Positions 1-64,000 of a stretch of DNA of 64,000 nucleotides are shown here, piece after piece. Source of the DNA: Bacteroidota bacterium. Lineage in GTDB: Bacteria > Bacteroidota > Bacteroidia > 2-12-FULL-35-15. The stretch lies in NCBI GenBank assembly GCA_029237775.1, contig JAQZBR010000004.1, positions 682,001 through 746,000 on the forward strand, read 5' to 3'. A program made the translations under genes and the position numbers. Positions within the stretch are counted from its first letter, which is position 1; each line of letters opens with the position of its first letter. Below the pieces are notes generated by a model. The model did no database searches and had not been told where the DNA came from. It saw only the letters and a program-made list of their open reading frames with translations.

Positions 1-911
1 ATGATCTTATCAGAAGCTTCGATCAGGTTTTCTCCGCTGCGTTTGATGACCTGCAAAGTGATCACGTTCTTTCCTTCAAGACGCGCATAGCTTTCCTGCT
101 CCTTAGTTGCATCTACGACATCGGCAATATCTTTCAGATATGCTCTCGCTCCCGATCCGGAGGAGATCACAAGATTTCTGATCTCTTCAACATTAACGAA
201 TTCACCTTTAACAGTCAGGTTACGCTTCATCCCATCCATTGGAACTAAACCACCCGACATGTTTAAATTTTCCTCTGAAACGGCCCTGAAAATATCATAG
301 GAAGAGAAATTTCCTGCCTGCATTTTATACATATCGACATTGATCTGAATCTCTCTTTCAAGATCCCCAACCATCTGAACTCTCGAGATCTCTTTCATCC
401 CCTCGATCTGATCTTTCATGTCTTCGGCATACTTCTTCAACTTATTCAGATCCATCTTCCCTGCAAGGTTCACATACAGGATTGGCATTTCTGAAAAGTT
501 AACCTCCATCACGTTTGGCTGGCGGGTAAGGTCTTTCGGAAGATCCGTAGCTGCTTTATCAACTGCGTCCTTAACCTTCTGCTTCACCTCTGGCACCTTC
601 ATGTTCGTGTTAAACTCAACCATGATCACGGACACATCCTGAAGTGAAGTGGAGTTTAATTTCTTAACCCCTGCAATACCTTTTAATTGTTTTTCGATTG
701 GCTTCGTAACAAGATTCTCAATATTTGCAGGTGAGTTCCCGGCATAAATTGTATTGATGTAAATAGTCGGAACGACAATCTCAGGGAAGCTTTCCTTAGG
801 AATGCTGTTGTAACTCTTAATTCCCCAGACAGCAATGATGAAGGTCAGTACATAAATACTGATCTTATTATTGATCGCCCAGCTGGAAGGTTTAAATTCT
901 TTAAAATCCAT
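1..911 (-). CDS. RND efflux pump permease, N-terminal part (runs off window)
   Basis: This is the inner-membrane pump of a tripartite RND exporter, probably proton-driven. Only the first 303 residues lie in the window. After a short cytoplasmic start (MDFKEFKPSSWAINNK) comes one hydrophobic segment at about residues 16-34. It is followed by the periplasmic porter region with the family-typical stretches KESFPEIVVPTIYI, NIENLVTKPIEKQLKG and QDVSVIMVEF. The ATG at 909-911 is chosen because the reading begins directly with this RND N-terminus. It lies 72 nt downstream of the adaptor gene, in the usual order regulator-TolC-adaptor-pump. The substrate cannot be told: the pump could be a drug or hydrophobic-compound exporter, and no heavy-metal signature residues are visible in this part. 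Confidence 0.93.
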   Translation of the reverse strand, partial: MDFKEFKPSSWAINNKISIYVLTFIIAVWGIKSYNSIPKESFPEIVVPTIYINTIYAGNSPANIENLVTKPIEKQLKGIAGVKKLNSTSLQDVSVIMVEFNTNMKVPEVKQKVKDAVDKAATDLPKDLTRQPNVMEVNFSEMPILYVNLAGKMDLNKLKKYAEDMKDQIEGMKEISRVQMVGDLEREIQINVDMYKMQAGNFSSYDIFRAVSEENLNMSGGLVPMDGMKRNLTVKGEFVNVEEIRNLVISSGSGARAYLKDIADVVDATKEQESYARLEGKNVITLQVIKRSGENLIEASDKI

Positions 912-924
912 TTTTTTTATTTTT

Positions 925-950
925 ACCGCTAAGGCGCAAAGGCGCAGAGC
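925..950. repeat. short GGCGCAAAGGCGCA-type intergenic repeat
   Basis: The spacer between adaptor and pump holds a G/C-rich stretch with tandem AAGGCGCA units (AAGGCGCA at 931-938 and again at 939-946). It stands out from the AT-rich surroundings. Similar CGCAAAGGCGCAAAG strings occur as dispersed intergenic repeats in many environmental Bacteroidota; this comes from general knowledge and was not checked here. It is too short to say more. Confidence 0.3.
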
Positions 951-983
951 TTCTAATTTCTATCTTAATTAACAGCTGAAGAA

Positions 984-2090
984 TTATTTATTATAAACGA
1001 TTGCATCCCCATCATTTATAAGGTCGTAACCAAGAGTTACGAGAACATCACCCTCTTTTACTCCGCTAAGAACTTCTGCCTGACCTTTATATTCCTTTCC
1101 CAGTGTTACAATCCTTTTTTTGGCGATGCCATTTTCAGCGACAAAAACAAAAGGCATGTTCGATTCATCTTTTTGCACAGTGCGTACAGGAACGGTGATT
1201 GCGGGCTTTTCAGACTCATAATCATTTATATTCAAACGCGCCACCATGTTTGGATGATATTCTTTTTTGTCATCAAGCAACACCTCAACCGTGAATGTGC
1301 GGCTTGCATTATTAATTGCACGTGAAACGAAATTCACTTTTGTGATCAGTGAATCTTTGGTATCAGGAAAATGAACAATTACCTGGCTTCCCTTTTTAAC
1401 TTTTGAAGCATAACTTTCAGCAACCTCTGCTTTTACTTTCAGATTGGAAAAATTGATCACGCGGATTGCAGGCATCCCCGGAGCCACAGCTTGTCCAAGC
1501 TTAACGTCAACCGCATCCACTGTTCCGCTGATCGGTGCGATGATTTTTGTCATGCGCAATTGTTCCTGCAGCGTAGCCATTTTTTTCTCCATACTCTCCT
1601 TATTTGTTTTTGCCTGAAGAAACTGGATCTCTGTTCCTATTTTCTGATCCCATAGATTCTTTTGTTTTTCATACACCTGATTCACCAGTGCTGTGTTTGT
1701 CTGCAAGTCCGAGATCTGCTGCGTGATAGTACGCGCATCTGTTTCAGCAAGGACTTGTCCGGCCGATACTTCATCCCCCACCTTTACATTTATTTTTGTG
1801 ATGGTTCCCGGCATCTCTGTGCTCAAGGAAATGTTCTCGTCTGCATCCACTCTTCCCTGCACATCAATAAAATTTTTGAAAGGGGCAGCCTTTAAAGTGG
1901 TAACAGACACCGAAACGCTCTTCGAAGTAGAATCGGTAGTACTAAGCTCTGCCTCCAGGGCTGCGATCTTCCCCTTTATTGCCGCTTCTTCCTTCTTTAA
2001 TTTTTCCAGCTCCGCTTTTTTATCATCGCTCCCGGAATTACAAGCCATGATTGCCATTGCCAACACCGGTAAAAAGAATAATTTTTTCAT
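984..2090 (-). CDS. RND efflux periplasmic adaptor (membrane fusion) lipoprotein
   Basis: This adaptor links the inner-membrane RND pump to the TolC channel. The 368-residue product starts with a lipoprotein signal (MKKLFFLPVLAMAIMAC, lipobox IMAC, Cys17). A coiled coil follows at about 25-55 (KKAELEKLKKEEAAIKGKI). Next comes the first half of the biotinyl-lipoyl domain (GTITKINVKVGDEVSAGQVL, about 90-110), a helical hairpin (about 115-165) and the second lipoyl half (IIAPISGTVDAVDVKLGQAV). The beta-barrel and membrane-proximal domains follow. The length is normal for the HlyD/AcrA family. It lies 34 nt downstream of the TolC gene and 72 nt upstream of the pump on the same strand, which suggests one operon. 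Confidence 0.95.
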   Translation of the reverse strand: MKKLFFLPVLAMAIMACNSGSDDKKAELEKLKKEEAAIKGKIAALEAELSTTDSTSKSVSVSVTTLKAAPFKNFIDVQGRVDADENISLSTEMPGTITKINVKVGDEVSAGQVLAETDARTITQQISDLQTNTALVNQVYEKQKNLWDQKIGTEIQFLQAKTNKESMEKKMATLQEQLRMTKIIAPISGTVDAVDVKLGQAVAPGMPAIRVINFSNLKVKAEVAESYASKVKKGSQVIVHFPDTKDSLITKVNFVSRAINNASRTFTVEVLLDDKKEYHPNMVARLNINDYESEKPAITVPVRTVQKDESNMPFVFVAENGIAKKRIVTLGKEYKGQAEVLSGVKEGDVLVTLGYDLINDGDAIVYNK

Positions 2091-2124
2091 TGTATGTGTT
2101 TTAATTGCGTTTATTGAAATGAGG

Positions 2125-3534
2125 TTATTTGATCAGTGTTCCGTTCGCTTTATCGAAATCGATCTTTGAAACCATCGCATCGAATAAAGCACTGAAATAA
2201 TTTGTTTGTGATTCTTTAAGAGTTGTTTCTGCAGTGATCATTTCGAGGTTTGAACCAACTCCCTGCTCAAACTTTATTTTTGAAACCCGATAAACTTCTT
2301 CTGCTGTTTCAATATTCTTTTTCTGAATGGCCAGTGAAGAAGCTGCATTCTGAAGACTTGCAGTCGTTGAAGCTAATTCAAGATCAATTGCCTGTTTGAT
2401 CATTTCGAGATTATTCTCTGCCTTCATAACTGCAAGCTTGGCCTGCTGGTTTCTCGCATTCCGCGCAAGACCGCTGAAAATAGGCATTGTTACTTTTCCA
2501 CCAACCAATGCTGTAGGATACCAGGACTTTTTGGTGTCAAAAATATCGAAATCATTTCTTTGAGCTGAACCGCTTAGGCTTCCATAAGCAACTGCAGTAG
2601 GGAGATAAGAAAAACGTTGGCGCTTCAAATCCAGCTTCGCAAGTTTGTATTGTACCGTAAATAAGTTATAGTCAACTCTCTTTTCATAATCAAATTTCTG
2701 CGCATCAACATTTGATAATGCATCAAATTTTACATCTTCCAGTTTATCACTCAGCGTAAGGTTTGCATTAATCGGCATTCCCATCTGGTACTTTAAAAAA
2801 TAAGTTCCAAGCTTGAGGAGCCGATTAATTTTTTCCTGCTCTACCAATAAATTATTATAGGCAACCGATAAACGATCAACATCTATCTTCTCAACAAAAC
2901 CATTTTCATTCAGTGCTTTGGTATCATCAAATGCTTTTTTCAAACGTGAGATATTTGCATCCATGAGTTTCATTCTCTCCTCATTGATAAGCACAGTGTA
3001 ATAAGCTTTGCTTACAGCTGCCGCAGCTTCTATCCTGGTTCGCTGCGTAGAGCGTTCGCTAAGCTCGACAAACACTTTTGACGCTTTCAGTCCTAAAAAA
3101 TATTCCCCGCTGAAGAGTAACTGCGAAGCATCCAATCCAGCTGTTGCCTGGTATTTGGTCCCGAATTTAGCCTCTAGAGGAGCGTATCCTTCCGGGGACA
3201 TTTTTTCTTCATCGTAAGGTGCAGCGCCAGCCTGGACCAAAGCAGCATAAACTGAAGGCGAAACGAAATTTGGAAGAACTGTAGTTGGAACTTCGATGAA
3301 GTTCTTAAGATCAAAGCTTGCATTGATCTGTGGTAAACCGGCACCCATGATCTCATTCACTTTTTTCTGAGCAATGCGCTCATCTATCACCGCATTCTGA
3401 ACACTCACCTGGTTCTTCATTGCATAATCAATTGCCTGCTGCAATGAAAAGGAATAGGCCGCGGAATCTTTTGTCTGCGCAAAAGACACCTGTGCGGCCA
3501 TTCCCAACCCAATCGCTAATATTAGTTTTTTCAT
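2125..3534 (-). CDS. TolC family outer membrane efflux protein
   Basis: This is the outer-membrane channel of the tripartite exporter. The 469-residue product has a Sec signal (MKKLILAIGLGMAAQVSFAQ, cleavage after about 19). Two OEP/TolC repeats follow, with the typical long amphipathic helices: SLQQAIDYAMKNQVSVQNA near residue 30, QAGAAPY in the middle, and ITAETTLKESQTNYFSALFDA near the end. No lipobox Cys is present, so it is not acylated like OprM. The gene starts 21 nt after the TetR gene ends and is followed by adaptor and pump genes. The whole set is probably transcribed from the region around 4170-4450. Confidence 0.94.
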   Translation of the reverse strand: MKKLILAIGLGMAAQVSFAQTKDSAAYSFSLQQAIDYAMKNQVSVQNAVIDERIAQKKVNEIMGAGLPQINASFDLKNFIEVPTTVLPNFVSPSVYAALVQAGAAPYDEEKMSPEGYAPLEAKFGTKYQATAGLDASQLLFSGEYFLGLKASKVFVELSERSTQRTRIEAAAAVSKAYYTVLINEERMKLMDANISRLKKAFDDTKALNENGFVEKIDVDRLSVAYNNLLVEQEKINRLLKLGTYFLKYQMGMPINANLTLSDKLEDVKFDALSNVDAQKFDYEKRVDYNLFTVQYKLAKLDLKRQRFSYLPTAVAYGSLSGSAQRNDFDIFDTKKSWYPTALVGGKVTMPIFSGLARNARNQQAKLAVMKAENNLEMIKQAIDLELASTTASLQNAASSLAIQKKNIETAEEVYRVSKIKFEQGVGSNLEMITAETTLKESQTNYFSALFDAMVSKIDFDKANGTLIK

Positions 3535-3555
3535 CGTGTTATATATGTTTTCTGA

Positions 3556-4170
3556 CTATTCATCCTCATTCAATTCTTTATGCTTGTTGATCAGCTTATG
3601 TCCTTTGAGTGTACAGATACCATGAAGCCAGTGATCGATCATAGCAATCTGAACATCCAGCATTTTAAACTTGTCCGGAGGAAACACTTCAGAATTAAAA
3701 CCCATTTCCACTTGTTCCACCCGTATCCTTGAAAGTACCTTCGCGTTAATATCACTTCTTACAAGACCTTCTCTGATCCCGCGATCTATGGAATCCTCCA
3801 CCATTTTCGCCATGCACTCTTCCTTGAACTTTTTAAACTGTTTCCAGGCGTTCGGGTGATATTTTTGTAAGTCATAAAAAATGTTCGGATTGATCTTCGA
3901 AAACATATTGCTCATATGCTTCATCATGTTAAACACCTCCACGATCACATTTTCTGATTCATCCTGAATTTGCTTGAACTCACACTCATCCTTTTTTAAG
4001 CTGGAACTCATCAGGGTTTCCACCATTTCGTTCTTATCCTCAAAAAACTGGTAAATGGTCTTTTTTGATATGGCAAGATGCTTGGCAATATCATCCATTG
4101 TTACACTCTTTATCCCATACCTGAAAAACAGCTCTTCCGCTCCACGCAATATTCTTTCTTTTGTTTCCAT
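3556..4170 (-). CDS. TetR/AcrR family transcriptional regulator
   Basis: This is the likely repressor of the downstream efflux operon. The 204-residue product begins METKERILRGAEELFFRYG and carries the TetR helix-turn-helix at about 6-50 (TMDDIAKHLAISKKTIYQFF, with ISKKTIYQFF as recognition helix). An all-helical ligand-binding region follows. The frame stays open upstream to 4224. I place the start at the ATG ending at 4170, because TetR proteins begin a few residues before the first helix and the extra 18 residues look like noncoding sequence. It is the first gene of the minus-strand efflux operon. Inverted repeats upstream (4204-4340) are candidate operators. The inducer is unknown. Confidence 0.92.
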   Translation of the reverse strand: METKERILRGAEELFFRYGIKSVTMDDIAKHLAISKKTIYQFFEDKNEMVETLMSSSLKKDECEFKQIQDESENVIVEVFNMMKHMSNMFSKINPNIFYDLQKYHPNAWKQFKKFKEECMAKMVEDSIDRGIREGLVRSDINAKVLSRIRVEQVEMGFNSEVFPPDKFKMLDVQIAMIDHWLHGICTLKGHKLINKHKELNEDE

Positions 4171-4203
4171 TAAAACTGCCTTTAAAATTTCGCGCAAAAC
4201 TAT

Positions 4204-4340
4204 GGAAACATTTTTTATTCCCAAAGTTTCCGTCCTGATATTTTACGAAGTTTTAATTAACTACCTGAAAACCACCCACAAAAAACGAAACGTTTTTAAG
4301 TTAAAACGTTTCCAACAATTAGGAAACTTTTCATGTTTCC
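4204..4340. promoter_or_regulatory. three GGAAAC/GTTTCC inverted repeats, candidate TetR operators
   Basis: Between the TetR gene and the first adhesin gene there are three inverted repeats with the same half-site. (1) GGAAAC at 4204-4209 with GTTTCC at 4226-4231. (2) A perfect 10-bp-arm palindrome, GAAACGTTTT (4287-4296), 6-nt spacer, AAAACGTTTC (4303-4312). (3) GGAAAC at 4322-4327 with GTTTCC at 4335-4340. Half-site spacings are 22, 21 and 13 nt. Site 2 has the size and symmetry expected for a TetR-dimer operator. Binding is inferred from position and symmetry only. Confidence 0.55.
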
Positions 4341-4451
4341 TTATTTCGGATACTTCATAATAAACTAAAATTCAAGTAATTATTTAAAATTGGTTCGCAA
4401 AAAAGGCTTATTTTCGCGTATAATTACACTTTTCCTTTTCCAGAACTAAAA

Positions 4452-7400
4452 ATGAAGAAATCTCTACTCGGTTGTCCCGTTATTCTATTGCTATTTATAA
4501 CAGTCCGACTACATGCACAGGATGTATGGACCCCCTCTCAGCTGAATGGTTTTGGCAATGTGAACAATCATAGTGTTATGGCCTTGCATCCCTTCAAAGG
4601 CAAGCTTTACGCTGGCAGCGGAGAAGATTCTGCAAAAATTTACAGCACGACAACCGGCTCCTTAGGAAGCTGGGTACAGTCTTTCACTGATACAAACATC
4701 ATTTCTATCAAGGCTTTAACCTCTGTAACAAATGGGGGCGGTTATATGTATGCCGCTGCTTATGCTCCGTTTTCTGTTATAGGATCCATATACAGAACTT
4801 CAGATGGAAATACATGGAGCCGTTATCGTTCTTCACCGGTCGTGATCAAAAACATTGTTCCTTTTAAAGGACTTGGTACAGTTGATTCGATTTACTCTAT
4901 CGAGAACGGATCGTGGGGTGACGTAATCGTTCGTTCTGCTTTTGACAGTAATGATCCTCTTGATACGCTTTCTGCCTGGGACACCGTTCTTGATTTTGCA
5001 AGTGTAAATCCCTACACTGAAATCACCTCGAGCATTATTCACAATGGAAAATTCTATATAGGAACAAGCTATGGCGGAAAATTATACACTTCCGCTAACG
5101 GTACCACCTGGAATCTGAACACAACGCTTGATTCGAATTTCACTAACGGAAACAACTACAACCTGAGCGCTTTAGGAAGTTTTGGTGGCTATTTATACGC
5201 TGCCACATATAATTATGTGTCGGGCACCGAGATCTGGAGAACAGCTAATGACAGCACCTGGACAATGGTCGCGAACTATTCAAATTATGATAAAGTAACT
5301 TCTTTCTTTAATTCCGGAGCTGAACTCTGGGCCGGAATGACCAGAATTTCTTCAGGTACAGGACAAATTGTTAAAACCTCTGATGGAACCAGCTTTACAA
5401 TTTCTGTCAGCAATGGATTTGGTTCCCCTGAAAACAGCGGAGAATATGGAAACTTTGCTGCGTTTGGAAATAATCTTTATTACGGATCTGAAAATTATGG
5501 TTTCGGTGGTTCTGCTCTTCAAACAAATTCAAATACCTTAAGAGGAATTGGAATCTCAACCGGGGCACAGATCTGGAAAAAATGCCTTGCGACCACTCCT
5601 GTGATCAGCATTGGCCCTGACCAATCAGTTTGTGAAAACATTACTGCGAACTTCAATGCTAGTCCCGGATTTATTTCATACATCTGGGATGACGGTTCAA
5701 CTTCGCAATCATTAAGCACTTTTGTACAGGGGGAACACTTTGTGATCGCGGTAGCTGCGAATGGATGTGATGCAACCGATACCGCATCATTAAATGTTTT
5801 GCAGGCTCCCGACATGATGATCACTTCGCCACAGGTGAGCAATGTTGTAGTTTGTCAGGGCGACAGCATTAACGTTACCGGTTCTGCCATCTCTAACGTA
5901 AGAATTCCTCAGCCACCGATCAGCAAAGTAACCAATGCCTCGATCTCATATGCAATAGGTAATACATACGATACTATTGCTGTTTCCGGCTTTAACGAAT
6001 GTGCCTGCACATCGTTGTATTCAGTGACCATTGACAGCCTTTATCATGCTTATGATGTTGATGTAGCAATTGGTTTGTATTCTCCATCAGGAAGTTTCAT
6101 CAACCTCCTTTCCAATTTAAATGGAGCTAATTTTATAGGGACCGAATTCGTGATGAACGCACAGAACCAACCGGGCAATTTCAGCTTTGCACCTTATACA
6201 GGACAATTCCTTCCTATAGATCCTTTCAGTAATCTTACAGGGAACCCAACAGGAAACTGGGTGCTTCAGATGAGCGACAATTACACGCTTGATGATGGTG
6301 TTCTGAAAGGCTGGACGCTGAAATTTTCAGTTGCTGATTCAATTCTCACCTATTCATGGAATCCTTCAACAGGAGTTTCTATGAGCATGGCCCTTAACAC
6401 AACCATTACTCCATTTGCCAGCGCAAATTATGTGGTTACCGCGACAAACAGTCTGGGATGTTCTGCAATTGATACTTTAAATGTTGCAGTGCCAACGATT
6501 ACCGCAACAACCACCAGCGATTCGCTTTGTTACGGATCGAGTGCAACGTTAGTGACTGACGGCTCAGTCAATGCATCGTGGAGTCCTTCAACATCATTGA
6601 GCAGCGGTACAGGAACATCCGTTACTGCAACTCCGCTTGTATCCACGTTATACGCTGTCACAGAAAATATCTCAGGATGCTTTGTTTCAGACTCTGTTTT
6701 AATCACTGTTGATTCTGCGATGCTTATAGATGTCGGTCTTACCAAATCAATTTGTTATGGCGACTCAACTGCACTTATTGCACTTGTCAGTTCAGGAACT
6801 CCCCCATATACTTCTTTGTGGACCGGAGGAACTACATCAGTCCCTTCACAATATGTAGAAATAGGGCCAACCGTAAGTACTCTTTATACTTTTTATGTGA
6901 CTGATGCATTCGGTTGTTCTCAATCAGATACAGTTACAGTCCAGGTAACACCGAGCACTGATATCTACGGACATGTTGCATACAGTGGCGGGGATGTGGT
7001 AAACAGCAATGTTCTGCTTTACAAGTACTATCCTTATCAAACGCATTTTGACACTGTACAAATGGTGACAACAGATGCTTCAGGAAATTATCATTTCAGT
7101 TCAGTTAACCGCATGGATTACATTGTCAAAGTGTTTCCTGCAACAAACTACACTACACTCATCCCGACCTATTTCGGAAACACTTTCCTGTGGGATTCAG
7201 CTTCGATCGTTTATCACTATTGTGCGGTTGACGATACACTGAACATTATTGCAGCAGAAGATAATATTCTTGCAACAGGCCCCGGATACCTTCACGGTAG
7301 GATTGTTCAGGATACGGGATATGTGCGTGTACCAGGGGAACCAATTCCGGGAATCGATGTGAAGCTGGGGCGTAACCCAGGCGGACAATTAGTGACAAGC

Positions 7401-7886
7401 GTGACCACAGACAATAACGGTGAATATGAATTTATAAATGTGGCTTATGGGAATTATACTGTGTTTGCAGATATCCCGGGATTAGGGAGAGATTCTTCAT
7501 ACACGTTCATTGTCGATTCAGCCAACAGCGTTTATAATTATCTGAACTATACTGTTGATTCAGCTGAAGTGCATTATGTTCCGGAAGCTGGCGTGGGAAT
7601 AAAGGACCTTAGCGCTGCAAAGGGAAACAAGTTCAATGTTTATCCCAATCCTTCAAAAGGAAATGCCACTATCGAATACACTCTTACCACAGGTACTGAC
7701 GTAAAACTTGGTGTTTACAATATACTTGGCGTTCAGATCCGAGAACTTGTAAATACCTATCAGCAGGCAGGAACATACAACCTAAGGATCAGTGAAAACG
7801 AATACCATTTCAGTTCAGGAGTTTATTTCATTGCACTTATTACAAACGGAAAAACATCAATACATAAAATAATCATTACAGAATAA
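4452..7886 (+). CDS. T9SS-exported propeller / P-domain surface protein (array member A)
   Basis: The 1144-residue secreted protein has no assigned function. Parts in order: a Sec signal (about 1-22, ending LHAQ); propeller-like repeats with motifs such as KLYAGSG, GKFYIGTS, YLYAATY and LYYGSE (about 30-370); an Ig/PKD-like domain with Cys (about 380-455); a proprotein-convertase P-like beta-sandwich (about 495-633, with NPTGNWVLQMSDN and LKGWTLKF). Two more PKD-like domains follow, then a carboxypeptidase-regulatory-like module from about 836 (IYGHV...PTYFG...PGEPIPGIDVKLGRNPGG). A T9SS type A sorting domain closes it (about 1055-1144: FNVYPNPSKG...IHKIIITE). P domains usually accompany proteases, but no catalytic domain is seen. 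It is the first gene of a packed four-gene array; the next starts 5 nt later. Confidence 0.85.
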   Translation: MKKSLLGCPVILLLFITVRLHAQDVWTPSQLNGFGNVNNHSVMALHPFKGKLYAGSGEDSAKIYSTTTGSLGSWVQSFTDTNIISIKALTSVTNGGGYMYAAAYAPFSVIGSIYRTSDGNTWSRYRSSPVVIKNIVPFKGLGTVDSIYSIENGSWGDVIVRSAFDSNDPLDTLSAWDTVLDFASVNPYTEITSSIIHNGKFYIGTSYGGKLYTSANGTTWNLNTTLDSNFTNGNNYNLSALGSFGGYLYAATYNYVSGTEIWRTANDSTWTMVANYSNYDKVTSFFNSGAELWAGMTRISSGTGQIVKTSDGTSFTISVSNGFGSPENSGEYGNFAAFGNNLYYGSENYGFGGSALQTNSNTLRGIGISTGAQIWKKCLATTPVISIGPDQSVCENITANFNASPGFISYIWDDGSTSQSLSTFVQGEHFVIAVAANGCDATDTASLNVLQAPDMMITSPQVSNVVVCQGDSINVTGSAISNVRIPQPPISKVTNASISYAIGNTYDTIAVSGFNECACTSLYSVTIDSLYHAYDVDVAIGLYSPSGSFINLLSNLNGANFIGTEFVMNAQNQPGNFSFAPYTGQFLPIDPFSNLTGNPTGNWVLQMSDNYTLDDGVLKGWTLKFSVADSILTYSWNPSTGVSMSMALNTTITPFASANYVVTATNSLGCSAIDTLNVAVPTITATTTSDSLCYGSSATLVTDGSVNASWSPSTSLSSGTGTSVTATPLVSTLYAVTENISGCFVSDSVLITVDSAMLIDVGLTKSICYGDSTALIALVSSGTPPYTSLWTGGTTSVPSQYVEIGPTVSTLYTFYVTDAFGCSQSDTVTVQVTPSTDIYGHVAYSGGDVVNSNVLLYKYYPYQTHFDTVQMVTTDASGNYHFSSVNRMDYIVKVFPATNYTTLIPTYFGNTFLWDSASIVYHYCAVDDTLNIIAAEDNILATGPGYLHGRIVQDTGYVRVPGEPIPGIDVKLGRNPGGQLVTSVTTDNNGEYEFINVAYGNYTVFADIPGLGRDSSYTFIVDSANSVYNYLNYTVDSAEVHYVPEAGVGIKDLSAAKGNKFNVYPNPSKGNATIEYTLTTGTDVKLGVYNILGVQIRELVNTYQQAGTYNLRISENEYHFSSGVYFIALITNGKTSIHKIIITE

Positions 7887-7891
7887 ATTAG

Positions 7892-10800
7892 ATGAAACGA
7901 TTACTACGCTCAGCTGCAATCCTTATTGCATTTACTTTTTCAACCGGTCTTTATGCTCAGGATCCCTGGATCTTATCTGCACGGGACGGCCTTGATAACA
8001 TGAACAACAATACTGTTTTTGGAATGAATGTTTTCAATGGAAAGATCTATGCTGCCGTTGGGCCGGATAGCGGTTATGTTTACAGCTCAACTACCGGGAA
8101 TATTAATTCATGGGTGAAAGTGTTCAGCGGTCCGACTGTAAATTCTGTTAACGCGATCACATCAACTACTGCTGCGGGTGGGAATATGTACATTTCGGCA
8201 AGAAGCAATTCAGACAGCTCAAGAGTTTTTAGAACGATGGACGGAGTAAACTGGCTGCCTTATTACGTGAGCCCGGAACCCGTGACAGGTTTGATCCCTT
8301 TTAAAGGAGCAGGCGCAGTAGATTCGCTGTATGTGATCGAAGGATTTAATTATTGGGGTGGAAGAATCCTGAGGTCGCATGCTAACAGCAACGACCCTAA
8401 CAGTTTATCAGCCCAATGGGATACTGTTTTAGATTTCGGACAGTTAAACCCGTACACTAACATCACTGCAGTAGGCGTTCATAACAGCAAATTTTATGTG
8501 GGAACATCTCACGGTGGGATTTGGATATCTGCTGATGGTTCATCCTGGATTGAAAACGGAAGCGTTGGAAATGGTTTTGGAAATTTCAACAATTTAACGA
8601 TCACAGCAATCAGTTCCTTTGGCGGAGCAGTTTATGTTGGTACTGAAAACAATTTTGAAGGTGGACAGATCTGGAAATCTACTGATGACATTAACTGGGT
8701 GCAGGTTCATCAACTGCCATACACAAACACGATAGTTACTAGCATGTCTGTAGCTGACGGAAAACTTTGGTATACAGCAAAAGGTGATTACAGCGGAATA
8801 GTTGCCAAAAGCTCTGACGGTATCACATTTACTATCTCCGATAATGGCAGCTTCAACAGCCCGGGCAACAATGGAAACCGCGCTTCGCTTACACAATTCG
8901 GTAATAATATTTACTGGGGAGGAGAACATTTCTATTCACTGGGTGGAAAAACTCCTTTCAACATGCCCGGTGCGCAGATATGGAGAACATGTCTGGTTAC
9001 GCCTCCTGCGGTCAATGCCGGCCCTGACCTGGCGGTATGTCCCGGAACACCGGTAACCTTTGATGGTGGGCCAGGTGCTACCGCTTATTACTGGGGGAAT
9101 GGGGAATCCCAACAAAGCTTTACTACAGCCTGGACCGGTTACATGATCCTTGAATATGTAGGCTCGAATGGTTGTTCAACAATGGATAGTGTACTTGTTG
9201 ATGCCTTGCCGTCACCTTCAGTTATGATCACCAATCCGCAAGGGCTTCCGGGATTACCGAATGTTGTGTGTAAAGGAGTAAGCACGAACATCACCGGAAC
9301 TGCCATTTCTAATGCATATACAGCGCTTCCTCCGATTCATAAGTCTACAAATGATTCTATAAGCGACCTCATACCAATGGTATACGATACGATAAATGTA
9401 AGCGGATTAAGTACCGCCTGCGCTTGTGATGCATTAATGTCTGTGACGATCGACAGCATGTACCATACTTATGTTGGGGATCTTGAAATAAAGATCCAAG
9501 CGCCTGACGGAAGTTCCACGATTCTAAATGCACAAAATGAAGAGGATGCTAATGATGCCTATTTCGGTACACAATTCATCATGAATGCTGCTGAAAGTAT
9601 TTCTAATGCTACCGCTCCGTACAACGGCAACTATCAACCTGTTGGAAGTTTCCATGATCTTACCGGTTCACCGAACGGTAACTGGGTTTTGTCTATTCAG
9701 GATCTGGCGGGTGGTGATGACGGTAATCTGAAGGGCTGGACGATTCGCTTTAAGATCGATGACAACACATTAACATATTCGTGGTCGCCTGCTCTTGGAC
9801 TTACTTCAACAACAACATTAAATACAACAGCGACACCTTTGGTGTCAACAACCTATACACTGACCACAACAAACAACATCGGCTGTGCAACAGTAACTCC
9901 GGTTGCATTTGAAGTTCCTGATCTGGTTTTCGAACAAGCAGCAGATACAGTGTGTTATGGAAGTTCAATTATCCTTACTGTTGACGGAGGAAGCCAGACT
10001 ACAATATGGTCCCCGGGAGCCACACTTGATGCAACCACAGGCTATTCAGTAACAGCAACGCCAACAGTAAGTACACAATATTACGTTACGGATACAGTAG
10101 ATGGCTGTCCGCTATGGGATTCGATATACGTATACGCAAACGGACAATTATTTTTAACCTCACCTGCTCCACAAACTATCTGTTACAATGACACTGCAAC
10201 ATTCACTGCGAATGTTTCGGGTGGAAGTGCACCTTATATTTATACATGGGACACCGGAGGTTCTTTCCTATATGGAGAAACCATCCAGCACGTTCCGTCC
10301 GGAGGTACATCTTATACGATCAGCGCTACCGATTTAGCCGGATGTTTTATCGGAGGAGGATCAACAAGTGTTGCCGTAATTCCAAGCACCGATGTATACG
10401 GACATGTTTCATATTCCGGAGGGACTGTTAATGGAAGTTCAGTGGTGCTTTACAAGTACTATCCATTCCTTACACAATTCGATACAGCACAGGTAACTAC
10501 AACTGATGGTAATGGAGATTTTTATTTCCCGTCAGTAGACCACAACAACTACCTGATCGAGGTTTATCCTGCAGCATCTTATACCGCACTGGTTCCTACA
10601 TATTATGGAAACAATTATCTGTGGGACTCAGCACTTGTTCTTTCGCACTACTGTTCGGTGAATGATACTTTAAATATTGCTGCTGTTGAATTTCCTCCAA
10701 TCACAGGCCCGGGAAGCCTTCAGGGAAATATTTCCGAAGGCCCTGGATATACCGGAGGATTTATGGGAACAATTCAACCCGGTGATCGTGTTCCGGGTGA

Positions 10801-11359
10801 ACCAATCCCGGGAATCGATGTAAAACTTGGCCGTAACCCTGGCGGACAACTGGTTGTAAATACCACAACTGATGCTAATGGTGATTATTCATTCAGCAAT
10901 CTTCCGCTTAATAATGCAAATGAATGGTACACTGTATATGTTGATATTCCGGGATTAGGAAGAGATTCATCTTACAGCGTTGTTCTTGATCCGGTCAATA
11001 ATGCTTACATCGATCTTGATTACTATGTTGATTCAACAGTAGTTTATATTGTTGATGAGCTTGCAACCGGAATCAAGCCAACAGAAAAAACAGAAGAAGC
11101 ATCCTTCAATGTTTTTCCGAACCCTTCAAAAGGAGAAGCGTCAATCAGCTACACACTCGCTGAAGAAAGCAATGTATCTCTGAGCATCTACAATGTACTC
11201 GGAGTGAAGATCTCTGAACTTGTAAGCAGCAAGCAATCAAAAGGTAAATACAAGTACAGCATTACTCCGAAGGATCAGGAGCTTAGCAACGGAATTTACT
11301 TCGTTACATTAATCACAAACAATAAGAGCGAAACTCACCGCCTGGTTATAAATAAATAA
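7892..11359 (+). CDS. T9SS-exported propeller / P-domain surface protein (array member B)
   Basis: This 1155-residue protein is a close paralogue of the gene before it, with the same plan. It has a Sec signal (about 1-22, ending LYAQ), propeller-like repeats (about 30-370: GKIYAAVG, NMYISAR, KFYVGTS, AVYVGTE, NIYWGGE), a PKD-like domain, and a P-like domain (about 490-635, SPNGNWVLSIQD and LKGWTIRF). Two further PKD-like domains and the shared C-terminal module (VYGHVSYSGG, PTYYG, PGEPIPGIDVKLGRNPGG, YVDIPGLGRDSSY) follow, then a T9SS sorting domain (FNVFPNPSKGEASISY...HRLVINK). Compared with member A it has a longer insert before the PGEPIPG block. It is probably a duplication product. Location is the cell surface or medium. 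The ligand is unknown. Confidence 0.85.
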   Translation: MKRLLRSAAILIAFTFSTGLYAQDPWILSARDGLDNMNNNTVFGMNVFNGKIYAAVGPDSGYVYSSTTGNINSWVKVFSGPTVNSVNAITSTTAAGGNMYISARSNSDSSRVFRTMDGVNWLPYYVSPEPVTGLIPFKGAGAVDSLYVIEGFNYWGGRILRSHANSNDPNSLSAQWDTVLDFGQLNPYTNITAVGVHNSKFYVGTSHGGIWISADGSSWIENGSVGNGFGNFNNLTITAISSFGGAVYVGTENNFEGGQIWKSTDDINWVQVHQLPYTNTIVTSMSVADGKLWYTAKGDYSGIVAKSSDGITFTISDNGSFNSPGNNGNRASLTQFGNNIYWGGEHFYSLGGKTPFNMPGAQIWRTCLVTPPAVNAGPDLAVCPGTPVTFDGGPGATAYYWGNGESQQSFTTAWTGYMILEYVGSNGCSTMDSVLVDALPSPSVMITNPQGLPGLPNVVCKGVSTNITGTAISNAYTALPPIHKSTNDSISDLIPMVYDTINVSGLSTACACDALMSVTIDSMYHTYVGDLEIKIQAPDGSSTILNAQNEEDANDAYFGTQFIMNAAESISNATAPYNGNYQPVGSFHDLTGSPNGNWVLSIQDLAGGDDGNLKGWTIRFKIDDNTLTYSWSPALGLTSTTTLNTTATPLVSTTYTLTTTNNIGCATVTPVAFEVPDLVFEQAADTVCYGSSIILTVDGGSQTTIWSPGATLDATTGYSVTATPTVSTQYYVTDTVDGCPLWDSIYVYANGQLFLTSPAPQTICYNDTATFTANVSGGSAPYIYTWDTGGSFLYGETIQHVPSGGTSYTISATDLAGCFIGGGSTSVAVIPSTDVYGHVSYSGGTVNGSSVVLYKYYPFLTQFDTAQVTTTDGNGDFYFPSVDHNNYLIEVYPAASYTALVPTYYGNNYLWDSALVLSHYCSVNDTLNIAAVEFPPITGPGSLQGNISEGPGYTGGFMGTIQPGDRVPGEPIPGIDVKLGRNPGGQLVVNTTTDANGDYSFSNLPLNNANEWYTVYVDIPGLGRDSSYSVVLDPVNNAYIDLDYYVDSTVVYIVDELATGIKPTEKTEEASFNVFPNPSKGEASISYTLAEESNVSLSIYNVLGVKISELVSSKQSKGKYKYSITPKDQELSNGIYFVTLITNNKSETHRLVINK

Positions 11360-11377
11360 ACAAAAAAATCATAAGTC

Positions 11378-14300
11378 ATGGAGATCCTAAAAAAATCGAA
11401 ACAGATCACGTTAATTTTAATGCTTGCTCTTTTTGCGGGAACATTAAAATCGCTTGCTCAGCCCTTATCTGCAAATGCAGGAACAAATACATCTATTTGT
11501 TCTGGCGCTAACTTAACAATCGGAGGATCTCCATCTGCATCTTTCGGAACACCGCCATATACTTATTCATGGTCTCCGTCTACGGGGCTTAGTTCGGCAA
11601 CAGTGGCAAACCCTGTCGCATCACCAACAACCACTACTACGTATACACTAACCGTCACAGATGCAGTAGCTGCAACTGCGGGTGCTGCAATCATTGTGAA
11701 TGTTAATCCAATACCAAATGCGGTGTCATCCCCTTCGTCACAAACCATCTGTTACGGCAACAGTTCTTCACTGGGATTATCCAGCTCGGTGGGTGGCGCT
11801 AGCTTTAGCTGGACTGCCAGCCAGTCCGGTGTTACAGGTGCATCATCGGGAAGCGGCAGCGTGATCATGCAATCTCTTACCACGACAGGTGCGGTAGCAG
11901 GAACTGCAACCTATACCATCACTCCAACTGCTAATGGGTGCGTGGGAACACCAACAACTGCTGTGGTCACAGTAAATCCGGCACCGGCCATGACCAGTTC
12001 CGGAACAGTTACGATCTGCAGCGGTTCCGCTGTTAACCTACCATTTACAAGTAATATCCCCGCAACCTATACCTGGTCCGCTACGAATAATGCAAATACC
12101 ACGGGCGAAAGCACGACAACACAATCCACTAGTACTTTAAACGATGTTATAACCAGCGCTGCACCAACGACCACAAACGTTAGCTATACTGTTCAGGCCA
12201 CTTCCCTTGCAGGGTGTGCTGGGAATTTTTATCCTGTTACTGTAACAGTTAATTCCTTGCCTGTTGTTACTGCAACGCCTTCTTCACAAACAATTTGCTC
12301 TGGTACAACTGCCAATGTAAGCTTCAGCAGCAGTATTGCAGGAACGTCATACAATTATACCGTAAGTCAATCAGGTGTTACAGGTGCTGCGGGTGGTATT
12401 GCAGGTATTTCTCAAACCCTTTCGGCCACAGGTGCGGTTCCGGGCACAGCAACTTATACGATTACAGGGACTGCGGCAGGATGTTCAGGAACGCCTGTCA
12501 ACTCAGTTGTTACAGTTAATCCAACTCCAACAGTTTCTGTCAACAATACAACGATCTGCGCAGGCGGAACCGCAACATTAACGGCTACACCATCTATAGG
12601 GGGAGGTACTTTTTCATGGTCTCCGGGAGGAGCTACCTCATCTTCTATTTCTGTAAGTCCGGGAACGACAACTTCTTTTACATGTACTTACACCAAATCA
12701 GGGTGCAGCTCAAATGGAACGGGAACCGTAACAGTCAACAATCCACCCGTTGCTACATTCAGCTACCCATCTTCACAGTTTTGTGTTAGTGCTCCAAACC
12801 CAACTCCATCGTTTAGTGGCGGGGGTAGTGCAGGAACTTTTACATCAGCTCCTGCAGGCTTGGTTCTGAATTCTTCTACCGGGCTTATCACACTAGGTTC
12901 TTCTACTCCAGGAACTTATACCGTTACAAATACTATCCCTGCAGGAGGAGGCTGTCCTGCAAGTTCCGCAACCTTTAATGTTACAGTTAATCCTTTGCCA
13001 AATGCAAACGCAACGAACAGCGGGCCTGTTTGTACAGGAACCAGCTTAACTTTAAGCGCTGCGTCAGTTGCAGGAGCTACCTATTCATGGACGGGGCCTA
13101 ACGGATACACTTCAACATCTCAAAATCCTTTTATTTCAGTTGCATCAGCAGCTAATGCAGGAACATATAATCTAAGCGTGGCAGTGAATGGTTGTATGAA
13201 TTCGGCAAATACGAATGTGATCGTTAATCCTTTGCCAGCAGTTAATGCGGGCCTGGACCAGTCAGGTTGTGCAGGGAGCCAGATAAACTTTTCCGCGACC
13301 TCTTCCGGTCTGACTTATTCCTGGACTTTTGGTAACGGAAATAATTCTGCGCTTCTTAGCCCTTCAACAATCTATGCTGCATCGGGAAATTATACTGCAA
13401 CGCTTACCGCAACAAGCGCCCAGGGTTGTACCGCAAGTGACAACGTTAACGTAACCATTTACCAGAATCCTTCTATAACGACTTCGCATGTTAATGCATC
13501 CTGCTTCGGAGTATGCAATGGAACAGCAACTGCTACTTCGTTTGGTGGTTCAGGCCCCTACGTGTATTCCTGGCTTTCAGGGCAAACAAGTCCAACAATT
13601 TCAGGATTGTGCGCAGGAGAATACAGTCTTACATCTACGGATGTTAACGGATGTATGGCTTATGATACAGTGGTGGTTGCTGAACCAATGGCCCTTATCG
13701 CAACAATAACTTCAACGAGCGTCAATTGTAACGGTGCGTGTAACGGGTCAGCTGCGGTCTCAGTAAGCGGAGGAACACCCTCATACACCTATCTATGGTC
13801 TCCTGGTTCACAAACCGGCTCGGGTATCACAGGTTTGTGTGCCGGACCGTATACAGTAACGGTTACTGATGCTAACGGATGCACTACAAATTCAACTGTT
13901 GTGATCACTCAACCTTCCGCTTTAACCGTGACAGGATCTTCAACTCAAACAATCTGCTCAGGAGACACAGCCACTTTAAATACTGCAGCAAGCGGTGGTG
14001 TTCCACCTTATTCATATAACTGGAGTGGTGGTGGTTCCAGCTTTACCGGATTCAGCATTTTTGCCGCACCACTTGTTAATACCACCTATACAATCACCGC
14101 CACCGACAATACAGGCTGTATAGCAAATACAACAGCTGTGGTTCTGGTTCAGGCACTAACCAATATTTACGGACATGTTTCCTATTCAGCAGGAAACTTA
14201 AATACCGGAAGCAACACTGCAGTCGCTTTCCGCTATTCTTCATTTCTTACAACTTTTGATACCGTACAGGTTAGCCCGGTAAATGCCACCGGTGATTTTC

Positions 14301-15103
14301 AGTTTACTTCACTTCCAAATGACAGCTATTTGGTCAAAGTGTTTAATGATACTACAGCACATCCTTTATTGATGCCGACATATTATGGCAATGAATACAT
14401 GTGGGATTCTGCGCTTGTCATTAACCATCTCTGTGGCTCACATGACACAGCAAACATTCAGATGCTCGAAACACCAGCGATGTCTGGTCCGGGTTTGATC
14501 ACCGGAACGATCACTGAAGGACTTGGATTTGGCCGTGTTCCGGGTGAGCCGATCCCGGGAATTGATATTAAGCTCGGACGTAATCCGGGAGGGCAGCTCG
14601 TTGCAAGCACTCAAAGCGGATCAGGGACAGAAGCAGGCCAATACCGGTTCATGAATGTGCCAATGAATCTACCGGGAGAAACTTATACTATCTACGTTGA
14701 TATCCCGGGCTTAGGCCGCGTGTCTACTTACAATTTCGTAATTGATGCAAGCATCTCGCAATATCCGGGAATGGATTACGAAGCTGATTCCACTTCGATT
14801 TATATAACTCAGATGTCAGTAGGCATCAGCCCATCGGCAAACAACGAAAGCAGCTTATCTGTTTATCCTAACCCTGTTAGCGATAATGCTAACATTGAGT
14901 ATACTATTGATGTTGACTCGAAAATCGAACTTTCAGTTTATAATGTTATCGGTGATCAGATCATGCTAATTGAAAATAAAGAACAATCTGCAGGAACCTA
15001 CAACTATAAAGTTAACATGAGTGGAATTTCTACAGGAGTGTATTTCGTAAAATTGAAAATCAACAATACTTCGACCGTTAAAAAGATAATAAAAGCAGAA
15101 TAA
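11378..15103 (+). CDS. T9SS-exported multi-PKD / SprB-repeat surface protein (array member C)
   Basis: The 1241-residue secreted protein has a Sec signal (about 1-27, ending LAQ). A run of PKD/Ig-like domains follows, several closely alike, each with a TIC(S/Y)G Cys motif and a GAVxGTATYTI motif (about 30-620). Then come a PKD domain (about 620-694: NAGLDQSGC, YSWTFGNG, SGNYTATLTAT) and two SprB-type repeats (about 700-771 and 776-849: C.G.CNGSA...GLCAGPYTVTVTDANGC). The same C-terminal module as its neighbours and a T9SS sorting domain (LSVYPNPVSDNANIEY...VKKIIKAE) end it. SprB repeats are known from a Flavobacterium gliding adhesin, so an adhesin or fibre role is plausible but unproven. It lies 18 nt after member B and 4 nt before member D. 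Confidence 0.85.
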   Translation: MEILKKSKQITLILMLALFAGTLKSLAQPLSANAGTNTSICSGANLTIGGSPSASFGTPPYTYSWSPSTGLSSATVANPVASPTTTTTYTLTVTDAVAATAGAAIIVNVNPIPNAVSSPSSQTICYGNSSSLGLSSSVGGASFSWTASQSGVTGASSGSGSVIMQSLTTTGAVAGTATYTITPTANGCVGTPTTAVVTVNPAPAMTSSGTVTICSGSAVNLPFTSNIPATYTWSATNNANTTGESTTTQSTSTLNDVITSAAPTTTNVSYTVQATSLAGCAGNFYPVTVTVNSLPVVTATPSSQTICSGTTANVSFSSSIAGTSYNYTVSQSGVTGAAGGIAGISQTLSATGAVPGTATYTITGTAAGCSGTPVNSVVTVNPTPTVSVNNTTICAGGTATLTATPSIGGGTFSWSPGGATSSSISVSPGTTTSFTCTYTKSGCSSNGTGTVTVNNPPVATFSYPSSQFCVSAPNPTPSFSGGGSAGTFTSAPAGLVLNSSTGLITLGSSTPGTYTVTNTIPAGGGCPASSATFNVTVNPLPNANATNSGPVCTGTSLTLSAASVAGATYSWTGPNGYTSTSQNPFISVASAANAGTYNLSVAVNGCMNSANTNVIVNPLPAVNAGLDQSGCAGSQINFSATSSGLTYSWTFGNGNNSALLSPSTIYAASGNYTATLTATSAQGCTASDNVNVTIYQNPSITTSHVNASCFGVCNGTATATSFGGSGPYVYSWLSGQTSPTISGLCAGEYSLTSTDVNGCMAYDTVVVAEPMALIATITSTSVNCNGACNGSAAVSVSGGTPSYTYLWSPGSQTGSGITGLCAGPYTVTVTDANGCTTNSTVVITQPSALTVTGSSTQTICSGDTATLNTAASGGVPPYSYNWSGGGSSFTGFSIFAAPLVNTTYTITATDNTGCIANTTAVVLVQALTNIYGHVSYSAGNLNTGSNTAVAFRYSSFLTTFDTVQVSPVNATGDFQFTSLPNDSYLVKVFNDTTAHPLLMPTYYGNEYMWDSALVINHLCGSHDTANIQMLETPAMSGPGLITGTITEGLGFGRVPGEPIPGIDIKLGRNPGGQLVASTQSGSGTEAGQYRFMNVPMNLPGETYTIYVDIPGLGRVSTYNFVIDASISQYPGMDYEADSTSIYITQMSVGISPSANNESSLSVYPNPVSDNANIEYTIDVDSKIELSVYNVIGDQIMLIENKEQSAGTYNYKVNMSGISTGVYFVKLKINNTSTVKKIIKAE

Positions 15104-15107
15104 TAAA

Positions 15108-17705
15108 ATGGAAATAGCTATTGGAAAACCGAACCAATCAAAAATCAAAAGAGCCATCAGATGCATAGCCCTCTTGAGTTCTCTTTTGTGCTTACAGAAT
15201 ACTGCTAAAGCTCAGGACGTTGGTATTTCATCACTTGATATACCTTATGATAGTATTTGCAGTGGGATAAGCTGGCCCGTGGTCGTGACCTTGAACAACT
15301 ATTCACAATCGCCCATAGACCTTTCAATTCAGGATGTAACTATTGTGGTAAATGTTACGGGAGCGAGCTCGCAAACTTTCACTTATGTTATGAATTCAGG
15401 AATATTAAGCCCGTATTCAACTCAACAAATTACCGTGACAAGTACCGCAGACATGAGTGCACCCGGAATTCATATTTTCGATGCGGTGGCAACGGTGGCA
15501 GGCGATTTTGATCCATCTAATGACGCCATGCAAAGCCGTCCTGTTGTAGTTAAACAAACTCCTGATGTAATCGGAGAACCGAATCCGATCGTTTGCGCAG
15601 GAACTGTAATGCCGGCATATACCTTTTACGGTGTGGAACCAGGTGCAACATTTACGTGGACAAATGATAACCCCTCAATCGGTTTAGCGTCTTCAGGTAC
15701 CGGAGACAGGCCGGCATTTATACCTGTTAACAACGGAACAACAACTGCCTTTGCAAACATAAGTGTACAAGCCGAGTACAATGGGTGCATAAGCGGATCA
15801 TTTGGCTATATGATCCAGGTTGAACCTTTGCCAACAGTAAGTGCCGGTGGGGATGTTACCTCATGCACAGGAAGCGCTATTACTTTTAACGCAACGGCTA
15901 ATGGGGCTTTAGCTTTCACCTGGAATTTCGGTGACGGAGGTACATCAGCTACATTCAATCCTTCTTATATTTATTCCATTCCAGGTGTATACACAGCAGA
16001 TGTAACTGCGGTGAGTCCTTCAGGTTGTATGTCAGGTGATACCGTAATTGTCACAATTGCTGCGGGCCCTACTCTTACAACAAGTGTCACGGATCCAAGC
16101 TGTGAAGGACTATGTAACGGAAGTGCGGCCGTGTCTGCAGTTGGAGGAACACCTACTTACAGTTATTTATGGAATTCTTCTCCAATGCAAACAACGGCCG
16201 TAGCGAGTTCTTTGTGTTCCGGACCATATACCGTAACAGTTAATGATGCAAACGGATGTTCATCAATTGCCACTGTCGTTATTACTGATCCCACACCGAT
16301 ATCCATTTCTGCAACATCAACAGATGCAACATGCAGCGGCCTTTGTAATGGATCGGCTTCCGTAACTGTCTCGGGAGGTACAGGCACGTACACCTACCTT
16401 TGGTCTCCGGGAGGTTATACCTTACAGAATTTTACTTCCTTGTGTTCCGGAACTTACACGGTCACAGCTACCGATGGCAATGGATGTGTTTCTCAGGCAT
16501 CTACAGTATTTGTTTCCGCACCTGCTCCCCTAAGCGCAGGCACTAGCCCGGATGATACTATTTGTAACGGACAGTCTGTTCAGATTTATGTAGCAGGTGC
16601 AGGAGGTACGCCTCCCTATTCATTTGTTTGGAATGATGGCAGTTCTAATTTCAGTACTGCAAATCTGGAAGTTGTTTCACCATCCACAAGCACCAATTAT
16701 GTGGTGACTGTTACCGATGCCAACAATTGCACTAACACGGGGATCTCATCCGTGTTTGTAAGGCCAAATTCTTCAGTTTATGGACATGTTACACATTCTG
16801 GAGGAGTCTTGTCAACCGGTGTGAACAATGCTGTCTTATTTTCCTACCTGCCTTTTAATACATCATTTGATACAGTGCAGGTTTCCCCGGTAAATACTTC
16901 AGGAGATTTCATTTTTTCAAACATAACTTCAGGCAATTATCTTGTAAAAGTATTTAATGATACTTCTGCTTATCCTTTGATCATTCCAACATATTATAAC
17001 AATGCTGTTCTATGGAATTCTGCTATGATCGTTGCGAATAGCTGTACCTCAAATGACACTATTAGTTTTTCAATGGTTGAGGTTCCTGCCATTTCCGGAC
17101 CGGGTTCACTTTCAGGTACTATAGTTGAAGGGCTGGGATTTTCAAGAGCACCGGGTGAGCCGATCCCGGGCATTGATATTAAGCTGGGACGTAACCCTGG
17201 GGGACAGCTCGTTGCGAGCACGCAGACAAACAGCTCAGGGCAATACACTTTTTCAAATCTGCCTCTGAATAACGCAGGCGAGTCTTACACCCTGTATGTT
17301 GATATTCCGGGATTAGACAGAGATTCCACTTACACAGTTGTTCTAAATGGCACGCAAAACACTTTTGCAGGACTCGATTATGTTGCTGATTCTGCAAGTG
17401 TGACTCCAACTTCTACTGTCGGAATACATGATATTAATGTCGGACAAGCCAAATTCACTCTTTATCCAAACCCGACAAAAGACTTAGTATATGTTGATTA
17501 TACGCTTAGCTCCGAATCCAGAGTATCGCTTGATATTTATAATGTTCTTGGTATTAAGAGTATGTCCTTACTATCGGAAAAGCAAACAGCCGGAAATTAC
17601 AGGATCCCTATGAATTCCATCAACAATCTAAAGCCGGGAGTTTACTTTGTCACATTGAACTTTAACGGCAAAATAGAAACGCAGCGTTTAGTAATTTCTA
17701 AATAA
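15108..17705 (+). CDS. T9SS-exported CARDB-like / PKD / SprB surface protein (array member D)
   Basis: This 865-residue secreted protein starts with an extended N-terminus before the hydrophobic signal core (IALLSSLLCLQNTAKAQ, about 20-36). The rest is an adhesion-type beta domain resembling CARDB (about 38-150: ISWPVVVTLNNYSQ), an Ig-like domain (about 155-235) and a PKD domain (about 240-317: FTWNFGDGG). Two SprB repeats follow (about 320-394 and 400-474), then one PKD-like domain, the shared C-terminal module (VYGHVTHSGG, PTYYN, PGEPIPGIDIKLGRNPGG) and a T9SS sorting domain (FTLYPNPTKDLVYVDY...QRLVISK). It is the last gene of the array and is followed by a strong hairpin terminator. Confidence 0.85.
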   Translation: MEIAIGKPNQSKIKRAIRCIALLSSLLCLQNTAKAQDVGISSLDIPYDSICSGISWPVVVTLNNYSQSPIDLSIQDVTIVVNVTGASSQTFTYVMNSGILSPYSTQQITVTSTADMSAPGIHIFDAVATVAGDFDPSNDAMQSRPVVVKQTPDVIGEPNPIVCAGTVMPAYTFYGVEPGATFTWTNDNPSIGLASSGTGDRPAFIPVNNGTTTAFANISVQAEYNGCISGSFGYMIQVEPLPTVSAGGDVTSCTGSAITFNATANGALAFTWNFGDGGTSATFNPSYIYSIPGVYTADVTAVSPSGCMSGDTVIVTIAAGPTLTTSVTDPSCEGLCNGSAAVSAVGGTPTYSYLWNSSPMQTTAVASSLCSGPYTVTVNDANGCSSIATVVITDPTPISISATSTDATCSGLCNGSASVTVSGGTGTYTYLWSPGGYTLQNFTSLCSGTYTVTATDGNGCVSQASTVFVSAPAPLSAGTSPDDTICNGQSVQIYVAGAGGTPPYSFVWNDGSSNFSTANLEVVSPSTSTNYVVTVTDANNCTNTGISSVFVRPNSSVYGHVTHSGGVLSTGVNNAVLFSYLPFNTSFDTVQVSPVNTSGDFIFSNITSGNYLVKVFNDTSAYPLIIPTYYNNAVLWNSAMIVANSCTSNDTISFSMVEVPAISGPGSLSGTIVEGLGFSRAPGEPIPGIDIKLGRNPGGQLVASTQTNSSGQYTFSNLPLNNAGESYTLYVDIPGLDRDSTYTVVLNGTQNTFAGLDYVADSASVTPTSTVGIHDINVGQAKFTLYPNPTKDLVYVDYTLSSESRVSLDIYNVLGIKSMSLLSEKQTAGNYRIPMNSINNLKPGVYFVTLNFNGKIETQRLVISK

Positions 17706-17717
17706 ATAATTAATTTC

Positions 17718-17760
17718 ACCACCCTTCTGCATAAACGCGGAAGGGTGTTTTTATTTTTGA
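17718..17760 (+). terminator. Rho-independent terminator ending the adhesin array
   Basis: Stem CACCCTTC (17720-17727) pairs with GAAGGGTG (17740-17747), extended inward by a T-G wobble and GC/GC around the loop ATAAAC, and followed by a T-rich run to 17759. It sits 15 nt after the stop of array member D. Its position argues against a GTG start at 17745 for the next gene. Confidence 0.85.
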
Positions 17761-17765
17761 AATCC

Positions 17766-19340
17766 ATGCGCAGTCCTCTGTTGATATCAATTTTACTTGT
17801 CGCGTTTAATCTTTCCGGTCATTCGCAAACGACTGTTATTGATTCCTTGCTTACACGCATTCAATCCGGGAAAGCAGATACCTCGGAGCTTATCGATCTT
17901 TATAAATTAAGTGAAAGATACGTTGCCGCAGGTGAATACGAAAACAGTCTGGATGCTGCTAATAAAGCCATTTCTCTTGCCGATGAACTCATAAGAAAAG
18001 CGAGTTCAGATACTGCAGCCCTTCGTACAAGCAAATCATATAAATCCAAAGCACTGAGCAGCTCTGCCCTGAATCACACTAACCTCGGGAACTACACTGA
18101 AGCATTAGCAATTTATAATCAATCTTTAAAAATCAGACAGGAGCTCAACGAACAAAAAGGAATCGCTTCCAATTTGAATAACATGGGCACACTTTATCAG
18201 CATCAGGGAAATTATGCCGAAGCTTTAAAGTATTATTTTTCATCATTAAAGATCAAAGAGAAGATCGGTGAAAAAAAGAGCATCGCCAATACGTACAATA
18301 ATATTGGTAATGTTTATAACGCGCAAAAAAATTACTCCCTATCCATAAAGAATCATGTAACTGCGCTGAAGCTTCGTAAAGAGATCGGAGATCAGACTGG
18401 CATTGCATCTTCTTATAATAATATTGGCAATGTATATTTCGCTCAGGCTTTGGAGGAGATGGATAACGATATCCGGCAGGGACTTCTTGAACTTTCTCTT
18501 AACAACAATCATTCTTCTCTTAAGATCTCTGAAGCTATCGAAGATCAAAACGGGATGGCAAACTCGTATATTAACATTGGCGCAATCTGGTTCAACCGCG
18601 CAGAACATGAAAAAAACAAGGAACGACAGCATCAAATGTTTCAGGAGGCCAACAAGCATTTCAAGATATCTCTTCAGAAAAGAGAACTGATAGATGATAA
18701 AAATGGCCTTGCCGGTTCACACTTAAATATTGGAAGTGTATTTTTAAAAGAAAAGGATCTTCAGAATGCATCGAAACATTTTGCCAAAGCAAAACAGCTG
18801 GCCGCTGAATTAGGAATCAAAGAATACCTTAAAGAAGTTTACAGCGCATTAACGGCTGTTGACAGCAGCAAAGGCGACTTCCGGGCTGCGCTTGAACACA
18901 ATAAGCTTTTTTTGCTTTACAGGGACAGCCTTGACAATGCGGAAACACGAAAAAAAATGATTCAAAGCCAAATGACCTATGACTTTGAGAAAAAAGAAGC
19001 AGTGGAAAATGCGGAACGGGAGAAAGAGCTTGAAAATCAAAAACTGCTGGCGGGAGAGAGAAATTTAAAACAAACAATCATAATTATTTTTATCGCAGGT
19101 ATTCTCATCGCAGCTGTGATCTTTCTTTTCCTGATGTTTAAATCATTAAGACTTACGCGTAAACAAAAGCAGCTGATTGACGAGCAGAAACAAATTGTTG
19201 AAGCTAAACAAAAAGAGATCCTCGACAGCATTCATTATGCGAGAAGGATCCAATTTTCTCTTTTACCGGGTGAAGTTTATATAAACAAAAACCTTTTAAG
19301 GTTGAAATCAAAAAATAACTTCAAGGAGCAAAAGCAATGA
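17766..19340 (+). CDS. TPR-repeat membrane signalling protein lacking an output domain (first copy)
   Basis: The 524-residue product (from the ATG at 17766) has a Sec signal (MRSPLLISILLVAFNLSGHS). About seven TPR units follow (ALNHTNLGNYTEALAIYNQS, YYFSSLKIKEKIGEKKSIAN, NNIGNVY repeats), then a basic/acidic coiled coil. One transmembrane helix lies at about residues 435-458 (IIIIFIAGILIAAVIFLFLMF). A short coiled coil (KQKQLIDEQKQIVEAKQKE) leads to DSIHYARRIQFSLLPGE and a stop about 20 residues later. In sensor phosphatases the DSIxYAxxIQxxLLP segment leads into a SpoIIE/PP2C domain, which is absent here. The TPRs should be periplasmic and the short tail cytoplasmic. GTG 17745 and TTG 17757 are alternative starts, but 17745 lies in the terminator hairpin. 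The stop overlaps the next ATG. Confidence 0.82.
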   Translation: MRSPLLISILLVAFNLSGHSQTTVIDSLLTRIQSGKADTSELIDLYKLSERYVAAGEYENSLDAANKAISLADELIRKASSDTAALRTSKSYKSKALSSSALNHTNLGNYTEALAIYNQSLKIRQELNEQKGIASNLNNMGTLYQHQGNYAEALKYYFSSLKIKEKIGEKKSIANTYNNIGNVYNAQKNYSLSIKNHVTALKLRKEIGDQTGIASSYNNIGNVYFAQALEEMDNDIRQGLLELSLNNNHSSLKISEAIEDQNGMANSYINIGAIWFNRAEHEKNKERQHQMFQEANKHFKISLQKRELIDDKNGLAGSHLNIGSVFLKEKDLQNASKHFAKAKQLAAELGIKEYLKEVYSALTAVDSSKGDFRAALEHNKLFLLYRDSLDNAETRKKMIQSQMTYDFEKKEAVENAEREKELENQKLLAGERNLKQTIIIIFIAGILIAAVIFLFLMFKSLRLTRKQKQLIDEQKQIVEAKQKEILDSIHYARRIQFSLLPGEVYINKNLLRLKSKNNFKEQKQ

Positions 19341-20665
19341 AAAAAGTATTTAATCTTATTTTATTGTTTTCATTCATGGCAAATTCATTTGTTCATGGAC
19401 AGGATCGTTCTGCCGATTCACTTGAAAAAGTTATGAATACCTCTACGGTTGACACTTTCAAAGTTGACCTTCTCAACAAGCTTTTTATGATCTATGAATA
19501 CAGCGATGATAAAAAAGCTGCTGCATTTCTAAAACAAGCTATTGATATTGCAGAGAGGTCGCAGTACACGAACGGACTGGGAACTGCCTATAAATTTGCA
19601 GGATATTATGCTGAAGACAAGGGCAATTACCCTGAGGCCTTAAAATTTTATTTTAATTCATTAAAAGCAAAAGAAGAGGCCGGAAGCAAACCGGGAATAG
19701 CGGATGCAAACCTTTGCATCGGAAATATTTATTATAACCAGGAAAATTATCCTGAAGCCTTAAAGAAGTTCCTTATCGCTCTGAACATATATAAAGAGCT
19801 TAATATTAAAACCAGCATCGCAATTGCATACAACAACATCGGAGGAATTTATTTTCATCAGGAGAGTTATGAAAAAGCATTGGAAATGTATTCTAAAGCT
19901 CTTGATATGCATTTAGAGTCCGGAGATAAACGTCAATTGGCTAATTCTTATGGGAACATTGGAAATGTTTATGGTAATCAACAGAAATACCAACAAGCAC
20001 TTGAAATGTATTTTAAGGCACTTGCGATCATGCAGGAAATAGGAAATCAACCTGCAATTGCCGGATTGAATTCTAATATTGGCATCTCGTACACAAAGCT
20101 CGGTGAATATGAGAAAGCAAAAAAGTATTTATCCGAAGCAAGGGATATTTCTTTGTCCATAGGATACAAAAGCTGTTTGAGTAGCACTTATGACGGCTTA
20201 TCTGACCTTGATAGCGCCACTGGTAATTTTAAAAGCGCATTCGAAAACCATAAGCTGCATATACTTTATAACGATAGCCTTAACAATGAGGAAACCCGTG
20301 AAAAAACATTGCAGAGCCAGCTGAATTATGAATTCGAAAAGAAAGAAGCAATTGCAGCCGCTGAACACCATAAAGAGCTTGAAAAACAGCATTTGCTTGC
20401 AGAAGAAAAAAGCAGTAAACAAAAAACAATTCTTTTAATGATCTCCTTCTTTTTATTAATTGTTGTCCTTTTTGCCGGACTGATATTCCGTTCTCTTAAA
20501 ACTACCAAAAAGCAAAAAACGATTATAGAAGCTCAGAAAGAGCTTGTCGAGGCCAAACAAAAAGAGATGCTCGATAGTATCCATTATGCGAGAAGGATCC
20601 AGTCTTCATTGCTTCCAACAGAAACATACATCAGCAAAAGCCTGAAGCGCTTAAAGAAGACATAA
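19337..20665 (+). CDS. TPR-repeat membrane signalling protein lacking an output domain (second copy)
   Basis: This 442-residue paralogue of the gene before it overlaps that gene by 4 nt (ATGA), so the two are translationally coupled. It has a Sec signal (MKKVFNLILLFSFMANSFVH, cleaved near GQD). TPR units follow at about 40-290 (GNYPEALKFYFNSLKAKEE, NIGNVYGNQQKYQQALEMYF), then a coiled coil and one transmembrane helix (about 361-385). A linker coiled coil leads to DSIHYARRIQSSLLPTE (about 412-428) and a stop 14 residues later (SKSLKRLKKT). Like the first copy it ends where a SpoIIE phosphatase would normally begin. Output through a partner protein is possible; nothing in the sequence names the partner. 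Confidence 0.82.
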   Translation: MKKVFNLILLFSFMANSFVHGQDRSADSLEKVMNTSTVDTFKVDLLNKLFMIYEYSDDKKAAAFLKQAIDIAERSQYTNGLGTAYKFAGYYAEDKGNYPEALKFYFNSLKAKEEAGSKPGIADANLCIGNIYYNQENYPEALKKFLIALNIYKELNIKTSIAIAYNNIGGIYFHQESYEKALEMYSKALDMHLESGDKRQLANSYGNIGNVYGNQQKYQQALEMYFKALAIMQEIGNQPAIAGLNSNIGISYTKLGEYEKAKKYLSEARDISLSIGYKSCLSSTYDGLSDLDSATGNFKSAFENHKLHILYNDSLNNEETREKTLQSQLNYEFEKKEAIAAAEHHKELEKQHLLAEEKSSKQKTILLMISFFLLIVVLFAGLIFRSLKTTKKQKTIIEAQKELVEAKQKEMLDSIHYARRIQSSLLPTETYISKSLKRLKKT

Positions 20666-20706
20666 ATTAGAAAATGACTGCTCTAAGCCTTTCCCATCAT
20701 AATCCA

Positions 20707-20736
20707 TTGTCATTCCCTAAATTTTTCGTTTTTTTG
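20707..20736 (+). promoter_or_regulatory. possible asnS promoter
   Basis: TTG at 20707-20709 and TTTTTTTG at 20729-20736 are separated by 19 nt, which fits the Bacteroidota sigma-A layout (TTTG, 19-21 nt, TAxxTTTG), although the -7 element lacks the initial TA. It lies about 35 nt before the asnS ATG. Confidence 0.33.
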
Positions 20737-20770
20737 CAGGCGATTAATCATTCATTAAACGAAAACAAAA

Positions 20771-22207
20771 ATGGCGAAAAGAACGAAGATCAAAGAGCTT
20801 TTAAACTCCTCGGCTTTTGGTAGTGAAGTGATAGTGAAAGGCTGGGTGCGCACATTCCGTAACAATCAGTTTATTGCAATTAACGATGGGTCAACCATAA
20901 ATAATATACAAGCTGTAGTTGATTATACGAATACAGATGAAGCTTTGCTAAAACGACTGACGACAGGAGCGGCAGTCAGCATAACCGGTGAGCTCATTGA
21001 ATCTCTCGGTAAAGGCCAAAAGGTAGAAGTGAAAGTGAAGCAGCTGGAGATCCTTGGCGACAGCGATGCAGAGAAATTTCCTTTACAGCCGAAGAAACAC
21101 AGCCTTGAATTTCTTCGCGAGATCGCTCATTTACGTTTCCGAACAAATACATTTAATGCAGTGTTCAAAGTGAGACATGCTCTTGCTTTTGCCGTTCATC
21201 AGTTTTTCAACGAAAGAGGCTTCGTTTATCTGCATACTCCGATCATCACTGCTTCTGATGCTGAAGGTGCAGGAGAAATGTTCCGTGTAACTTCACTCGA
21301 TTTCGACAACCCACCAAGAACAGAAGAAGGACACGTTGATTTCAAGCAGGATTTCTTTGGTAAGTCTACAAACCTTACAGTCTCCGGGCAGCTTGAGGGC
21401 GAGCTTGCAGCAATGGCACTTGGAGAAATTTATACTTTTGGCCCGACATTCCGCGCAGAGAATTCCAACACCACCCGCCACCTTGCTGAGTTTTGGATGA
21501 TTGAACCCGAAGTGGCTTTCGCTGACCTTAATGACAACATGCAGCTTGCAGAAGATCTGTTGAAATATGTGATCGCTTACGCATTGAAGACTTGTCCGGA
21601 TGAACTCGAATTTTTGAAAACCCGTTTGCTGGAAGAAGAAAAACAAAAGCCGCAGGATGAACGCGCAGAGCTTGATCTGTTGGCAAAGCTTAACTTTTGT
21701 CTTGATAATAATTTTGAACGCTTAACCTACACAGAAGCAATCGAGATCCTGAAGAACTCGAATCCCAATAAAAAGAAAAAGTTTAAATACCTTATTGAGA
21801 GCTGGGGAGCGGATCTGCAAAGTGAACACGAACGTTATCTCGTAGAAAAGCATTTTAAGAAACCCGTTATTTTGACTGATTATCCTAAAGACATCAAAGC
21901 ATTTTACATGCGTCAGAATGATGATGGTAAAACTGTTCGCGCAATGGATATTCTCTTCCCGGGGATTGGTGAAATAGTTGGAGGATCACAAAGAGAAGAA
22001 AGACTCGATCTGCTTGAAAAACGAATGAATGAAATGCACATTCCAACAGAAGACCTGTATTGGTATCTCGATACCCGCAGATTTGGTTCTGCACCACATG
22101 CAGGATTCGGACTTGGCTTTGAAAGATTAGTTTTGTTTGTAACAGGAATGACGAACATCCGTGATGTGATCCCCTTCCCAAGAGCGCCTAAAACAGCGGA
22201 ATTCTAA
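20771..22207 (+). CDS. asnS: asparaginyl-tRNA synthetase
   Basis: This enzyme charges tRNA-Asn with asparagine using ATP, in the cytoplasm. The 478-residue product has the OB-fold anticodon-binding domain at about 15-105 ([22 protein letters not shown]). The class II catalytic core follows: [16 protein letters not shown], motif 2 at [20 protein letters not shown] (about 220-238) and motif 3 at [19 protein letters not shown] (about 440-460). The [11 protein letters not shown] context is typical of AsnRS/AspRS class IIb enzymes, and the overall pattern and length match bacterial AsnRS. A Glu-tRNA(Gln)-type indirect route for Asn is therefore not needed. A terminator follows 22 nt after the stop. 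Confidence 0.96.
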
Positions 22208-22228
22208 ACCTGAATATTAATATACATT

Positions 22229-22265
22229 AAACCTCTTCAAATTTATTTGAGGAGGTTTTTTTTAT
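22229..22265 (+). terminator. Rho-independent terminator after asnS
   Basis: A 13-bp stem, AAACCTCTTCAAA paired with TTTGAGGAGGTTT (one T-G wobble) around a short TTA loop, is followed by a run of T residues to 22263. Confidence 0.85.
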
Positions 22266-22287
22266 ATCTTTATTCACACATAAGAAA

Positions 22288-25200
22288 TTGAAAAAATCCT
22301 TTAAAATATTCATTCTCACTGCTATTTTGCTGATGGCTTGCCTGCGTATAAATGCGCAGACTTATGACTTCCGTAATTTCAATGTGGAAGACGGGTTAGT
22401 GCAGTCGCAGGTGTTGTCGATCAGTCAGGACAGATACGGTAATCTCTGGTTCGGTACTAATAACGGTGGTGCGAGTAAATATGATGGAAATAAATTTGTC
22501 AGTTATACTGAGAATGACAGCCTTGTCAACAATGTAGTTTTCTCTATCTCCGAAGTAAAAGACGGAAGGATCCTTTTCGGAACGAACGGTGGGCTCAGCA
22601 TTCTTAATGGAAAAAAATTCACGAACCTTACAGATCAGCAAGGATTACCTCATAACAGAGTCTTTAAAACCATTCAGGATAATAACGAGACGATCTGGAT
22701 CGCCACAACGAAAGGAGTATGTCAGCTGGATGGAAACAAGATCATTCCATTTGATAAGGACACTCTTCTGAGCAAAGCGATCGTTTTTACAATGTATTGT
22801 GACAAGGCAAATAACCTTTGGTTTGGAACTCTTGGTAATGGTGTAATAAAATACAATCTCAAATCAGGAAGCTTTAAATATTTCAGTACAGCTCAGGGTT
22901 TACAGAACGTGTTTGTAAGATCGATCAACGAAGATCTTCAGGGTAATGTGTATGTTGGAACAATTGCCGGGATCAACAGGATCACTCCCGCGGGCAAGGT
23001 GGAGAATGTTAATATTCCAGGGCAGCAGGATATGGGCTTTACAGCTATTGTCCCGGATAATAAAAATAATTTGTGGCTCGCCACAAGCGAAGGTATCTGC
23101 AAATACAATGGCTTTGCATACCGGAAATATAAGAGCAAAAACGGATTGGCAAGTGATAAGCTTATGTGTGGCTTTCAGGACCGCGAAGGAAATTTCTGGT
23201 TTGGAACAGATGGTTTCGGGGTTTCTAAATTTACCGGAGAAGCATTTCTGTCTTACAGCTCAGCTGACCTTCTTCCGGGTGATTACATAAAATATATTTA
23301 TCAGGATACAAAAAAGAACATCTGGCTTGCGGTAAAAGATTGCGGAGTCGTTTCGCTTGCGGGAGGAAAAATAACGCCTTACCGGATCAACTTTAAAGAC
23401 ATTGCAAATTCGCTTGTTGATAATGATGTTCAATCAATCATTGAAGACGAAAAAGGAAATATGTATTTCGGCACAAAAGCCGGGTTAAGCGTTTTTAACG
23501 GACAGCGATTTCACAATTACAATATGAAGGATGGCCTGGAAGATGAAAACATTCTGTCCATGTTGCGTGATCATCAAAACAATATCTGGGTAGGAACTCC
23601 AACAGGCTTATTTATGTTCAGGAATGATAAGTTCGAAGCTGTAGCTGAAGTCAATAATACTTTTAAAGGTAACATTCCGGTTTATTCAATATTTGAGGAT
23701 AGGAACAGGGCATTATGGCTCGCGACTCAATCAGGTGTCGTTAAATACAGACCGGGAAAAACTCAGCGTTACAATAAAGTATCCGGCTTCACTGACAAAC
23801 GTGTGACCACAGTGTTACAGGACAAATCGGGACATCTTTGGTTTGGAACTGATGACGGCATCTTCCGTTATGATTATGCTGCATTTACAAATATTGATGA
23901 AGAGAAAGGCTTATCATCCAATAAGATCTACCTCATGCTTCTTGCTAACGATCATCTCTGGGTGGGCACTAATAAAGGAATTGACAAGATCGACCTTGCG
24001 GTTTTAAGCTCAACGAATAAAATTCAACTGAAGCATTACGGAAAAGAAGAAGGCCTCAAAGGCGTTGAATGTAATTCAAATTCACAGTTAAAAGATGCTG
24101 AAGGAAATTTATGGTTCGGGACCATCAAAGGTGTTACGGTATTCAACCCGCATTTCGACCGTATTAACCGTGAAGAGGCTTTAACAAGAATAACAGGTGT
24201 TCGCTTATTCTTCCAGAATGCCGAGAACGATCTGATAAAATATTCTGAGTCTATCGACAGTATTACAGGTTTACCAAAAGATCTGGTTTTGCCTTACGAT
24301 AAAAATCACATCACTTTTGATTTTATAGGCGTCTGCATCACCAATCCTAACAAAGTTAAATATCAGTTTAAACTATCGGGTGCTGATGCCGACTGGTTTC
24401 CTCCCACTTCAAAAACTGAAGCAACCTATTCATCACTACCTGCCGGAGAATACACATTTCATTTAAAGGCAATGAATAATGACGGACTGTGGAACAGCCG
24501 CGATGTTACTTTTAAATTCAGGGTATTACCGCCATGGTATAAAACCTGGTGGTTCTATACATTGGTTACAATTCTAGCTGTTGTTTGCATTTATCTTTTT
24601 ATTGTTGTCCGCACGCGAAATCTGGAAAAGGCAAAGATCGAACTTGAGCAGGAAGTTGAGTTGAGAACATTTCAGCTTCGTGAAGAAAAAGAAAAAGTGG
24701 AAGTCATCAACAAAGAAGTTATTGAACAGAAGGCTATCATCGAGGCGAAGAATCACGATATCACCGACAGTATCAAGTATGCTAAAAATATTCAGGAAGC
24801 TTTGTTGCCTCCATTACAAAATTTACACGCAGAACTAAAAGAAGCATTTGTCCTTTATCAGCCAAAAGATATTGTAAGTGGGGATTTCTACTGGTTCGCT
24901 AAAAGAAATAATAAACGTTTTGTTGCTTCTGTTGATTGTACAGGACATGGCGTTCCGGGGGCTTTCATGAGTATCATCGGCAATACTTTATTGAATGAAA
25001 TAGTGACAGAAAAGAATATCACAGAACCCGCTGAAATTCTGGATGAATTGCACACAGGAGTTAAAACGGCTCTTAAACAAAGTGAAAGTGAAAATGAAAG
25101 AAGAGATGGAATGGACATCGCGCTGTGCTCTCTGAATGAAGAAGGAACGATGCTTGAATATGCAGGTGCAAACCGCCCGCTTTGGATCTTCCGTAAAAAT

Positions 25201-25533
25201 AAAACCGGAGAAGAGGCATTTGAAATGATCAAGGCCAATAAGTTTCCTATTGGCGGAATGGAGCTTCATGAAAATGAAAAAAGGAAATTTACCAATCATT
25301 CGATACCGGTGGACAAGGGAGATATGATCTACATTTTTTCAGATGGTTATGCCGATCAGTTTGGTGGCGAAAGGGGTAAAAAATTCATGGTTGGCAATAT
25401 GCAGAAGCTTGTTGCCGAAATTTACAACAAACCTGTGAAAGAGCAGGAAAGATTGTTGCTTCAGGCCTTCCAGGACTGGAAAGGCAATCTCGAACAAATC
25501 GATGATGTGCTCGTCATCGGTTTCCGGATATAA
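22288..25533 (+). CDS. two-component-propeller sensor with SpoIIE-type phosphatase output
   Basis: The 1081-residue membrane sensor is probably a PP2C-type Ser/Thr phosphatase acting on anti-anti-sigma-like or other phosphoproteins. Parts: a signal peptide (KKSFKIFILTAILLMACLRI; the LMAC could also be a lipobox); about fourteen two-component regulator propeller repeats (about 25-620, each with GNLWFGT-like motifs); a Y_Y_Y domain (about 675-745); a transmembrane helix (about 753-775). A coiled coil leads to DSIKYAKNIQEALLPP (about 826) and the SpoIIE domain (about 845-1081) with metal-binding Asp motifs VDCTGHGVPGAF, FSDGYADQ and IDDVLVIG. Translation begins at TTG 22288, because this start gives a proper signal sequence and no ATG lies before the hydrophobic core. 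Confidence 0.93.
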   Translation: MKKSFKIFILTAILLMACLRINAQTYDFRNFNVEDGLVQSQVLSISQDRYGNLWFGTNNGGASKYDGNKFVSYTENDSLVNNVVFSISEVKDGRILFGTNGGLSILNGKKFTNLTDQQGLPHNRVFKTIQDNNETIWIATTKGVCQLDGNKIIPFDKDTLLSKAIVFTMYCDKANNLWFGTLGNGVIKYNLKSGSFKYFSTAQGLQNVFVRSINEDLQGNVYVGTIAGINRITPAGKVENVNIPGQQDMGFTAIVPDNKNNLWLATSEGICKYNGFAYRKYKSKNGLASDKLMCGFQDREGNFWFGTDGFGVSKFTGEAFLSYSSADLLPGDYIKYIYQDTKKNIWLAVKDCGVVSLAGGKITPYRINFKDIANSLVDNDVQSIIEDEKGNMYFGTKAGLSVFNGQRFHNYNMKDGLEDENILSMLRDHQNNIWVGTPTGLFMFRNDKFEAVAEVNNTFKGNIPVYSIFEDRNRALWLATQSGVVKYRPGKTQRYNKVSGFTDKRVTTVLQDKSGHLWFGTDDGIFRYDYAAFTNIDEEKGLSSNKIYLMLLANDHLWVGTNKGIDKIDLAVLSSTNKIQLKHYGKEEGLKGVECNSNSQLKDAEGNLWFGTIKGVTVFNPHFDRINREEALTRITGVRLFFQNAENDLIKYSESIDSITGLPKDLVLPYDKNHITFDFIGVCITNPNKVKYQFKLSGADADWFPPTSKTEATYSSLPAGEYTFHLKAMNNDGLWNSRDVTFKFRVLPPWYKTWWFYTLVTILAVVCIYLFIVVRTRNLEKAKIELEQEVELRTFQLREEKEKVEVINKEVIEQKAIIEAKNHDITDSIKYAKNIQEALLPPLQNLHAELKEAFVLYQPKDIVSGDFYWFAKRNNKRFVASVDCTGHGVPGAFMSIIGNTLLNEIVTEKNITEPAEILDELHTGVKTALKQSESENERRDGMDIALCSLNEEGTMLEYAGANRPLWIFRKNKTGEEAFEMIKANKFPIGGMELHENEKRKFTNHSIPVDKGDMIYIFSDGYADQFGGERGKKFMVGNMQKLVAEIYNKPVKEQERLLLQAFQDWKGNLEQIDDVLVIGFRI

Positions 25534-25568
25534 ACCGAATAACAATCTCTTTTTGGCTAAATAATTGT

Positions 25569-25576
25569 TATTTTTG
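25569..25576 (+). promoter_or_regulatory. TAxxTTTG -7 element upstream of rpoN
   Basis: TATTTTTG is an exact match to the Bacteroidota -7 consensus TAxxTTTG and lies 27 nt before the rpoN ATG. No TTG is found at the expected 19-21 nt spacing, so the promoter call rests on the -7 box alone. Confidence 0.42.
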
Positions 25577-25603
25577 TAGTAACAAGATTAGTGCAAAAGA
25601 TAT

Positions 25604-27058
25604 ATGTTAAGGCAGGTTCAATCACAAAAATTATTACAAAAATTATCCCCTCAGCAGATCCAGCTGATGAAGCTGCTGCAGCTTCCTACGATTGCGCTTG
25701 AACAGCGTATCAAGGAAGAGATGGAGATGAACCCGGCCCTGGAAGAAGGTGCAGAAACAGATGATGAGCCTGTTGATGAATTTCAGAATGAAGAAATAGA
25801 TGACTCCCCTGCTGATGAAAATCAGCGCGATGATTTTGCCCTCACCGATTACATGGATGACGATGAAGGCGCCTCCTACAAACTAAAGGCAAATAATGTT
25901 AGTCCGGACGAAGAAAGAAAAGAAATTCCTTTTTCCGTAGGATTGTCATTTCAGGACATGCTTGATACGCAGCTTGGAATGAAAGCGCTGGACGACCGTG
26001 AACATTCGATCGCAGATTATCTTATCGGAAATCTGGATGATGATGGTTACCTGAGAAGAGATCTTGCCTCCATTGTAGATGACATTGCTTTTTCGCAAAA
26101 CATTGACACTACAGAAAAAGAGCTTGAATCACTTTTAAAGATCATTCAGGATTTTGATCCGGCCGGTGTTGGTGCCCGTGATCTTCAGGAATGCTTGTTG
26201 ATCCAGCTGCGTAAAAAAGAAGTGCAGACACAGATTGTTGAGCTTGCTACTGAGGTTGTGGAAAAGCAAATGGATGAATTCTCCAAAAAACATTACGATA
26301 AGATTCAGAAGAAACTCGAGATCGATGATGAAACCCTTAGGGAAGTGATTCAGGAAATATTGAAGCTGAATCCCAGGCCGGGTAACTCAATGGCTGACGG
26401 TCAAAAAAGCTATCAGCAGGTGATCCCGGACTTTACAATCACAATTGACGAAGGGGAATTACTGCTCGGGCTTAATTCGCGGAATGCTCCTGACCTGAAG
26501 GTAAGCAGGGAATACAATAAAATGTTTGAAGAGTATTCAAAGACTAAAGACAAGAGCAGCAAAGAAGCATCTATGTTCATCAAACAAAAACTTGATGGCG
26601 CAAGATGGTTCATTGATGCGATCCAGCAGCGTAATCAGACCCTTCTTTTCACGATGAACGCCATCATGGAATATCAGCAGGATTATTTTCTTACCGGAGA
26701 TGAAACACTTTTAAAGCCGATGATCCTAAAGGATATTGCTGAGAAAGTGGGACTTGATATTTCGACTATCTCCAGGGTTGCGAACAGCAAATATGTACAA
26801 ACCCCTTTCGGGACATTTTTATTAAAGACCTTTTTCAGCGAGTCACTTTCCACCGACAGCGGAGAAGAGGTTTCAACACGAGAAGTAAAAAAGATCCTCT
26901 CCGATTGCATTGGGGCAGAAAATAAAAAGAAGCCGCTCACTGATGATAAGCTTGCGAAGATCCTGAAGGAAAAAGGTTATAACATTGCAAGAAGGACGAT
27001 CGCAAAATACCGCGAGCAGCTAGAGATTCCGGTTGCCAGACTGCGGAAGGAATTATAG
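25604..27058 (+). CDS. rpoN: RNA polymerase sigma-54 factor
   Basis: This is the alternative sigma factor that directs RNA polymerase to -24/-12 promoters and needs AAA+ activators. The 484-residue product shows all parts of the family. The Gln/Leu-rich activator-interacting region I is at 1-50 (LLQKLSPQQIQLMKLLQLPTI), followed by an acidic region II (about 50-110). The core-binding region runs from about 115 to 300 (DFDPAGVGARDLQECLLIQL, LNPRPGN). A helix-turn-helix (IAEKVGLDISTISRVANSKYV) and the C-terminal RpoN box ARRTIAKYREQL (about 465-476) complete it. The usual box is ARRTVAKYRE, so only a conservative V-to-I change is seen. No NtrC-type activator is present in the window. Confidence 0.97.
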   Translation: MLRQVQSQKLLQKLSPQQIQLMKLLQLPTIALEQRIKEEMEMNPALEEGAETDDEPVDEFQNEEIDDSPADENQRDDFALTDYMDDDEGASYKLKANNVSPDEERKEIPFSVGLSFQDMLDTQLGMKALDDREHSIADYLIGNLDDDGYLRRDLASIVDDIAFSQNIDTTEKELESLLKIIQDFDPAGVGARDLQECLLIQLRKKEVQTQIVELATEVVEKQMDEFSKKHYDKIQKKLEIDDETLREVIQEILKLNPRPGNSMADGQKSYQQVIPDFTITIDEGELLLGLNSRNAPDLKVSREYNKMFEEYSKTKDKSSKEASMFIKQKLDGARWFIDAIQQRNQTLLFTMNAIMEYQQDYFLTGDETLLKPMILKDIAEKVGLDISTISRVANSKYVQTPFGTFLLKTFFSESLSTDSGEEVSTREVKKILSDCIGAENKKKPLTDDKLAKILKEKGYNIARRTIAKYREQLEIPVARLRKEL

Positions 27059-27085
27059 GCTCATTTTAATCAGGAGAAGCAACAC

Positions 27086-27697
27086 GTGGAGACGAGAATA
27101 GCCCGATTTTTTTCATACATCTTTCATCCTTTGCTGATGCCCACCTACGGGTTTCTGCTAATTTTCAGCACCAGCAATTATATTGCAACCTTTACTCCCC
27201 TTAACCTTAAGATCATCATTCTGCTTATTACTTTTGTATTTACATTCATACTTCCAACAATCAATGCGGTTATCCTGTTGAAAATGGGAAGGATCAAAAG
27301 CCTGGACATGGAAAGCACGCAGGAAAGAATAATTCCATACATCAGCACTTCACTTTACTTCTTCGCTTTGTATTATCTTTTTACAACCGCACAATTTCCT
27401 CCTGTTTTTGTAATTCTGATACTGGGGGCAGGAATTTCCATTGTCCTTACATGGATCATAAATTTCAAATGGAAGATTAGCGCTCACGCTGTTGGGATTG
27501 GCGGTATAATCGGGGCGACAATGGGCATTTCCCTTCGTTTAATGATCGATCTGAGAATGATCCTTATCATCGTTATACTTATGGCCGGTTGTCTGGGATT
27601 TGCGCGATTAAAACTTAAAGCTCATTCTCCTGCGCAGGTATATACAGGTTTTTTATTGGGAATACTCACTGAATTATTGTTAATGATCTTTTATTGA
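27086..27697 (+). CDS. PAP2-like integral membrane protein
   Basis: The 203-residue protein has about six transmembrane segments. It starts at a GTG preceded by a good ribosome site (AGGAG, 27071-27076). It resembles the PAP2 phosphatase/haloperoxidase family in outline: TQERIIPY near 75-82 stands where KxxxxxxRP is expected, SAHAVGIGG near 131-139 recalls PSGH, and RLKLKAHSPAQVYTGFLLG near 172-190 recalls SRxxxxxHxxxDxxxG. Several catalytic residues differ (Asp of motif 3 is Gln), so activity is doubtful and lipid phosphatase function is only a family guess. It follows rpoN by 27 nt. Its stop touches the stop of the convergent gene with no gap. Confidence 0.72.
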   Translation: METRIARFFSYIFHPLLMPTYGFLLIFSTSNYIATFTPLNLKIIILLITFVFTFILPTINAVILLKMGRIKSLDMESTQERIIPYISTSLYFFALYYLFTTAQFPPVFVILILGAGISIVLTWIINFKWKISAHAVGIGGIIGATMGISLRLMIDLRMILIIVILMAGCLGFARLKLKAHSPAQVYTGFLLGILTELLLMIFY

Positions 27698-28411
27698 TCA
27701 ATAAAGTAATAATCCCACACCCACTGAGAATGGTGTCATATTGGCTTCACCTCCACCTTCGATAAAAAGATCAGACAGCGAATAAAATGCCTGCAGGTTA
27801 AATCTGTCATAACCGATACGGAATGTTGCTCCGTATCGGAACGGATTGATATTCTTAATTTTGTAAACCTTTATTTTTCCTTCTGCATCCTCGAACTTTG
27901 TATGAGTGTTATAAGCGTATCCACCTTTGACACCGATATACAATTTAAAATTATGATCGCCCCGCGTCCGCATCCTAAGCTCTACAGGAATTTCGAAATA
28001 ATTAAGGGAAAGTTTGTTCGTATTATATTTTGTGTAGATAGGTTCAAAAGAAGTGTATTTCCCATCAATGCTGTAGATAATCCTTCCGTTCGTATGAACA
28101 TCGTGAGTGCTGAACCCGGCACCGAAAGACACACTCATCGGACCATAGCCGAAAGGATAATCCCACATGAAAAATACATTTCCACCGAATGAATAAAACT
28201 TCTGACTTATGCCTTTTGGAAGATGGGTGAAAGAGTCATAATTGAAATCGACAACAATCCGGTCCTTAGGATCCGCTATCTTCTTCACAGGCTTTTCTTC
28301 CGGAATAAGTTGAGCAGGTTTTGAGGTGGTATCTTTTATCTGAGCCGCAGAAATAACGGGAATAAATAAAAAAAAGATAATGTTACAGAAGTGCTTTTTT
28401 ATAAAATACAT
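27698..28411 (-). CDS. outer-membrane beta-barrel protein (PorT-like)
   Basis: The 237-residue protein has a signal peptide (about 1-22, hydrophobic IIFFLFIPVISAAQ). A short polar region (KDTTSKPAQLIPEEKPVKK) is followed by alternating amphipathic strands ending in aromatic residues (FEIPVELRMRTRGDHNFKLYIGVKGGYAYN, RYGATFRIGYDRFNLQAFYSLSDLF). This suggests an eight-to-ten-stranded outer-membrane barrel of the PorT/OmpW-like group common in Bacteroidota. The last residues GVGLLLY fit a C-terminal barrel strand. Function unknown. It is transcribed convergently to the PAP2-like gene, with abutting stop codons. Confidence 0.75.
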   Translation of the reverse strand: MYFIKKHFCNIIFFLFIPVISAAQIKDTTSKPAQLIPEEKPVKKIADPKDRIVVDFNYDSFTHLPKGISQKFYSFGGNVFFMWDYPFGYGPMSVSFGAGFSTHDVHTNGRIIYSIDGKYTSFEPIYTKYNTNKLSLNYFEIPVELRMRTRGDHNFKLYIGVKGGYAYNTHTKFEDAEGKIKVYKIKNINPFRYGATFRIGYDRFNLQAFYSLSDLFIEGGGEANMTPFSVGVGLLLY

Positions 28412-28463
28412 GCGGCATTTTACTAATTACACAAATATAACATTATCTATTTTATCTTTAAAA

Positions 28464-28841
28464 TTAACTGCCCGTTGCAGGTAAGGACAACATCTTTCCA
28501 ACCTGTGCTATCAATTCATCGAAATCAATTGGCTTCTCGAGGAAAGCGTATGCCCCAAGTTCCATTGCGGAAGCTCCTGCCTGATCTTTCCCTAACGAAG
28601 AGATCACGATAACCGGGATTCGGTTAAAATAAAATTGTTTTAATAATGATAAGAGGCTCAGCCCAGAGATGTCCGGCATCATAATATCACTTATGACACC
28701 GTCAACTTTGTGTTTGTCTATTAGCTCGAGCGCACTGTAAACATCATTAGCAGTAATTACTTCATAATTACATGCCCTCAGTTTAAAAGCGATCGCCCTT
28801 TGAAGCAATTTATCATCATCTATGACAAGAATACGTTTCAT
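28464..28841 (-). CDS. single-domain response regulator
   Basis: This 125-residue receiver domain has no output domain. The acidic pocket is DDD at residues 8-10, phospho-acceptor Asp52 (GVISDIMMPDISG), the Thr/Ser switch at VISSLGK, and the conserved Lys in FLEKPIDFDEL. The ATG ending at 28841 is chosen: it begins MKRILVIDDDK and has a purine-rich GGGGGAAAT just upstream. The frame is open further up, but that stretch overlaps the hybrid-kinase region and has no receiver homology. It lies 79 nt after the hybrid kinase gene on the same strand. It probably takes phosphate from the kinase/Hpt pair and acts by protein contact. Confidence 0.93.
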   Translation of the reverse strand: MKRILVIDDDKLLQRAIAFKLRACNYEVITANDVYSALELIDKHKVDGVISDIMMPDISGLSLLSLLKQFYFNRIPVIVISSLGKDQAGASAMELGAYAFLEKPIDFDELIAQVGKMLSLPATGS

Positions 28842-28920
28842 TATTTCCCCCTTTTTTATATATAAAGTTACGATGAAATGCCCTGAATGATTGATTTTTT
28901 TCGATGAGTGGTCGGAAAAA

Positions 28921-30987
28921 TCAGTTAACCGGAAGGAGATCAATTATTTTCTGAAGTATCTCGTTCTCATCGTACGGTTTCGAGATATAGTCATTCATTC
29001 CGGCATCGATACAGTTCTCCTTTTCTGATTTGATGACGTTGCCTGTGACCGCGATCACCGGCACATTTACCCCTTGTTTCCTTATAGTTTTTACAACGTC
29101 AATCCCTCCCATTTCCGGCATGTGCAGATCCATTAGAACAAGGTCATAAGATTGATTTAAAATCTTCTCCAAGGCAACTCTACCATTATCGGCCGTGCTT
29201 ACATTTACCTTGTAACCTTCCAGGATATGTTGTGCAAGAAATTTATTCATCTCATCGTCATCAGCTATAAGTATTCGTTTATCAGCCAACATTTGCGTGT
29301 TCCTTAATTCTTTACGATCAACCGGTTCAGCACAGTCATCTGAGATGCAATACCTGATGTGGAAGTAAAAAACAGAACCGGTGCCCACTTCACTTTTAAC
29401 AGATATCTGTCCCTCATGCAGCTCAATCAATTTACGCGAAATGGCAAGACCTAAACCGGTGCCACCATATTTACGTGTAACACTGGAATCCGCCTGTGTG
29501 AATTGCTCAAATATTTTCGGCATAGCTTCTTCAGGAATCCCTATTCCCGTGTCTTCCACCTCGAATAAAAGATCTTGAATATCATTTTCCTGCGACCATA
29601 GTTTGCATACAACCTTAACGCTTCCTTTTTCAGTGAATTTTATAGCATTCCCGGTAAGATTAAGTAGGATCTGCTTCAATCTCACCGGGTCGCCCATTAC
29701 TTTTTTTGCCACAGTTTTATCGATGGAATATTCAAGGCCAATACCTTTCTTTTCTGCCGTGGAAGAAAATGTTGCATGAACATCGCTGATCACTTCTTCA
29801 ATTGAAAACGGAATGTTTTCAAGGGTTATAACCCCGGATTCCATTTTGGAATAATCGAGGATCTCATTTATGACGGTTAGTAAGTGTTTCGATGAACGCC
29901 TTATATTTAATAAAAACTTCTGCTGTTCATTGTTAAGACTCGTTTTTAAGAGCTGATCGGAAAAACCCATGATCACGTTCATTGGCGTTCTGATCTCGTG
30001 ACTCATGTTTGCGAGAAATTCCTCTTTTGCTTTTGCGAGCTGTTCAGTGTTCTTCTTTTCCTGAATAAGTTCTCTTCTTAAACGGTCATTGAATTTCACC
30101 TCTCTGTATACGACTATAATAAATAAGATCATTGCGAGAAAACCCAGAATAATGAGTGAAGACAGGATATCAGCTGTTTTGTTCGTTGTTTCTTCTGAAA
30201 GCTCATTGATCATCGCGACCGACTCAGCCTTTTCCAACTGTTCCATCTCAGTAGCAATAGCTCTGATGCTATCATGGATTCTGTCGTTCTGATCAATTAA
30301 GAGAATATTCTCACGCAGATACTGATTGGACTTCTCTGTTTCTTTCTGCTCTGCCTGAATTAACATCTCCTTCATATAACCGGCAGAAAACTCATTCTCC
30401 TGATCAGCGTCTACTGTCTTAACAGTATCCTTGAGCGGCTTAGGTTTATTCTTATCACGGGAAAAGAAGCGGGAAAAGAAACGCTTTTTTTCAGCCGGTT
30501 CTTTCTTTTCTTCCATCACGGGAAGTATCGATTTTTTCTCCGGGATGGCAATATGTTCTATCACCGAAGAAAGCTCTTTACCAGAGCTGTAAGCATTAGC
30601 CAGCTCAATGCGTTGACGGGCAACTGTGAGCTTCCTGTTTATGAATTTATTTAACTTGGCTAGTTGTTCAGCATACGCTGGATTATCCAGGGCAATTTCT
30701 CCCAACTCATGCATATCTTCCCCAATAGCGTTTATGCAGCTGTCGCACTCATAAAGAAATTCCTTATTTTTATTTATAGTGTAACGCTTAACAAAATTCT
30801 CTGTGTCATCTACCCTTTTTAAAATTCTTTCACGATACACATATTTGGGATTGACTTCGCTCAGTGTTGTCAGATTTTCCTTTAATGCATTCAAATGATT
30901 GAATGTGATCCAATAGACCACACCTAACAAACATGCAGTGATTGCAAAACCCGCTACTACTTTCCAGAAGATCTTTCGGTACTTCAT
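28921..30987 (-). CDS. hybrid sensor histidine kinase with receiver domain
   Basis: The 688-residue membrane kinase starts with a transmembrane helix (about 9-29). A long, mostly helical extracytoplasmic region follows (about 30-265, CHASE3-like at its start, with a Lys-rich insert near 165-195), then a second transmembrane helix (about 270-293). HisKA carries the phospho-acceptor His in NMSHEIRTPMNVIMGF (about 330). HATPase_c follows (about 430-550: NLTGNAIKFTEKG, DTGIGIPEEAM, GGTGLGLAISRKL). A C-terminal receiver (about 567-688) has DDD and the acceptor Asp in LVLMDLHMPEMGG. It starts 18 nt after the Hpt gene, so both are probably co-transcribed. The signal sensed is unknown. Confidence 0.95.
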   Translation of the reverse strand: MKYRKIFWKVVAGFAITACLLGVVYWITFNHLNALKENLTTLSEVNPKYVYRERILKRVDDTENFVKRYTINKNKEFLYECDSCINAIGEDMHELGEIALDNPAYAEQLAKLNKFINRKLTVARQRIELANAYSSGKELSSVIEHIAIPEKKSILPVMEEKKEPAEKKRFFSRFFSRDKNKPKPLKDTVKTVDADQENEFSAGYMKEMLIQAEQKETEKSNQYLRENILLIDQNDRIHDSIRAIATEMEQLEKAESVAMINELSEETTNKTADILSSLIILGFLAMILFIIVVYREVKFNDRLRRELIQEKKNTEQLAKAKEEFLANMSHEIRTPMNVIMGFSDQLLKTSLNNEQQKFLLNIRRSSKHLLTVINEILDYSKMESGVITLENIPFSIEEVISDVHATFSSTAEKKGIGLEYSIDKTVAKKVMGDPVRLKQILLNLTGNAIKFTEKGSVKVVCKLWSQENDIQDLLFEVEDTGIGIPEEAMPKIFEQFTQADSSVTRKYGGTGLGLAISRKLIELHEGQISVKSEVGTGSVFYFHIRYCISDDCAEPVDRKELRNTQMLADKRILIADDDEMNKFLAQHILEGYKVNVSTADNGRVALEKILNQSYDLVLMDLHMPEMGGIDVVKTIRKQGVNVPVIAVTGNVIKSEKENCIDAGMNDYISKPYDENEILQKIIDLLPVN

Positions 30988-31005
30988 ATACTGAAGAATA
31001 TATTT

Positions 31006-31377
31006 TTACTTATCGCCAGGGGAGCTCAGCTCTTCCTTTATCTCTTCTATTGCGATATCCACCATTGTTGAGATGGATGAAATTAATTCAGCCACTCTTG
31101 TCATATCAGTCCCCTGTTTGGCGAGCATCTCCAGCTCATGTACGTCACTATACAAAAGATTAAGTCCGACAAACTGCATAGATGGCTTCATTTTATGGGC
31201 GATCAAGTGCATAGCAGGCCAGTCGCTGGCACTAAGCGCCTGTTTTAATTTTTGCACCTCGGAACCCGTTTGTTGTATAAAAGTGCTAAGCATCTTTTGT
31301 TCGAAAGCCACGTTCCCTTTTGAAACGGATCGAAGGTAAGTAAGGTCTGTATGTTTTTTATGTTTGTTTAAGTTCAT
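31006..31377 (-). CDS. histidine phosphotransfer (Hpt) protein
   Basis: This 123-residue all-helical protein carries phosphoryl groups between receivers. The acceptor is His61 in HLIAHKMKPSMQFVG, which matches the Hpt pattern AHxxKxx with the following Lys. The helices on either side (VAFEQKMLSTFIQQTGSEVQKLKQAL, YSDVHELEMLAKQG) fit the four-helix bundle. It lies 18 nt upstream of the hybrid kinase. It probably relays phosphate from the kinase's receiver to one of the two nearby response regulators. Confidence 0.88.
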   Translation of the reverse strand: MNLNKHKKHTDLTYLRSVSKGNVAFEQKMLSTFIQQTGSEVQKLKQALSASDWPAMHLIAHKMKPSMQFVGLNLLYSDVHELEMLAKQGTDMTRVAELISSISTMVDIAIEEIKEELSSPGDK

Positions 31378-31501
31378 TTTCCCGATTTTAATCCCTTAAA
31401 TCATTAAAAAAGCCTGCCAATCAACAGATTCTCCGAATTTAAACCTTCAAAATATTCTTCGGCATTTATTTCGACAGAGTGCAGAAGAATTTCGATACTT
31501 G

Positions 31502-32194
31502 TCAGATTAGCTTTAAACGTTGCATTAATGGCTTCAATCGGTTCCGGCTTACCGGTATGGTCGTTTTATGAATTGTAATAAGGTTATCCTCAATAGCGAG
31601 GATCTTATCGATCCGGACTATGAAAGAATTATGCACACGCGCAAATTCATTGGCCGGGAGTGTGCTTTCTATTCCTTTCATTGTGGAATGAATTGTATAC
31701 TTGTCGGTGGAAGTATATATCGTTACGTAATCCGCAAGCGCTTCGATGTATTGGATATTCTTCAACTCGAGCTTTATGAAACGGGATGAAACCTTAATGA
31801 AAATGTGATCGTCAATGGTATTGATGCTGGTTCCTTTTTTATCGAAATTTCGTTTAGCTTTTGTTACAGCCTTGAGGAAACGTTCATAACTAACGGGCTT
31901 AATAAGGAAATCGGTAACATCATAATCGAAAGCCTCTGCAGCAAATTCCTTATTGGAAGTGATCATTATCACCTCCGGCCTCGATGCTGATAAGGTGCGC
32001 ATAAACTCCATACCTGTCATCCCTGGCATCATAACATCCAGAAATATCAGGTCGATATTCCGGCTGAGAACAAGGCCTGAGGCTTCAATAGCACTGCTGC
32101 AGGACGCAACAAGATTCAATGTCATCGTCTGCCTGATCTTCTCTTCCAGGTCGAGCCGGATCATCTCATCATCGTCCACTATGATACAATTCAT
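31502..32194 (-). CDS. LytTR-family DNA-binding response regulator
   Basis: The 230-residue response regulator has a receiver at 1-120, with DDDE at 7-10, acceptor Asp53 in LIFLDVMMPGMTG, and Lys in FLIKPVSYERF. A LytTR DNA-binding domain follows at about 130-230 (FIKVSSRFIKLELKNIQYIEA, DYVTIYT, ARVHNSFIVRIDKILAIE, IPVSRNRLKPL). Such pairs usually work with LytS/YehU-type kinases. Here the nearest kinase is the hybrid kinase, two genes downstream beyond a 124-nt gap. It begins at the ATG ending at 32194. Target genes are not evident from the sequence. Confidence 0.94.
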   Translation of the reverse strand: MNCIIVDDDEMIRLDLEEKIRQTMTLNLVASCSSAIEASGLVLSRNIDLIFLDVMMPGMTGMEFMRTLSASRPEVIMITSNKEFAAEAFDYDVTDFLIKPVSYERFLKAVTKAKRNFDKKGTSINTIDDHIFIKVSSRFIKLELKNIQYIEALADYVTIYTSTDKYTIHSTMKGIESTLPANEFARVHNSFIVRIDKILAIEDNLITIHKTTIPVSRNRLKPLMQRLKLI

Positions 32195-32248
32195 ATAGTA
32201 AAAGTAAACAATTTACCTTTCTTTAAACTTGGAAAATGATCGTTGAAT

Positions 32249-32860
32249 TTATGCAGCTACTCGTTGCAAGATCACCTTGCAGGGCTGCGTGGAAGTTACT
32301 TTTACGTGATGCCCTACATGTAATGGAATAGACAGATAATCACCCGGAACAAGTGAATGCACGGTGTCGCCAATTGTAATATCGCAAGTTCCCTCAATGA
32401 TCAGGAATTTTTCGTACTCATCATCATGAACTTCATGCGGAGCTATAGAGCTGATCCAAACAATTGCACTGGTTACTTCAGGAGTGAAGCCTATGATCTT
32501 AGCGAACATATCCTGAAAATCATCAGAGATCACCATATCTTCCCGGTTTATCCATTGCTCGTAATCGCTGATTTTTGAATGCTCGTTTAACACCGGAGGA
32601 AAGGTAGGCTCTTCGCCTGCCAGCATACGCTCTGAAAAGTCAATTGTTGCCATTAACAGAGGCTTAATAGCAGGATGCGGAGCTTCAGTATTCTGAGACG
32701 CGAATTGTTGAAGGGTATTAGTGATTGTATCAATTTCAGCTTTTACTTCAGCATGAGAAGCGGCCATTTTTTCAACCTCAGCACATTCCTTCTCGTCAAG
32801 TATGCCCAATACATACATTTCAAGAATTCCTGATTCGATATATTTCCTGATATCATTCAT
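32249..32860 (-). CDS. ChrR-like anti-sigma / cupin protein
   Basis: The 203-residue cytoplasmic protein has two parts. Residues 1-75 look like the N-terminal helical domain of ECF anti-sigma factors (YIESGILEMYVLGILDEKEC, then VEKMAASHAEVKAEIDTI), but without the HxxxCxxC zinc motif. Residues 110-203 form a cupin (HEVHDDEYEKFLIIEG, then IPLHVGHHVKV, giving His/Glu metal ligands). This is the layout of ChrR, which holds an ECF sigma factor until singlet oxygen or peroxide is sensed. No sigma factor gene is adjacent. The next genes upstream on the same strand are OsmC and a DsbA-family protein, in keeping with a redox stress role. The function is inferred. Confidence 0.75.
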   Translation of the reverse strand: MNDIRKYIESGILEMYVLGILDEKECAEVEKMAASHAEVKAEIDTITNTLQQFASQNTEAPHPAIKPLLMATIDFSERMLAGEEPTFPPVLNEHSKISDYEQWINREDMVISDDFQDMFAKIIGFTPEVTSAIVWISSIAPHEVHDDEYEKFLIIEGTCDITIGDTVHSLVPGDYLSIPLHVGHHVKVTSTQPCKVILQRVAA

Positions 32861-33112
32861 GTGCTAAAATAAACTTAAGCTATTAATGCAATAACGCCCA
32901 TCCTTTCAAATACCAAAGCATCAGAAGAGTAATGAATCAGGATGGGTACGAGATTTCTTCCCGCAAAATTAACAGGATTTTCCTTAGTACGCTTATTTTA
33001 ATCCTGTCAAGGGGATGTACGGAGAAGTAAGCTGTCCGGATTTACCGGACAGCATTATAAATTCATCACAACAGAACCAGATCTTGATTCTGGCGGGAAG
33101 TAGAATGGAAGG
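32861..33112. other. hairpin-rich intergenic stretch
   Basis: No convincing gene is seen on either strand. The stretch holds four inverted repeats in a row: CCCATCC (32897-32903) with GGATGGG (32940-32946); ACAGGATT (32972-32979) with AATCCTGT (33000-33007); a perfect 9-bp hairpin GCTGTCCGG/CCGGACAGC with a 5-nt loop (33031-33053); and CCAGA (33077-33081) with TCTGG (33089-33093). The 9-bp hairpin may end the OsmC transcript, although no T-run follows it. Confidence 0.4.
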
Positions 33113-33529
33113 TTACAACAGACTTGCTTCGCAGGTAATTGTTGTATTAAAAAGCTTTGAAACAGGGCAATTAGCTTTTGCATCATTTACCTGCTCATCG
33201 AACTGCTCCTTACCGATACCGGGCACTTTTGCACTCACTGTTAAAGCCGAATGGGAGATCTCCCCTTTGGATGCGTCAAGCGTTACCTCACACCTGGTAT
33301 CTATATTTTCCGGTGTAAATCCTGCCTTTGTAAGATTGAAACTTAATTTCATTGTAAAACAACCTGCGTGAGCAGCAGCTAATAGCTCTTCCGGATTTGT
33401 TCCTGCGCCCTCTTCAAAGCGACTTGTAAATGCATAAGGAGCATCTTTAAATAATAGGCTTTGTGTGCTGATAAGGCCTTTACCTTCTTTTCCGGTACCT
33501 TTCCAATTGGCTGTTGCTGATCTTTTCAT
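33113..33529 (-). CDS. osmC: OsmC-family peroxiredoxin
   Basis: This 138-residue thiol peroxidase reduces organic hydroperoxides in the cytoplasm. It shows the family layout: an N-terminal strand region (MKRSATANWKGTGKEGKG), Arg in FTSRFEEGAGTNPEELLAAAHAGCF, the peroxidatic Cys in AGCFTMKLSF (near residue 56), and the resolving Cys in NCPVSKLFNTTI (near 126). Both Cys residues and the ExxxxA helix are intact. Length matches OsmC rather than the shorter Ohr. The gene sits 16 nt downstream of the DsbA-family gene on the same strand, so the two are likely co-transcribed. Confidence 0.93.
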   Translation of the reverse strand: MKRSATANWKGTGKEGKGLISTQSLLFKDAPYAFTSRFEEGAGTNPEELLAAAHAGCFTMKLSFNLTKAGFTPENIDTRCEVTLDASKGEISHSALTVSAKVPGIGKEQFDEQVNDAKANCPVSKLFNTTITCEASLL

Positions 33530-33545
33530 AGAGTAATTTATTAGG

Positions 33546-34190
33546 TTATATTGATTTTTCGTCTTTAGAAACTTTGTTTAGAACGTCAAGAAAAACTTCC
33601 GGATCCTGAGCGCCCGAAACCGCATACCGTCTGTTAAACACAAAAAAAGGCACTCCGCTCACACCAATCTTCCCTGCCTCTTCCATATCAAAATTAACTT
33701 CTTTTGAATATTCATCGCTTTCAAGCACATCCTTCAGCTCATCTTTTGGCAAACCTATCGCATTTCCTATTTCAAATAATACCGATTTATCTGCAATATT
33801 TTTTCCTTCAGTAAAGTATGCTTTGAATAAATTTTCTTCGGCAAGATCTCCTTTTCCCTTCTTCTTAGCAAACTGAATCACCCGATGTGCATCAAATGAG
33901 TTTGCGACAACTGCTTTATCCATGTCATACTCAAGTCCAACTGCCTTCGCCATTTGAGTAACTCTGTCATTCATTGCCTTTGCATCCGGCAAGCTCCAGC
34001 CTTTTATTTCAGCAAGATACTGATTAATACTTTTTCCGGGCTCAGTCTTCATCTCAGGATTTAACTGGAAGCTCTTCCATTCTAGTTCCACGTTTACATT
34101 CCCATCAAATTGCTTTAACGCTTCTTCAAATTTTCTTTTCCCGATATAACAAAAAGGGCACATAATATCCGACCAGATCTCTACTTTCAT
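33546..34190 (-). CDS. DsbA-family (FrnE-like) oxidoreductase
   Basis: This 214-residue thioredoxin-fold protein has an inserted helical domain. The active site is near the start (DIMCPFCYIGKRKFEEAL, CPFC at about 10-13), and the cis-Pro loop is at GVSGVPFFVFNRRYAVSGAQ (about 175-194). There is no signal peptide, so it is cytoplasmic like FrnE/2-hydroxychromene isomerase-like proteins and unlike periplasmic DsbA. FrnE proteins are linked to oxidative stress tolerance in other bacteria. It lies directly upstream of osmC, a frequent pairing in stress clusters. Confidence 0.92.
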   Translation of the reverse strand: MKVEIWSDIMCPFCYIGKRKFEEALKQFDGNVNVELEWKSFQLNPEMKTEPGKSINQYLAEIKGWSLPDAKAMNDRVTQMAKAVGLEYDMDKAVVANSFDAHRVIQFAKKKGKGDLAEENLFKAYFTEGKNIADKSVLFEIGNAIGLPKDELKDVLESDEYSKEVNFDMEEAGKIGVSGVPFFVFNRRYAVSGAQDPEVFLDVLNKVSKDEKSI

Positions 34191-34282
34191 AATAACCTAA
34201 AAAATTAACTGCATTAAATTAAGCTGCTTTTTGTTTCAAAACAAATTAGGTAGATACATTGTTCGCGCACTCGTCATCACAT

Positions 34283-34310
34283 AAAAAAACCGGACAAAAA
34301 CCCCGGTTCT
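34283..34310 (-). terminator. Rho-independent terminator after the desaturase gene
   Basis: Read on the minus strand, AACCGG pairs with CCGGTT around a 9-nt loop (AACCGG 34288-34293 and CCGGTT 34303-34308 on the plus strand) and is followed by seven T residues. It is 13 nt past the stop of the desaturase gene. Confidence 0.7.
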
Positions 34311-34322
34311 TCTTATAAATTT

Positions 34323-35405
34323 TTATGCCGCCTGCCTGCCCAGAGATTTCAGCATCCTGGTATGCGATACCACAGCCTGATAGAATGTGGGCTGGAGGTT
34401 ATATCTCAAACCAAAGTCTTTAGCAGTCTGCTCTACGATAAATGAAATTTTTCTGTAGTGCACATGACAGATATTAGGAAAAAGATGATGTTCGATCTGA
34501 AAATTCAAACCTCCGATATACCATCCAAGCAACCTGTTGTTCCTTGAAAAATTTACCGTGGTCAACAATTCATGGATCGCCCACTCATTATCGATATTGC
34601 CGTCCATATTTAAAGCAGGCTGATTTGCTTCTTCAGCAATGTGAGCCATCTGGAAGATGATGGCCATTATAAAACCACCTGTCAGATGCATTGCCAGAAA
34701 ACCTAATATTACCAACCACCAGCTGAAGCCCGACAAGAGCATTGGAAGGCCAAGGTATAAGAACATATACGAAAGCTTGAACATAACCAGTTTAAAAAAT
34801 TCCAGTTTTGGTTTGGCGTTCTGCTGTCTGGTTAAGCCTGTGTTATTGTAATCGGACAGCTGTTTAAAGTCATTACCGAGTTTGGCGATGGTCATCAGCG
34901 TATAAAAGAAAAAGGCATAAATATATTGATACCGGTGGAATTTCTTTAACGGAGCTTGGTTAGAAAGCCTTATTACAGCTTTAGTATGTATATCCTCATC
35001 ATAACCCTGGATGTTGGTAAAGGTGTGATGTTTAACATTGTGTTGAAGGTTCCATGTGAATGCACTGCCTCCGATCAAATAAATAGTATTGCTCAAGCAT
35101 TTATTCAGCCATTTTTTATTTGACGATGAACCGTGTGCTGCATCGTGCATCACCGACATTCCGACTCCGGCCATTCCAACACCCATAATCACAGATAACG
35201 GAAAGATCAGCCAGCCGGGCATTGACACGGTAAGGATTAAAATAAAAGGAACAATATATATGCTTAGCATTACAGCGATTTTAACCGCTAATGAAGTATT
35301 TCCTTTTGTTGAGAGCTGATTTTCTTTGAAATAATTGTTCACGTTCTTTCTTAAGGCCACGGTGAACTGAGACCTGTCATTGCTGACGAACTTTATGGTT
35401 TTCAT
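34323..35405 (-). CDS. membrane fatty acid desaturase (acyl-CoA/acyl-lipid type)
   Basis: This 360-residue di-iron membrane enzyme introduces a double bond into fatty acyl chains using oxygen and an electron donor. All three histidine boxes are present: HDAAHG (about 97-102), HNVKHHTFTN (about 133-142) and QIEHHLFPNI (about 307-316). The QxxHH third box is typical of front-end/linoleoyl-CoA-type desaturases. Four to six transmembrane segments lie around them. I start at the ATG ending at 35405 (MKTIKFVSNDRSQFTVALRK), because this matches the family N-terminus; the frame is open 16 residues further. No fused cytochrome b5 is seen, so a separate donor is needed. Regiospecificity cannot be read from the sequence. 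Confidence 0.93.
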   Translation of the reverse strand: MKTIKFVSNDRSQFTVALRKNVNNYFKENQLSTKGNTSLAVKIAVMLSIYIVPFILILTVSMPGWLIFPLSVIMGVGMAGVGMSVMHDAAHGSSSNKKWLNKCLSNTIYLIGGSAFTWNLQHNVKHHTFTNIQGYDEDIHTKAVIRLSNQAPLKKFHRYQYIYAFFFYTLMTIAKLGNDFKQLSDYNNTGLTRQQNAKPKLEFFKLVMFKLSYMFLYLGLPMLLSGFSWWLVILGFLAMHLTGGFIMAIIFQMAHIAEEANQPALNMDGNIDNEWAIHELLTTVNFSRNNRLLGWYIGGLNFQIEHHLFPNICHVHYRKISFIVEQTAKDFGLRYNLQPTFYQAVVSHTRMLKSLGRQAA

Positions 35406-35600
35406 TAAAATGGATTTTCCTCCTGTGTGAGGCTTGCTTAATTCCCGAATCAAAACTGTGTCGTGAATACAGCAATGGAAGATTTGTGTAAGGTGAGTTA
35501 ACCGGGTTGGTATTATCTCTTCTTCATCTGTTTAAAGGTATAGATATAAACGAAATACAAGAGTTCTTATGATAATTATTGTCATAATTATTGTTAAGGA

Positions 35601-37559
35601 CTAAATTTCGAGGTTTTCATTAATGAGCAGTAGAATGAGATTCGAAACCGACCATGCCTGGTGAATACAGCCCTTCCCCTCTTTCGGCTCGATCCCATCA
35701 AAAACCTCTGAGATAGCATGTAAACATTCGGCTTCGTAAAAATGCTTCTTAAGCGCTTTTAAATGTTCCTGTACTTTTCTTTTTGCATCATCGGAATGAT
35801 CGTTGACACGCAAATACGCCATCAGGTATTCCGGCAAAAGAAAAGGCCATACCGTTCCCTGATGATAAGCTGCATCTCTAGACCACACATCTCCCGAGTA
35901 AGAGCACTTGAATTTAAAATGATACGTTTCGAGCGTTCTTAATCCGACCGGAGTCACCAGATTTTCAGCAATGTTATCTAATACCATTTTTTCCTTTTCC
36001 TTATCAAGAAGCCGAAAAGGTAAACTTATCGCGTAGATCTGATTTGGCCGTACAGTTGGATCCGCTTCATTTTCTTCGGTCACCAGGTCATTCAGATAGC
36101 ATTCATCGTTCCAAAATGCCCTTTCAAATTCAGTCTTAACTTGTACAGTAAGATCAGTTATAGTTGTAGAAACAGCTTCTCCTAACTTTTCTGAAACATG
36201 CACAAATATTTTAAGGGCGTTATACCAAAGCGCCTGGATCTCAACCGGGCAGCCTGCTCTTGCAGTGAAAGAATATTCATTTATTCGTGCGTCCATCCAG
36301 GTAAGCGGGATCCCATTTTCTCCACCCGCGATAAAACCTTTTTCCGTAACATGAATATTGTGCATGGTTCCTTTGATGTGATGATCAAGGATCTCCTGAA
36401 GCTTTGGATAGATACTTTGCAGAAATTCTTTATCATTAAATTTCTGATCATACTCATACACTGAGATAAAAAGCCATAACGTAGCATCAATGGTTATGTA
36501 TTCAGGGAGATCATCTTTGTAGTCCGGAAACCGGTTGGGAATCAATCCCTCTTTGAGATATTCTAAAAAAGTCCGGATTATTGAAGCGGCTTCTTCCTGT
36601 TTCCCTGTCGCAATACACAACCCTCGCAGTGCGATCATGGAATCCCTTCCCCAATCAGAAAACCAATGATACCCTGCAATCACTGAGTAACCTCCTGTTG
36701 ATTTTCTCTTTACAATAAACTGATCTCCTGCAGTGATCAAATCAGCCAGAAAATCATTGTGAACATTTTCAGGAACGAGACCCTTCAATCTTTTTAATTC
36801 TTGTTCTTTTAATTCTAATGGATTCTTTTCCATCATTTCTTCATCCATTGAAAAAACGAGATGAACAACCGCTCCCGGAGCTAACATGCAACTCAGATAC
36901 CCTGTACTGTAAATATCCTCCGTGCAATCATAACCCCGTTCCTGATCTATATAATATGTCAACTGCTTGTTCCAGGTAGGGCCTTTCACAAACGTGCCGG
37001 CCGTATGTCTGAAAAACACAGGGTCCGCACCATGTGAGGGATAAACAGCCTGAAATCTGTCGTTGGCAGCTGTATAATAATCGTAATTATCCCGCTCATG
37101 CAGTAACGCATGAAAATCACGGCCCGCATACAAAGGGTTCAGCCAAAGCTGGTAACCAATATTCGAAGTATTTTTATATTCAATAATGGTAGTGTTTGAA
37201 CCGTGCACCATAAAGACCGACTTACTTAGCTTCGCTCCATATGCCTCGAAATTTGTTACTGGTAGCGGCTTACGCTCAAAGCTTTGAATGAAGCGATATC
37301 CTTCAGGATAAAAATTTTGGGGATATTGATTTGTAGAGAGCCTGATTTCCCGGTTACTGAAAATTATTCTCTCCTCTACCTTTGAAACCATTAACATCCT
37401 CTCCAGAGGTGGATTAGCGGATGAAATAAGAATCCCGTGGTAGCGTCTGGTGTTGGTACCTGTAACAGAAGAAGAAGCATAGCCTCCTATACCGTTGGTA
37501 ACGATCCATTCTTTGGAGATCAGCTCCTGTATGTCTTCATTGTTAAAATCAATCATCAA
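35601..37559 (-). CDS. glycogen debranching enzyme (amylo-alpha-1,6-glucosidase family)
   Basis: The 652-residue cytoplasmic enzyme probably hydrolyses alpha-1,6 branches of glycogen or related glucans. The N-terminal beta domain (about 1-250) begins with the family-typical EWIVTNGIGGYASSSVTGTNTRRYHG. The C-terminal (alpha/alpha)6 catalytic domain (about 275-645) contains WFSDWGRDSMIALRGLCIATG, the ITIDATLWLF helix and AYHQGTVWPFLLPEYL. Length and layout match the archaeal/Bacteroidota type GDE_N plus GDE_C. No glycogen synthase or branching gene is adjacent. Two adjacent ATG codons start the frame; the first is used. Confidence 0.94.
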   Translation of the reverse strand: MMIDFNNEDIQELISKEWIVTNGIGGYASSSVTGTNTRRYHGILISSANPPLERMLMVSKVEERIIFSNREIRLSTNQYPQNFYPEGYRFIQSFERKPLPVTNFEAYGAKLSKSVFMVHGSNTTIIEYKNTSNIGYQLWLNPLYAGRDFHALLHERDNYDYYTAANDRFQAVYPSHGADPVFFRHTAGTFVKGPTWNKQLTYYIDQERGYDCTEDIYSTGYLSCMLAPGAVVHLVFSMDEEMMEKNPLELKEQELKRLKGLVPENVHNDFLADLITAGDQFIVKRKSTGGYSVIAGYHWFSDWGRDSMIALRGLCIATGKQEEAASIIRTFLEYLKEGLIPNRFPDYKDDLPEYITIDATLWLFISVYEYDQKFNDKEFLQSIYPKLQEILDHHIKGTMHNIHVTEKGFIAGGENGIPLTWMDARINEYSFTARAGCPVEIQALWYNALKIFVHVSEKLGEAVSTTITDLTVQVKTEFERAFWNDECYLNDLVTEENEADPTVRPNQIYAISLPFRLLDKEKEKMVLDNIAENLVTPVGLRTLETYHFKFKCSYSGDVWSRDAAYHQGTVWPFLLPEYLMAYLRVNDHSDDAKRKVQEHLKALKKHFYEAECLHAISEVFDGIEPKEGKGCIHQAWSVSNLILLLINENLEI

Positions 37560-37702
37560 CCGACCTTTATAAAAACATAAGCCAATATAGGGATACAGGA
37601 TCTAACTTTGATAAAAACGACCATGGAACGCCATTTTAAGCCGACAGAACCAGTAAAAAAGCCAGTGAATTGATTTTAAGGAAACTTGATAGCGGTTATC
37701 CC

Positions 37703-37735
37703 ACAAAAAAAGCACAACCTTTAAGTTGTGCTTTC
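37703..37735 (-). terminator. Rho-independent terminator after the Asp-rich small gene
   Basis: A perfect 10-bp stem AAAGCACAAC/GTTGTGCTTT (37709-37718 with 37725-37734) has a 6-nt loop. On the minus strand it ends in a run of seven T residues. It lies 23 nt past the stop of the Asp-rich gene. The rest of 37560-37757 holds nothing else recognisable. Confidence 0.8.
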
Positions 37736-37757
37736 TTTAACTACTCCTTAAAAAAAA

Positions 37758-38027
37758 TTAAGGAGCGGTCTTATCATTGTCGGTATCCGTTCCCGTCTTA
37801 TCATTGTCATCATCATTACCCGACTTATCATTCTCTTCACGATTCGGCTGATCCCAATCAGGATCCTGTTTGGTAGTGTCAGGGTCTGTTTCCCGACCAG
37901 GTTTATCATATTTTGATTCTATGGGATTAACCACATCATGACCATTTGTTACTTTTTCGTTAACTCCAGCATCGCTGTGATTAACGACCGCCTCATCTTT
38001 TGGGCTGTTATCAAAATCTGCGTTCAT
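37758..38027 (-). CDS. small Asp/Asn/Lys-rich disordered protein
   Basis: The 89-residue product is of unknown function. It has no signal peptide or membrane segment. The N-terminal half is polar. The C-terminal half is a run of short acidic units (DKSGNDDD, NDKTGTDT, DNDKTAP), encoded by three near-copies of a TTATCATTGTC-type 11-mer. It is almost surely disordered. Its own terminator follows directly, and the upstream spacer has a TAATTTTG -7-like box, which supports real expression. It could be a desiccation- or stress-related hydrophilic protein, but this is only a guess from composition. Confidence 0.6.
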   Translation of the reverse strand: MNADFDNSPKDEAVVNHSDAGVNEKVTNGHDVVNPIESKYDKPGRETDPDTTKQDPDWDQPNREENDKSGNDDDNDKTGTDTDNDKTAP

Positions 38028-38202
38028 AGTTATATATATTTAAAAATGAAAAATCACTTACGTTTACATTACAAAATTACAACCCTTCCTATCCGCATTT
38101 GTCACATTATCGGTGAAAGGATGATTATCGTGTGTTAAAACGATTGTCAGTATTCTTAGTAGGATGGCATAGTATTTAAGTATTTTAGGATAAAGTAAAA
38201 TC

Positions 38203-38460
38203 ATGAAAACATTGGTCAAATATTCGCTCTCCCTTTTTGGTGTAATGATGTTCAGTTTGCCATTGCATTCTCAATCTACTTCGGGTGGGGATAATGCGCA
38301 AACCGAGATAAAAAACGAGCAAAAAAGAGAGAAGCAGAGAAGAAAAATGGCACAAAAAGCCGAAAGCAAAGCGGATAAAGTAGAGACTTCTCCGCGACAC
38401 GGCTGGCTTTTTAGCAAGAAAAGAAAAAAGAAAACTCAAAAGCCCGAAAACGAGCACTAA
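38203..38460 (+). CDS. small secreted basic protein, unknown
   Basis: The 85-residue product has a clear Sec signal (MKTLVKYSLSLFGVMMFSLP, cleavage near LHSQS). The mature part is highly charged and Lys/Glu-rich (EIKNEQKREKQRRKMAQKAESKADK) and probably forms a single helix. It ends in a basic tail (LFSKKRKKKTQKPENEH). No known family is recognised. Location should be periplasmic or exported. A tRNA gene follows 70 nt later with its own promoter. Confidence 0.6.
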   Translation: MKTLVKYSLSLFGVMMFSLPLHSQSTSGGDNAQTEIKNEQKREKQRRKMAQKAESKADKVETSPRHGWLFSKKRKKKTQKPENEH

Positions 38461-38473
38461 ATAGAATTAAGTC

Positions 38474-38504
38474 TTTGTTAATTCCATACAAATGTCTAAT
38501 TTCG
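38474..38504 (+). promoter_or_regulatory. Bacteroidota-type promoter of the tRNA gene
   Basis: TTTG at 38474-38477, exactly 19 nt, then TAATTTCG at 38497-38504 (7 of 8 matches to TAxxTTTG). The predicted start at about 38511 leaves a short leader before the tRNA at 38531. Confidence 0.6.
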
Positions 38505-38530
38505 CCTCCTGATTTTACAGAAATGTAAAA

Positions 38531-38604
38531 GGGCCTATAGCTCATTCGGTTAGAGCAACAGACTCATAATCTGTGGGTGCTTGGTTCGATTCCAAGTGGG
38601 CCCA
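38531..38604 (+). tRNA. tRNA-Met (anticodon CAT)
   Basis: A complete cloverleaf is seen. The acceptor stem GGGCCTA (38531-38537) pairs with TGGGCCC (38597-38603), including one T-G wobble. The D stem is GCTC/GAGC (38540-38543/38553-38556). The anticodon stem is ACAGA/TCTGT with loop CTCATAA and anticodon CAT at 38565-38567. The T stem is CTTGG/CCAAG with TTCGATT. The discriminator is A38604 and the CCA end is not encoded. The well-paired first base pair (G-C) fits an elongator tRNA. A tRNA-Ile2 with a modified C34 has the same anticodon and cannot be fully excluded. Confidence 0.93.
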
Positions 38605-38605
38605 C

Positions 38606-38634
38606 AAAAACCCGTAGCGATACGGGTTTTTTTA
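38606..38634 (+). terminator. Rho-independent terminator after tRNA-Met
   Basis: AAACCCGTA (38608-38616), loop GCGA, TACGGGTTT (38621-38629), then a T-run to 38633. It starts directly after the tRNA 3' end. Confidence 0.88.
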
Positions 38635-38648
38635 TTCTCGTTCCTGAC

Positions 38649-38846
38649 TTATTCCTCTTCAGAGTATTTATCTTTTTCGAGGCTTACAGAGTTAAAACCT
38701 TTTATAAAGCCGGCAGTATAATTTTTAATGTATTCTGGAGAATGGCCGTTCTCTTTTAACCTACCGTCAAACATTTCTAATTTACTCGAGCCTGCAATAA
38801 ATCCGTCATTAAAACCAGTTTCCATATTGAAGATTAAAGTTTTCAT
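38649..38846 (-). CDS. small hypothetical protein
   Basis: The 65-residue product is not recognised. It is Gly/Phe-rich with a repeated pattern FNDGFIAG and YTAGFIKGFN, charged at the end (EKDKYSEEE), and has no signal or membrane segment. The start ending at 38846 has a strong Shine-Dalgarno-like GGGAGGT immediately upstream on the minus strand, which is unusual in this genome and supports a real gene. A downstream Met (METGFND) is a second possible start. It lies convergent to the tRNA gene. Confidence 0.5.
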   Translation of the reverse strand: MKTLIFNMETGFNDGFIAGSSKLEMFDGRLKENGHSPEYIKNYTAGFIKGFNSVSLEKDKYSEEE

Positions 38847-39106
38847 ACCTCCCTGTACAGTAAAGGTAGTTCCTTAAAATGGAAGTACCCTTTTAAAGTG
38901 CACTCATTTATTGTTTTAGATAAGCTTTAATCACGTTGTTAGAACTTTCCAAAAAATTTATTTACGAGTCTGTAGTATTTCAAACAATAAACAGGGACTC
39001 GCTCTGAGTTATTAATCATTCTGTTGAAGCGAACCGGCATCCAAGGTTTTTTATATCTGAAGCAAATCAAAAAAAATTCTTGATATTTGAAAAACTAAGT
39101 TTGCAA

Positions 39107-39733
39107 ATGCCAAAGAACCTTCTCTCATACAAAAATATAATCTTTGATTTTGGAGGTGTGATCATCAATATAGATTACAATCTTACAACTGCCGCTTTCC
39201 GCAAAATGGGACTCGATAATTTTGATAAATTCTTCTCCAAAGCGCAGCAAAAACAATTATTCGACCAGTACGAAAAAGGATTAATATCCACAGAACAATT
39301 CCGCACCGAGATTCAATCGGTCTTTCATGTTAAACCTTCGGATCATGATATTATAAGTGCATGGAATGCAATGCTGCTCGACCTTCCGCAGGAGCGCCTG
39401 GATCTTCTTAAAAGACTTAAGGAAACTCACAGAACCTTTTTGCTTAGCAACACCAATGAGATCCATATCGAAACAATATATGATATGCTCGCTAAGAAAA
39501 TGGGGATTGCAACCCTGGATGAATATTTTGAAAAGATCTATTTTTCATATGAAATGAAAATGCGAAAACCAGATGAAGAGATCTTCAAACATGTGCTAAG
39601 TGAAAATGGTCTGATCGCTTCTGAAACACTTTTTATTGACGATTCACCTCAGCATATAGAAGGCGCGAAAAAAGTGGGAATTCAAACGTATTATTTAGAT
39701 GTAGCGAAGGAGAGCATACTTGATATCTTTTAA
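39107..39733 (+). CDS. HAD-family hydrolase (YihX-like phosphatase)
   Basis: The 208-residue cytoplasmic phosphatase is of the haloacid-dehalogenase superfamily, subfamily IA. Motif I is IIFDFGGVIINID (near residues 9-21), with a Gly at nucleophile +2 as in YihX-type enzymes. Motif II is TFLLSNTNEIH, the motif III Lys is in MRKPDEEIF, and motif IV is TLFIDDSPQHIEGAKKVGI. The closest family type is the glucose-1-phosphate phosphatase-like group, but substrate specificity is not readable. I use ATG 39107 (MPKNLLSYKN). The frame is open to a TTG at 39080, which would add nine residues. Confidence 0.9.
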   Translation: MPKNLLSYKNIIFDFGGVIINIDYNLTTAAFRKMGLDNFDKFFSKAQQKQLFDQYEKGLISTEQFRTEIQSVFHVKPSDHDIISAWNAMLLDLPQERLDLLKRLKETHRTFLLSNTNEIHIETIYDMLAKKMGIATLDEYFEKIYFSYEMKMRKPDEEIFKHVLSENGLIASETLFIDDSPQHIEGAKKVGIQTYYLDVAKESILDIF

Positions 39734-39883
39734 TTTTCACCAGTGCATACGAATCCTCCGGGCTAAGGACCAAAGAGATCAAGAAAATTTTGCGCGAGAA
39801 CAAGAGAAGTAGTACGACAGCTTGATTAACTTTTTCGAAGTGCAATCTTTAATACTTACCGTCTACGAACTACAAACTGTTAA

Positions 39884-40291
39884 CTACAAAGTACCAATCT
39901 CCTGGCACAACTCGATCAACACTCCATTTGTTCCTTTCGGATGAAGAAAACAGATCATTTTATTATCCGCACCTTTTTTAGGTTCTTTGTTTAGTAATAT
40001 AAATCCTTCACTTTCTAGCCGCTTCATTTCTGCATGAATATCTTTCACTTCAAAAGCAATGTGATGAATCCCTTCCCCTTTTTTTTCAATGAATTTTGCA
40101 ATCGGGCTTTCAGAATTTGTAGCTTCAAGCAACTCTATTTTACTTTCACCCATCATAAAAAAGGAAGTGGAAACCCCTTCGGACTCAACCTTCTCCAGCT
40201 TATAGGGAGCTGCGCCAAATAACTTTTCAAAGAGTTGATTGGATTGCTCTAAATTTTTAACTGCAATTCCGAGGTGTTCGATCTTTAACAT
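39884..40291 (-). CDS. mce: methylmalonyl-CoA epimerase
   Basis: This 135-residue vicinal-oxygen-chelate enzyme interconverts (2R)- and (2S)-methylmalonyl-CoA in propionate or succinate/propionyl-CoA metabolism. The metal ligands are visible: His in IEHLGIAVKNLEQS (near 5), Glu in SKIELLEATN, His in EGIHHIAFEVKDI (near 92-93), and Glu in NGVLIELCQE (near 128). Length matches the family. No mutase genes are adjacent; in many Bacteroidota mce stands alone. It ends in a 150-nt spacer in which I see nothing else. Confidence 0.93.
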   Translation of the reverse strand: MLKIEHLGIAVKNLEQSNQLFEKLFGAAPYKLEKVESEGVSTSFFMMGESKIELLEATNSESPIAKFIEKKGEGIHHIAFEVKDIHAEMKRLESEGFILLNKEPKKGADNKMICFLHPKGTNGVLIELCQEIGTL

Positions 40292-40316
40292 AATTCATGA
40301 TTTTAAAGTATGGCCC

Positions 40317-40350
40317 AAAAAAAATCCCGAATAGATCGGGATTGTTTTTT
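40317..40350 (-). terminator. terminator after the secreted protein gene
   Basis: AATCCCGA (40323-40330), loop ATAGA, TCGGGATT (40336-40343). On the minus strand it ends in a T-run from the A-rich stretch 40317-40324. The plus strand also has T residues after it, so it could work both ways. Confidence 0.82.
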
Positions 40351-40367
40351 ATTTGTTTGCGATTTAA

Positions 40368-41168
40368 TTATTTCTTAATGAACTCACCCATTTTATTATC
40401 GTAGTTCAGATAATATGCGCCTTTCGGAAGATTGGATGCATCAACAACTGAAGCGAATCCTCTTTTAACAATGTTTCCGAACTGATCGTAGATCTCGAAC
40501 ATAGTTTCTGTTGGAGTGCTTCCTGCAGTGAATGTTATCTCTTTAGAAACTTTAGCAGGTGCAAATGAGATCTCCGGAGTAGTCGACATATAATCAACTG
40601 TTTTAGATAGTTTTGGCTGACCAGTATAATCTACCTGTTTTACGCGGTACTGATTTTTTCCTGAGTGAGGCACAATTTTAAAAGAATAAGGATTTTCTGT
40701 TGGTGTACCGATCCCTTCAACTTCTCCAACCTTAACCCACTTGTTCCAACGAAACTGCTCAATTGTATAAGTTAATTTTCCTGTCTCTCCTTTTGTTGTC
40801 CATTTAAAAGTAAGGTCTTTATCAACGACCATCGAAACTACTTCAAAAGTACTTTTTGGTTTTAAAACTTCAGGATTAAGAACTTTTGGTTTGCAATCAT
40901 CTTTATGCGTGATCTTAACTTCTACCTTATCGCCCAATTTTAATTGTAAATTTCTGAAATCAATTTCAAATGCGCTAGATGCATATTCATCTGTGGTGAC
41001 ATTGCCATTAACGCGAACTTCCTGCACACAAAAACCAACACCTGATCCTGCAAAAGGATTCTGCACATATAGGTTTTTTCCCTGGTAGTTTCCTTCCAAC
41101 ACAATTACACCGGTTGAGAAACCGGCAATTGAAACCATACTAAATATAGCAAACAGTAATTTTTTCAT
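40368..41168 (-). CDS. secreted protein with Ig-like domain and C-terminal sorting-like end
   Basis: This 266-residue exported protein is of a type often seen in Bacteroidota but without known function. It has a Sec signal (about 1-18, MKKLLFAIFSMVSIAGFS). A conserved beta region follows (NLYVQNPFAGSGVGFCVQEVRVNG, then FEIDFRNLQLKLGDKVEVKITH) with a Cys pair. An Ig/fibronectin-like domain at about 110-185 (FKWTTKGETGKLTYTIEQF, YRVKQVDYTG) is followed by an end that resembles a short T9SS sorting domain (FEIYDQFGNIVKRG, ASNLPKGAYYLNYDN, GEFIKK). It is transcribed alone and has its own terminator. Confidence 0.72.
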   Translation of the reverse strand: MKKLLFAIFSMVSIAGFSTGVIVLEGNYQGKNLYVQNPFAGSGVGFCVQEVRVNGNVTTDEYASSAFEIDFRNLQLKLGDKVEVKITHKDDCKPKVLNPEVLKPKSTFEVVSMVVDKDLTFKWTTKGETGKLTYTIEQFRWNKWVKVGEVEGIGTPTENPYSFKIVPHSGKNQYRVKQVDYTGQPKLSKTVDYMSTTPEISFAPAKVSKEITFTAGSTPTETMFEIYDQFGNIVKRGFASVVDASNLPKGAYYLNYDNKMGEFIKK

Positions 41169-41295
41169 TGTATGTTTAATGTTAAAAACAAGAACTGGGT
41201 TTGTAGAGGTTCCGTATTTTCGAACGCAATATTATAATCTTATTTACGGAATTCAAAATTAAAATTGCATTATTTTATCCTTTGGTCGCAAATTT

Positions 41296-41309
41296 AGACA
41301 AATTTGTCT
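41296..41309. promoter_or_regulatory. perfect 14-bp palindrome in a divergent spacer
   Basis: AGACAAATTTGTCT is a perfect palindrome. It lies in the 286-nt spacer between the minus-strand secreted-protein gene and the plus-strand peptide-binding lipoprotein gene. A TAxxTTTG box (TAAATTTG) lies at 41348-41355 on the plus strand, about 100 nt before the lipoprotein ATG. It could be an operator; nothing names the regulator. Confidence 0.35.
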
Positions 41310-41454
41310 TGCTGTATGCATTATCCGTGATTTTTGGGGCCCTCAACTAAATTTGAGCATTTATTTGTATATTCGTTAAAGTTGATGTAATCTTGCAATT
41401 AATTTTAAGCTTAATTTCTCAAAGTTTTAACAAAATTCAGAACATATTTTCAGT

Positions 41455-43215
41455 ATGAAAAAATCCTTGTTTTTTATTCTTTCATTGGCGGTTTTTTACA
41501 GCTCTTGCTCCAATTCAGGCAGCAATAGTGACTCACACCGGGTTGCGAAAGGCGATAAAGTGTATGGCGGCTCTCTGCGGATCAATGAAACGGAAAATTA
41601 TCAAACGCTTTATCCATTTTCTATTACCGATATCGGTTCTGCACACATAGCAAATCAGATCTATGAGGGTCTGGTTAAATTCAATACGAAGGATCTTTCT
41701 GTAATCCCGAGCCTTGCTGAAAAATGGGAGATTGACGCAACCGGGACCGTTTACACATTCCACCTTAAAAAAGGAGTAAGATTTCAGGATAATGATTGTT
41801 TTGCTGAAGGAAAAGGCCGCGAAGTCAAAGCCAGTGATTTTAAATACTCTTTCGAATTATTGTGTACAGACAGCAAAGACAACTCTAACTTTTCTGCAAC
41901 CTTTAAAGACCGCGTTGTTGGCGCAAATAAGTTTTTTGAATCAAGCAAAGGCAAGCCAAACGGAGAAATTGAAGGGGTTAAAGTTATTGACGATTACACC
42001 TTAAAAATCACACTTAGCAAACCCAGCAGCTCTTTCCTTTATATCCTGGCTTCACCTGCTGTGACTGTGATTCCCAAAGAAGCCGTTGAGAAATATGGTA
42101 CCGATTCCAAAGTTGGAACAGGCCCTTTTGTTTTTGTTGAAAACGCAGGTAACGATAAAGTGATCTTAAAGCGTAACGATAACTACCACGGAACTGATTC
42201 TCTTGGCAACCAGCTTCCCTACATTGATTCAGTAATTGTGACTTTCCTTCCTACAAAGAAGCAGGAGCTTGATGACTTTCAGAACGGAGAACTTTCAATG
42301 GTTGTAGGCCTTCCATCTGAATCGATCAAAGACATGGTGGAAAGCCAGATCGCTGATTTTCAAAACAAACCGCCAAAATATGTCCTTGAGCGTTCACCTG
42401 AAATGGCAAGCCAGTACTATGAGTTCAATCTTACCAAAGAGCCTTTCAATAATGTTAAAGTTCGCCAGGCATTTTCATACGCTATCGACAGAAACAAGAT
42501 CATTGAAGAAGTATTAAAAGGTGAAGCTTACGGACCGGGAACTAACGGTCTTTGCCCTCCATCATTCAAAGGTTATGATATTACCAAAATAACAGGTTAT
42601 GATTTTGATGCAGACAAAGCAAAGAAATTACTTGCTGAAGCAGGATACCCGAATGGTAAAGGTTTCCCGAAAGTGAAGATAGAGCTTAACAGCGGTGGAT
42701 CCAAAAATGCTAATGTTGTTCTTGAAATTCAGAAGCAACTCATGGAAGTGCTTAATGTAAATGTTGACTTTGAAGTTGTTCCTCAGAAACAAAAACTTGA
42801 AGATGCTAAATATGCGCGTGCTGAAATTTTCCGCGCTGCATGGATTGCGGATTTCCCAAGCCCTGAGAACTTTCTTTGGACGATGTACGGTGGTTCTGTT
42901 CCTGCGGACCTTACACAGCCTTCATATCCGAACACTCCACGTTACAAGAGCGCTGAATTCGACAAGTTGTTTGAGGCAGGCCAGTCAGCTAAAACACAGG
43001 AAGAGGCTTACGATAATTTCCTGAAAGCTGAACAGCAGATGATGAATGACGCCCCTGTAATGATGCTTTGGTACGATGAAAATTACCGACTAATAAAATC
43101 AAATGTGCGTAATTATTTCTCCAACCCAATGCGTTACAGAGATTACTCTCAGGTGTATTTAAAAGACGCTGCGCCTTCTACAGCCGGGGCAGAAGCTAAA
43201 AAAGAAGAAAAATAA
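41455..43215 (+). CDS. oligopeptide ABC transporter substrate-binding lipoprotein
   Basis: This 586-residue periplasmic solute-binding protein of family 5 (OppA/DppA-like) probably delivers peptides to an ABC importer. The lipoprotein signal is MKKSLFFILSLAVFYSSC, with Cys18 as lipid site. Family marks are GGSLRINETENYQTLYPFSI, AEKWEIDATGTVYTFHLKKGVRFQDN (about 78-105), GTGPFVF, and VRQAFSYAIDRNKII (about 336-350). The Ser/Gly-rich linker after the lipid Cys is typical. The permease and ATPase genes are not next to it, so the importer must be encoded elsewhere. It ends in a strong terminator. Confidence 0.94.
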   Translation: MKKSLFFILSLAVFYSSCSNSGSNSDSHRVAKGDKVYGGSLRINETENYQTLYPFSITDIGSAHIANQIYEGLVKFNTKDLSVIPSLAEKWEIDATGTVYTFHLKKGVRFQDNDCFAEGKGREVKASDFKYSFELLCTDSKDNSNFSATFKDRVVGANKFFESSKGKPNGEIEGVKVIDDYTLKITLSKPSSSFLYILASPAVTVIPKEAVEKYGTDSKVGTGPFVFVENAGNDKVILKRNDNYHGTDSLGNQLPYIDSVIVTFLPTKKQELDDFQNGELSMVVGLPSESIKDMVESQIADFQNKPPKYVLERSPEMASQYYEFNLTKEPFNNVKVRQAFSYAIDRNKIIEEVLKGEAYGPGTNGLCPPSFKGYDITKITGYDFDADKAKKLLAEAGYPNGKGFPKVKIELNSGGSKNANVVLEIQKQLMEVLNVNVDFEVVPQKQKLEDAKYARAEIFRAAWIADFPSPENFLWTMYGGSVPADLTQPSYPNTPRYKSAEFDKLFEAGQSAKTQEEAYDNFLKAEQQMMNDAPVMMLWYDENYRLIKSNVRNYFSNPMRYRDYSQVYLKDAAPSTAGAEAKKEEK

Positions 43216-43233
43216 GAATATTTTTTACGGAGA

Positions 43234-43265
43234 GACCCCCGCTTTTTTAGCGGGGGTTTTTTGTT
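43234..43265 (+). terminator. Rho-independent terminator after the peptide-binding gene
   Basis: CCCCCGCT (43236-43243), loop TTTTT, AGCGGGGG (43249-43256), followed by eight T residues. It is 20 nt past the lipoprotein stop. Confidence 0.92.
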
Positions 43266-43272
43266 TCCCTGA

Positions 43273-44286
43273 ATGGCATTTACTAATTATTATATTGTTC
43301 TCGGTGTTCCTAACACGGCCAGCTTTGAAGAAATAAAAGCTGCTTACCGCGAGCTTGCCAAAAAATATCACCCTGATAAAAATCCCGGGAATAAAGCCGC
43401 TGAAGACTTCTTCAAAGAAGTTCAACAAGCATATGCTATTCTTTCTAATCCGGAGAAACGCAAAAAATTCGATATGCGTTTTACATATGGCACCCACGAA
43501 ATACCTAAAAAGAAAAGCTATTCAGCACCATATACCGGAAATGCCTATCAGTACGCACAACAGCAGGCTCAGCATCGCGGTGCAACATCGCAACAAAACA
43601 CAGCACCCAAACCAACATCGAAACCGGACAAATCGGAAAATCATTATATACTGATCAGTGTCGCAGTGGCGCTGGTTTTATTGTATTTCATTATATCTTA
43701 CTCCAACAACAAACCGACAAATTATTATAAAAGATCAAAGAACGATTCAATTCTTGCATTTAATAAATTAAAACTCAAAAATTCGCAAGGCTCTGAAACG
43801 AAAATCGTCACGGCTAAACCCGATGCCGAAGAGAATAATCTTTCTTCTCCTTACAGCATGTTCTTTGGTGAGGAAGTATATGCTGCTGAAAGCAAGAACA
43901 GCATTAAAATAATTAACAGCTACAATTCCGAAGCCGTGGTATGTCTTGTAAATGCCGAAAAACCTCATAGAACGATCCGTAACGAATACATGGCAGTTGG
44001 GAGCACCTTTAAAATGAACAATATTCCTGACGGCAATTATTTTTTAAAGGTTTATTTTGGGAACTATTGGGATCGCAAAAAGAAATTCCTGAACGGCCTG
44101 GTCAAAGGCGGATTTAAAAACGACCTTGGATTTTTTCAGATCAATACAGGTAAAGATAATCTCGAACTTAAGCAAAAAAAAGTCGGTACGAGTGTCTCGT
44201 TTTCGTCCTATGAGATTATCCTGAATCCGTTTGAAGAAAATATGGCAAACTCTATTTCAGAAGAAGAATTCTTCAGTAAAGATTAA
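43273..44286 (+). CDS. membrane-anchored J-domain (DnaJ-like) protein
   Basis: The 337-residue protein has an N-terminal J domain at 1-70, with the essential HPD motif in [18 protein letters not shown], so it can stimulate a DnaK-type chaperone. A Tyr/Gln-rich linker (about 75-120) leads to one transmembrane helix (about 124-142, [17 protein letters not shown]). A unique domain at about 190-337 follows ([46 protein letters not shown]). It lacks the zinc-finger and CTD parts of true DnaJ. The J domain faces the cytoplasm, so the C-terminal domain should be periplasmic. The C-terminal domain recurs in Bacteroidota J proteins but has no named role. Confidence 0.88.
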
Positions 44287-44739
44287 TCATTTCTTCATGT
44301 CCATTTTGGCCTTTGACACAATGCTGCAGGTAAAACGGCTGATGCAGGTAAGGTCGCCAGCCTCATTATAGATCTTTATTTCCCAGATATGGTTCATGCC
44401 TCTTACATGAACTGGCTTGCAAATGCCTGTTACAAAGCCCGACTTGACTGCTTTAATATGGTTTGCATTGATCTCTATTCCCACACCTATAAAAAATTCA
44501 GGATTCACAACCAGCCAGGAAGCAACACTGCCGAGTGTTTCAGCCAATGCTACAGAAGCACCGCCATGCAATAAACCGAAGGGTTGTTTCGTTCTACTAT
44601 CCACAGGCATCGTTCCTTTTATATAATCGTCACCTATCTCAGTAATTCGTATATGCAGTGAGTCTGCGAGTGTGTCTTTATTCATCCACTCCAGCTCTTT
44701 GGTCGTGGGATTGCCATACCAGATCTTTTTAGTTTCCAT
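44287..44739 (-). CDS. PaaI-family hotdog thioesterase
   Basis: This 150-residue hotdog-fold protein likely hydrolyses acyl- or aryl-CoA thioesters. The family core is seen in GTMPVDSRTKQPFGLLHGGASVALAETLGSVASW, with HGG and the catalytic acidic residue in AETLG, then IGVGIEINANHIKAVKSGFVTG. It lacks other domains. It is convergent to the J-domain gene, and their stop codons touch with no nucleotide between. Substrate is unknown; similar proteins act on phenylacetyl-CoA, DHNA-CoA or hydroxybenzoyl-CoA. Confidence 0.9.
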   Translation of the reverse strand: METKKIWYGNPTTKELEWMNKDTLADSLHIRITEIGDDYIKGTMPVDSRTKQPFGLLHGGASVALAETLGSVASWLVVNPEFFIGVGIEINANHIKAVKSGFVTGICKPVHVRGMNHIWEIKIYNEAGDLTCISRFTCSIVSKAKMDMKK

Positions 44740-44845
44740 ATTTTATCGGTTCCGTGATCTTTCTGAGAACAGTTCGAAATTACACAATTTCGACCAACAT
44801 CAATTATATAAGGTTGTGCATGGCTGTACTCTCGGATAAAATCCG

Positions 44846-44853
44846 TACTTTTG
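44846..44853 (+). promoter_or_regulatory. TAxxTTTG -7 element of typA
   Basis: TACTTTTG followed by CA, an exact Bacteroidota -7 match, lies 24 nt before the typA ATG. No clear -33 TTG is seen at 19-21 nt. Confidence 0.5.
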
Positions 44854-44877
44854 CACCTCGAAAATTTAAAATAAAAA

Positions 44878-46689
44878 ATGAAAAACATCAGAAACATCGC
44901 CATCATTGCCCATGTCGATCATGGAAAAACAACGTTGGTTGACAAAATTTTACACACGGGTAAATTATTCCGTGAAAATCAGGAATCAGGAGAATTGATC
45001 CTTGATAACAATGATCTTGAGCGTGAGCGCGGGATCACTATTCTTGCAAAAAACGTTTCAGTTCGTTACAAAGGAACTAAGATCAATATTATTGACACAC
45101 CGGGCCACGCGGATTTCGGAGGTGAGGTTGAGCGTGTATTGAACATGGCTGATGGTGTTGTTTTGTTAGTGGATGCTTTCGAGGGCCCAATGCCTCAGAC
45201 GCGTTTCGTAACACAGAAAGCACTTGCACAAGGCAAACGTGTTGTATTGGTGATCAATAAAGTTGATAAGCCAAACTGCCGTCCTGAAGAAGTTCACGAT
45301 CAGGTTTTCGACCTTTTCTTTAACCTTGATGCTACTGAAGCACAGCTTGATTTCAAAACCGTTTACGGTTCTTCGAAACAAGGCTGGATGGGTCCGGACT
45401 GGAAAAACCCAACTTCTGACATTACTTATTTATTAGACACTATTATTGAGTTTTTCCCTGAAGCTCCAAGAGTTGAAGGAACACTTCAGATGCAGATCAC
45501 TTCCCTGGATTATTCTTCTTTCGTTGGACGTATTGCCGTTGGCCGCGTTCACCGTGGAGAGATCAAGGAAGGAATGCCTGTTTCTCTAGTGAAACGCGAT
45601 GGAACAGTTCAGAAATCACGTATCAAAGAACTTTTCACATTTGAAGGTTTAGGAAAGGTTAAAGCCACTGAACCAATTAAATCAGGAGAGATCGTTGCAA
45701 TTACAGGTATTGATGGTTTTGAGATCGGTGATACTATCGCTGATTTTGAAAATCCGGAAGGACTTACTCCTATCGCTATTGATGAGCCGACAATGAATAT
45801 GTTGTTCTGCATCAATAACTCACCCTTCTTCGGTAAAGAAGGAAAATTTGTTACATCACGCCACTTACGTGATCGTTTATTCAAAGAGCTTGAAAAAAAT
45901 CTTGCACTCCGTGTTGAGGAAACAAACTCCGCTGATTCTTATTTAGTTTTCGGTCGTGGTATTCTTCACTTGTCAGTTCTTATTGAAACAATGAGACGTG
46001 AAGGTTACGAGTTACAGGTAGGACAGCCACAGGTTATCATCAAGGAAATTGATGGGGTTAAATGTGAGCCTATCGAGTATTTGACTGTCGATGTTCCTGA
46101 GCCTGTTTCAGGAAAAGTGATCGAGTATGTTAGCCAGCGTAAAGGTGATATGTTATTGATGGAACCAAAAGGCGATCTTCTTCACCTTGAGTTTGAGATC
46201 CCGTCACGCGGAATCATCGGTTTACGTAACAATATCCTTACTGCTACTGCAGGTGAGGCTATCATGGCGCACCGCTTTAAGGCATTCGAACCATGGAAAG
46301 GCCCAATCCCGAGCCGTAACAACGGAGTTTTAATTTCAGGTGAGCAGGGAACAGCTATTGCTTATTCAATTGATAAACTTCAGGATCGCGGTAAATTTTT
46401 CGTTGAAGCTGGTGAACCAATTTACACAGGCCAGGTGATCGGTGAGAACAACCGTCAGGATGACATCGTAGTAAATATCACCAAGGAGAAAAAATTAACA
46501 AACATGCGTGCATCAGGTACTGATGATAAAATGCGTATTGCTCCGAAAATCAACTTCTCTCTTGAAGAAGCAATGGAATATATCCAGGGCGATGAATACG
46601 TAGAGATCACTCCGGGATCTATCCGCCTTCGTAAAGTGTTACTTGACGAGAATGAAAGAAAACGCCAGGAGAAAAAACTGGTTGGATAA
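44878..46689 (+). CDS. typA: ribosome-associated translational GTPase TypA/BipA
   Basis: This 603-residue EF-G-like GTPase acts on the ribosome in 50S assembly and stress or cold adaptation. The G-domain motifs are [15 protein letters not shown] (G1, about 11-25), the RERGITI switch (about 48-54), [16 protein letters not shown] (G3), [13 protein letters not shown] (G4) and YGSSKQGW (G5). Domain II (about 200-290), the EF-G-type domain III and V regions, and the C-terminal BipA-specific domain ([19 protein letters not shown], about 540-558) follow. Length is typical. It has its own promoter box and a terminator 21 nt past the stop. Confidence 0.97.
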
Positions 46690-46710
46690 TTTCAACTCTG
46701 TATACTAATA

Positions 46711-46750
46711 AACGCCTTTCTGATATTTCGGAAAGGCGTTTTTTATTTTA
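46711..46750 (+). terminator. Rho-independent terminator after typA
   Basis: A perfect 10-bp stem AACGCCTTTC (46711-46720) / GAAAGGCGTT (46731-46740), followed by TTTTATTTTA. Confidence 0.9.
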
Positions 46751-46753
46751 AAG

Positions 46754-48268
46754 ATGATTACTTTAGCGCTGATGAACAGGCAATCGATCAGAGCATTTTT
46801 TACACATCCGCTTTTTCCTTTCAGGACGATCATTGCTTTTCTCATACTTTTTCAGACGCTCATCATTTTTTCAATTCCTCTCATTCCCGGGATGAATGAT
46901 TCTGCCTGGTATTACATGAATGTCCATTTCTTCAATACAGGCAATTACATTCATGAAAGTGCTTACCCTTCCTTTCATCAAGCCAGTCAGTATTATCCTT
47001 TTTTCGGCTACAGTTTTTTTCTCTATCTGTGTGAAAGGATCTCTTCCTTGTTGAATCTCGATTGGAGCACACCGGTAAAGCTGATCCAGTTTATTTTATA
47101 CCTTCTCTCCGCCTTCATGGCAGGTGGCATTACTTTTCTTCTAACCCGAAAGCAAAAGCTTTCTTATCTCATTGTTGTTGTTTACCTGTTGTACTATCCT
47201 TATTTCAACACATGCAATTTTGTGATGTCGGAGACCTATGCATGTTTTTTCTCAGTGCTCATTGTCTTTTTGTTTCTCAAGACACAGGCGAATTATAATA
47301 AATGGATTTCGTTCATCCTGTTTCTTAGCTGCGGCTATTCAATTCTGGTCAAGCCGGTGTTTCTTTTCATTGTGATACCCGTAATGGTGTTATATGCACT
47401 ACAAAGTATTCGATTTAAGGAATACAGTAGACTGCTAGCGCTATCTGCAGTGCTTCTTTTCCCTTTTCTCCAGTCAGGGTACAGTAAGGTTCACCACAAC
47501 AACTACTCTCTGCAAACCGGTCTTGGATGGCATCTTTGGGACAGGGTAATACAGAGCGATAAGTTAATACCGCACGATTCTGAAAAACTGGAAGAGCTGA
47601 AAAAAGTCTATCGCTCGCACGGGCGAGAGCCGAATTTTGGTTTCTGGTGGGACATTACAAGGGATCTGAGCGAGTTCTCATACGAGGAAAAGAAAATACA
47701 AGATATATGTAAGAACATTGCTTTGGATGGGATTCGCGAATATCCGAGAGAGTACATCATAAATACATTCTCTAACAGCGCGAAAACTTTTCTTGAGCAC
47801 CCTGCAAATAATCAGGTATATCCTACAACGCATGACTACAAATTGATGCTTGCAAATTTCTCCAATGAGCCACAACATATTCCGTTAACAGATCATTTAA
47901 AGACACAAGTTATATTTGTTTCGACCAAGTCATTTTTCTCTGAATTGATCATGAAGCTCAATCACAGGATTTCCGGCTTCAGGGATCCTGTCAACCTTAT
48001 CATCCATAATCTCTTTTTTCTTATTATTTATCTTGCTGCAGGCACTTTCTATTTGGTTCAGATGTTTATGAGCGGATTTAGAAATAAAGTAAATGAAAGT
48101 TTCATCTGGCTGGTACCTTTTTTTATTGTAGTCGGTTCGAATATGCTAGAATACGACCAACCCAGGTTTTTACTTCCGGGGTTTATATTCGTAGTAATAT
48201 CCATAGTAAATTTCATGAGTGATTTTATACGAATATTGAAACACATTAAAAAAACTGAACTGCCATGA
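46754..48268 (+). CDS. polytopic membrane protein, GT-C glycosyltransferase-like
   Basis: The 504-residue protein has about ten to twelve transmembrane helices. The first helix (about 22-42, TIIAFLILFQTLIIFSI) is followed by a loop IPGMNDSAWYYMNVHFFNTG with an Asp in the place where GT-C glycosyltransferases (ArnT/PMT-like) carry their catalytic acid. A long extracytoplasmic part (about 245-365) is rich in aromatic and charged residues. The remaining helices end near a basic C-terminus. This points to a lipid-linked-sugar-dependent glycosyltransferase, but the family is not certain. It overlaps the aldose-epimerase gene by 4 nt, so they are coupled. An ATG at 46772 is a second possible start. 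Confidence 0.65.
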   Translation: MITLALMNRQSIRAFFTHPLFPFRTIIAFLILFQTLIIFSIPLIPGMNDSAWYYMNVHFFNTGNYIHESAYPSFHQASQYYPFFGYSFFLYLCERISSLLNLDWSTPVKLIQFILYLLSAFMAGGITFLLTRKQKLSYLIVVVYLLYYPYFNTCNFVMSETYACFFSVLIVFLFLKTQANYNKWISFILFLSCGYSILVKPVFLFIVIPVMVLYALQSIRFKEYSRLLALSAVLLFPFLQSGYSKVHHNNYSLQTGLGWHLWDRVIQSDKLIPHDSEKLEELKKVYRSHGREPNFGFWWDITRDLSEFSYEEKKIQDICKNIALDGIREYPREYIINTFSNSAKTFLEHPANNQVYPTTHDYKLMLANFSNEPQHIPLTDHLKTQVIFVSTKSFFSELIMKLNHRISGFRDPVNLIIHNLFFLIIYLAAGTFYLVQMFMSGFRNKVNESFIWLVPFFIVVGSNMLEYDQPRFLLPGFIFVVISIVNFMSDFIRILKHIKKTELP

Positions 48269-49131
48269 AAGAAAGAATTGAAAACGAGTTTATCTCTTGC
48301 GAAGTTGCCTATGCCGGAGCAGAGCTCCAATCCATTTACAGCAAAACCCTCGATAAGGAACTTCTATGGCAGGGAGATGACAAATGGTGGCCTCGGAAGT
48401 CACCCGTCCTGTTCCCGATAGTAGGCAAGCTGAATAATAACACTTATTCTATAAAAGGGAATAAATATAATTTACCTCAACACGGTTTTGCCCGCGACAG
48501 AAAATTTCTCCTCGCCAACCGATCTGATAACTCCTTAACCTTTCTACTGTCTTCGGACACGGAGAGCTTAAAAGTGTTTCCCTTTGAGTTTGACATTTAC
48601 ATTCATTATATGATTGATCAGGCAAGGCTCACAGTTACTTATGAAGTGATCAATAAGGACATCAATGAAATATTCTTTTCCATAGGCGCGCATCCCGGAT
48701 TCAATTGTCCGCTTTATGAAGACGAATCCTTAGCTGACTATTATCTTGAATTTGAAGAAAGCGAAACACTAGAGCGTCATTTGTTGGATGGAGGAAATTT
48801 TAACGGGAAAACTGAAAATTTACTGACGGAATCAAACAGGCTTGATCTTGATGAGAAGCTTTTTACTAAAGATGCCATCGTATTTAAGAACATGAGATCT
48901 TCTCATATGTTACTCAGAAGCCGTAAGTCAGACTACTCACTTAAATTCGGCTTTAACGATTTCCCGTATTTCGGCATCTGGACAAAACCGGGCGCTCCTT
49001 TTATTTGCCTGGAACCATGGTGTGGTATCGCAGATAACAACTCGTTTTCGGGTGAGTTGAGAGACAAAGAAGGGATCAATAAATTAAATCCTTCCGAAAC
49101 TTTTATCCGAAGCTTTTTTTTAGAAGTGTGA
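48265..49131 (+). CDS. aldose 1-epimerase family protein (LacX/YeaD-like)
   Basis: This 288-residue galactose-mutarotase-fold enzyme likely interconverts sugar (or sugar-phosphate) anomers. Conserved features are VAYAGAELQSI near the start, LWQGDDKWWPRKSPVLFPIVGKL, His in NLPQHGFARDRKF (about 70-82), His in IFFSIGAHPGFNCPL (about 145) and the catalytic-type Glu in FICLEPWCGIADN (about 252-264). It matches the short LacX-like group rather than GalM. It is translationally coupled to the membrane glycosyltransferase-like gene, which suggests work on the same sugar. Its stop abuts that of the MFS gene. Confidence 0.9.
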   Translation: MKERIENEFISCEVAYAGAELQSIYSKTLDKELLWQGDDKWWPRKSPVLFPIVGKLNNNTYSIKGNKYNLPQHGFARDRKFLLANRSDNSLTFLLSSDTESLKVFPFEFDIYIHYMIDQARLTVTYEVINKDINEIFFSIGAHPGFNCPLYEDESLADYYLEFEESETLERHLLDGGNFNGKTENLLTESNRLDLDEKLFTKDAIVFKNMRSSHMLLRSRKSDYSLKFGFNDFPYFGIWTKPGAPFICLEPWCGIADNNSFSGELRDKEGINKLNPSETFIRSFFLEV

Positions 49132-50355
49132 TCACTCTTTGTGTTTGATCCTGGCTCTTTCCCGCTTTCCTAACCATGCAAAGCCACAAGCAGTGATAAG
49201 ACTTAATATTACAAAGAACCAGAACATACTGTCAAATCCGTAGCGGCTTGCAATTCCCAGTCCGAGGAGCGGTGCAGCAATGTTTGCTAATCCGTATGAA
49301 ATAGAATACAATGCAGAATATTGCCCCTGTCTTTCTTTACCGGGGCGTGATAATGCATAGTTCATCATAAAAGGCATTGCGAAGATCTCGGACATTGTGA
49401 TGATAAAGGTGTAAGCAATGGCCCAGATCATCATTCCCTTACCGAACATCAAAATTAACAGAGCAACAGGGATGCACAATACACCCGATACAATGAATCT
49501 GAATAAACGCTGATTCTTTTCGAGCAGTGCTACGAGCGGCATTTCAATCAGCACTACGAGCAAGCCGTTTAATCCCAAGAGTAAACCGATCGTATCTTCA
49601 TTATAATGGCATTCTTTATTAAAGTATTGCGGAATACTTGCAAAAAGCTGAAAAAAACATATCCCATACATTGCTACAAGAAGTATAAAAGTTAAATATG
49701 GCACGTCACGATAAGCCGAGCCGCTGTTTTCTTTTATTTTGATGACTGTGTTGTCCTTAGCTTGCGGAACTTTTCTTGGTAAATAAATAAAAAGCATCAC
49801 TGCAGCCGCAAAGCTGGTCAGTGCGTCAATAACGAACAGCCATTTGTATCCAAGATAAAGAGCAATGAATCCGCCTATAGCAGGCCCAAGGGAAAATCCG
49901 AGATTTACCGCCAGCCTGACAAGAGACACTGAACGGGTCCTGTTTTCGACAGTGCTATAAACCGCTATTGCTTTTGAGTTTGCCGGCCGAAACATATCGG
50001 CAGTAAAAGCATAGGTGAAAATAATAATACCAATAAAGATTTCTGTTTCGGCAATTAGCATGAGCAACAAAATGAAACCACTGCTTATGAGTGAAAAAAC
50101 CATTATGTCAAAATGATTTTTCCTGTCGGTAAGCCAGCCGCCCGCATAAGATCCGAGCACACTTCCGATACCATACAAACTAAGGGTCACTCCTGCCTGT
50201 GCAATAGTAAAATGGAGATCCCTTGTCAGGTACAATGAAGTAAACAGAAGAACCATCGAACCGCTTCTGTTGATGAACATCGAAAGCGAGAGGATCCAGA
50301 TATTCTTCTGAATATTGCTGAAAGCACCTCTATATAATGCAAATAATTTAAACAT
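49132..50355 (-). CDS. major facilitator superfamily transporter
   Basis: This 407-residue MFS permease has twelve predicted helices. The N-terminal half carries the signature GSYAGGWLTDRKNHFD between helices 2 and 3 (about 70-85), and SLVRLAVNLGFSLGPAIGG near helix 5 resembles motif C of drug-export antiporters. Export of a small molecule is therefore likely; the substrate is unknown. I start at the ATG ending at 50355 (MFKLFALYRGAF): the frame is open 9 residues upstream, but those codons fall in the terminator hairpin of the preceding gene. Its stop abuts the aldose-epimerase stop. Confidence 0.9.
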   Translation of the reverse strand: MFKLFALYRGAFSNIQKNIWILSLSMFINRSGSMVLLFTSLYLTRDLHFTIAQAGVTLSLYGIGSVLGSYAGGWLTDRKNHFDIMVFSLISSGFILLLMLIAETEIFIGIIIFTYAFTADMFRPANSKAIAVYSTVENRTRSVSLVRLAVNLGFSLGPAIGGFIALYLGYKWLFVIDALTSFAAAVMLFIYLPRKVPQAKDNTVIKIKENSGSAYRDVPYLTFILLVAMYGICFFQLFASIPQYFNKECHYNEDTIGLLLGLNGLLVVLIEMPLVALLEKNQRLFRFIVSGVLCIPVALLILMFGKGMMIWAIAYTFIITMSEIFAMPFMMNYALSRPGKERQGQYSALYSISYGLANIAAPLLGLGIASRYGFDSMFWFFVILSLITACGFAWLGKRERARIKHKE

Positions 50356-50362
50356 GCTGTGA

Positions 50363-50395
50363 TAAAAAAAAATGCCCCGCAATCGCAGGGCATTT
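50363..50395 (-). terminator. Rho-independent terminator after the small lipoprotein gene
   Basis: AAATGCCC (minus strand) pairs with GGGCATTT, extended by GC/GC around an AATC-type loop, followed by an 8-T run on the minus strand. It lies 19 nt past the lipoprotein stop. Confidence 0.82.
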
Positions 50396-50413
50396 ACAAA
50401 ATCATTTTAAATA

Positions 50414-50932
50414 TTATGCGTTTGGTTTTGCTGCGTCTTTTGCTTTCAGAGTTTTTGCAGCATCGATCATCGTCTGGGCCCCTTTTTCGTTGAAAATCTC
50501 TCCTTTAATATCTTCTATTACGTAAGAAGCATTACCTGCTTTTACGATAGTATAAAAGTGATATTCCGGTTGAGTGATCTCAGATTCCCAAAAAAGAAGA
50601 GTCGGCTCGTCTTTAACGAAACGCTTGAATTTATTCACATCATTACCGGCAATGTCACTTTTTGTTAAGGCTACATCTCCTTCTCCTTCAGTGACAGAGA
50701 TCTGAAATTCCTTTCCAACTTTTATTTCAGTTGCGCCCCATGATTGTTCAACCACTTCGAGCTTACCTTTGGTGGAATCAGGAACCATTATAGATAATTT
50801 ATTACCGTTAACATTAATGGTAGTTTCCATCATGCCCGGCAATGTAGTAGTTGCTTCTTCATTTTTTGTTCCACCACAGCTTGCAAGGATAAGCATTGCC
50901 GGTGCAGCTAATAATAAAAATAATTTTTTCAT
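50414..50932 (-). CDS. small lipoprotein, unknown function
   Basis: The 172-residue product has a lipoprotein signal (MKKLFLLLAAPAMLILASC, lipobox LASC with Cys19) followed by GGTKNEEATTT. The mature part is mostly beta (TTINVNGNKLSIMVPDS, ELEVVEQSWGATEIKVGKEFQISV, LLFWESEITQPEYHFYTIVKAG), with a short Lys/Ala-rich C-terminal helix. No family is recognised. A good promoter lies upstream and a terminator downstream, so it is a single-gene unit. Confidence 0.78.
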   Translation of the reverse strand: MKKLFLLLAAPAMLILASCGGTKNEEATTTLPGMMETTINVNGNKLSIMVPDSTKGKLEVVEQSWGATEIKVGKEFQISVTEGEGDVALTKSDIAGNDVNKFKRFVKDEPTLLFWESEITQPEYHFYTIVKAGNASYVIEDIKGEIFNEKGAQTMIDAAKTLKAKDAAKPNA

Positions 50933-50957
50933 TTGTCTGTTTTTGGTTTAAGTGGAA

Positions 50958-50990
50958 CAAATATAAATCATATCCTCGATATACTGCAAA
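50958..50990 (-). promoter_or_regulatory. Bacteroidota-type promoter of the small lipoprotein gene
   Basis: Read on the minus strand: TTTG (50987-50990), 21 nt, TATATTTG (50958-50965), an exact TAxxTTTG. The ATG lies 25 nt further downstream. Confidence 0.5.
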
Positions 50991-51061
50991 ACTTTGTTTT
51001 CAGAAACAATTAACAAAAAGCAGAGCTTATCCGTATTCATTTTAATTTCGTGTGCACTATT

Positions 51062-52090
51062 ATGAAACTCTCTTTCGAACCGCAAACTCTTATTTTCAGG
51101 CATCCGTTCCGTATTGCTCATGGGATGCGAACAACCACTCCCATCGTTATTACACAGATTGAGCATGAAGGTCTTATTGGCTTTGGCGAAGCAAGCATGC
51201 CTCCATATCTTGGAGAAAGCCATGAGAGCGTTTGTACCTTTCTTGAACTTGCAGCTCCTGTAATTAAAGATCTTAAAGATGATTTTGATATAGAGTTTAT
51301 AATGCAGGAAATGGATGAACTTGCTTTGGGTAACACTGCGGCAAAGGCAAGTATTGACATCGCACTCCATGATCTGAAAGGAAAACTACTTGGCATACCT
51401 TGTTATAGAATGTTCGGAGCGGATAAAGATAAAACTCCGTTCAGCACATTTACATTAGGCATTGATGAGCCTGAAGTTATAATTAAGAAAATAAATGAAG
51501 CGGATGAATTTAAGATCCTAAAGGTTAAACTCAACGGCATTGATGACCGCATGATGATCAACACGATCAGAAATGTAACTGATAAGCCGATTGCAGTTGA
51601 TGTAAATCAGGGATGGAAAACAAAAGAGCATGCATTAAAAATGATAGAATGGCTTGCGGGAATGAATGTTCTTTTTGTGGAGCAGCCCATGCTAAAAGAT
51701 GACTATGACAGTGCAGCATGGTTATATGAAAGAAGTCCGCTTCCGCTATATGGTGATGAAAGTATTCAACGCATTGACGACATCAGCAAAGTGCAAGGTT
51801 GTTATCATGGCATCAATATCAAACTTATGAAATGCACCGGCATGCATGAAGCAAGTAAAATGATAACATATGCACGCGAATTAAAATTAAAGATCTTAAT
51901 CGGATGTATGAGCGAAACATCGTGTGCGGTTTCGGCAGCAGCCCAGCTAACTCCCTTTGCTGATTACGCGGATCTTGATGGTGCTATGCTGATGACAAAT
52001 GATCTGTTCGATGGAATAAAATTCATTGAAGGAAAGATCATCTTAAATGATAAACCCGGTATAGGTGTTTCTTTGTTAAACGGTTTTTGA
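51062..52090 (+). CDS. dipeptide epimerase (L-Ala-D/L-Glu epimerase-like)
   Basis: This 342-residue member of the enolase superfamily, muconate-lactonizing subgroup, likely epimerises dipeptides such as those released from murein. The catalytic pattern is complete: KVKLNG (KxK base, about 156-161), metal ligands Asp in IAVDVNQGW (about 185), Glu in LFVEQPML (about 212), Asp in YGDESIQ (about 236), and the opposite base Lys in INIKLMKCTG (about 258). The MxGCMSETS-type loop (IGCMSETSCAVS) fits Ala-Glu epimerases. ATG 51062 is used in preference to a GTG at 51050. A two-way terminator lies about 85 nt past the stop. Confidence 0.92.
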   Translation: MKLSFEPQTLIFRHPFRIAHGMRTTTPIVITQIEHEGLIGFGEASMPPYLGESHESVCTFLELAAPVIKDLKDDFDIEFIMQEMDELALGNTAAKASIDIALHDLKGKLLGIPCYRMFGADKDKTPFSTFTLGIDEPEVIIKKINEADEFKILKVKLNGIDDRMMINTIRNVTDKPIAVDVNQGWKTKEHALKMIEWLAGMNVLFVEQPMLKDDYDSAAWLYERSPLPLYGDESIQRIDDISKVQGCYHGINIKLMKCTGMHEASKMITYARELKLKILIGCMSETSCAVSAAAQLTPFADYADLDGAMLMTNDLFDGIKFIEGKIILNDKPGIGVSLLNGF

Positions 52091-52175
52091 AAAGCTCTAT
52101 AATGCCTGTACACCTTGTTATGCAGCTTTGTTGTTCAGGAAGATTAATTGAGGAGATGTGGAGGGAAAATAAAGT

Positions 52176-52208
52176 ATAAAAAAAAACCCCGGTAGACCGG
52201 GGCTCTTT
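52176..52208. terminator. bidirectional Rho-independent terminator
   Basis: CCCCGGT (52187-52193) pairs with ACCGGGG (52196-52202). It has A residues on the left (T-run for the minus strand) and CTCTTTTC on the right. It can end the dipeptide epimerase transcript and the minus-strand Lys/Ala-rich remnant. Confidence 0.85.
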
Positions 52209-52210
52209 TC

Positions 52211-52300
52211 TTACTTTTTCTTTTTAGCTGCTTTTTTAGCTGCTTTCTTAGGAGCAGATTTTTTTGCTGCTTTCTTAGCTGCTTTTTTTGGAGAAAAATA
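52211..52300 (-). pseudogene. Lys/Ala-rich histone-H1-like tail without a start codon
   Basis: On the minus strand a frame ending at TAA 52211-52213 encodes a typical histone-H1-like tail: a run of KKAAKKAA-type units, SAPKK, then KKAAKKAAKKKK and stop. Such tails occur on bacterial H1-like and HU-like DNA-binding proteins. Upstream the same frame reads an unconvincing stretch back to a TAA at 52340-52342 with no ATG, GTG or TTG. A terminator follows in the right orientation. The 5' part therefore appears lost or replaced. The same frame before the stop holds a 29-codon open stretch (52340-52429). A non-standard ATT/ATA start cannot be excluded. Confidence 0.5.
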
Positions 52301-52584
52301 AATGCACCTTATTTTATTAACATTAAAATGTTCATATTGTTAATATCGTTTTTTCTCTTTTGTAATTTCATCAATGACGTGTGATGTGATTTGCCAAAAT
52401 AAATTTTCATTGCTTCTGCCTTCACTCATTTCACTCTTCTGCAACTATAGTAAAATGGCATCGTTTGGCCTTTCAATATTTCTATCCTCTACATTTAAAT
52501 GAACGTAAACAAAAAACTTTTCTTTAGAAAAGCATTTTTAAGAACTGATCAGAGTAATCACACTTCTCTAAAATTATTTTTCTA
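52301..52584. other. AT-rich intergenic stretch with a 29-codon open frame
   Basis: Apart from a short minus-strand frame at 52340-52429 (starts MSEGRSNENLFWQ, 29 residues, in the same frame as the Lys/Ala-rich tail), I see no gene, RNA or terminator here. It may hold remnants of the 5' part of the histone-like gene. Confidence 0.4.
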
Positions 52585-53817
52585 TTATTTCTTTCTTTCA
52601 AGCAAAGCCATGTAAAATCCATCAGCATGATGCACTTCAGGTAAATAACGTTTCTCTCCGATAAACTCCCAGCGGTCACCAACCTGTTCAATAAACCATT
52701 TCACCTGATCCTCTCCTTCACTAGGTAAAATGCTGCAAGTAGCGTATACCATCTTCCCTCCCACTTTCACCATATCAGAAAACCCTGAAAGAATCTCTCG
52801 TTGAATTTTTATTACGCGTTCAATTTCTTCCGGTGTAAGTTTCCATTTGCTATCCGGATTCCTTCTTAATACTCCTAATCCGGAACAAGGAACATCCAGC
52901 AACAAACGATCAGCAGAATCTTTTAGCCTCTTGATCACTTTCGAAGAATCGATGGTTCTCGTTTCAATGATCTTCACTTCAGCACGCGAAGAACGTTTCT
53001 TCAACTCCGCCAGTTTTTTCTCTTTTGTATCCATTGCAATGATGCGGCCCTTGTTTTTCATCAAAGCAGCAAGATGTAAAGTTTTTCCACCCGCACCTGC
53101 ACAAGCATCAATCACACGCATTCCCGGAGCAACATTTAAATATTCTGATACCATTTGTGAAGCTGCATCCTGCACTTCAAACAATCCTTTATGAAAAGCT
53201 TCTGTTCTGAAAACGTTCCGTTGAAATTTAAGTTCAACTGCATCTGGCGACCAGGTGATCAATGATGTTTCTGTGATCTTATCTTCTTCGGCCAGTTTAG
53301 TCTGTAATTCTTTCGGGCTGATCAAAAGTGAGTTAGCACGCAGCACCATACTAGGTCTTTGATTCAATGCTCTTAGAGTTTTCTCCCAGTTTTTACCAAG
53401 CTGCTTCTCACCCATTTCATCCAGCCAATCAGGAACCGACTCCCGGATCTTTCTGATCTTGCTGAATTTCTCCAGTTGCGCGATAACTTTCTTCTCATTC
53501 ACATTTCTGAAGTATTCACTTTCCGGCAATTCGTATCCATCAAAGATCAGATATGTACCAAGGATCATCCATAGATTTCTTTCCGTTAGTTTTCCTTCTG
53601 CTGCGGCTGATGTAGTAAGCAGTCTCCAGTTACGAATCATATCATAACTCACATCTGATACAAACCCTCTCTCTTTTACATCCCACTTCTTATTCGCACG
53701 CATTGCCTTTTCGATGGCCTTATCTGCGAACACGCCATTTTCAAATACATCTTTCAAAACTGAGAAGATCGCCTTGATATGAAAGATATGATGCTTAAGA
53801 TAAAATCGTTTTGTCAT
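52585..53817 (-). CDS. RsmB/NOP-family rRNA cytosine-C5 methyltransferase
   Basis: This 410-residue SAM-dependent enzyme methylates C5 of a cytosine in rRNA. The N-terminal NusB-like helical part (about 1-140) and a short RNA-binding domain precede the catalytic domain. Motif I is VIDACAGAGGKTLHLAALMKN (about 240-258), motif IV LLLDVPCSGLGVLRRNPDSKW carries one conserved Cys, and motif VI VYATCSILPSEGEDQV carries the nucleophilic Cys. Both catalytic Cys residues are intact. The target position is probably that of RsmB (16S m5C967), but related enzymes modify other sites. It is monocistronic here. Confidence 0.93.
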   Translation of the reverse strand: MTKRFYLKHHIFHIKAIFSVLKDVFENGVFADKAIEKAMRANKKWDVKERGFVSDVSYDMIRNWRLLTTSAAAEGKLTERNLWMILGTYLIFDGYELPESEYFRNVNEKKVIAQLEKFSKIRKIRESVPDWLDEMGEKQLGKNWEKTLRALNQRPSMVLRANSLLISPKELQTKLAEEDKITETSLITWSPDAVELKFQRNVFRTEAFHKGLFEVQDAASQMVSEYLNVAPGMRVIDACAGAGGKTLHLAALMKNKGRIIAMDTKEKKLAELKKRSSRAEVKIIETRTIDSSKVIKRLKDSADRLLLDVPCSGLGVLRRNPDSKWKLTPEEIERVIKIQREILSGFSDMVKVGGKMVYATCSILPSEGEDQVKWFIEQVGDRWEFIGEKRYLPEVHHADGFYMALLERKK

Positions 53818-54007
53818 ACTGTAAAAGTACTATTAATTGTTGTTGGTTTAGTAAGTGAGCATTGATTGCTTAACACTGAATTTAAAGAACCGGTAATCTA
53901 TACTTCCATAATACAACTCTATCTTTTCAGCCGCAGGACAGCCACAGAAACACTAAGTATATATGCCGGAAAATCACTAATTGGAGAAACATTCGTTGAT
54001 TTTTTTT

Positions 54008-54015
54008 TAATTTTG
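54008..54015 (+). promoter_or_regulatory. TAxxTTTG box almost touching a start codon
   Basis: TAATTTTG is an exact -7 match that ends 4 nt before the ATG of the following membrane protein. If used, it would give a leaderless transcript. No good -33 at 19-21 nt is seen, so it may be chance. The rest of the 53818-54019 spacer shows nothing else. Confidence 0.3.
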
Positions 54016-54019
54016 TATT

Positions 54020-54676
54020 ATGACTGATACAACAATTGTCTTAGGGGGCTTCACTATACACGAACCGGTTACGGTTTTTACAGATTACATTATTACCGTA
54101 ATTGCATTCATTTACTATTGGAAGCTTCCATCCACAAACGAAGTGGTGAAATATTGGCGGCTGTTTTTCCTCTTCATTTCTCTTTCTACATTTTTCGGAG
54201 GAAGCAGCCATGCCTTATTTGCGGCTCATGAGGGATGGGAGTACAAAAGCTTATGGCTCCCGATGCAATTCCTGAACGGGCTCGCGGTTTACTATGCGCA
54301 GAAAGCGACATTGCTTTCAGTTCTGAAAGACTCAAAAAATTATAACGTGTGGAAATTAAGCTATGTGATCCAACTTACCTTATACTATATAGTTCTGATA
54401 GTGGTTCAGAAGTATATCGTAACAATCATAGATAACGCTTTGGGGTTGATTCCGATTATGATCGTTCATCTGAATGCAAAAGTAAAAGAGGATTACCAGA
54501 AGTTTATTGGCTATGGAATACTTGTTTCATTTATCACCGCTATTGTACATGGACTAAAATTTTCGCTTCACGATTACTTTAATTATAATGACATAGCCCA
54601 TGTGTTTATTATGATCAGTCTGACAATTATGTATTGGGGTGTTAAACAGAAAGCCACCTTTTCACCGGAGCTTTGA
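54020..54676 (+). CDS. seven-helix-type membrane protein of unknown function
   Basis: The 218-residue protein has about six to seven transmembrane helices and no signal peptide. Polar residues inside helices stand out: GGSSHALFAAHEGW (about 59-72), AIVHGLKFSLHDYFNYNDIAHVF (about 173-195). Buried Ser/His/Asp/His residues recall the CREST superfamily of membrane metallohydrolases (ceramidase-like), but the match is only by pattern and no family can be assigned. An ABM-family gene lies convergent 26 nt downstream. Confidence 0.75.
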   Translation: MTDTTIVLGGFTIHEPVTVFTDYIITVIAFIYYWKLPSTNEVVKYWRLFFLFISLSTFFGGSSHALFAAHEGWEYKSLWLPMQFLNGLAVYYAQKATLLSVLKDSKNYNVWKLSYVIQLTLYYIVLIVVQKYIVTIIDNALGLIPIMIVHLNAKVKEDYQKFIGYGILVSFITAIVHGLKFSLHDYFNYNDIAHVFIMISLTIMYWGVKQKATFSPEL

Positions 54677-54702
54677 ACTTCACGAATATAGTTACGCCCG
54701 CT

Positions 54703-55020
54703 TTATTTATCTAATTCATAATCTCTTTCCACTAGACAGATCCTGGTCTTATATTTTTTATACCATTCACCTCTCCCCTTTTCCTGCGCCTCTCTGTGTT
54801 CAGAATTCATTTTCCATTTTCTGATTGAATCAAGGTCCTTCCAATAACTTACTGTTATTCCGATTTCCTCTCTTGCGGATTCAATTCCTAAAAAGCCATC
54901 CTGTGAACCGGCTAGCTCAAGCATACGAGTTGCAGTTTGTTCATACCCCTCTGATTCAGATGTGCGTTCGGAAGTAAAAATTACGGCATAATAAGGAGGT
55001 CTTGGCGTTTTTGCGATCAT
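54703..55020 (-). CDS. antibiotic biosynthesis monooxygenase (ABM) domain protein
   Basis: The 105-residue protein has a dimeric alpha/beta ABM fold: YYAVIFTSERTSESEGYEQTATRMLELAGSQDGFLGIES is the first ferredoxin-like half, and ITVSYWKDLDSIRKWKMNSEHREAQEKGRGEWYKKY carries the conserved W-K-x(n)-H-x-x-A-x-x-x-G segment. Close relatives are small stand-alone ABM proteins of unknown substrate; the name does not imply antibiotic synthesis. It starts at the ATG ending at 55020. Confidence 0.9.
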   Translation of the reverse strand: MIAKTPRPPYYAVIFTSERTSESEGYEQTATRMLELAGSQDGFLGIESAREEIGITVSYWKDLDSIRKWKMNSEHREAQEKGRGEWYKKYKTRICLVERDYELDK

Positions 55021-55043
55021 ATTAAAATTATGATAATAATTAC

Positions 55044-55080
55044 TAAAAACAAGCGACCCGCCTGGTATGACGAGTCGCTA
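55044..55080 (-). terminator. Rho-independent terminator after the macroglobulin gene
   Basis: AGCGACTCG and CGGGTCGCT (minus strand; 55071-55079 with 55052-55060) pair with one T-G wobble around a 10-nt loop, followed by TTGTTTTTA. It is 13 nt past the stop. Confidence 0.78.
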
Positions 55081-55092
55081 AATACAATTAAG

Positions 55093-58000
55093 CTATTTAT
55101 TTACATTGATTCTTATTCCTTCGGAATGGCTTGTAAATTCAGGTGCATACATACATCCGATCGAAGTAATTCCGTTTGAAAAGTTCCCTTTATGTGAAAC
55201 AAGCAATGGATATTCAAAAACATACGATCCTTTAGGCAAATATGAAAAAAAGAAATTAGTAGCCGCATCTCTTGTGCTTTCATAATACCCCAAACCATCC
55301 TGATAGCGATAACCTGAAATTACATTCACTGGCTCCAACCCTGAAGCACGCATATCCTTCATGTGAACATATTCCATGTCGCGGTCAACCCGAATTTCAA
55401 TCCGGACCTTCAGCTTATCACCTACCTTCAGCGTTGTTTTTTCTGTAATTGGTTCAATCACCGGACCTGCATCTGTATTCTTCTGAAGAAATAGTTGTTT
55501 CTTCAGAACCAAGGGAGTTTTTGCAGGTGTGATCTTATCCAGCTGTTCGAAATATTGCCAGTACAAAGATCCCCAGCTTACACCATCTGAAGTTTTTGTC
55601 ACAGTAACATTTCCCATTGAAGGCTTAACCTCCGAGCCCGTCCATGAAGTTTTAAAATAGCCGGTGCCTGCCTCTGGTTTGAAATCAGGTAATTCCTTTG
55701 GATTAACCTTAACATCTCCCAATTGTATTTCAACATTGCTTTCAGTAGAAAGCCAATCGGTACCTTTCAATAATAATGCATAACATGCTTCTGCGGTTGC
55801 TTTGGTAGTTTTCCAATTTTGGGTCTGCTTCGATTTCAATAACCAAACTTTCAGTTCTTCAACGGACTGTTCATCATGCGCTACCTCGTCAAATGCTTCT
55901 ATTAATAACGCCTGCGATTCAATTCCGGATTGATACCAGTAATATCCTTCATAATTATTAGCAGTGTTTGATGCCCAATACATTCCCATTTCCTCACTAT
56001 GCAAAGCATTCTCCTTTAACGATTTCATTATACCGGCCGCGGCTTTGGTTTCGTTATACCTATTCAGCGCCAAGGCGATCATTCCCTGCATATATCTGCT
56101 ATTTGCCAACCAATATTTTTCTGCCTGTCCTTTATAATATTCGAAAGCTTTATGGCTGCCGTTACTCATAGCGATCTCTTTAAAATAGCTACGTGCATAC
56201 AAATATTGAATTTGTATCGGGCTAAGATGGTTGTCATTGATATGAGCAGCGTCATGTTTTAAGATCCATTCATAATCTTCTTTAATTCGCTGATCCAGAT
56301 AATGCACACCTTGTGATATCATATTCCAGACTGATTTATTCTCAACGATGTTCTTTATACCAAGACGATCGAGATGGCTCATTCCGGTGATAATATGCTG
56401 AGTGATATAACGGTCATCAGGCATCCCGTCAAACCAGGGCCAGCCACCATTGGAAGTTTGCGACTTCTGAAGTTTTTTTAAGGCCTTTCCCATCTCATTA
56501 CCCATTTTGTTAAGATCAAACAACAAGGCAACTCTTTTCTTTCTTTCCGTTTCATCTTTCGCATCCAGCACCCATGGAGTTTCCTGGAGCATCAGAGATT
56601 TTAACTCCTGATTTTTTTCAAGACCAGATAAAAGTGCTTTGGAATCGGAACCGTTTTCCGAAGAATTCTTTACAGTCCATGAATCAAATACTGCTTTTAT
56701 CTTAGGCGATGAATTAGCTATGTGAGAAGCGATACTGTTAGCGTAATAACGGGAAAATGTTTGTTCGGAACATTCATATGGATATTCCATCAGGTAAGGA
56801 AGCGATTGGATAGCATACCATGCAGGGTTCGATGTAAATTCAAGGGTTAACTTATGATTACGAAGTGTGGTTGAACCATTGCTTTGTGAGATAAGCTTAT
56901 CGAAATTAAACGATTGTGGTTTTGCTCCCCGCACCGGCAAAGGCATCGACTCTGTCACGAGCATCTTGTTGGTTAGAACCGGAACAGCCATCTCTTCACC
57001 GTCAGTAAAATTTCCTGCTTGCGCGACCACTTTGTATGTAATTGCGCCAATTCTTTCAGGAATTGATAAATCCCAGCTCAATGATGTGCTTCTTCCTTTC
57101 CTTAACACTTCACCTTTTCCAAAGTCTAACTGTGCTGATGATGTTAGCTGAGAAGTAATTTCCTTCATCGTGATAGCATCATACAGAAAAAGCTGCGCAG
57201 TTCCTGTCAGATCTTTGTCAGAAAGATTCGAAATTTTTGTGCTGAACTGAATCTTATCATTTTCTCTGAAGAATCTAGGCGCGTTCGGAATCACCATCAG
57301 ATCCTTTTGAGTTTGTAATTCCTTTTGTACAGATCCGTATTTAAGATCTTTGGTGTGTGCAAATCCCATCATCCTCCATTTTGTCAATGCTTCCGGGATC
57401 GTGAACTTAATTATAACACCTCCATCCTTGTCCGTTTCCAACTGGGGATAAAAAAATGCAGTCTCCGCAAAGTTTGATCTCGCGGCTACCTGCGAAAGAT
57501 CTTTTTCATCCTTTTTGTCACTTTCGCTTGTCATAGTAGCCCCGGTAGCAAGAGTCACAATATCACCCGTACTGTCCAAAGCTTCCGTATTTTTAGAGCT
57601 CTCCTTCTTTCCGGATTTAGTTTTATCCTTATTATTATTTTCGTCCACCGATTTCTCCTCAAGAGTGCCTTCCATATCAGGGGCAGACTGTGCAGCCACT
57701 GACATCACACCATTAATGGTCCTCATTTTAGAACTCATATACTGGTGTTCATTACGGTTTTGATACCCAAACCAATTGAGACGATCATAGTATCTGTACT
57801 TTCCTACAGGATATTTGTTCCAGTCAAGCTGAAACAGCTGCGCATTTACAGATCCGAATGAGGAGTTCGCATCCCAGTACAGATTAGAATAATAACTATT
57901 ATAAATATCAACGTACCAGTTATTAGGGCGAAAAGCGTCAAGAGAAGCATCATAAACTGCAGCGATCATCTCAGCAGCCACCTTGTCCCCTTTCTTATCC

Positions 58001-61000
58001 TTTATTTTGATTTTCCATTCTTCCTGTTGACCTGGCAGTAATTTGTTTCTGAATGTTTCAAATTGGATGTCGAGCTCTTTGTTGGTATAGGGAACAGTAA
58101 CAACACCGCTGCTCTCGTATGAACGATTATTTTTAATGAATAAAAGGTGAAATGAAAAATTGCCACGATATTTTTCTTCCACAGGAATGCTGATCAATTT
58201 TTTTTCATTATTTAGAGAAATGTATTCTGATTTGATGATCTGTCCCTGATGTTCAATTTCGTATAGCACTTTAACATTTGCTTCCCTAGACCCAATTACA
58301 AATTTTGCTGTTTCTCCGGGCTCAACAGGCAATGTGCTGAGATTGCTAAACCAACTGATAGAATTGGCAGGAACAGAATTATCGTCACTTGCATACACGG
58401 TGAAGTATTTAACGTCTTTCACCTCTTCTCCAAATACATCCTTGCTCCGGGATTCTAAAACGTAGATACCGGCCTTCCAGTTTTTTAGATCCGTGATCCT
58501 CACTGAATCATAGATCGCAGGCGAACCCGAAGCTTGCCGTTTATTATTAAACCGTTGCTGATAAACCTTAGCTCCCTTTTCCCATTTATACATGTTGCTC
58601 TCATCCTTATATTCATCATTAGGAAATAAAGAAGCGAATTCCTCTTTGCTCGTAATAAATTTGTCGGGCTGAGCCCAGAGCCGTGAGCGGTAAATTTTTT
58701 CGGGTTCTTTTAACTTATATATTTCTATGTTGCCTGTTGCCTCCTGGAACTGCCCACTCATATTTGTTGTTATAATTGGGAAGGAAGAATTGATGCTTTT
58801 TTCAACCAGCTGAGGAATCTCAATATTTAAATTAAGCGCGGTATAGGCAGCATTGACATATGTTTGTGAGCTGTGCGTTTCTCCGTTAATGTCTGTTACG
58901 TCCGCGTAAATTGTATAAGTGAATGTTGGCTGTGAAGACTTGGGAATAGACGGGTCAGCAATTGCTTTAAAATCTATGAAGAACGAACCTGTATCATTTG
59001 TCGCAGTAATCCCATTCAGAATTTCCATCTGTGGGGACGAAGGATAATATCCACGCCAGCAATACCACCAGAAAGGAAAAGACGCATTTCTCACTACTCT
59101 GTATTTTACTTCAGCCCCGTCAATGGCTGCAGCTGAATATGCAACAGCATTTCCCATGAGCTTAATATTCTCATTTAAACGATAATTGCCCTCAACAGGC
59201 TTGAAGCTTACCTCGAATTTAGGACGTTTATAATCTTCCACAGAAAAATACGCTGTTCCGCTGCCATTGGTAATAGTCATTTGTCCGTTCAGAACTTCAG
59301 GTGCAGTAAACGACCCGCTGAACGTCCCATATTCATTAGTAGTCAAGTTCACATCTGCCACCTTCTGGGAATTAACATCATAAAACACAACATTGCTGCT
59401 TTCATTAGGCATGATCGCATTGCCTTCACCATCTGTGCTGATCATTATCCCTTTAAAATAAATTGTTTGTCCCGGACGATAGATCCCTCTGTCAAGAAAG
59501 AAAAAAGTCTTGATGTACTTTTTCTTTTCTTCTTTATAGCTTTTATATTGGTATATTCCATTATCCGTCTGAAGACGATCTTCCTCAAAAGCCGGTCCGA
59601 CTCCTGTTTTATAGTTAAACTCCACATTGAAATTCCTGTAGTCATCAACAGGAGGAACATTAAAAAATCCCTTTTCATCACTCGTATACTTTTCCGATCG
59701 GATGGATTCATATTTACGTGACGTATAATTATAGCGCTGATAATATAATTGTGCGGTAACGGCTTTTAATGGCTCCCCGCTGGCGCGGTGCTGTACATAA
59801 AAATCAAAGCTCCCATCTTCCATCCTGCGGGAGACATAGGAGATGTTTGTGATCCAGGTGGCGGCATAAGCAATTGCATTCGCCTTGTATGAAAAGGCCG
59901 AGTCAGTGCCAATGAGTATCAGATAATGTCCTAAATCTAACGCGGGAATTTTAATCTCAGTTGAATGAAGCTGGTAATCACCGTCATCAGGCAACTCTAC
60001 ACTGAATGTTTTCACGGGCTTCAATTTCAGATATTGCTTAATAAGCTCCTCGCCATAAAACCGTTCGACAGATTTATTATATCTGTCTATATCCATCTCC
60101 GCAATTCTTACATACGCTTTTTTTACATTCTTGTAGGTAACGAGTGCGCGCCCGGGAGTTGATGGCAGCTCTGCTTTTTCAGTTACAAAATCGAGTGAGT
60201 GTTCTTTAATTCTTGCAAGCAATGCTTTACAATCTAATGCCCCTTCACTATCATGAAATTTTTTAATGGCTGTTTCGCAAACTTCTTTAGCAAGCTTCTT
60301 CATCCATTTATTTTCGTCACTCTGGAGTGGATTATATTTCGAAGCCTTCTCGAAATATACGTTTGCTATTTTTGCACTCACTTCTGACGAAGCCTTGTTG
60401 GTGGAAAAACTCTTTTCCAGGTCGAGTAGCGCTTTTAAATACAGGCTGTCCTTATATTCAGAAACAGACTTGTTTTTCACGAACTGCAGACGCTTCAGAT
60501 CAACATCAATTAACGCCTGAGGATCACTGTCATTCAAATGAAAGTCGGTAAGCTCCTGCAGCGCTTTAACAGCGAAAAACTTTAAAGAAAGTGTGTCTTT
60601 GGATTCAATTTTAATCCTTGAGAATTCTTTGCTGTTCCAGAAATAGCTTTCTGATGACAATTCAAATTTGTAGGCCGGACGTGTGACATCGGGCTCCTCG
60701 TTCATATAGAAATCAACGGCACGATGAGCAAGGAAGTCGAAAAGGGTAGGACGGAAACTGCGTGCGTTGGCATTCTTTTCAAGGATGGCATCAAATAGGC
60801 TTATTGAGGTCTTCTTTAAACTATCAGAATTTTGAAGTGAAGCCTGATAGTTTTTAATGGTTGCATTAAAAATGGCTTTGAGGTCCCAGGTGCTGACATC
60901 TTCCATATCAAAATTAACAGTGGTAGTCCTATTATGAAATCTCCATCGGTTATTCTGATAATACTGCCAGTAGGTCTCGGCCAAAATGGAATGAAGGATC

Positions 61001-61356
61001 TGTTTTTCAGGATAATCAGCCTTGCTTGTTTCCTGCTCCAGCTTGCTAATCGAACTTTCCATTGAAAACTCTTCCATTTGCTGCTCGAACTTCATCCGGT
61101 AAATGATGGCCTTGATAAGTTGTGAAGCGTTATCGTCTGATTTAGCTTTTGAATAGATCGAACCAACAATTTCAAGCGCTGATTTGGTGAGTCCTTTTTT
61201 CTCTAAGGAGTCCACCTTCCGCCATTCGGCTTCATAAGTACTTTTTGCCGAAAAGCAGAGCATTGAATTCTTCTGCTGATGGCTGTAAACACTAAAAGCT
61301 CCTGCAACACTTGCAAGAGCCAGAACTATAATGATCGGTGATTTTTTGATTCTCAT
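55093..61356 (-). CDS. alpha-2-macroglobulin family protein with thioester site
   Basis: The 2087-residue exported protein probably traps proteases in the periplasm or at the surface. The N-terminal signal (about 1-22, IIIVLALASVAGAFS) is followed by a helical region (about 35-400). The MG-domain series comes next, with MG2 starting at FLDRGIYRPGQTIYFKG (about 618-634). A bait-like variable region contains Lys/Asp/Ser-rich sequence near 1230-1290. The A2M core is FTIPEALTKWRMMGFAHT (about 1318-1335). The thioester domain has the intact CSEQ motif in YPYECSEQTFSRYY (Cys about 1528) and NGGWPWFDGMPDDRYITQHI (about 1637). A C-terminal receptor-like domain ends it. It has no lipobox and no adjacent pbpC, unlike the E. 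coli YfhM pair. Confidence 0.93.
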   Translation of the reverse strand: MRIKKSPIIIVLALASVAGAFSVYSHQQKNSMLCFSAKSTYEAEWRKVDSLEKKGLTKSALEIVGSIYSKAKSDDNASQLIKAIIYRMKFEQQMEEFSMESSISKLEQETSKADYPEKQILHSILAETYWQYYQNNRWRFHNRTTTVNFDMEDVSTWDLKAIFNATIKNYQASLQNSDSLKKTSISLFDAILEKNANARSFRPTLFDFLAHRAVDFYMNEEPDVTRPAYKFELSSESYFWNSKEFSRIKIESKDTLSLKFFAVKALQELTDFHLNDSDPQALIDVDLKRLQFVKNKSVSEYKDSLYLKALLDLEKSFSTNKASSEVSAKIANVYFEKASKYNPLQSDENKWMKKLAKEVCETAIKKFHDSEGALDCKALLARIKEHSLDFVTEKAELPSTPGRALVTYKNVKKAYVRIAEMDIDRYNKSVERFYGEELIKQYLKLKPVKTFSVELPDDGDYQLHSTEIKIPALDLGHYLILIGTDSAFSYKANAIAYAATWITNISYVSRRMEDGSFDFYVQHRASGEPLKAVTAQLYYQRYNYTSRKYESIRSEKYTSDEKGFFNVPPVDDYRNFNVEFNYKTGVGPAFEEDRLQTDNGIYQYKSYKEEKKKYIKTFFFLDRGIYRPGQTIYFKGIMISTDGEGNAIMPNESSNVVFYDVNSQKVADVNLTTNEYGTFSGSFTAPEVLNGQMTITNGSGTAYFSVEDYKRPKFEVSFKPVEGNYRLNENIKLMGNAVAYSAAAIDGAEVKYRVVRNASFPFWWYCWRGYYPSSPQMEILNGITATNDTGSFFIDFKAIADPSIPKSSQPTFTYTIYADVTDINGETHSSQTYVNAAYTALNLNIEIPQLVEKSINSSFPIITTNMSGQFQEATGNIEIYKLKEPEKIYRSRLWAQPDKFITSKEEFASLFPNDEYKDESNMYKWEKGAKVYQQRFNNKRQASGSPAIYDSVRITDLKNWKAGIYVLESRSKDVFGEEVKDVKYFTVYASDDNSVPANSISWFSNLSTLPVEPGETAKFVIGSREANVKVLYEIEHQGQIIKSEYISLNNEKKLISIPVEEKYRGNFSFHLLFIKNNRSYESSGVVTVPYTNKELDIQFETFRNKLLPGQQEEWKIKIKDKKGDKVAAEMIAAVYDASLDAFRPNNWYVDIYNSYYSNLYWDANSSFGSVNAQLFQLDWNKYPVGKYRYYDRLNWFGYQNRNEHQYMSSKMRTINGVMSVAAQSAPDMEGTLEEKSVDENNNKDKTKSGKKESSKNTEALDSTGDIVTLATGATMTSESDKKDEKDLSQVAARSNFAETAFFYPQLETDKDGGVIIKFTIPEALTKWRMMGFAHTKDLKYGSVQKELQTQKDLMVIPNAPRFFRENDKIQFSTKISNLSDKDLTGTAQLFLYDAITMKEITSQLTSSAQLDFGKGEVLRKGRSTSLSWDLSIPERIGAITYKVVAQAGNFTDGEEMAVPVLTNKMLVTESMPLPVRGAKPQSFNFDKLISQSNGSTTLRNHKLTLEFTSNPAWYAIQSLPYLMEYPYECSEQTFSRYYANSIASHIANSSPKIKAVFDSWTVKNSSENGSDSKALLSGLEKNQELKSLMLQETPWVLDAKDETERKKRVALLFDLNKMGNEMGKALKKLQKSQTSNGGWPWFDGMPDDRYITQHIITGMSHLDRLGIKNIVENKSVWNMISQGVHYLDQRIKEDYEWILKHDAAHINDNHLSPIQIQYLYARSYFKEIAMSNGSHKAFEYYKGQAEKYWLANSRYMQGMIALALNRYNETKAAAGIMKSLKENALHSEEMGMYWASNTANNYEGYYWYQSGIESQALLIEAFDEVAHDEQSVEELKVWLLKSKQTQNWKTTKATAEACYALLLKGTDWLSTESNVEIQLGDVKVNPKELPDFKPEAGTGYFKTSWTGSEVKPSMGNVTVTKTSDGVSWGSLYWQYFEQLDKITPAKTPLVLKKQLFLQKNTDAGPVIEPITEKTTLKVGDKLKVRIEIRVDRDMEYVHMKDMRASGLEPVNVISGYRYQDGLGYYESTRDAATNFFFSYLPKGSYVFEYPLLVSHKGNFSNGITSIGCMYAPEFTSHSEGIRINVNK

Positions 61357-61421
61357 AAGAAGTCTCGTTTTGATGGTTTACCATCAGATGCAAGTTAAAC
61401 GAAAAATCCATAAATAACTTT

Positions 61422-61452
61422 CATAAAAAAACCGGCAGAGGCCGGCTTTTTC
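61422..61452 (-). terminator. Rho-independent terminator between adhesin and macroglobulin genes
   Basis: CCGGC (61432-61436), loop AGAG, GCCGG (61441-61445). On the minus strand it is followed by a T-run. It sits just past the stop of the T9SS protein gene, so the macroglobulin gene has its own transcript. Confidence 0.75.
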
Positions 61453-61455
61453 ATT

Positions 61456-63552
61456 TTATTGTGTAATAATGAGCTTTTGAATTTTAGTCCCTTGGGTGGT
61501 GGAAAGTTTAATGAAATACAAACCGGGAGAATATTTCGAATTTTCATCAATTTCAATTTTGAACTTACCATTTACTGTTCTGTTTTTGGCAAAACTACTT
61601 ATTCTTTCACCTTGTACGTTGTAGATCTCAAGACTTATTAAGCCTTCATGCGGCACACAACATTCGATTGTAAAATTACCTACGGAAGGATTTGGGTAGA
61701 CATTTAAAGAAGCATCAGACTCTTTAATTTCAGCAGAGGCCAATACGCTATTGGTCACATAAATCATTGTGGAATCAGCCACAAAATTAAGTTCTGTTAA
61801 ATTATTATTTGATGACACACACTGAGTATATGTGGATAGCATCGACAAACCGGGAATATCGATATAGATCCTGTTGCAACCTGAAGGAATATTTTCAAAA
61901 TGATAGAATCCGTAACTGTTGGTTCTTGTATAGTCTACTATTGTATTATCTGAATTATTGAGTAAAAAAACATCTACACCCGACATACCCATGCCGGGAG
62001 ATCGATAACCTGCACCTTCGAGCAATGTGCCAGACAATCCATTTGTTCCAACCAATGATGGATGTCCCAGCATTATGATATCGATATCAGTTGTATCGTT
62101 GCAGACTGGAGTTATGACAATATCGGCAGCAGAACTCCATGTTATCACAGTATCATAATAAGTGGGTACTGCTAAAGGATAAAGACTGGTATCTGGTGTT
62201 GCCTGAATAATATACCTTCCCTGAAGGACAAAAGGAAATGTGTAGCTACCTCCTATGATAGCGACAGAGTCTTTCATTCGCATCTGGTAGCCGGGATTAT
62301 GTGAAATTAATTTTGCGTATCCATCCACGGGTGAACCGGCATAATTTACGGAGCCGGAAATAACCATGTGGGGTTCAACATTTATGTTATATACAAAACT
62401 CTGGATACCATAAACCGGACAAGCATTATCCTGCACACTGATTGCAACAGGGATCAATGCAGATGTCATACCCGCAGGCGCAGTCCAGCTTATGTGAAGC
62501 GTAAACGGGTTGATGCCTGAAGAAGTAATAATTGACCCTGGAAGAGCGGTCGCTATATTGGCGGAATAAGACAGGGAATCGGCAGCGTCAACATCTGAAT
62601 ATATTACATCAAATGAAAGACTATCACCGGGACACACATATATCGTATGGGGAGCTATTTGGATTGCCTGGCCGGACAGATTTGTTATAGCTCCTGAATT
62701 TAATGAAGGAGCATTGTTTGAACAGTTCTGTACCACAAACTGGATATCCCTCATCACTGATCCTAATAAATTAGAATTAGCATCAAACTCCTCCACTTTA
62801 ACAACAACCTCATAATTGCCAATAGCGGTCGGAATGAACGATAATTGTCCGGTTAGGGGATCAATTGCAATTCCGGGTATTGGAGAAGCAGCCGAATAAC
62901 CTGATGAATACGAAAGCGGACTTGCTCCCGCATCCAGGGCCGAAACCAGAGAGAAATGGAGCGAGTCTCCATCCGATTCAACGACAGCGCAATTATAGTT
63001 GACTAGTTGCCCTAAGCACACATACGGAATTCTCATTGCAGTGAAATATGGTGAGCTATTCGTAGAATCAATTCCGGTATTAAGAGTAGTTTCAACATAG
63101 GTCCCAAATGAAGAAGCAGAACTGAGATTTGTAATCGCATTGTTTCGGCAGCATACCGTCCAAGCCATTGTCCACGTGTTACATAGACCCGGCAAGCTGA
63201 CTGTATCACTATATCGAAAAATCCACATTCCCGGTAATACACCACCATTACAAGCTGTGTTCATCATTTGAGAGGGACAAATTTGGGAAATCTCCGTGCC
63301 ACCCGGGTTCAAAACATCTACATTAAAAGTTGTTGTTTGGCCGCAGGTGCTTGTCATTTCAATAGTTTGTACATTGCCCGGATCAAAACCGAGACAATCA
63401 ACAAACAGATCAAGATTAACGATAAATTGATTTCCACTTAAGTGCTTGTATGTTAATTCAGCTCCTGCTATATGAGACGCACGTACAGAACCAGTAAAGC
63501 TAAAAGCCAAAACTATTGCGAAAAGTAATTTTTTTAATATTTTATTTTTCAT
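61456..63552 (-). CDS. T9SS-exported adhesin-like surface protein (fifth relative)
   Basis: The 698-residue secreted protein starts with a Sec signal (about 1-25, ending VRA). It then has SHIAGAELTYKHLSGNQF, a start seen in many Bacteroidota gliding/adhesin-type proteins, with several Cys residues (about 26-160). Two cadherin/Ig-like domains follow (about 160-390; YSSGYSAASPIPGIAIDPLTGQLSF). From about 395 it carries the same C-terminal module as the four-gene array (ISGSVNYAGSP, YPLAVPTYYDTVITWSSA, GTLLEGAGY, YIDIPGL), but the PGEPIPG block has diverged to PGMGMSGVDVFLLNN. A T9SS sorting domain ends it (LNVYPNPSVGNFTIEC...IQKLIITQ). Confidence 0.85.
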   Translation of the reverse strand: MKNKILKKLLFAIVLAFSFTGSVRASHIAGAELTYKHLSGNQFIVNLDLFVDCLGFDPGNVQTIEMTSTCGQTTTFNVDVLNPGGTEISQICPSQMMNTACNGGVLPGMWIFRYSDTVSLPGLCNTWTMAWTVCCRNNAITNLSSASSFGTYVETTLNTGIDSTNSSPYFTAMRIPYVCLGQLVNYNCAVVESDGDSLHFSLVSALDAGASPLSYSSGYSAASPIPGIAIDPLTGQLSFIPTAIGNYEVVVKVEEFDANSNLLGSVMRDIQFVVQNCSNNAPSLNSGAITNLSGQAIQIAPHTIYVCPGDSLSFDVIYSDVDAADSLSYSANIATALPGSIITSSGINPFTLHISWTAPAGMTSALIPVAISVQDNACPVYGIQSFVYNINVEPHMVISGSVNYAGSPVDGYAKLISHNPGYQMRMKDSVAIIGGSYTFPFVLQGRYIIQATPDTSLYPLAVPTYYDTVITWSSAADIVITPVCNDTTDIDIIMLGHPSLVGTNGLSGTLLEGAGYRSPGMGMSGVDVFLLNNSDNTIVDYTRTNSYGFYHFENIPSGCNRIYIDIPGLSMLSTYTQCVSSNNNLTELNFVADSTMIYVTNSVLASAEIKESDASLNVYPNPSVGNFTIECCVPHEGLISLEIYNVQGERISSFAKNRTVNGKFKIEIDENSKYSPGLYFIKLSTTQGTKIQKLIITQ

Positions 63553-63587
63553 GGGTTAGTCTTTAAAGTATTATAAATTTAATCTTT

Positions 63588-64000
63588 TTACTGAAAGCGT
63601 GTAATTGAAACTTCATTATTTAAAGCATCTCCATTTTCGAGAAATTTAACCAGCTGATCAGCGAAATACGGAGCCAGCATCACTCCCTTTGTACCCAATC
63701 CGTTGAATACCGCTAATTGAGGATGCGCGGGATGTAAGCCAAGAATTGGTCGCCTGTCATTTACTGTTGGCCTGATACCGGCCTCATGGTTTATGACTTC
63801 AAAATCAACTTTCAGTATTTTTTTTAGTTTGCTTATTAATTCCGATTTCCCTTTTTCAGTAATTTCTTCATTCAGCTCATTCCATTCATAAGTAGATCCT
63901 ACCTTATATACACCTTCTCCGAGAGGTAAAATAAAGACCCCCTTATTGATCACCATTTCATCTGGTATCAGATCCGGCTCTTTTAGTTTTATTGTAATGA
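63588..64000 (-). CDS. FAD-dependent oxidoreductase (DAO family), C-terminal part
   Basis: The frame enters from beyond the right edge. The visible 136 residues are the end of a D-amino-acid-oxidase/glycine-oxidase-like flavoprotein. GVFILPLGEGVYKVGSTYEWNE is a substrate-domain stretch. INHEAGIRPTVNDRRPILGLHP and VFNGLGTKGVMLAPYFADQLVKFL are the typical closing FAD-contact region of the DAO fold. The full enzyme would be about 350-380 residues. The substrate cannot be told. The Met at 63956 is internal, not the start. Confidence 0.88.
   Translation of the reverse strand, partial: ITIKLKEPDLIPDEMVINKGVFILPLGEGVYKVGSTYEWNELNEEITEKGKSELISKLKKILKVDFEVINHEAGIRPTVNDRRPILGLHPAHPQLAVFNGLGTKGVMLAPYFADQLVKFLENGDALNNEVSITRFQ

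Follow-up and report, generated by a model that had tools for sequence, protein, structure and literature searches.

A block in the shared C-terminal module of type IX-secreted surface proteins is nearly uniform within genomes and differs between them, as would suit a recognition or assembly surface

The window, i.e. the whole stretch of 64,000 nucleotides of Bacteroidota DNA analysed here, carries at 4452-17705 four adjacent + strand ORFs in tandem, all encoding proteins that are T9SS-exported as judged by their sorting domain. The original prediction described four neighbouring T9SS proteins that end in one shared C-terminal unit, and this is confirmed: the shared module measures 307-321 aa, and the Por_Secre_tail/TIGR04183 C-terminal domain scores over its curated cut-off in 4/4 array proteins. 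The features are as follows.

4452-7886, + strand: array gene A, 1144 aa; P_proprotein, SdrD_B, CarboxypepD_reg and Por_Secre_tail over cut-off
6963-7883, + strand: shared module of A, 307 aa
7221-7223, + strand: invariant Cys87 of the module of A
7638-7877, + strand: type A T9SS sorting domain of A, profile over cut-off
7892-11359, + strand: array gene B, 1155 aa; same plan as A (P-domain, two beta-sandwich domains, type A T9SS sorting domain)
10394-11356, + strand: shared module of B, 321 aa, modelled with AlphaFold2
10652-10654, + strand: invariant Cys87 of the module of B
11111-11350, + strand: type A T9SS sorting domain of B, profile over cut-off
11378-15103, + strand: array gene C, 1241 aa; PKD/Ig-like and SprB repeats, then the shared module
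14165-15100, + strand: shared module of C, 312 aa
14432-14434, + strand: invariant Cys87 of the module of C
14861-15091, + strand: type A T9SS sorting domain of C, profile over cut-off
15108-17705, + strand: array gene D, 865 aa; PKD and SprB repeats, then the shared module
16776-17702, + strand: shared module of D, 309 aa
17043-17045, + strand: invariant Cys87 of the module of D
17460-17696, + strand: type A T9SS sorting domain of D, profile over cut-off
17720-17747, + strand: terminator-like hairpin

The gaps between the array genes are 5, 18 and 4 bases, and the hairpin just 3' of gene D is the strongest on the + strand by consensus scan only; the four genes therefore probably form one operon. 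At 17745-20665 lie two adjoining TPR proteins, both of which have an IHYARRIQ motif and a hydrophobic stretch towards the end, and one related gene occupies the same position in genome G336.

The N-terminal parts of the array proteins differ largely as had been proposed, with a P-domain over the Pfam cut-off in A and B, and PKD and SprB in C and D; a propeller and a CARDB-like domain, also proposed, were not recovered by Pfam in the array proteins. The module itself runs from (I/V)YGHV to the protein end, is alignable over its full length and holds in all four copies the landmarks PTY(Y/F), W(D/N)SA and DIPGL(G/D)R previously listed for it. Beta-sandwich 1 (from (I/V)YGHV) comes first, followed by beta-sandwich 2, which is of the SdrD_B/CarboxypepD_reg type; a flexible linker then leads to the sorting domain. 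In two of the copies compared (L046 and L025) the stretch from the module to the protein end counts 161 and 163 residues, against about 95 in most, i.e. about 60-70 extra.

The AlphaFold2 model of the module of B (alignment of 58 sequences) is all beta, with a mean pLDDT of 89 and a low-confidence linker ahead of the sorting domain at residues 224-233. Foldseek matches for this model include SdrD, the pilin SpaA and UafA; their whole-chain TM-scores are low (about 0.2), as expected with differing domain orientations, and support the fold class only. In A, B and D one or both of the SdrD_B (PF17210) and CarboxypepD_reg (PF13620) profiles exceed the curated cut-off, and the second domain of gene C, for which no profile match was reported at E 1, nevertheless aligns with those of the other three. 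Cys87, located in beta-sandwich 1, is present in 41/41 block-bearing copies and is the sole module cysteine in 38 of them.

Within beta-sandwich 2 lies a block of 21 residues, PGEPIPGID(V/I)KLGRNPGGQLV, which, in agreement with the near-invariance claimed for it, is identical in A-D save for V/I at one position. Its copies, and a further module protein of the window, are located as follows.

7332-7394, + strand: block of A, PGEPIPGIDVKLGRNPGGQLV
10793-10855, + strand: block of B, PGEPIPGIDVKLGRNPGGQLV; in the AlphaFold2 model a loop, strand 142-148, the NPGG turn and the start of strand 152-158 (module residues)
14540-14602, + strand: block of C, PGEPIPGIDIKLGRNPGGQLV
17151-17213, + strand: block of D, PGEPIPGIDIKLGRNPGGQLV
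61459-63555, - strand: fifth, diverged module protein of the same plan, with a T9SS sorting domain and without the block (GMGMSGVDVFLLNNSDNTIV at that place)

Among the four array copies pN/pS is 0.037 in the block, far below the 0.499 of the rest of the module. Block pS between these copies is 0.36-0.92, close to that elsewhere in the module, i.e. third codon positions vary, as the original prediction had it. The low block pN/pS, and a within-genome silent identity in the block that equals that of the rest (values given below), support the earlier view that the block is held by selection, here strong purifying selection, and is not a recent copy.

The location of the block is ordinary, because it sits in an SdrD_B/CarboxypepD_reg-type domain, where it overlies and extends the generic G-x-P-x-x-G-x-x-V-x-L motif of the fold; its mode of evolution is not. 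That the block might be a general feature of a named domain, which the original prediction gave as grounds for its refutation, holds for its place and for this generic core only. The block was absent from the other SdrD_B/CarboxypepD_reg copies inspected in the genome (30 fetched loci, out of 15 and 54 hits), which keep just P-x-x-G..V-x-L and T-D-x-x-G-x-Y-x-F, and a degenerate DNA pattern for PGEPIPG has only 4 occurrences in the 4.08 Mb genome. The fifth module protein had gone unnoticed in the original prediction; diverged module copies of this kind, without the block, coexist with block-bearing copies in the same genomes.

Similar modules were found in 31/36 genomes of the window's genus (E 1e-20) and in other genera of the class, while in a sample of the phylum they occurred in 2/296 genomes (E 1e-10), one of them the window's own. 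In the genus the copies mostly form one syntenic array of 1-4 copies, located between tetR-tolC-acrA-acrB and asnS in most genomes with flanks available. The comparison set comprised 21 genomes of the genus, with 41 block-bearing copies, and 6 more distant genomes (G346-G351). The genus copies were chosen by motif, which conditions within- and between-genome pairs alike, and those of G346-G351 were fetched with a profile confined to the first domain, in which there is no block. The contig search used a tighter module profile, as one built from 36 diverse modules was too divergent. Almost all relatives that have a record title are metagenome-assembled genomes, and some copies may have been missed, because many of the assemblies are broken into hundreds of contigs. 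One contig (L137), assigned to Candidatus Saccharibacteria, carries this Bacteroidota module with a block resembling that of the G349 copies and is probably mis-binned.

Among the 41 genus copies, those of one genome have nearly identical blocks, and blocks from different genomes differ, mostly by conservative changes (I/V/L, K/R, D/E). The module as a whole groups by gene: A pairs with the G304 orthologue, to which it is 69% identical outside the block, and B with its counterparts in G336 and G304. Block identity is 0.94 for within-genome pairs; for between-genome pairs with a greater similarity over the rest of the module it is 0.80. The higher within-genome value is seen in 12/13 genomes. 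In G306 and G308, the same 4 block positions differ in both of two orthologue pairs (74-81% identity), whereas paralogues that are 38-41% identical elsewhere share identical blocks. The uniformity is imperfect, as G342 has both V and I at position 141.

When 21-residue segments of the module were compared, a clear within-genome excess of identity appeared only where a segment overlapped the block, and elsewhere the relation was mostly reversed. Parsimony, scored on trees built without the segment under test, singled out residues 134-154 as the only segment with a clearly better fit to the genome tree (40 steps) than to the gene tree (49 steps), 6 columns following the genome and 1 the gene; the other 13 segments had ratios of 0.99-1.24 (Fisher p 3e-4). 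The genome-following columns of the block are 136, 138, 141, 147, 152 and 153 (gene B module numbering), while column 143, flanked by them, follows the gene (3 steps on the gene tree vs 6 on the genome tree), which means that no tract overwrites the entire block. Among genomes with at least 3 copies, fixed differences amount to 0.157 per column per pair in the block vs 0.004-0.025 elsewhere, i.e. they are 6-40 times denser. Of the conservative columns, those in the block divide into 5 genome, 1 gene and 3 tied, and those outside it into 8, 41 and 36, respectively.

These comparisons of segments were picked after the pattern had been seen in the first genomes, and G346-G351 serve as an independent check. 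The first-domain profile retrieved copies on several contigs in both G346 (6) and G347 (13), and further ones in G348-G351. The block was present in 39/41 copies from the six genomes; this block-free search also controls for the retrieval bias that the use of block patterns may have introduced. Five block-bearing copies of G346 lie on 3 contigs and 13 of G347 on 6 contigs. Ala133 and Val141 occur in 5/5 of the former, Val133 and Ile141 in 13/13 of the latter, and these two columns, both at the block, are the only 2/321 fixed differently between the two genomes. Among the splits of the 18 sequences into 5 and 13, just 1/8568 yields two such fixed columns in the block. On the block-free tree the copies of G346 and G347 are interleaved; the fewest changes needed are 5, of which at least 4 are forced by well-supported branches.

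Lineage-specific duplication was ruled out as the source of this pattern: a clade of G346 copies is rejected (p-AU 3e-51), and most within-genome groups of the genus are split on the block-free tree. Genome composition was ruled out as well, since other conservative columns follow the gene tree; moreover, G347 has Ile at a position where Val stands in G346, although its codons seem to contain more G+C. A search of the neighbours of the unlinked copies for a partner gene gave no widely recurrent family and only a few shared by 2-3 loci.

Uniformity within genomes might result from concerted evolution, in which repeated short conversion copies the block among paralogues and silent sites then drift under purifying selection, so that no shared partner is needed. 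The silent divergence of the block is low in certain paralogue pairs (C/D, 0.36 vs 0.66; G304, 0.28 vs 0.66; also pairs in G337, G310 and G342), the within-minus-between silent excess in the genus is a little higher for the block than for the remaining module (by 0.071; 0.039 to 0.120), and in the genus the copies mostly stand in one syntenic array. From the excess and the few pairs with low divergence, some gene conversion likely occurs. However, pooled within-genome silent-site identity, with few silent sites in the block (about 16 per pair), is 0.537 there and 0.527 in the rest (difference 0.010; -0.035 to 0.058), and hence the block has not been recently homogenised by DNA copying. Furthermore, block pS of A vs C and D reaches 0.79-0.92, copies on different contigs are equally uniform, site 143 retains its gene-specific state within the supposed tract, and the common Val141 of G346 is written with three different codons (GTT, GTG, GTA, GTG, GTT in the five copies). 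On account of the unlinked copies, column 143 and the varied codons, we argue that conversion alone would be a poor explanation and is not the main cause; as a complete account we consider it unlikely. In the literature searched, the one paper that mentions both type IX secretion and concerted evolution concerns T9SS components, not cargo.

Ordinary structural constraint would make the block the core hairpin of an SdrD_B-like fold and the differences between genomes neutral conservative swaps. The strand-turn-strand position of the block in this fold and the conservative nature of most differences agree with it, but neutral swaps should track the gene tree like the other conservative columns (41 gene vs 8 genome), and those of the block track the genome; in addition, the other domains of this type inspected in the genome keep the sparse motif alone. 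We regard this account as quite improbable, and hold a similarly low opinion of one in which the block, as an extension of the sorting signal, is read by the general T9SS export and attachment machinery (the PorV shuttle, translocon or PorU sortase). The module does stand just ahead of the sorting domain in nearly all copies, and residues 239-259 (gene B numbering), within the sorting domain, for part of which PorV binding is known or modelled (PMC11969387), are the second least gene-like stretch (ratio 0.99), a pattern that may reflect matching to the species' own PorV. Nevertheless, the four occurrences of the PGEPIPG pattern in the genome and the fifth module protein, with its sorting domain and no block, mean that the block is not a general export requirement, and such a domain does not figure in the published description of sorting signals (PMC11969387). 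General export machinery thus appears a less likely reader of the block than a shared partner or co-assembly of the stalks.

A shared interaction most simply explains why a patch should be uniform per genome and why it should change in step in genes that are unlinked. We infer such a binding interaction from five sequence features taken together: constraint, within-genome uniformity, between-genome difference, parallel changes in unlinked genes and silent sites that are not homogenised to match. The reading we prefer, with a probability of roughly 0.55, is that the block is a recognition or assembly surface by which every copy has to fit one common partner or its fellow copies. The docking site suggested in the original prediction is thereby favoured as the best surviving idea, on new grounds, namely the uniformity of the block inside genomes and its difference from one genome to the next. 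The processing site and the interchangeable surface-display set, also suggested there, would be hypothetical roles.

According to this proposal of a recognition or assembly surface, the module would be a cell-surface stalk adjoining the T9SS sorting domain, and the block a surface on the second beta-sandwich domain, the SdrD_B-like one. Within one cell, all proteins with a block would have to present the same version, since they would bind the same thing. This could be a dedicated shared partner on the cell surface; alternatively, the stalks may co-assemble with each other, which Cys87, as a candidate intermolecular disulfide, would suit. If the partner or interface drifted in a lineage, all copies, linked or not, would change in step, and the rest of the module would keep its gene history.

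Several known systems offer comparisons. SdrD_B and CarboxypepD_reg domains, as in staphylococcal SdrD, UafA and the pilin SpaA, share the fold class and the position of the block on the domain; however, neither the block in its full 21 residues nor its uniformity genome by genome is a feature of these families. Like type A T9SS cargo, all four array proteins carry a Por_Secre_tail sorting domain, but the signal described for such cargo excludes the block-bearing domain ahead of it (PMC11969387, PMC12618676). Type B sorting domains are read by cognate SprF/PorP-like shuttles, and several cargos may share one shuttle (PMC12618676); the likeness would lie in T9SS cargo with a specific partner, but the array domains are of type A and have the block outside them. 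In cellulosomal dockerins, many different proteins of a species share recognition residues, which can vary between species (PMC5748583). This analogy is functional only, lying in a recognition set shared per species: the array module is not a dockerin and has an unrelated fold, no cohesin-like scaffold was found here, and binding by the array proteins is only putative.

It is tentatively conceivable, although we would not rate it as probable, that the stalk patch constitutes a recognition code, near-identical per cell and species-specific, by which diverse T9SS proteins are assembled on a common partner or mutually, as an equivalent of the dockerin code on a different fold. T9SS cargo is sorted by a C-terminal signal, but little is known, to our knowledge, of how the highly varied surface proteins of these bacteria are organised once exported. 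A patch whose evolution belongs to the genome and not to the gene points to a shared interaction. It also indicates which residues to mutate (136, 138, 141, 147, 152 and 153 of the gene B module), and the pairs G306/G308 and G346/G347 constitute natural swap experiments. More generally, columns that track the species tree while the gene tracks the gene tree may offer a route to shared-partner interfaces in paralogue families.
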